Positions 1 to 14,031 of a stretch of DNA of 14,031 nucleotides are shown here, piece after piece. Position numbers and translations under genes: made by a program. The notes under the pieces were generated by a model, which saw only the letters and a list, made by a program, of their open reading frames with translations, did not search any database and was not told where the DNA came from. Source of the DNA: an uncultured Elusimicrobia bacterium (GTDB lineage Bacteria; Elusimicrobiota; Elusimicrobia; Elusimicrobiales; Elusimicrobiaceae); the NCBI GenBank assembly GCA_947164805.1, contig CAMUXX010000009.1, forward strand, positions 1 through 14,031. Reading direction: 5' to 3'. The first letter of the stretch is position 1. Every line of letters begins with the position of its first letter.

Positions 1-892
1 TTGCTTCGCCGGGTTTTGGGTTTGCACCGCCCCCGATTAAAGCAATATTTGAAATCGTATGATGCGGTTCCCTAAAAGGTCTTTGAAAAACTTTTTTTCC
101 TTTACCTAACATTCTGCAAACAGAATAAATTTGTAAAATTTCAAGCATTTCTTCTTTAGTCAAAGGCGGTAAAATTGTTGAAAAGCGCTTTGCTAACATG
201 CTTTTACCCGTGCCTGGTGTACCTATCATTAAAACATTATGGCCACCGGCTGCGGCAATTTCCAAAGCACGTTTTGCGAGTGCTTGGCCTTTAACTTCGC
301 AAAAATCTTCTTTTAAATCAAATCCTTCTAAATTGTCTTCAACTTTTGGGCTTGAATATTCCTGATAAAATAAAATTTTGCCTTCAAGCAAATCAACGAC
401 TTCTTTTAAAGAACTTGCACCAAAATTTGGGACCTCAGCAAATTCCCCTTCTTCTTTGTTTGCTAAGGGAATAACTGCTTTCTTGATGCCGGTTTTTCTT
501 AAAGAAATTAACATTGGCAGAACACCGGCACAGGCATGAACTTTACCGTTCAACCCAAGTTCACCGATAAATACCATTTCGTTTAATTTATTTTGTGCTT
601 GATTACTTAAAGCACCGCTTGCAGCCAATATGCCTAACGCAATAGGCAAATCAAAATGCGTACCTGTTTTTTTAATTTCGGCAGGAACTAAATTGACCGT
701 TATTTTTCTTAAAGGGAAATCAAAACCGCTGTTTCTTATTGCAGCTTGTACACGGTCTTTTGCCTCTTTGACTTCCTGTTCAGGAAGACCGACTATCGTA
801 AAAGTGGGCGCACCTCCGGCGATGTCAATTTCTACTTTGACAATAAATCCCTCTAAGGCTTTTATCGCGGAGGATAACACACTTGCTAACAT
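1..892 (-). CDS. comM: YifB/ComM family Mg-chelatase-like AAA+ ATPase, 3' end off the window
   Basis: The 297 N-terminal residues of a protein usually about 500 long; the rest lies beyond position 1. An N-terminal Lon-protease-like fold comes first, with the family stretch VGLPEQEVKEAKDRV at residues 34-48. The AAA+ core follows, with Walker A GTPGTGKS at 224-231 and the diagnostic RPFREPHHTIS at 271-281. In Haemophilus and Vibrio, ComM is a hexameric branch-migration helicase that aids integration of transforming DNA; the exact role here is inferred from family. The ATG shares one base with the stop of the upstream lipoprotein gene (TAATG), so translation is probably coupled. It is the most distal visible gene of an operon that begins at tpiA. 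Family identity is secure. Confidence 0.93.
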   Translation of the reverse strand, partial: MLASVLSSAIKALEGFIVKVEIDIAGGAPTFTIVGLPEQEVKEAKDRVQAAIRNSGFDFPLRKITVNLVPAEIKKTGTHFDLPIALGILAASGALSNQAQNKLNEMVFIGELGLNGKVHACAGVLPMLISLRKTGIKKAVIPLANKEEGEFAEVPNFGASSLKEVVDLLEGKILFYQEYSSPKVEDNLEGFDLKEDFCEVKGQALAKRALEIAAAGGHNVLMIGTPGTGKSMLAKRFSTILPPLTKEEMLEILQIYSVCRMLGKGKKVFQRPFREPHHTISNIALIGGGANPKPGEA

Positions 893-1995
893 TATATAAA
901 TTCCATTGTAATACTGTCGGCAGAAGCATTTACTATCGTAAAATTTGAAACATTTTTACGTAAAATTTTAGCGGAAAATTCTTCTGCAGTAGAAACTTTT
1001 GCCTGCACTGAAAAAGTAGCAGTAGAGTTCCTGTATTTTATTAAAGCAAAATCTTCAACATCTCTTTGTGAGCGCATAATATTTTGAAGTTTTTCCAAAC
1101 GCTCAATAGTGTTAACATTTGTAACAATGAAATTAAAAGTTTTTGCAGAATTAATTGCCTGTGTTATATCTTCTTCCACTTGCTCTGCTGCAGTTTGACA
1201 CGCATTCATTAAAGCTTTTTGTTCTGCCAAACTTTGCACTGCATCAAGACCGCTGGCATTTTCTGCTGCTTGTGCTACAAGTTGATAATTGCTTGTTGCC
1301 ATTACTTTTAAATTTACTTTAGCGCGAACAGGTTTAAAAGTTGTTGTTAAGGCTGCAGCACTTTCAAGAGGTGCGGCATCTGCTTCTGCGATAATAACAA
1401 AACGGGCTCCTTCTTTTTTTGCTTTATCAATAAAAGAAGTTGTATCTGTTAAATTGTTTTCACTTAAAGTTCCTCCGTCAAGTAAAGTATACGGAAAATT
1501 TTTAAGTGCTTTATAAATACCTTGGCGGCAATATTGTTTTAAAGAAACTTCACCGTTAATGATTTCTCTGGAAGCAACTAAAATATTTGTTTTACGAACA
1601 TAAGAACTGTCTTCAATTTCTTTAACTTTAGCTGCCAAGTTGCTAACCAAAACCATTATACGCCCTTCCACATAGAAAGTATCCCCTTTCCTGTATGAAG
1701 AAGAGACATAAGAACGCCTGACATAATTTTTGTAATTAGCTAAAATATCTGTTTTTACTCTTTCAGGATACTCAATCAAACTATTAGAAGAAAGGAAAAC
1801 CCTTGCGGCCTTTTCTACAGCAGCTTTTTCCGCCAAGACCAACCCTTCCTCCTTCATTGATGAAACAGATCCTTCTACAAAAGGAACTTCCGCACTTGCC
1901 ATAACATATTCGCCTTCCCCCTTAGGACCGATATTTATTCTTTGGCAAGCACTAAAAAAAAGACAAAGGATAAGTAAAGACAAAAACTTCTTCAT
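892..1995 (-). CDS. Lipoprotein, FlgT/LPP20-like
   Basis: A 367-residue predicted lipoprotein: lysines at 2-3, a hydrophobic stretch at 4-14 and lipobox FSAC with Cys17 as the lipidated residue. Residues 50-70 form an Ala/Glu-rich helix, followed near 101-117 by a Tyr/Gly turn and a beta strand (FYVEGRIMVLV). This resembles the N-terminal fold of the FlgT and LPP20 families. A middle part (about 135-250) and a C-terminal part (about 285-367) are compatible with the FlgT three-domain plan, but the assignment rests on pattern, not on a search. No flagellar gene is visible nearby, so a flagellar role should not be assumed. A strong AAGGAG site lies just upstream and overlaps the stop of the preceding DnaA-like gene. 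The 3' end overlaps the comM start by one base. Confidence 0.75.
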   Translation of the reverse strand: MKKFLSLLILCLFFSACQRINIGPKGEGEYVMASAEVPFVEGSVSSMKEEGLVLAEKAAVEKAARVFLSSNSLIEYPERVKTDILANYKNYVRRSYVSSSYRKGDTFYVEGRIMVLVSNLAAKVKEIEDSSYVRKTNILVASREIINGEVSLKQYCRQGIYKALKNFPYTLLDGGTLSENNLTDTTSFIDKAKKEGARFVIIAEADAAPLESAAALTTTFKPVRAKVNLKVMATSNYQLVAQAAENASGLDAVQSLAEQKALMNACQTAAEQVEEDITQAINSAKTFNFIVTNVNTIERLEKLQNIMRSQRDVEDFALIKYRNSTATFSVQAKVSTAEEFSAKILRKNVSNFTIVNASADSITMEFI

Positions 1996-2005
1996 TTTTT
2001 TCTCC

Positions 2006-4768
2006 TTATTTCAAAATATCACCAAGCATTTTAATATAGGCACTTGGTTTTTTAATATCTTCAAAGTTAATAGTCCCGCAACGAACCATCATGATTTCAA
2101 GCATATGGGTAAGAATATCATAGAAATTATCTCTGATCGGTTCTTTACACTCCGTAAATGCAGGACCTAAAATAACAGCACCTTTTAAGCCTTTTAAGTC
2201 ACAAATATTTGCAATTTTAAAGGCTGCGGAAATTATATGATCGGTTGAATAAGCTGATTTCAAAGCATAGTTAAAACCGCCTTTTATCCCTAAACTTTTT
2301 GCTGCCTCCTGCGCTGCAAAAGCAACCCAACGAAATTTATCAATTTGGGATGCCGGGAAGAAAAACCCGAAATTACCCCAAGAATTTTCAGAATTTCTTT
2401 CAAGGGCAGTTATTTCTTCAAAATCTTTAGTCACTATTGGACTTTCTGTATTCTCTCCGTTAGCGCCTGTCATTTCTTTTAATATTTCTTCATAAGACAT
2501 TTTCTTTATGCCACTGCTTTCTATACGTCTGGAAAGGACTTTAACTCTTTTGACATTTCTGGCTACATCTCCTAATGAAGAATTCCTTTCGGAGAAGAAA
2601 TTTTTTACTTGATTTTCCGTTAAATCTAAAAATGAAGATGTAACTATTCTATTGGTTAATTTTTCGAAATGAGCTTTACTGGGAACTTTAAGTTCGGCAA
2701 CAGTTCCCAAAGAAAATTTAAAATTAACTAATTCTTCAAATCTTTTTAAACTTTCTGGTGGATATTTGGAAGATAAGAGAATTTGTTTTTTGTTTTTAAG
2801 AAAATCATTTAAAACTTTTGAAATATATTCCCTGTTATGTTCGTTTACGGCTGTTAAATGAACGTCATCTATGATAAGAACTTCGGCATTATTGAAAAAG
2901 GCATCGAGTTTTTCCTTCTGTCCTTTTTCCAATAAATATTGTACACCTCTTGAAAAGCGTACACCGTTTGTAAATAATATTTTAGATTGAGGTATTTTTT
3001 TAGAAACCTCATAACCCATAGCATGCAAAAAATGTGTTTTTCCTGTACCGCTACCTCCTTGTATTAAGAAGGGGTTATTGCTCTTACCTAAATCATCTAA
3101 AGTAGCCATTGCCATGGCATGAGCAAAACGAATAGAAGAAATATCCATATTAGCAAAAGTATTTGTTGGTACTAAAGGCATTTCTATAGGGTAATTCCTA
3201 TATTTGGTATCTTTTGAAGGTGTCGCAACATGTAAAGTATGGTCTATTTTCATACCTTTTTTTATTTCATTATTTTTAACTTGGGCTGTTTCGTTCAAAG
3301 GTTTATTTTGTTCTTTAGGTTTAGAAACTGCCGGAATTTCTTTGTTTTCTTCTTTCATATTTTTATTTACCTCTCCAACATTAACTTTGCTAAAATGTTT
3401 TTGATGTTCATCTATTTTGTTTTGTTTTTCTTCACTATCTTCTTTTACTATATTATTTTGTTTTCTTATGTCTTCTTTTTTATTAACTTGCTCCACTATA
3501 ACTTCCTTTTCTTTTTTTTGTTCTACAATATTTTTTGTTTTACTTTCCAAATTACCGTTAGTAAACAACTGATCAGGCAAAGTAATATCTGCTTCTTCCT
3601 GTTTAATATCATCAGGAGAATTTTTTATAGTTTCTTCCGTAGGTGCTATTTTTATAGTTTCCTCTTTTTTCTTAACAAAAACCGTATTTTTAACCTTCTC
3701 TTCCTTTTTGTTCCCCTGATTTTCTAAAATTTGCAAGGGTGTTTTCTCTTCTTCAAAGACAGTTTCCGCATTTTTTATTTCCCCTTCTGACTGATTGGCA
3801 TAAAAATCGCAAACAGTTTCCGCAGCAAAAATATCATCTACCTGAATCTTTGCAGTAAGAGGATTCGTTGTTATATTTTCTTTTTCTCCTTTAATAGTAT
3901 TGGAAAAAGTTTCTTCTTCTAATAAACTTTTTTTAACGATAAGACCTTCCCCTAAATTTTGAAAAGGATTTACACTTTGATTGTTACCCGGAACTTCTTT
4001 TTTTAAATTATTATTTATATTTTTTAATACCTTTTCTTTGTTTTCATTTGAAAGAGAAGAAGATTTTTGGGACAAAAAAGTCTTTTCCTTCTGCTCCTTT
4101 TTCGTGTGAATAGCCGTCTTAAATTTACCAAAAATATTTCCAAATAATCCTGTTTTTTCTTTTTCCATTTCTGTTTTGATATCTCCGGGAGAATAAGGGC
4201 GTATCGTTTCCTTTGTTTGTTCTTTACCTGATAATTTTTGATATATTTCCTCAGCCGCACTTTTTGGAGTTTTGTTGTTCATACTAGGGATTGTTTTTGC
4301 TAATTCTAAAGAAGTATTTCCAATATCTATCCTTTGTTCTCCTTCAGATACTATCGGACCGTTTGTTACAAGATCTTTAAAATTCGTTTCGGTGTTTTGT
4401 TCTATGGATACAGGAAATCCAGTTTCTGCAAGACTTATGGATGTACTTTCAGCTGTTTTTCGTTCTTTTGGAGATTGAGTTGATATATCTATGGTCATAG
4501 TTCTCGATGAATTACCAAAAGTTTGCGTAACTCCCCCAAAAGATATTTTTTCTAATTTCGTTCTAATCTTTTCAAGTGAAGATTGTTCTTTGATATCTAA
4601 AAGTTCAAAAACATAATTAAAACCGGGAAATTTTGCATCTATCAACTTACAATGATCTGCAAATTCCCTTTCAATATCCTCACGGCCTTTTTCATCCCCT
4701 TTTACAAGAAGAACATAAACGGAATTTTGTGTAAAAGAATTTTCCCTTATATCATAACCGCTGATCAT
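2006..4768 (-). CDS. DnaA-like AAA+ ATPase with long charged linker and unknown terminal domains
   Basis: A 920-residue protein in four parts. Residues 1 to about 80 form a small alpha/beta domain I do not recognise. About 90-530 is a low-complexity, Lys/Glu/Asn-rich linker, probably disordered. About 535-770 is a DnaA domain-III-like AAA+ module: Walker A GGSGTGKT at 571-578, Walker B VLIIDDVH at 630-637, sensor 1 region ILLSSKYPP at 663-671, and a sensor 2-like DVARNVKRV. About 785-920 is a second unknown globular domain. DnaA's helix-turn-helix domain IV signature is not seen, and the SRF that carries DnaA's Arg finger appears as FKF (683-685). It is therefore a DnaA paralogue, not the initiator. 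The start has a GGAGAAG site 16 bp after deoC. Its function is unknown. Confidence 0.85.
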   Translation of the reverse strand: MISGYDIRENSFTQNSVYVLLVKGDEKGREDIEREFADHCKLIDAKFPGFNYVFELLDIKEQSSLEKIRTKLEKISFGGVTQTFGNSSRTMTIDISTQSPKERKTAESTSISLAETGFPVSIEQNTETNFKDLVTNGPIVSEGEQRIDIGNTSLELAKTIPSMNNKTPKSAAEEIYQKLSGKEQTKETIRPYSPGDIKTEMEKEKTGLFGNIFGKFKTAIHTKKEQKEKTFLSQKSSSLSNENKEKVLKNINNNLKKEVPGNNQSVNPFQNLGEGLIVKKSLLEEETFSNTIKGEKENITTNPLTAKIQVDDIFAAETVCDFYANQSEGEIKNAETVFEEEKTPLQILENQGNKKEEKVKNTVFVKKKEETIKIAPTEETIKNSPDDIKQEEADITLPDQLFTNGNLESKTKNIVEQKKEKEVIVEQVNKKEDIRKQNNIVKEDSEEKQNKIDEHQKHFSKVNVGEVNKNMKEENKEIPAVSKPKEQNKPLNETAQVKNNEIKKGMKIDHTLHVATPSKDTKYRNYPIEMPLVPTNTFANMDISSIRFAHAMAMATLDDLGKSNNPFLIQGGSGTGKTHFLHAMGYEVSKKIPQSKILFTNGVRFSRGVQYLLEKGQKEKLDAFFNNAEVLIIDDVHLTAVNEHNREYISKVLNDFLKNKKQILLSSKYPPESLKRFEELVNFKFSLGTVAELKVPSKAHFEKLTNRIVTSSFLDLTENQVKNFFSERNSSLGDVARNVKRVKVLSRRIESSGIKKMSYEEILKEMTGANGENTESPIVTKDFEEITALERNSENSWGNFGFFFPASQIDKFRWVAFAAQEAAKSLGIKGGFNYALKSAYSTDHIISAAFKIANICDLKGLKGAVILGPAFTECKEPIRDNFYDILTHMLEIMMVRCGTINFEDIKKPSAYIKMLGDILK

Positions 4769-4784
4769 TTTTCTTCTCCAATAA

Positions 4785-5420
4785 TTAAGAAACTATTTTT
4801 ATACCGGCACTTGCCCCTAAACGTAATGCACCGGCATCTATCATCTTTAAAGCATCTTCTTTTGTACGGATACCACCTGATGCTTTAACTTTTATACCGC
4901 TTGCTTCTTTCATTAATTTAACATCTTCCGCTGTTGCACCGGCAGAAGAAAACCCTGTGGAAGTTTTAACAAAATCCGCACCGGCTTTTGCCGCTAATTT
5001 GCAAACTGTTTTCTTTTCTTCCTCGGTTAAATAAGATGTCTCAATAATAACTTTTAAAATTTTACCTTCACTTGCTTTACGTACTGCTAAAATATCCCGG
5101 TAAACATAATCTATATTACCTTCTTGCAATGCTCCTATATTTATGACCATATCAACTTCATTTGCACCTTGCTTAATAGCAAGGGCGGCTTCTGCTGCTT
5201 TAATTTCTGAAGTATTTGCCCCTAAAGGAAAACCTATAACCGTGCAAACATTAACCCCTGTGCCTTTTAAAACTTCCGCACAAAGCGAAACCCAGCAAGG
5301 GTTAACACAAACAGATGCAAAATGGTATTGTTTTGCTTCCTCGCAAAGTTTTAAAATATCTGCTTTGGTTGCAATAGGTTTAAGTAAAGTATGGTCTATA
5401 TAAGATGCTAAATTATTCAT
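4785..5420 (-). CDS. deoC: Deoxyribose-phosphate aldolase
   Basis: A 211-residue class I aldolase that reversibly splits 2-deoxyribose 5-phosphate into glyceraldehyde 3-phosphate and acetaldehyde in deoxynucleoside salvage. All catalytic elements are present: Asp90 in EVDMVINIG, the Schiff-base Lys152 in DFVKTSTG and Lys179 in [11 protein letters not shown]. The length matches short bacterial DeoC proteins. I chose the ATG at 5420 because AGGA lies 9 bases upstream and the protein then starts in the family manner ([15 protein letters not shown]). An in-frame ATG at 5450 would add ten residues with no family counterpart. The gene overlaps the end of tpiA by 8 bases, so the two are cotranscribed. 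This pairing is logical: the product glyceraldehyde 3-phosphate is a substrate of TpiA. Confidence 0.96.
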
Positions 5421-6165
5421 AATCAATGATCCTGGTAAACTTTTCCGCAATTAATGCTTGCCCCCCAACTAAAACACCGTCAACATTTTCTTTAGCCATA
5501 ATTGAATCAACATTTTCCGCTTTCACACTGCCGCCATATAAAATGCGGATATTATTTGCAAAATTTGCACCCAACATAGTAGATAAAACTTTCCTGATTA
5601 AAGCATGAACTTCTTCCGCTTGTTCCGGAGTTGCAGTTTTACCTGTACCGATAGCCCAAACAGGTTCATAGGCTATAACTAAAGTTTTTAAATCTTCGGC
5701 AGTATAACCTTTTAAACCTTCTTGTAATTGTGTTGTTATAACTTGTTCTACTTTACCGGCTTCACGTTCTGATAATGTTTCGCCAACACAATAAATAACT
5801 TGCAAATTATGCCGCAAAGCAGCGGCAATTTTTTTATTTAAAATTTCATTTGTATCACCAAATAATGCACGGCGTTCGCTATGCCCCAAAATAACGGCAG
5901 TTGCACCGGCTTCTTTAATTTGGGAAGGTGAAACCTGGGAAGTAAAAGCACCCTTTTCTTCAAAATAACAATCTTGTGCTGCAACAATAACCCCTGTGCC
6001 TTTTAATGCATTTGCTACGGCATTAATCGCCGTAAAGCTGGGGGCTACCATAATATCGGCATTATTCCTATTCTTTGCCGCTTTAAGAGCATTAACTAAA
6101 GTTACCCCTTCCTGTATAGTATTATTCATTTTCCAATTACCTGCAATAAAAGGTTTTCTTGACAT
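5413..6165 (-). CDS. tpiA: Triosephosphate isomerase
   Basis: A 250-residue TIM-barrel enzyme that interconverts dihydroxyacetone phosphate and glyceraldehyde 3-phosphate in glycolysis and gluconeogenesis. The catalytic residues are all present: Lys12 in GNWKMN, His95 in LGHSERR and Glu167 in [11 protein letters not shown]. The phosphate-binding GGSV (211-214) and VGGQAL (233-238) are intact. The ATG at 6165 is preferred: AAAGAGGA lies 7 bases upstream and [14 protein letters not shown] is the usual N-terminus. A start at 6204 would add 13 non-conserved residues. It appears to be the first gene of the minus-strand operon running to comM, divergent from folD. Full length and normal. Confidence 0.98.
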
Positions 6166-6276
6166 AAATATTCCTCTTTGTTTAAATTTTATATTTTGCG
6201 ACACTGCGCTATAATATATATTAACATTTTATACATTAATATGGCAAAAGTTTTTTAAATTTTATAGAATTTCTAT
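6166..6276. promoter_or_regulatory. Divergent tpiA/folD promoter region
   Basis: A 111-bp AT-rich gap between divergent starts must hold promoters for both sides. The plus strand has a perfect TATAAT at 6210-6215 but only a poor -35 (TTTTAT at 6187). On the minus strand a TTGCCA element near 6250-6245 is followed 17-18 bp later by TTAATA or TAATAT. No Shine-Dalgarno precedes folD. A TATAGA at 6263-6268 lies close enough to the ATG for a nearly leaderless message. The exact elements are uncertain. Confidence 0.35.
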
Positions 6277-7152
6277 ATGGCAAATATTCTTGAAGGTAAA
6301 ACCTTAGCAAATAAAATTAAAGACTCTTTACAAGAAAGAGCATATGATATTTATAAAAAAATGGGAAGGCGCGCAAGCCTTATCGGCTTTGGATGGAAAG
6401 GTGACGCTGCAGGCTTTTATTATCTTAACAAAGAAGTGGACGCCGCACGCAAAATAGGAATAGACGCAGATATTGTTTTGCTTGAAGAGACAACAAAACC
6501 AAAACAACTTTTTACTTTGCTTGATGCAGTGTTTCAAAAATCAAACACTAGTGATGCTCTTTTGATTGCAAGGCCTTTGCCACCGCAACTTAATAATTTG
6601 GATATTGCCGCAAATATTAACCCTGCACAAGATATTGACGGATCCGGATTAATAAGTATGGGGCGCTTGTTTATGTGCAAAACATGGAAAGATATTGAGA
6701 ATTTGCAAACATTTATTCCTTGCTGCCCAAAGGCAGTTATGCGTTTGCTTGAATATTATAAGATAAATTTAGAAGGGGCAAAAGTTGCAGTTATAGGAAG
6801 AAGTAATACCGTAGGTTCACCTTTGGCAAAAATGCTAACGGCAAACAATGCTGTTGTTACTTTATGTCACAGTAAAACTAAAGATTTAAAAGAAATAACT
6901 TTAAATAGCGATATTGTGGTATCTGCCGCAGGTAAAATAAATTTAATTAAGAAAGATTTTGTAAAAAAAGGTACAATACTTATAGATGTTGCAACAGTTG
7001 TAAACGAACAAGGCAAATGCGTAGGCGATATGGACTTTGAAAATTTAAAAGAGATTTGCCCTATATCCCCTGTTCCGGGTGGTGTAGGACCTGTGACTTT
7101 AGCGTGTTTACTTGAAAATATTATTATTTCTGCTGAGAGGAAAATAAAATGA
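6277..7152 (+). CDS. folD: FolD-family methylene-tetrahydrofolate dehydrogenase/cyclohydrolase, active site altered
   Basis: A 291-residue FolD-type protein of normal length. The family oxidises 5,10-methylene-THF to methenyl-THF with NADP and hydrolyses it to 10-formyl-THF. Recognisable elements: the YxxxK pair Tyr48/Lys52, DIDG with Asp121, the dinucleotide-binding GRSNTVGSP (174-182), CHSKT (197-201) and the hallmark PVPGGVGPVT (265-274). Several normally fixed residues differ: the catalytic Gln of VQLPLP (human Q100) is Ala98 here (IARPLP), PCTPxG reads PCCPKA (148-153), and IDVGIN reads IDVATV. Dehydrogenase activity may persist, but cyclohydrolase activity is doubtful. The ATG at 6277 has no visible Shine-Dalgarno. 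The stop overlaps the next gene by 4 bases (ATGA). Confidence 0.9.
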   Translation: MANILEGKTLANKIKDSLQERAYDIYKKMGRRASLIGFGWKGDAAGFYYLNKEVDAARKIGIDADIVLLEETTKPKQLFTLLDAVFQKSNTSDALLIARPLPPQLNNLDIAANINPAQDIDGSGLISMGRLFMCKTWKDIENLQTFIPCCPKAVMRLLEYYKINLEGAKVAVIGRSNTVGSPLAKMLTANNAVVTLCHSKTKDLKEITLNSDIVVSAAGKINLIKKDFVKKGTILIDVATVVNEQGKCVGDMDFENLKEICPISPVPGGVGPVTLACLLENIIISAERKIK

Positions 7153-7691
7153 AAAAGATTTTTTCTTTAATTGTTCTTGTTTTTTCTTTAATTTGTATTA
7201 GCGGTTGTATTTCTAAGGAAGGATATCCTACTTCTTTTGAAAAAGAGTACAGAAAACTTGAATTAGAAACAAAAAATTACACTGAGTCAGATTTTTATGA
7301 TGCAGACAGAAGATCTGCAGACGACAAAAGAGCAATGAACGAAGGTGACCGCATGGCTGCCGTTGCCCAAGAAGCACAAAAAGAAAGACGTGCAAAAACG
7401 GTAGTGGAATCTGATTATTATTTCCAAGTTTATCCGGGCAGAAAAGAATCTTACTCTTATAATGAGTATAATGAAGTTTGGTCCGACGGATATCCTTTAC
7501 GCGCTTACAAAGAAACACAAAGGCTTTGGAAAAAGCCACAAAGATTTAAACCGGAAGAATATGCCGGTGTTCCGGATGACGGTATGGTAACGGAACAAGC
7601 CGTAGCAGCTGCAGAAGAAGCCGCACGCAAGGCAGAACAAGAGGCAGCCGCAGCCGCCGCTTCCGCCGAAAGTGATGCAGTTTATGAATAA
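7149..7691 (+). CDS. Small lipoprotein of unknown function
   Basis: A 180-residue predicted lipoprotein: Lys2-Lys3, a hydrophobic core at 4-17 and lipobox ISGC with Cys20 lipidated. The mature part is rich in charged and aromatic residues, with Tyr-rich stretches near 95-120 and a Trp-Lys-Lys-Pro near 127. The last 35 residues are an Ala/Glu helix (AVAAAEEAARKAEQ onward) that could form a coiled coil or a surface-attached tail. I recognise no domain. It overlaps folD by 4 bases, has a GAGAGG site inside the end of folD, and is followed within 40 bp by a terminator. It is therefore the last gene of a two-gene unit. The link to folate chemistry is probably only positional. Confidence 0.85.
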   Translation: MKKIFSLIVLVFSLICISGCISKEGYPTSFEKEYRKLELETKNYTESDFYDADRRSADDKRAMNEGDRMAAVAQEAQKERRAKTVVESDYYFQVYPGRKESYSYNEYNEVWSDGYPLRAYKETQRLWKKPQRFKPEEYAGVPDDGMVTEQAVAAAEEAARKAEQEAAAAAASAESDAVYE

Positions 7692-7728
7692 TTAACCAAA
7701 TAATAATATTATCTTAATTAGTTTTACC

Positions 7729-7759
7729 AAAAAGGCCTTCCAAACGGAAGGCCTTTTTT
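7729..7759. terminator. Bidirectional intrinsic terminator
   Basis: A perfect inverted repeat: AAAAAGGCCTTCC (7729-7741), loop AAAC, GGAAGGCCTTTTT (7746-7758). The GC core is flanked by A and T runs, so it works in both directions. It closes the folD-lipoprotein unit on the plus strand and the rubredoxin unit on the minus strand. Confidence 0.93.
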
Positions 7760-7768
7760 ATTATCCTC

Positions 7769-7927
7769 TTAATTTTCAGGACTAAACTGGTCTTTACCCA
7801 CTCCGCAAACCGGGCAAACCCAATCTTCTTTAACATCTTTCCAAGGTGTTCCTGCCGGAATACCGTGTTCCGGATCTCCTACTTCTTCGTCGTAAACATA
7901 ACCGCAAACATTGCAAATATATTTCAT
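7769..7927 (-). CDS. Rubredoxin
   Basis: A 52-residue one-iron electron carrier of classic size. It has the two CxxCG knuckles, [11 protein letters not shown] (Cys5, Cys8) and [13 protein letters not shown] (Cys38, Cys41), plus the typical [13 protein letters not shown] between them. GAGGAG lies 7 bases before the ATG. It follows the flavin-reductase-like gene by 19 bp and the superoxide reductase gene before that. This context suggests that it passes electrons from a flavoprotein to superoxide reductase, and perhaps to rubrerythrin nearby. The partners are inferred; the protein identity is certain. Confidence 0.97.
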
Positions 7928-7946
7928 TTTATTTCTCCTCTATTTT

Positions 7947-8459
7947 TTATTTTTGATAAGTTACTGCACCTTTCGGCGTCTTGCCTTTTAATTTATTATA
8001 GTAGAAAGCATAAGTCATCGGCGGGCAAGAAGTATCCAAAATGTCCGCATCTTCCAAAGAACAAATAAACATTGTATGTGTGTCCAAATCAATACTGCTG
8101 CTTACTCGTAAAATCAAATAAGCCGCTGTATTAACGGTAACAATCGGCAAACCTTTACTGTTTAATTTATGGGTAATTTTTGCAAATTTATCAAAATTTC
8201 TTCCGGTCCTAAAACCGAAATTTCCGATAAACACCATATCTGCTTTTTCCGTTAAAGGTTGTACGCAAATTAAACCTGTTTGTTTGATATATTCATACGT
8301 TAAACTTTCTTTATTTAAAGTAACGGCAAGACGCACAGGCTCAGCGGTAATTTGTTCAACGGAATTGGCGATCATACCGTTAATCTTGCCGTCTTTTGAT
8401 ACGGAAGAAACAATGTATAACCCATAATTTAAAGTAAAAAGAGTTTGCAAATTAACCAT
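7947..8459 (-). CDS. Flavin reductase-like FMN-binding protein (Hrb/flavoredoxin type)
   Basis: A 170-residue FMN-binding split-barrel protein of the flavin reductase-like family. The N-terminal pattern LNYGLYIVSS followed by KINGMIANSVEQIT (residues 25-38) and the C-terminal PPMTYAFYY plus KGKTPKGAVTY match the flavin domain of high-molecular-weight rubredoxin (Hrb) of acetogens. There the flavin domain is fused to a rubredoxin. Here the rubredoxin is a separate gene immediately downstream, so the two may form a split Hrb. The likely job is NAD(P)H-dependent electron transfer to rubredoxin. The ATG overlaps the stop of the superoxide reductase gene by one base (TAATG). Substrate and cofactor are inferred. 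Confidence 0.88.
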   Translation of the reverse strand: MVNLQTLFTLNYGLYIVSSVSKDGKINGMIANSVEQITAEPVRLAVTLNKESLTYEYIKQTGLICVQPLTEKADMVFIGNFGFRTGRNFDKFAKITHKLNSKGLPIVTVNTAAYLILRVSSSIDLDTHTMFICSLEDADILDTSCPPMTYAFYYNKLKGKTPKGAVTYQK

Positions 8460-8842
8460 TATTTTTTATTGCTCCAAAGGCCGTGCAAATTGCAATATTC
8501 CCTAACTTCAATGATATTTCCTTCTGTTTTCGGGAACCATGCTTCCGGCTTAACACCTGGCCTTAAATTTGCACGCACGATTTTATTATTGTCATAAATA
8601 ACTTCAATAAATTCTATAAAGTGAACATCTAACATCGGATGTTCAACAGAACCGACTTTGACTAAATAACCGCCGTCCTTTTCTTCTACAACAGGTATAT
8701 GTTTTTCCGTCGCAGCTTCTTTTGTGTTTGCATTTTGTTTAACCATTTCTTTACCGCAACAAGACGGTGTACAAGTACCGGCGTGGACGACTTCCAAAAC
8801 ATTGTTGCAAACTTCACATTTATATATTTCATTTATTTCCAT
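8459..8842 (-). CDS. Superoxide reductase, 2Fe desulfoferrodoxin type
   Basis: A 127-residue desulfoferrodoxin that reduces superoxide to hydrogen peroxide without making oxygen, as in anaerobes. The N-terminal desulforedoxin site has Cys9, Cys12, Cys28 and Cys29. The catalytic Fe(His)4Cys site has His48 (in EKHIP), His68 (EHPM), His74 (DVHF), Cys117 and His120 (YCNLHGLW). Glu46-Lys47, next to the active site, is conserved. I chose the start at 8842 because it gives the family length and is preceded by GGGGGA. An in-frame ATG at 8920 would add 26 residues without homology and without a ribosome site. It is the first gene of a unit with the flavin reductase-like protein and rubredoxin. Confidence 0.96.
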   Translation of the reverse strand: MEINEIYKCEVCNNVLEVVHAGTCTPSCCGKEMVKQNANTKEAATEKHIPVVEEKDGGYLVKVGSVEHPMLDVHFIEFIEVIYDNNKIVRANLRPGVKPEAWFPKTEGNIIEVREYCNLHGLWSNKK

Positions 8843-8887
8843 ACTTCCCCCTTTTTTTATTATAATTTCCCCTGTTATTTTAGCGGA

Positions 8888-8920
8888 AATTTTACAATTA
8901 AAAGTTTCATTTATTTCCAT
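8888..8920 (-). repeat. Diverged upstream copy of the superoxide reductase start
   Basis: Read on the minus strand, about 33 bases from 8920 resemble the true gene start at 8842. The first 16 bases, ATGGAAATAAATGAAA, are identical, and similarity then fades. The peptides compare as MEINETFNCKIS against MEINEIYKCEVC, in the same frame 78 bases apart. It looks like a partial tandem duplication of the 5' end. The second metal Cys is not kept. Confidence 0.6.
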
Positions 8921-8931
8921 AACTTTTTTAC

Positions 8932-8960
8932 AAAAACGCGCCTTAGCGGGTAAGGCGCGT
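8932..8960 (-). terminator. Intrinsic terminator after rubrerythrin
   Basis: On the minus strand: ACGCGCCTTA, loop CCCGC, TAAGGCGCGT, then TTTT. The 10-bp GC-rich stem is perfect and starts 28 bp past the rubrerythrin stop. It separates the arginine decarboxylase-agmatinase-rubrerythrin unit from the superoxide reductase unit, which therefore needs its own promoter in the 90 bp before 8842. Confidence 0.88.
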
Positions 8961-8988
8961 TAAATTTTGTATTCTCGGCAAAACGATA

Positions 8989-9564
8989 TTACCAATTTTC
9001 ACACAAAAGTTCAAAATAACTTTGTTCGTGGGCACAAGCCGGGCATTTTTGCGGTGCTTCTTTACCTTCGTAAACGAAACCGCAATTTATACATCTCCAT
9101 TTAACAACTTCATCTTTTTTGAAAACTTTACCTTCTGTAATGTTTTCATATAAGCCTTTATATCTTTTGGAATGTTCCTTTTCTGCGACGGCAATATTTT
9201 CCATTACAACGGCAATTTCGTCAAAACCTTCTTCGCGTGCGGTTTTTGCAAAAGAAGGATACATATGTTGCCATTCTTCATCTTCACCTGCGGCAGAGGC
9301 TGCCAAATTGGTTAAAGTGTCCCCAATAATACCTGCGGGAAAAGCAGCAGTGATTTCAACAGCACCTCCTTCTAAAAATTTGAATAAACGTTTTGCATGT
9401 TCCTTTTCTTGGTTTGCTGTTTCTTCAAAAATTTTGCTGATTTGGACATAACCTTCTTTTTTTGCTTTGCTTGCAAAGAAGGTATAGCGATTTCTCGCCT
9501 GAGATTCACCGGCAAAAGCGGTTAAAATATTCTTTTCTGTTTGTGTTCCTTTTAAAGATTTCAT
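8989..9564 (-). CDS. rbr: Rubrerythrin
   Basis: A 191-residue non-haem diiron peroxidase that reduces hydrogen peroxide in anaerobes. The four-helix domain carries the metal ligands Glu20, Glu53, His56, Glu94, Glu97, Glu128 and His131 (motifs EKEH at 53-56 and EKEH at 128-131). The C-terminal rubredoxin-like domain has Cys158, Cys161, Cys174 and Cys177 in RCINCG and KCPACA. Length and spacing match the Desulfovibrio protein closely. Its start overlaps the agmatinase stop by 4 bases (ATGA), so it is cotranscribed with the polyamine genes, an unusual pairing. A terminator follows. It complements the superoxide reductase next door by removing the peroxide that enzyme makes. Confidence 0.97.
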   Translation of the reverse strand: MKSLKGTQTEKNILTAFAGESQARNRYTFFASKAKKEGYVQISKIFEETANQEKEHAKRLFKFLEGGAVEITAAFPAGIIGDTLTNLAASAAGEDEEWQHMYPSFAKTAREEGFDEIAVVMENIAVAEKEHSKRYKGLYENITEGKVFKKDEVVKWRCINCGFVYEGKEAPQKCPACAHEQSYFELLCENW

Positions 9565-10451
9565 TTTAATTTCTCCTGATTTTTTAAAGTCAAATAACCC
9601 ATCAAGCGGTATATAAGTTTTGCAGCATTAAATTCGCTGATAGGGTTGTTTTTCATCGGTGCTGTTTCCACGATATCAGTGGCAACAATTTTTTTATGTT
9701 TTACAACTTCCCTAAATAAATTTAAGGCATCATACCACATAAAACCTCCGGGCTGGGGTGTGCCTGTTCCGGGGATTACAGACGGATCAAACCCATCAAC
9801 GTCAATGGTCATATAAACGGTGTCAGTCAAATTCTCCAAAACATCTTTGATTAATTTTTTTTGATCCAAATTTTCGTGCATTAAAAATGTTTTTACATTA
9901 CCGGAATTAACATTGTCTTTTTCTTCTAATCCGATAGAACGGATACCGACTTGTACGACACGCACTTTACGGGAAGCAGGATATAAAGCACAAGCATGCG
10001 AACGTTCATCGCCGTAATATTCTTTCCTTAAATCGGCATGAGCATCAAAATGCAAGACTGAAAGTTCTTTGCCATATTTTTCAATATAAGGGTTAATTAA
10101 CGCTTGGGAAATTGAGTGTTCCCCCCCGATATAAAAAGGGAATTGTTTGTAAGTGTTTATATAATTTTTGACAAAATTTTCAATACGTGCAAAAACTTCT
10201 TCTTCAGAGCCTTCGCATTTTATTTCTTCAAAAGTTGCAATACCTTGGCGGAAAGTTTCGGTTTTTGTTTCTTCGTCAAAAAATTCTACTTGGCTAGAGG
10301 CTTCCAAAATCGCCGCCGGGCCAAGTTTCGTTCCGCCGAAATAAGACACCGTCCTTTCATACGGAACAGGAATAACGGCGAACTTAGCGGTTTTAATATC
10401 GCAAAATTCGCCGTCTAATGCTAAAAAGTTATTACTGCTTGGTTTTAACAT
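9561..10451 (-). CDS. speB: Agmatinase (ureohydrolase family)
   Basis: A 296-residue Mn-dependent ureohydrolase, expected to convert agmatine to putrescine and urea. The metal ligands are intact: His112 in GGEHS, Asp136, His138 and Asp140 in DAHAD, and Asp217 and Asp219 in IDVDGFDPS. PGTGTPQPGG (227-236) is the usual substrate-loop region. Arginase, guanidinobutyrase and agmatinase share these motifs. I choose agmatinase because the upstream gene is an arginine decarboxylase that makes agmatine. The gap to that gene is 12 bp, and a GAGG sits rather far (about 15 bases) before the ATG. The 3' end overlaps rubrerythrin. Confidence 0.9.
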   Translation of the reverse strand: MLKPSSNNFLALDGEFCDIKTAKFAVIPVPYERTVSYFGGTKLGPAAILEASSQVEFFDEETKTETFRQGIATFEEIKCEGSEEEVFARIENFVKNYINTYKQFPFYIGGEHSISQALINPYIEKYGKELSVLHFDAHADLRKEYYGDERSHACALYPASRKVRVVQVGIRSIGLEEKDNVNSGNVKTFLMHENLDQKKLIKDVLENLTDTVYMTIDVDGFDPSVIPGTGTPQPGGFMWYDALNLFREVVKHKKIVATDIVETAPMKNNPISEFNAAKLIYRLMGYLTLKNQEKLK

Positions 10452-10463
10452 AACAACTAAAAA

Positions 10464-11015
10464 CTACCTCACAAAAACAGCGGCGGCAACAACCGTTGTC
10501 CACAAACCGTCAACACAAATGGCAGATTGTGTGATATTGGTTGTTTTAACAATTTTACCGCTCATTTTCCAAATTTCTTCTTTCTGATTCCAAGTAGTAT
10601 CATTATCAAATTCCATACCTAAAGTGGTTGATAACATCATTGCGGCCAAGTCTTCAGCATAATCGCCGGCTTTTTGGTCGGCTTCGCCGAAACTATGGTG
10701 TTCTGAAATATAACCGTGTGTGTTTCTATCTTTAGGAATTGCAAGACCGACGGATGCAGAAATTAAACGTCTATTTTCATTACTTGTATTGCGGCTAATA
10801 ACGCAATGTAAAATTTGTCCGGCTGATAAGTGCTCTAAACCTTTGGAGATGGACACTACTTTACATCTCGGCGGGAAAATACTTGAGACAGGTACCAAAT
10901 TAAACTTCGCGATTTTTGCATCACGCAAGGCTTCCTCAAAGCTTGCTAATTTTTCTTTATGTCTACCTACACCTTTTGTTAAGAATATCTCTTTCGGGAT
11001 AAACGGTTCGTACAT
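10464..11015 (-). CDS. Pyruvoyl-dependent arginine decarboxylase (PvlArgDC)
   Basis: A 183-residue proenzyme that decarboxylates arginine to agmatine. It self-cleaves between Ser44 and Ser45 in VPVSSIFPP, giving a 44-residue beta chain and a 139-residue alpha chain whose Ser45 becomes the pyruvoyl cofactor. Asn39, five residues before the cleaved serine, and Glu105 in GYISEHHSFG correspond to Asn47 and Glu109 of the Methanocaldococcus enzyme. The ATG at 11015 is chosen because AAGAGGA lies about 9 bases upstream; an ATG at 11057 would add 14 basic residues. It heads the unit with agmatinase and rubrerythrin, so together the first two genes form the agmatine route to putrescine. Confidence 0.94.
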   Translation of the reverse strand: MYEPFIPKEIFLTKGVGRHKEKLASFEEALRDAKIAKFNLVPVSSIFPPRCKVVSISKGLEHLSAGQILHCVISRNTSNENRRLISASVGLAIPKDRNTHGYISEHHSFGEADQKAGDYAEDLAAMMLSTTLGMEFDNDTTWNQKEEIWKMSGKIVKTTNITQSAICVDGLWTTVVAAAVFVR

Positions 11016-11102
11016 TTTTCTTTTCCTCTTTTTAATTAAAATAGCCACAAGGGGCAATTATTTTATAAAATAATTATAACAAATATGTTACACAAATGGA
11101 CA
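11016..11102. promoter_or_regulatory. Divergent promoter region, arginine decarboxylase / M3 peptidase
   Basis: The 69-bp gap between the divergent starts is AT-rich. On the minus strand a TATAAT (11078-11073) lies 18 bp after TTGTCC (11102-11097), a plausible promoter for the decarboxylase unit that reaches into the peptidase start. On the plus strand TATAAA (11064-11069) would give a leader of only about 9 bases before the ATG at 11085. Confidence 0.4.
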
Positions 11103-13136
11103 ATTATTTTTTTAATACTTTTTTTATGCCCCTTTTCTTTATGGGGTACGGAGGATCATATGTACGACGGTAAAGGGTATTTACATTTTAATTATAAAGC
11201 AAGTGAACTTGCCCCTAAAGAAAAGGCCGCACGCGTGTCATTGGAAAATGCTTTAAACAAAATTGCAAATATTCCGGCCGCTGAAAGAACTTTTGAAAAT
11301 ACTTTGCTTGCATATGAAGAAGCACTTGATACTTATGGTGATGCTTTGGGCCAAGCAGGGTTTTTGGCTTATGTTTCTACCGACGAGAAATTAAGAAACG
11401 CAGCACTTGAACAAGCACAAATTATAAGTGCATATATGGTAGAAGTTGCAACAAGGCGCGACATTTATAAAGCCTTTAAAGAACTTGAAAGTTTAAAACC
11501 TAATCTTCCTAAAATTGAAGCAAAAATGCTTAAAGATACAATGATAGGTTTTAAAAAATCAGGCCTTGCTTTAGACGATGAAAAATTAGAACAGTTTAAA
11601 GAAATAGCAAAACAGAAATCAATAAACTCAATAAACTTTTCAAAAAATATTCGCGATTATAAAGATTATTTAGATGTTACCGAAGAAGAAATGGAAGGCC
11701 TCCCTGAAGATTTTAAAAATAAACTTGAGAAAGTTAACGGCAAATACCGCGTAACTTTAGATTACCCCGACTACGGCCCCTTTATGTTAAACGCAATTAA
11801 AGACGAACCGCGCAAGATTTTGGAATATAAATATTCACGCCGCGGCGGTAAAGAAAATGTAAAAATTTTTGAAGATACTTTAATGCTCCGCTACAAAAGT
11901 GCGCGCTTGCTCGGTTACAAAAATCACGCCGAAAACAGGCTTGATGTGCGCATGGCAAAAAATGTAAAAACCGTAAATAATTTCTTAAAAGATTTAGAAA
12001 AAAAATTAAAACCGCTTGCAAAAAAAGAACAAAAAGAATTTTTGAAATTAAAAGAACAACACACCGGCGTAAAATCAAAAGTTTTGCAACCTTGGGAAAG
12101 CGGTTATTGGATAAATTTACACAAAAAATTAAATTATAATATTGACCCGGAAATTATAAAAGAATATTTTCAAACAGATATTGTAATAAAAAATATGTTT
12201 GAAATTTTCGGTAATTTGTTCAGCGTGGAGTTTAAAGAAGTTAAAATCCCCGTTTGGCACGAAAGCGTAAAAAGTTATGCAGTTACCGACGAGGAAACAA
12301 AAAAAGTTCTCGGTTATATTTATATGGATTTGTTTCCGCGCGACGGTAAATATAAACACGCCGCGTGTTTTGATTTGGTTGAAGGTAAACTTTTAAAAGA
12401 CGGTACTTATCAAAAACCGTTTACCGCAATAGTCGCGAATTTAAATCCACCGTCTAAAAATACCCCTTCGCTTTTAAAACACGGCGAAGTGGAAACTTTG
12501 TTCCATGAGTTCGGGCATGTTTTGCATAATGTTTTAACGGAAGCAAAATATTCCTCAATTTCCGGCACTGCGGTAAGCCAAGATTTTGTGGAAGTACCGT
12601 CTCAAATTTTAGAAAATTGGGCTTGGGAACCGACAGTTTTAAAACGCATTTCAAAACATTACAAAACAGGCAAAAGTTTAGATGATGAAACAATTAATAA
12701 AATGCTTGCGGCGAAAAATCATGCCGCCGCAAACTTTTATTTAAGGCAAAACTTTTTGGCACAAATTGATATGAAATACCACACCTTAACAAAGCCTGCC
12801 GATACGACGACAATGTGGGAAAAATATGCCGCAAAAATCAAACTTACACCGATGACAAAAGACACATATCCGCAAGCAAGTTTTGACCACCTTATGGGCG
12901 GTTATGACGCCGGGTATTACGGTTATTTATGGGCGGAAGTTATTGCACAAGATTTCTTTTCCGAATTTCAAAAACACGGTTTGTTTAATAAAGAGATCGG
13001 CAAAAAATTCCGCAAAGAAATTTTGGCAGTGGGCGGCTCTTATGATGAAGAAGAACTTGTTCAAAATTTCTTGGGCCGCAAAATTTCAAATGAACCTTTC
13101 TTAAAACACATAGGTTTAGCAACTAATCAAAAATAG
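11085..13136 (+). CDS. M3-family zinc oligopeptidase, probably exported
   Basis: A 683-residue metallopeptidase of the thimet oligopeptidase / peptidyl-dipeptidase family, which cuts short peptides. Zinc ligands: His474 and His478 in FHEFGHVLH, with Glu475 as base, and Glu503 in FVEVPSQ, 29 residues after the first His as in thimet oligopeptidase. The substrate-closing MGGYDAGYYGYLW is at 604-616. From the first ATG the protein begins with a signal peptide (Lys4, hydrophobic 5-20), implying a periplasmic enzyme. That ATG has no Shine-Dalgarno. A second in-frame ATG at 11160 has a perfect GGAGG at spacing 5 and would give a 658-residue cytoplasmic form. Its neighbours do not point to a specific pathway. 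A terminator follows. Confidence 0.93.
   Translation: MLHKWTIIFLILFLCPFSLWGTEDHMYDGKGYLHFNYKASELAPKEKAARVSLENALNKIANIPAAERTFENTLLAYEEALDTYGDALGQAGFLAYVSTDEKLRNAALEQAQIISAYMVEVATRRDIYKAFKELESLKPNLPKIEAKMLKDTMIGFKKSGLALDDEKLEQFKEIAKQKSINSINFSKNIRDYKDYLDVTEEEMEGLPEDFKNKLEKVNGKYRVTLDYPDYGPFMLNAIKDEPRKILEYKYSRRGGKENVKIFEDTLMLRYKSARLLGYKNHAENRLDVRMAKNVKTVNNFLKDLEKKLKPLAKKEQKEFLKLKEQHTGVKSKVLQPWESGYWINLHKKLNYNIDPEIIKEYFQTDIVIKNMFEIFGNLFSVEFKEVKIPVWHESVKSYAVTDEETKKVLGYIYMDLFPRDGKYKHAACFDLVEGKLLKDGTYQKPFTAIVANLNPPSKNTPSLLKHGEVETLFHEFGHVLHNVLTEAKYSSISGTAVSQDFVEVPSQILENWAWEPTVLKRISKHYKTGKSLDDETINKMLAAKNHAAANFYLRQNFLAQIDMKYHTLTKPADTTTMWEKYAAKIKLTPMTKDTYPQASFDHLMGGYDAGYYGYLWAEVIAQDFFSEFQKHGLFNKEIGKKFRKEILAVGGSYDEEELVQNFLGRKISNEPFLKHIGLATNQK
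11150..11162 (+). promoter_or_regulatory. Internal ribosome binding site and alternative start in the M3 peptidase gene
   Basis: GGAGG (11150-11154), five bases ATCAT, then ATG (11160-11162), in frame with the peptidase at residue 26, exactly after the putative signal peptide. This is one of the best Shine-Dalgarno matches in the window, while the upstream ATG at 11085 has none. Confidence 0.55.
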
Positions 13137-13173
13137 TTAGTCAAAATTTTGTGTGATTTTTTTTAAAGTTTCC

Positions 13174-13217
13174 CCCCTCTTTTTTGAATTTTCAAATTTG
13201 AGGGGTTATTTTTTGCC
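13174..13217 (+). terminator. Terminator after the M3 peptidase
   Basis: CCCCTC (13174-13179) pairs with GAGGGG (13200-13205), with an inner TTTGA/TCAAA helix. It is followed by a T-rich run to 13214. It lies 38 bp past the peptidase stop. Confidence 0.75.
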
Positions 13218-13273
13218 GGTTTTTACCTAAAAATGGCCTTTTTGCGCCGATTTTGGCCTAAATTTTGATTTTT

Positions 13274-13325
13274 GTTTAAATTTAAATAAGTTCTGTGTTT
13301 TTTAAAAACAAATTTAAATTTAAGC
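13274..13325. repeat. AT-rich inverted repeat
   Basis: TTAAATTTAAAT (13276-13287) and ATTTAAATTTAA (13312-13323) are inverted copies, extendable to 14 pairs by G13274-C13325 and a wobble. The spacer itself holds the palindrome GTTTTTTAAAAAC. It lies in the non-coding stretch 13218-13400, which otherwise shows only AT-rich sequence without coding signs. It may be a curved or unwound region upstream of the promoter; its role is unknown. Confidence 0.4.
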
Positions 13326-13367
13326 CATTTTTATTTGATTTTCAATTTCATCGACGGAGATTTTATA

Positions 13368-13383
13368 AATTTTACGTAAAATT
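13368..13383. promoter_or_regulatory. Perfect 16-bp palindrome, candidate operator
   Basis: AATTTTACGTAAAATT reads the same on both strands. It ends 17 bp before the -35 region at 13401, a usual place for an activator or dimeric regulator. No regulator gene is visible nearby, so its role is a guess. Confidence 0.4.
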
Positions 13384-13400
13384 AACAAAATTTTTGATTT

Positions 13401-13431
13401 TTTACAAAACTCATTTAAAAAATGCTATACT
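13401..13431 (+). promoter_or_regulatory. Extended -10 promoter for the structured leader RNA
   Basis: TGC directly before TATACT (13426-13431) makes an extended -10. A -35-like TTTACA (13401) or TTACAA (13402) lies 19 or 18 bp upstream. The expected start of transcription is about 13438, just before the structured RNA. This is the best promoter in the window. Confidence 0.65.
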
Positions 13432-13437
13432 GTTAAA

Positions 13438-13690
13438 AACGAAGGAGTGTTTTTTAAATAATGTAAGCCATAAAAGGCTTAATACAACTTAATCTGTTTT
13501 TGGCTCCGAAAAGACGGAGAGTTAATAAAAATATTAACGAATATAGAAACCAAAAACAGTCGTGTAGGCACAAAGGAAGAGGACTAATTACCCTCTGACT
13601 TTGTGCTCAATGTTTATTATCTCAAGATAATGAACTACGGCTGTTATATTTTTGGTCTTCTATATTCCCAAAACATAATAGCCGTTTTTT
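13438..13690 (+). ncRNA. Structured leader RNA, candidate riboswitch-type attenuator or small RNA
   Basis: About 250 nt with its own promoter and terminator and no convincing reading frame. Helices in order: TAAGCC/GGCTTA (13464-13481). P1 CTGTTTTTGG (13494-13503) with CCAAAAACAG (13550-13559), closing a junction that holds CTCCG/CGGAG (13504-13519) and GTTAATA/TATTAAC (13521-13538) plus an 11-nt single strand (13539-13549). Then GCACAAAG/CTTTGTGC (13568-13606), with a tandem GA/GA internal loop and inner AGAGG/CCTCT. Then ATTATC-TCAA-GATAAT (13616-13631), and last the terminator hairpin. The strand 13539-13556 can also pair with the terminator's loop and inner arm (13649-13667), giving a competing fold. 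No clear promoter follows the terminator, so the exported-protein gene at 13745 probably depends on read-through. I recognise no known riboswitch, tmRNA, 6S or RNase P signature. Confidence 0.7.
13637..13690 (+). terminator. Intrinsic terminator inside the leader
   Basis: ACGGCTGTTAT (13637-13647) pairs with ATAATAGCCGT (13675-13685), one G-U pair included. An inner TTTTGG/CCAAAA stem (13650-13655/13668-13673) and a 12-nt loop complete the hairpin, and T13685-13690 forms the U tract. It lies 54 bp before the next gene's start. Confidence 0.88.
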
Positions 13691-13705
13691 ATTTGGCTAA
13701 AAAGA

Positions 13706-13737
13706 TTTGTGGAAACACAAAAATAAAAAATAAGGAG
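13706..13737 (+). promoter_or_regulatory. GNRA-capped hairpin followed by ribosome binding site
   Basis: TTTGTG-GAAA-CACAAA (13706-13721) is a 6-bp stem with a GAAA tetraloop. Ten bases later comes AAGGAG (13732-13737), 7 bases before the ATG at 13745. The stem strands are the same sequences as one helix of the upstream leader (13569-13575 and 13599-13605), so the two could exchange partners. Confidence 0.5.
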
Positions 13738-13744
13738 ATGTATT

Positions 13745-14031
13745 ATGAAAAAATGGTTGTTGGCAGTATTAGTAGTTGTTTCTCTCCACTCTTTATCTTA
13801 TGCTGATGGGTGGGGTTTTGCAATAAAATCCGGTATAGGCCAAAATGATCCTAAAACCGCAAAGAAACTTTGGGATGTATATGGAGGAACACTAACCAAA
13901 GCCCCAGGAATTTTTGCAGTAGAAGGCTTTTATGAAATAGAAGTTCCCCCCTCTGAAGGGGATATATTAGAAAAGGTAAACACCTTTGGTATAAGTCTAG
14001 GGTATAATGCTTATGGAAAAAATAAACTAGA
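13745..14031 (+). CDS. Exported, probably outer-membrane beta-barrel protein, 3' end off the window
   Basis: Ninety-five codons are visible before the right edge. The N-terminus is a signal peptide: Lys2-Lys3, hydrophobic WLLAVLVVVSLHSL, and a likely cleavage after SYA at residue 20. The mature start DGWGFAIKSGIGQND, then alternating aromatic and polar stretches such as FAVEGFYEIEV and TFGISLGYNAYGKNKL, look like beta strands of an outer-membrane barrel. The family cannot be named from this fragment. A strong AAGGAG lies 7 bases before the ATG. Expression probably depends on read-through of the terminator in the structured leader upstream. Confidence 0.75.
   Translation, partial: MKKWLLAVLVVVSLHSLSYADGWGFAIKSGIGQNDPKTAKKLWDVYGGTLTKAPGIFAVEGFYEIEVPPSEGDILEKVNTFGISLGYNAYGKNKL

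Follow-up and report, generated by a model that had tools for sequence, protein, structure and literature searches.

Near its 3' end, the window, that is, the whole stretch of 14,031 nucleotides from an uncultured Elusimicrobia bacterium analysed here, carries a member of a family of structured RNAs that is real and is not described in the sources searched. Judging from sequence comparison and folding, we put at roughly 85% the probability that this RNA is a cis-acting bistable transcription attenuator. Comparison of the copies and computation reveal its helices, the mutual exclusion of two pairings, a near balance of their energies, its position before genes and a palindromic loop in hairpin P4; from these features we infer regulated termination itself. 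The original prediction had left the choice between a riboswitch or attenuator and a free small RNA. The former is now strongly supported by the alternative pairing, the terminator, the RNA's own promoter and the open reading frame (ORF) that follows at a median distance of 44 nt, and the latter is disfavoured, with the proviso that a terminated leader could still act in trans.

Architecture of the window copy

Sequence reading and folding place the window copy at about 13423-13690 of the + strand, where its parts follow one another in the order extended -10 element, P0, A, P2, P3, B with a variable extension, P4, P5, C with a variable extension, and D (Table 1). The region 13430-13700 folds at -88.5 kcal/mol, compared with -48.0 kcal/mol in shuffles (z = -9.3; none of 200 shuffles is as low). 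A 10-bp closing stem, 13494-13503 with 13550-13559, encloses two hairpins, P4 contains GA/GA mismatches, P5 is capped by UCAA, and the next gene starts 54 nt 3' of the terminator end. Thus, the promoter, the structure of about 250 nt, the terminator and the gene 54 bp downstream (ATG at 13745) that had been predicted are all borne out, the promoter also by the family-wide enrichment of -10 elements described below. The closed three-way junction and the terminator that had been claimed as the structure are likewise present; however, they make up only one of two competing states, and for the window copy the lowest computed energy belongs to the second, in which 13539-13563 is paired with 13637-13667 (the B-C state).

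Table 1. Parts of the leader RNA and of the gene behind it, in positions of the window
Feature	Position	Strand	Basis
Extended -10 promoter element TGCTATACT	13423-13431	+	Sequence reading; -10 elements enriched family-wide before strand A
AAGGAG near the 5' end	13442-13447	+	Sequence reading
ATG-TAA start-stop	13461-13466	+	Sequence reading
Optional 5' hairpin P0 (UAAGCC/GGCUUA)	13464-13481	+	Fold; similar hairpins by eye in many, not all, copies
Strand A (CUGUUUUUGG), partner of B in the terminating state	13494-13503	+	Motif position across copies; two-sided A-B changes
Hairpin P2	13504-13519	+	Two-sided changes in 7/7 pairs; 82% of cells paired
Hairpin P3	13521-13538	+	Two-sided changes in 8/8 pairs; 74.5% of cells paired
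Variable B extension, partner of the C extension	13539-13548	+	Outer B-C helix, two-sided changes in 9/9 pairs
Strand B (CCAAAAACAGUCGU), common to both states	13550-13563	+	Covariation and alternative folds
Hairpin P4	13567-13607	+	Two-sided changes in 16/16 pairs
Palindrome UAAUUA within the 9-nt P4 loop (2 nt + 6 nt + 1 nt)	13585-13590	+	Palindromic loop in 156/160 copies
Hairpin P5, UCAA loop	13612-13635	+	Two-sided changes in 10/10 pairs
Strand C, terminator 5' arm and antiterminator 3' arm	13637-13656	+	Covariation and alternative folds
C extension / terminator loop, partner of the B extension	13657-13667	+	Covariation; alternative fold
Strand D, terminator 3' arm and T run ending at 13690	13668-13690	+	C-D: two-sided changes in 12/18 pairs, 90.8% of cells paired, 77/89 copies
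Ribosome-binding site AAGGAG of the downstream gene	13732-13737	+	Sequence reading
Putative controlled gene (ATG 13745, truncated at the contig end); product related to an outer-membrane beta-barrel protein	13745-14029	+	37% identity to L024 protein

Promoter, terminator tail and start-stop

The case for the promoter rests on the enrichment of -10 elements across the family. Among the 96 copies with enough upstream sequence, an exact TATAAT occurs 15-110 nt before strand A in 44, compared with 4 of 96 control stretches, and TGnTAnnnT before strand A in 51, compared with 8. Of 152 copies, 135 have a good -10 element; 52 of these have it no more than 35 nt from A and 83 at a greater distance, classes that loosely fit forms without and with P0. 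A generic scan for promoters and terminators, with a terminator loop limit of 3-8 nt, listed neither TGCTATACT nor the window terminator, and its promoter-like sites numbered 3 as against 2.5 in shuffles. A T tail follows the 3' arm in 151 of 160 copies, the remaining nine lacking one by regular expression.

The AAGGAG that had been noted as leading only to an ATG-TAA is indeed there in the window; it is incidental and not a feature of the family, given that AGGAG followed by ATG-stop occurs in only 12 of 152 copies, and the start-stop ORF was accordingly rejected as a conserved element. The presence of both motifs in the window could suggest that translation of this minimal AUG-stop ORF controls attenuation, an idea that we find scarcely credible in view of that count and of the small space left for it in the 52 of 135 copies whose best -10 element is no more than 35 nt from A.

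Two mutually exclusive folds

The helices of the B-C state (B-C, P4 and P5) show, in a plain MAFFT alignment of the first 22 copies, two-sided changes in 36 of 45 pairs, with 89.6% of the cells paired; none of 500 shuffles reaches the observed values, and structures slid along the alignment are 37-46% paired. The model-fitted alignment A2 (95 rows, with six weak opposite-strand matches included in the counts) has two-sided changes in 42 of the 45 pairs. For the terminator C-D, plain MAFFT alignment of 77 of 89 copies, leaving out the 12 for which the extraction by regular expression failed, gives 12 of 18 pairs with such changes and 90.8% of cells paired, and for A-B, P2 and P3, aligned in the same way for 85 of the 89 copies, 18 of 25 pairs (3/10, 7/7 and 8/8). 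Neither 500 shuffles nor sliding the structure gave values as high in either of these two alignments, which, like the state energies below, are built from copies cut by regular expression that favours conserved ends of A, B, C and D, with the outermost pairs partly preselected; most of the two-sided changes fall in inner pairs. The covariation of A-B is thin because this helix is nearly invariant, with 96-99% of cells paired and 3 of 10 pairs changed on both sides; matched changes in stem length and letters occur in the single copies L017, L067 and L089. A count of strand A positions, made independently of the regular-expression extraction, shows that 121 of 159 copies have the exact 10-letter strand 20-105 nt ahead of the core and that 141 have it with at most one mismatch, compared with 0 of 159 in the downstream control.

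A-B excludes B-C, and B-C excludes C-D. The sequence comparison thus supports two mutually exclusive pairings, such that B would pair either with A, in which case the C-D terminator can form, or with C, in which case the terminator is blocked. Against bistability it can be argued that the need for B to match both A and C can itself produce two similar folds. Under the attenuator reading, transcription would start just upstream and B would first pair with A, closing P2 and P3; as C emerges, the B-C helix, enclosing P4 and P5, would compete with A-B, and once D emerges, the C-D terminator would compete with B-C. Should A-B and C-D win, the RNA would end before the gene; should B-C win, the polymerase would read on.

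Energy balance

In the window, the B-C state is computed at -84.8 kcal/mol and A-B with C-D at -80.6 kcal/mol, and folding length by length shows A-B by position 13562 and B-C by 13646. The difference (B-C minus A-B with C-D) for 75 of 89 copies, the 14 others being dropped when a strand was missed by the regular expression, has a median of +2.4 kcal/mol and a range of -14.5 to +12.9, with 54 copies within 5 kcal/mol; the free minimum is one of the two states in 71 of the 75. When D is left out, B-C is favoured in 66 of 75 copies (median -3.2). When D is included, B-C is favoured in 16, among them the window, and not in the other 59, so that there is no uniform default state. On these model energies, most copies would be tipped into one state or the other by a factor whose binding contributes a few kcal/mol. 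This deciding factor may be a ligand or a protein on the conserved P4/P5 three-way junction, or else dimerisation through the P4 loop; an ON switch appears the more likely, because most of the conserved unpaired letters are in the P4/P5 part.

Relation to known RNA families

A comparison of the window with 4227 families of Rfam 15 yielded no match at the gathering threshold, and the only matches at gathering score in 20 other loci fall on tRNA and tmRNA genes that lie away from the leader. For the window region, low-threshold scans returned nine matches, the best at E 0.16 and all far below their gathering scores; three loci gave nothing up to E 0.05. The covariance models of the c-di-GMP-I and c-di-GMP-II riboswitches, which were among all the Rfam models run on the window and the 20 other loci, had no match. 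In its mutually exclusive terminator and antiterminator, which share one strand, the RNA is similar to T-box and other leaders of this kind; unlike the T-box, it has no Rfam match, and neither a specifier stem nor the T-box sequence is seen by eye. The open-licence literature searched yielded no description of the family, most subscription papers being outside that scope. The original prediction that the RNA carries no consensus of a known class therefore stands, and among the checks proposed with it, the Rfam search gave no family match and the collection of homologues revealed conservation and many two-sided changes.

Distribution and copy number

A DNA search finds 16 matching places in the window's own genome and many more in relatives. 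With the model R1, which covers the B-to-C core, and the best 150 or fewer candidates scored per genome, there are at E 0.001 27 matches in the own genome, 47 in G014, 45 in G034 and 125 in G072, a genome of 1.7 Mb. Copies with at least 40 bits number 25 in the own genome, which is incomplete, and 41, 43 and 125 in the other three; the matches left out below 40 bits (2, 6, 2 and 0, respectively) include one opposite-strand echo and two contig-end pieces. All 125 copies in G072 are full-length matches, at 45-117 bits.

Of the 90 genomes of the bacterial family, 79 have matches (best 38 or fewer candidates scored per genome), all within two genera, and a deeper search of 28 mostly low-copy genomes of that family (best 122 or fewer candidates scored) gives 0-5 matches each at E 0.01. 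Across the phylum, with the best 10 or fewer candidates scored, matches at E 1e-4 occur in 90 of 340 genomes, 78 from this family and 12 from one other, and the rest of the 340 yielded no match outside those two families at that threshold. An exact pattern run on 84,980 species genomes hits 21 stretches, all titled Elusimicrobium, Elusimicrobiaceae, Elusimicrobia, Elusimicrobiota or Candidatus Avelusimicrobium; the exact pattern misses variants, and the taxon range of these stretches therefore sets no wider absence. Several of the titles name rumen, rectum or abomasum, and the carriers are Elusimicrobiota mostly from animal guts.

Copies of the RNA lie near contig ends in the window and in L002, L004, L005, L006 and L075, which suggests that assembly breaks at these copies and that fragmented genomes contain more of them than counted. 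The leaders L040, L042, L080 and L084 look alike by eye across two genera and have terminators with extra letters before the T run; L040, L042 and L080 precede a same-looking protein, that of L042 matching Pfam HSDR_N_2 (type I restriction N terminus). Lateral transfer is a possible source of this likeness.

Could the repeats then be DNA elements, namely mobile repeats or recombination sites scattering with pilin cassettes? The range of copy number from 0 to 125, the patchy spread and the several copies near contig ends would be compatible with such an origin. We nevertheless regard it as very improbable in view of the two-sided changes in alternative RNA helices, the fixed orientation of promoter and terminator, the longer matches within the own genome that are only about 67-73% alike, and the absence of the exact pattern from viral contigs.

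Downstream genes

Of 169 copies, 167 are followed by an ORF on the same strand and two have less than 300 nt of contig left; the distance from terminator to start ranges from 17 to 316 nt around the median of 44 nt, exceeding 140 nt in 15 of the 167; this ORF search had no random control. Among the 160 distinct cores of the 169 copies, 99 precede a prepilin gene, as assigned by motif and for L002, L004, L010 and L016 by hand, 59 precede some other ORF, and in 2 the contig ends before any ORF. Prepilin genes follow all 49 examined copies of the 125 in G072 and 17 of 23 examined copies in G014. Pfam comparison of 42 of the 59 other ORFs gives six TPR proteins, five family-2 glycosyltransferases and four outer-membrane beta-barrel proteins, along with single matches to LicD, GT8, NAD kinase and others. 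The fragment of the window gene itself has no Pfam match; its product is 37% identical over 84 aa to the L024 protein of another genus, which matches Pfam OMP_b-brl and whose gene is also preceded by a copy of the RNA. A small protein with similar N termini recurs behind the leaders L005, L006, L020, L022, L171, L176 and L178; six of these seven were among the 42 ORFs compared with Pfam, a comparison that yielded six TPR proteins.

A family of free trans-acting small RNAs, with neighbouring genes incidental, would be expected to have its own promoter and terminator, and the self-complementary loop described below would suit pairing in trans. We hold it improbable, given the short gap to a same-strand ORF in most copies, the prepilin genes behind every examined copy in G072, and the conservation of an antiterminator pairing that has no evident use in a free RNA. 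As an attenuator, the leader may coordinate a large regulon of pilins and other genes; as the downstream genes are mixed, they may not all answer to one common signal.

All 90 genomes of the bacterial family, including those of genera that lack the RNA, match N_methyl, and the largest number of first-look prepilin candidates in a single genome is 257. That copy number simply follows prepilin number was rejected: G026 has 238 first-look candidates and five RNA matches. When the best 80 candidates per genome were scored, G018 and G023 had at least 76 and at least 70 prepilin matches, respectively, and no RNA match.

Palindromic loop of P4

The apical loop of P4 contains a 6-nt palindrome in 129 of 160 copies (mean of 500 shuffles 13.8, maximum 26) and one of at least 4 nt in 156 (shuffle mean 73, maximum 92), compared with 6-nt palindromes in 2 of 118 control P5 loops, the same as in shuffles; these counts come from related copies and hence do not represent independent events. 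The commonest types are UAAUUA (73), UUAUAA (34), GAUC (22), UCAUGA (12) and UUGCAA (7), and the most frequent arrangement, seen in 91 of 160, places two letters before a six-letter palindrome and one behind it. Most palindromes, 142, are centred on AU; GC forms the centre of 10, of which one (GGCC) is doubtful, CG that of 3 and UA that of 1. In loops with a central AU, positions 2 and 5 match by Watson-Crick pairing in 149 of 151, all four combinations occurring (shuffle mean 56). Several types coexist within a genome (in G072, 18 UUAUAA, 15 UAAUUA and others), and a tree of palindrome types with 55 changes, built on short sequences, can be taken as evidence of several changes only. Self-complementarity of the loop is thus, by comparison of the copies, itself conserved across several sequences.

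A partner in cis was rejected, no second palindrome of the same type being enriched within the leader: a further UAAUUA occurs in 7 of 73 leaders with a UAAUUA loop, compared with 10 of 76 with other palindromes, and a further UUAUAA in 9 of 34 leaders with a UUAUAA loop, compared with 55 of 115 others. Because neighbouring letters of the loop cannot pair within one molecule, the constraint would lie either in two copies pairing with each other or in some feature of the DNA duplex, and RNA kissing fits better because the sequence changes while self-complementarity stays. The palindromes therefore point to predicted kissing-loop RNA dimers. Isolated loop duplexes are computed at -0.4 to -5.2 kcal/mol, and the weakness of the A+U loops (-0.4 and -0.6) counts against strong dimers.

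The dimerization initiation site of HIV-1, as a review describes it, is a six-nucleotide palindrome in an apical loop with flanking unpaired letters (PMC7357161). The P4 loop resembles this site and other palindromic kissing loops in having a six-nucleotide palindrome with unpaired flanks; it differs in that it is bacterial, recurs in many leaders per genome and comes in several palindrome types, mostly A+U-only and weak, and in that dimers are here only predicted. A kissing-loop interaction has also been proposed for the guanidine-II riboswitch (PMC9094411); there two hairpins of one RNA kiss, in contrast to the present leaders, in which no second loop palindrome is enriched.

What could tip the balance

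Two ways of filling in the deciding factor lie within the attenuator reading, and their likelihoods overlap with its own. To a small-molecule riboswitch, with the ligand at the P4/P5 or the P2/P3 junction and the palindromic loop in another or a structural role, we give a little less than even odds. The expression platform is riboswitch-like, junction letters are conserved (GAGU..CAC or GAAU..UAC in 51 of 89 copies), and c-di-GMP enzymes are possible makers of a signal, GGDEF domains being present in all 12 genomes tested; on the other side, no Rfam aptamer matches, and the loops of P2 and P3 are heterogeneous. A rough hairpin finder detects GNRNA in 37 of 154 P2 loops and GNRA in 47 of 147 P3 loops, frequent and not general, and a single shared loop motif was rejected. 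GGDEF is unspecific, occurring also in G018-G021 and G033, which have no RNA match; as a pointer to c-di-GMP it is uninformative, and c-di-GMP, although a possible signal, draws no support from it.

In Geobacter, c-di-GMP-I and cGAMP riboswitches (GEMM) occur in multiple copies and regulate pilin-type genes. Like these, the RNAs described here would be cis-acting leaders, with a gene set resembling that of multi-copy second-messenger riboswitches; unlike them, they match no Rfam model at gathering score, differ in size and helices, and reach up to 125 copies.

A protein antiterminator or RNA chaperone that binds the leader and sets the balance is a clearly less probable way of completing the attenuator; it would accord with a shared leader on a large gene set and with the long conserved hairpins, yet nothing in the analysis points to a candidate protein.

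A further possibility, which on the sequence evidence we consider unlikely, is that leaders sense one another: P4 loops come in about ten types, nascent leaders and leaders already terminated would kiss in trans when of the same type, and dimerisation would shift the balance between B-C and C-D. If true, many pilin and other genes would fall into several groups, each defined by its loop type, and the whole would form a self-sensing network made of RNA alone, with no metabolite involved. Functional RNA oligomers are, according to the review cited above, rarely observed in nature (PMC7357161); the conserved, sequence-free self-complementarity of the loop makes the idea of functional RNA homodimers in bacteria directly testable.

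A structured leader of 200-250 nt in 125 copies suggests, for a genome as small as the 1.7 Mb of G072, an unusually large RNA-based regulon, and the leader family provides a handle on the control of the very large prepilin repertoires of these Elusimicrobiota.
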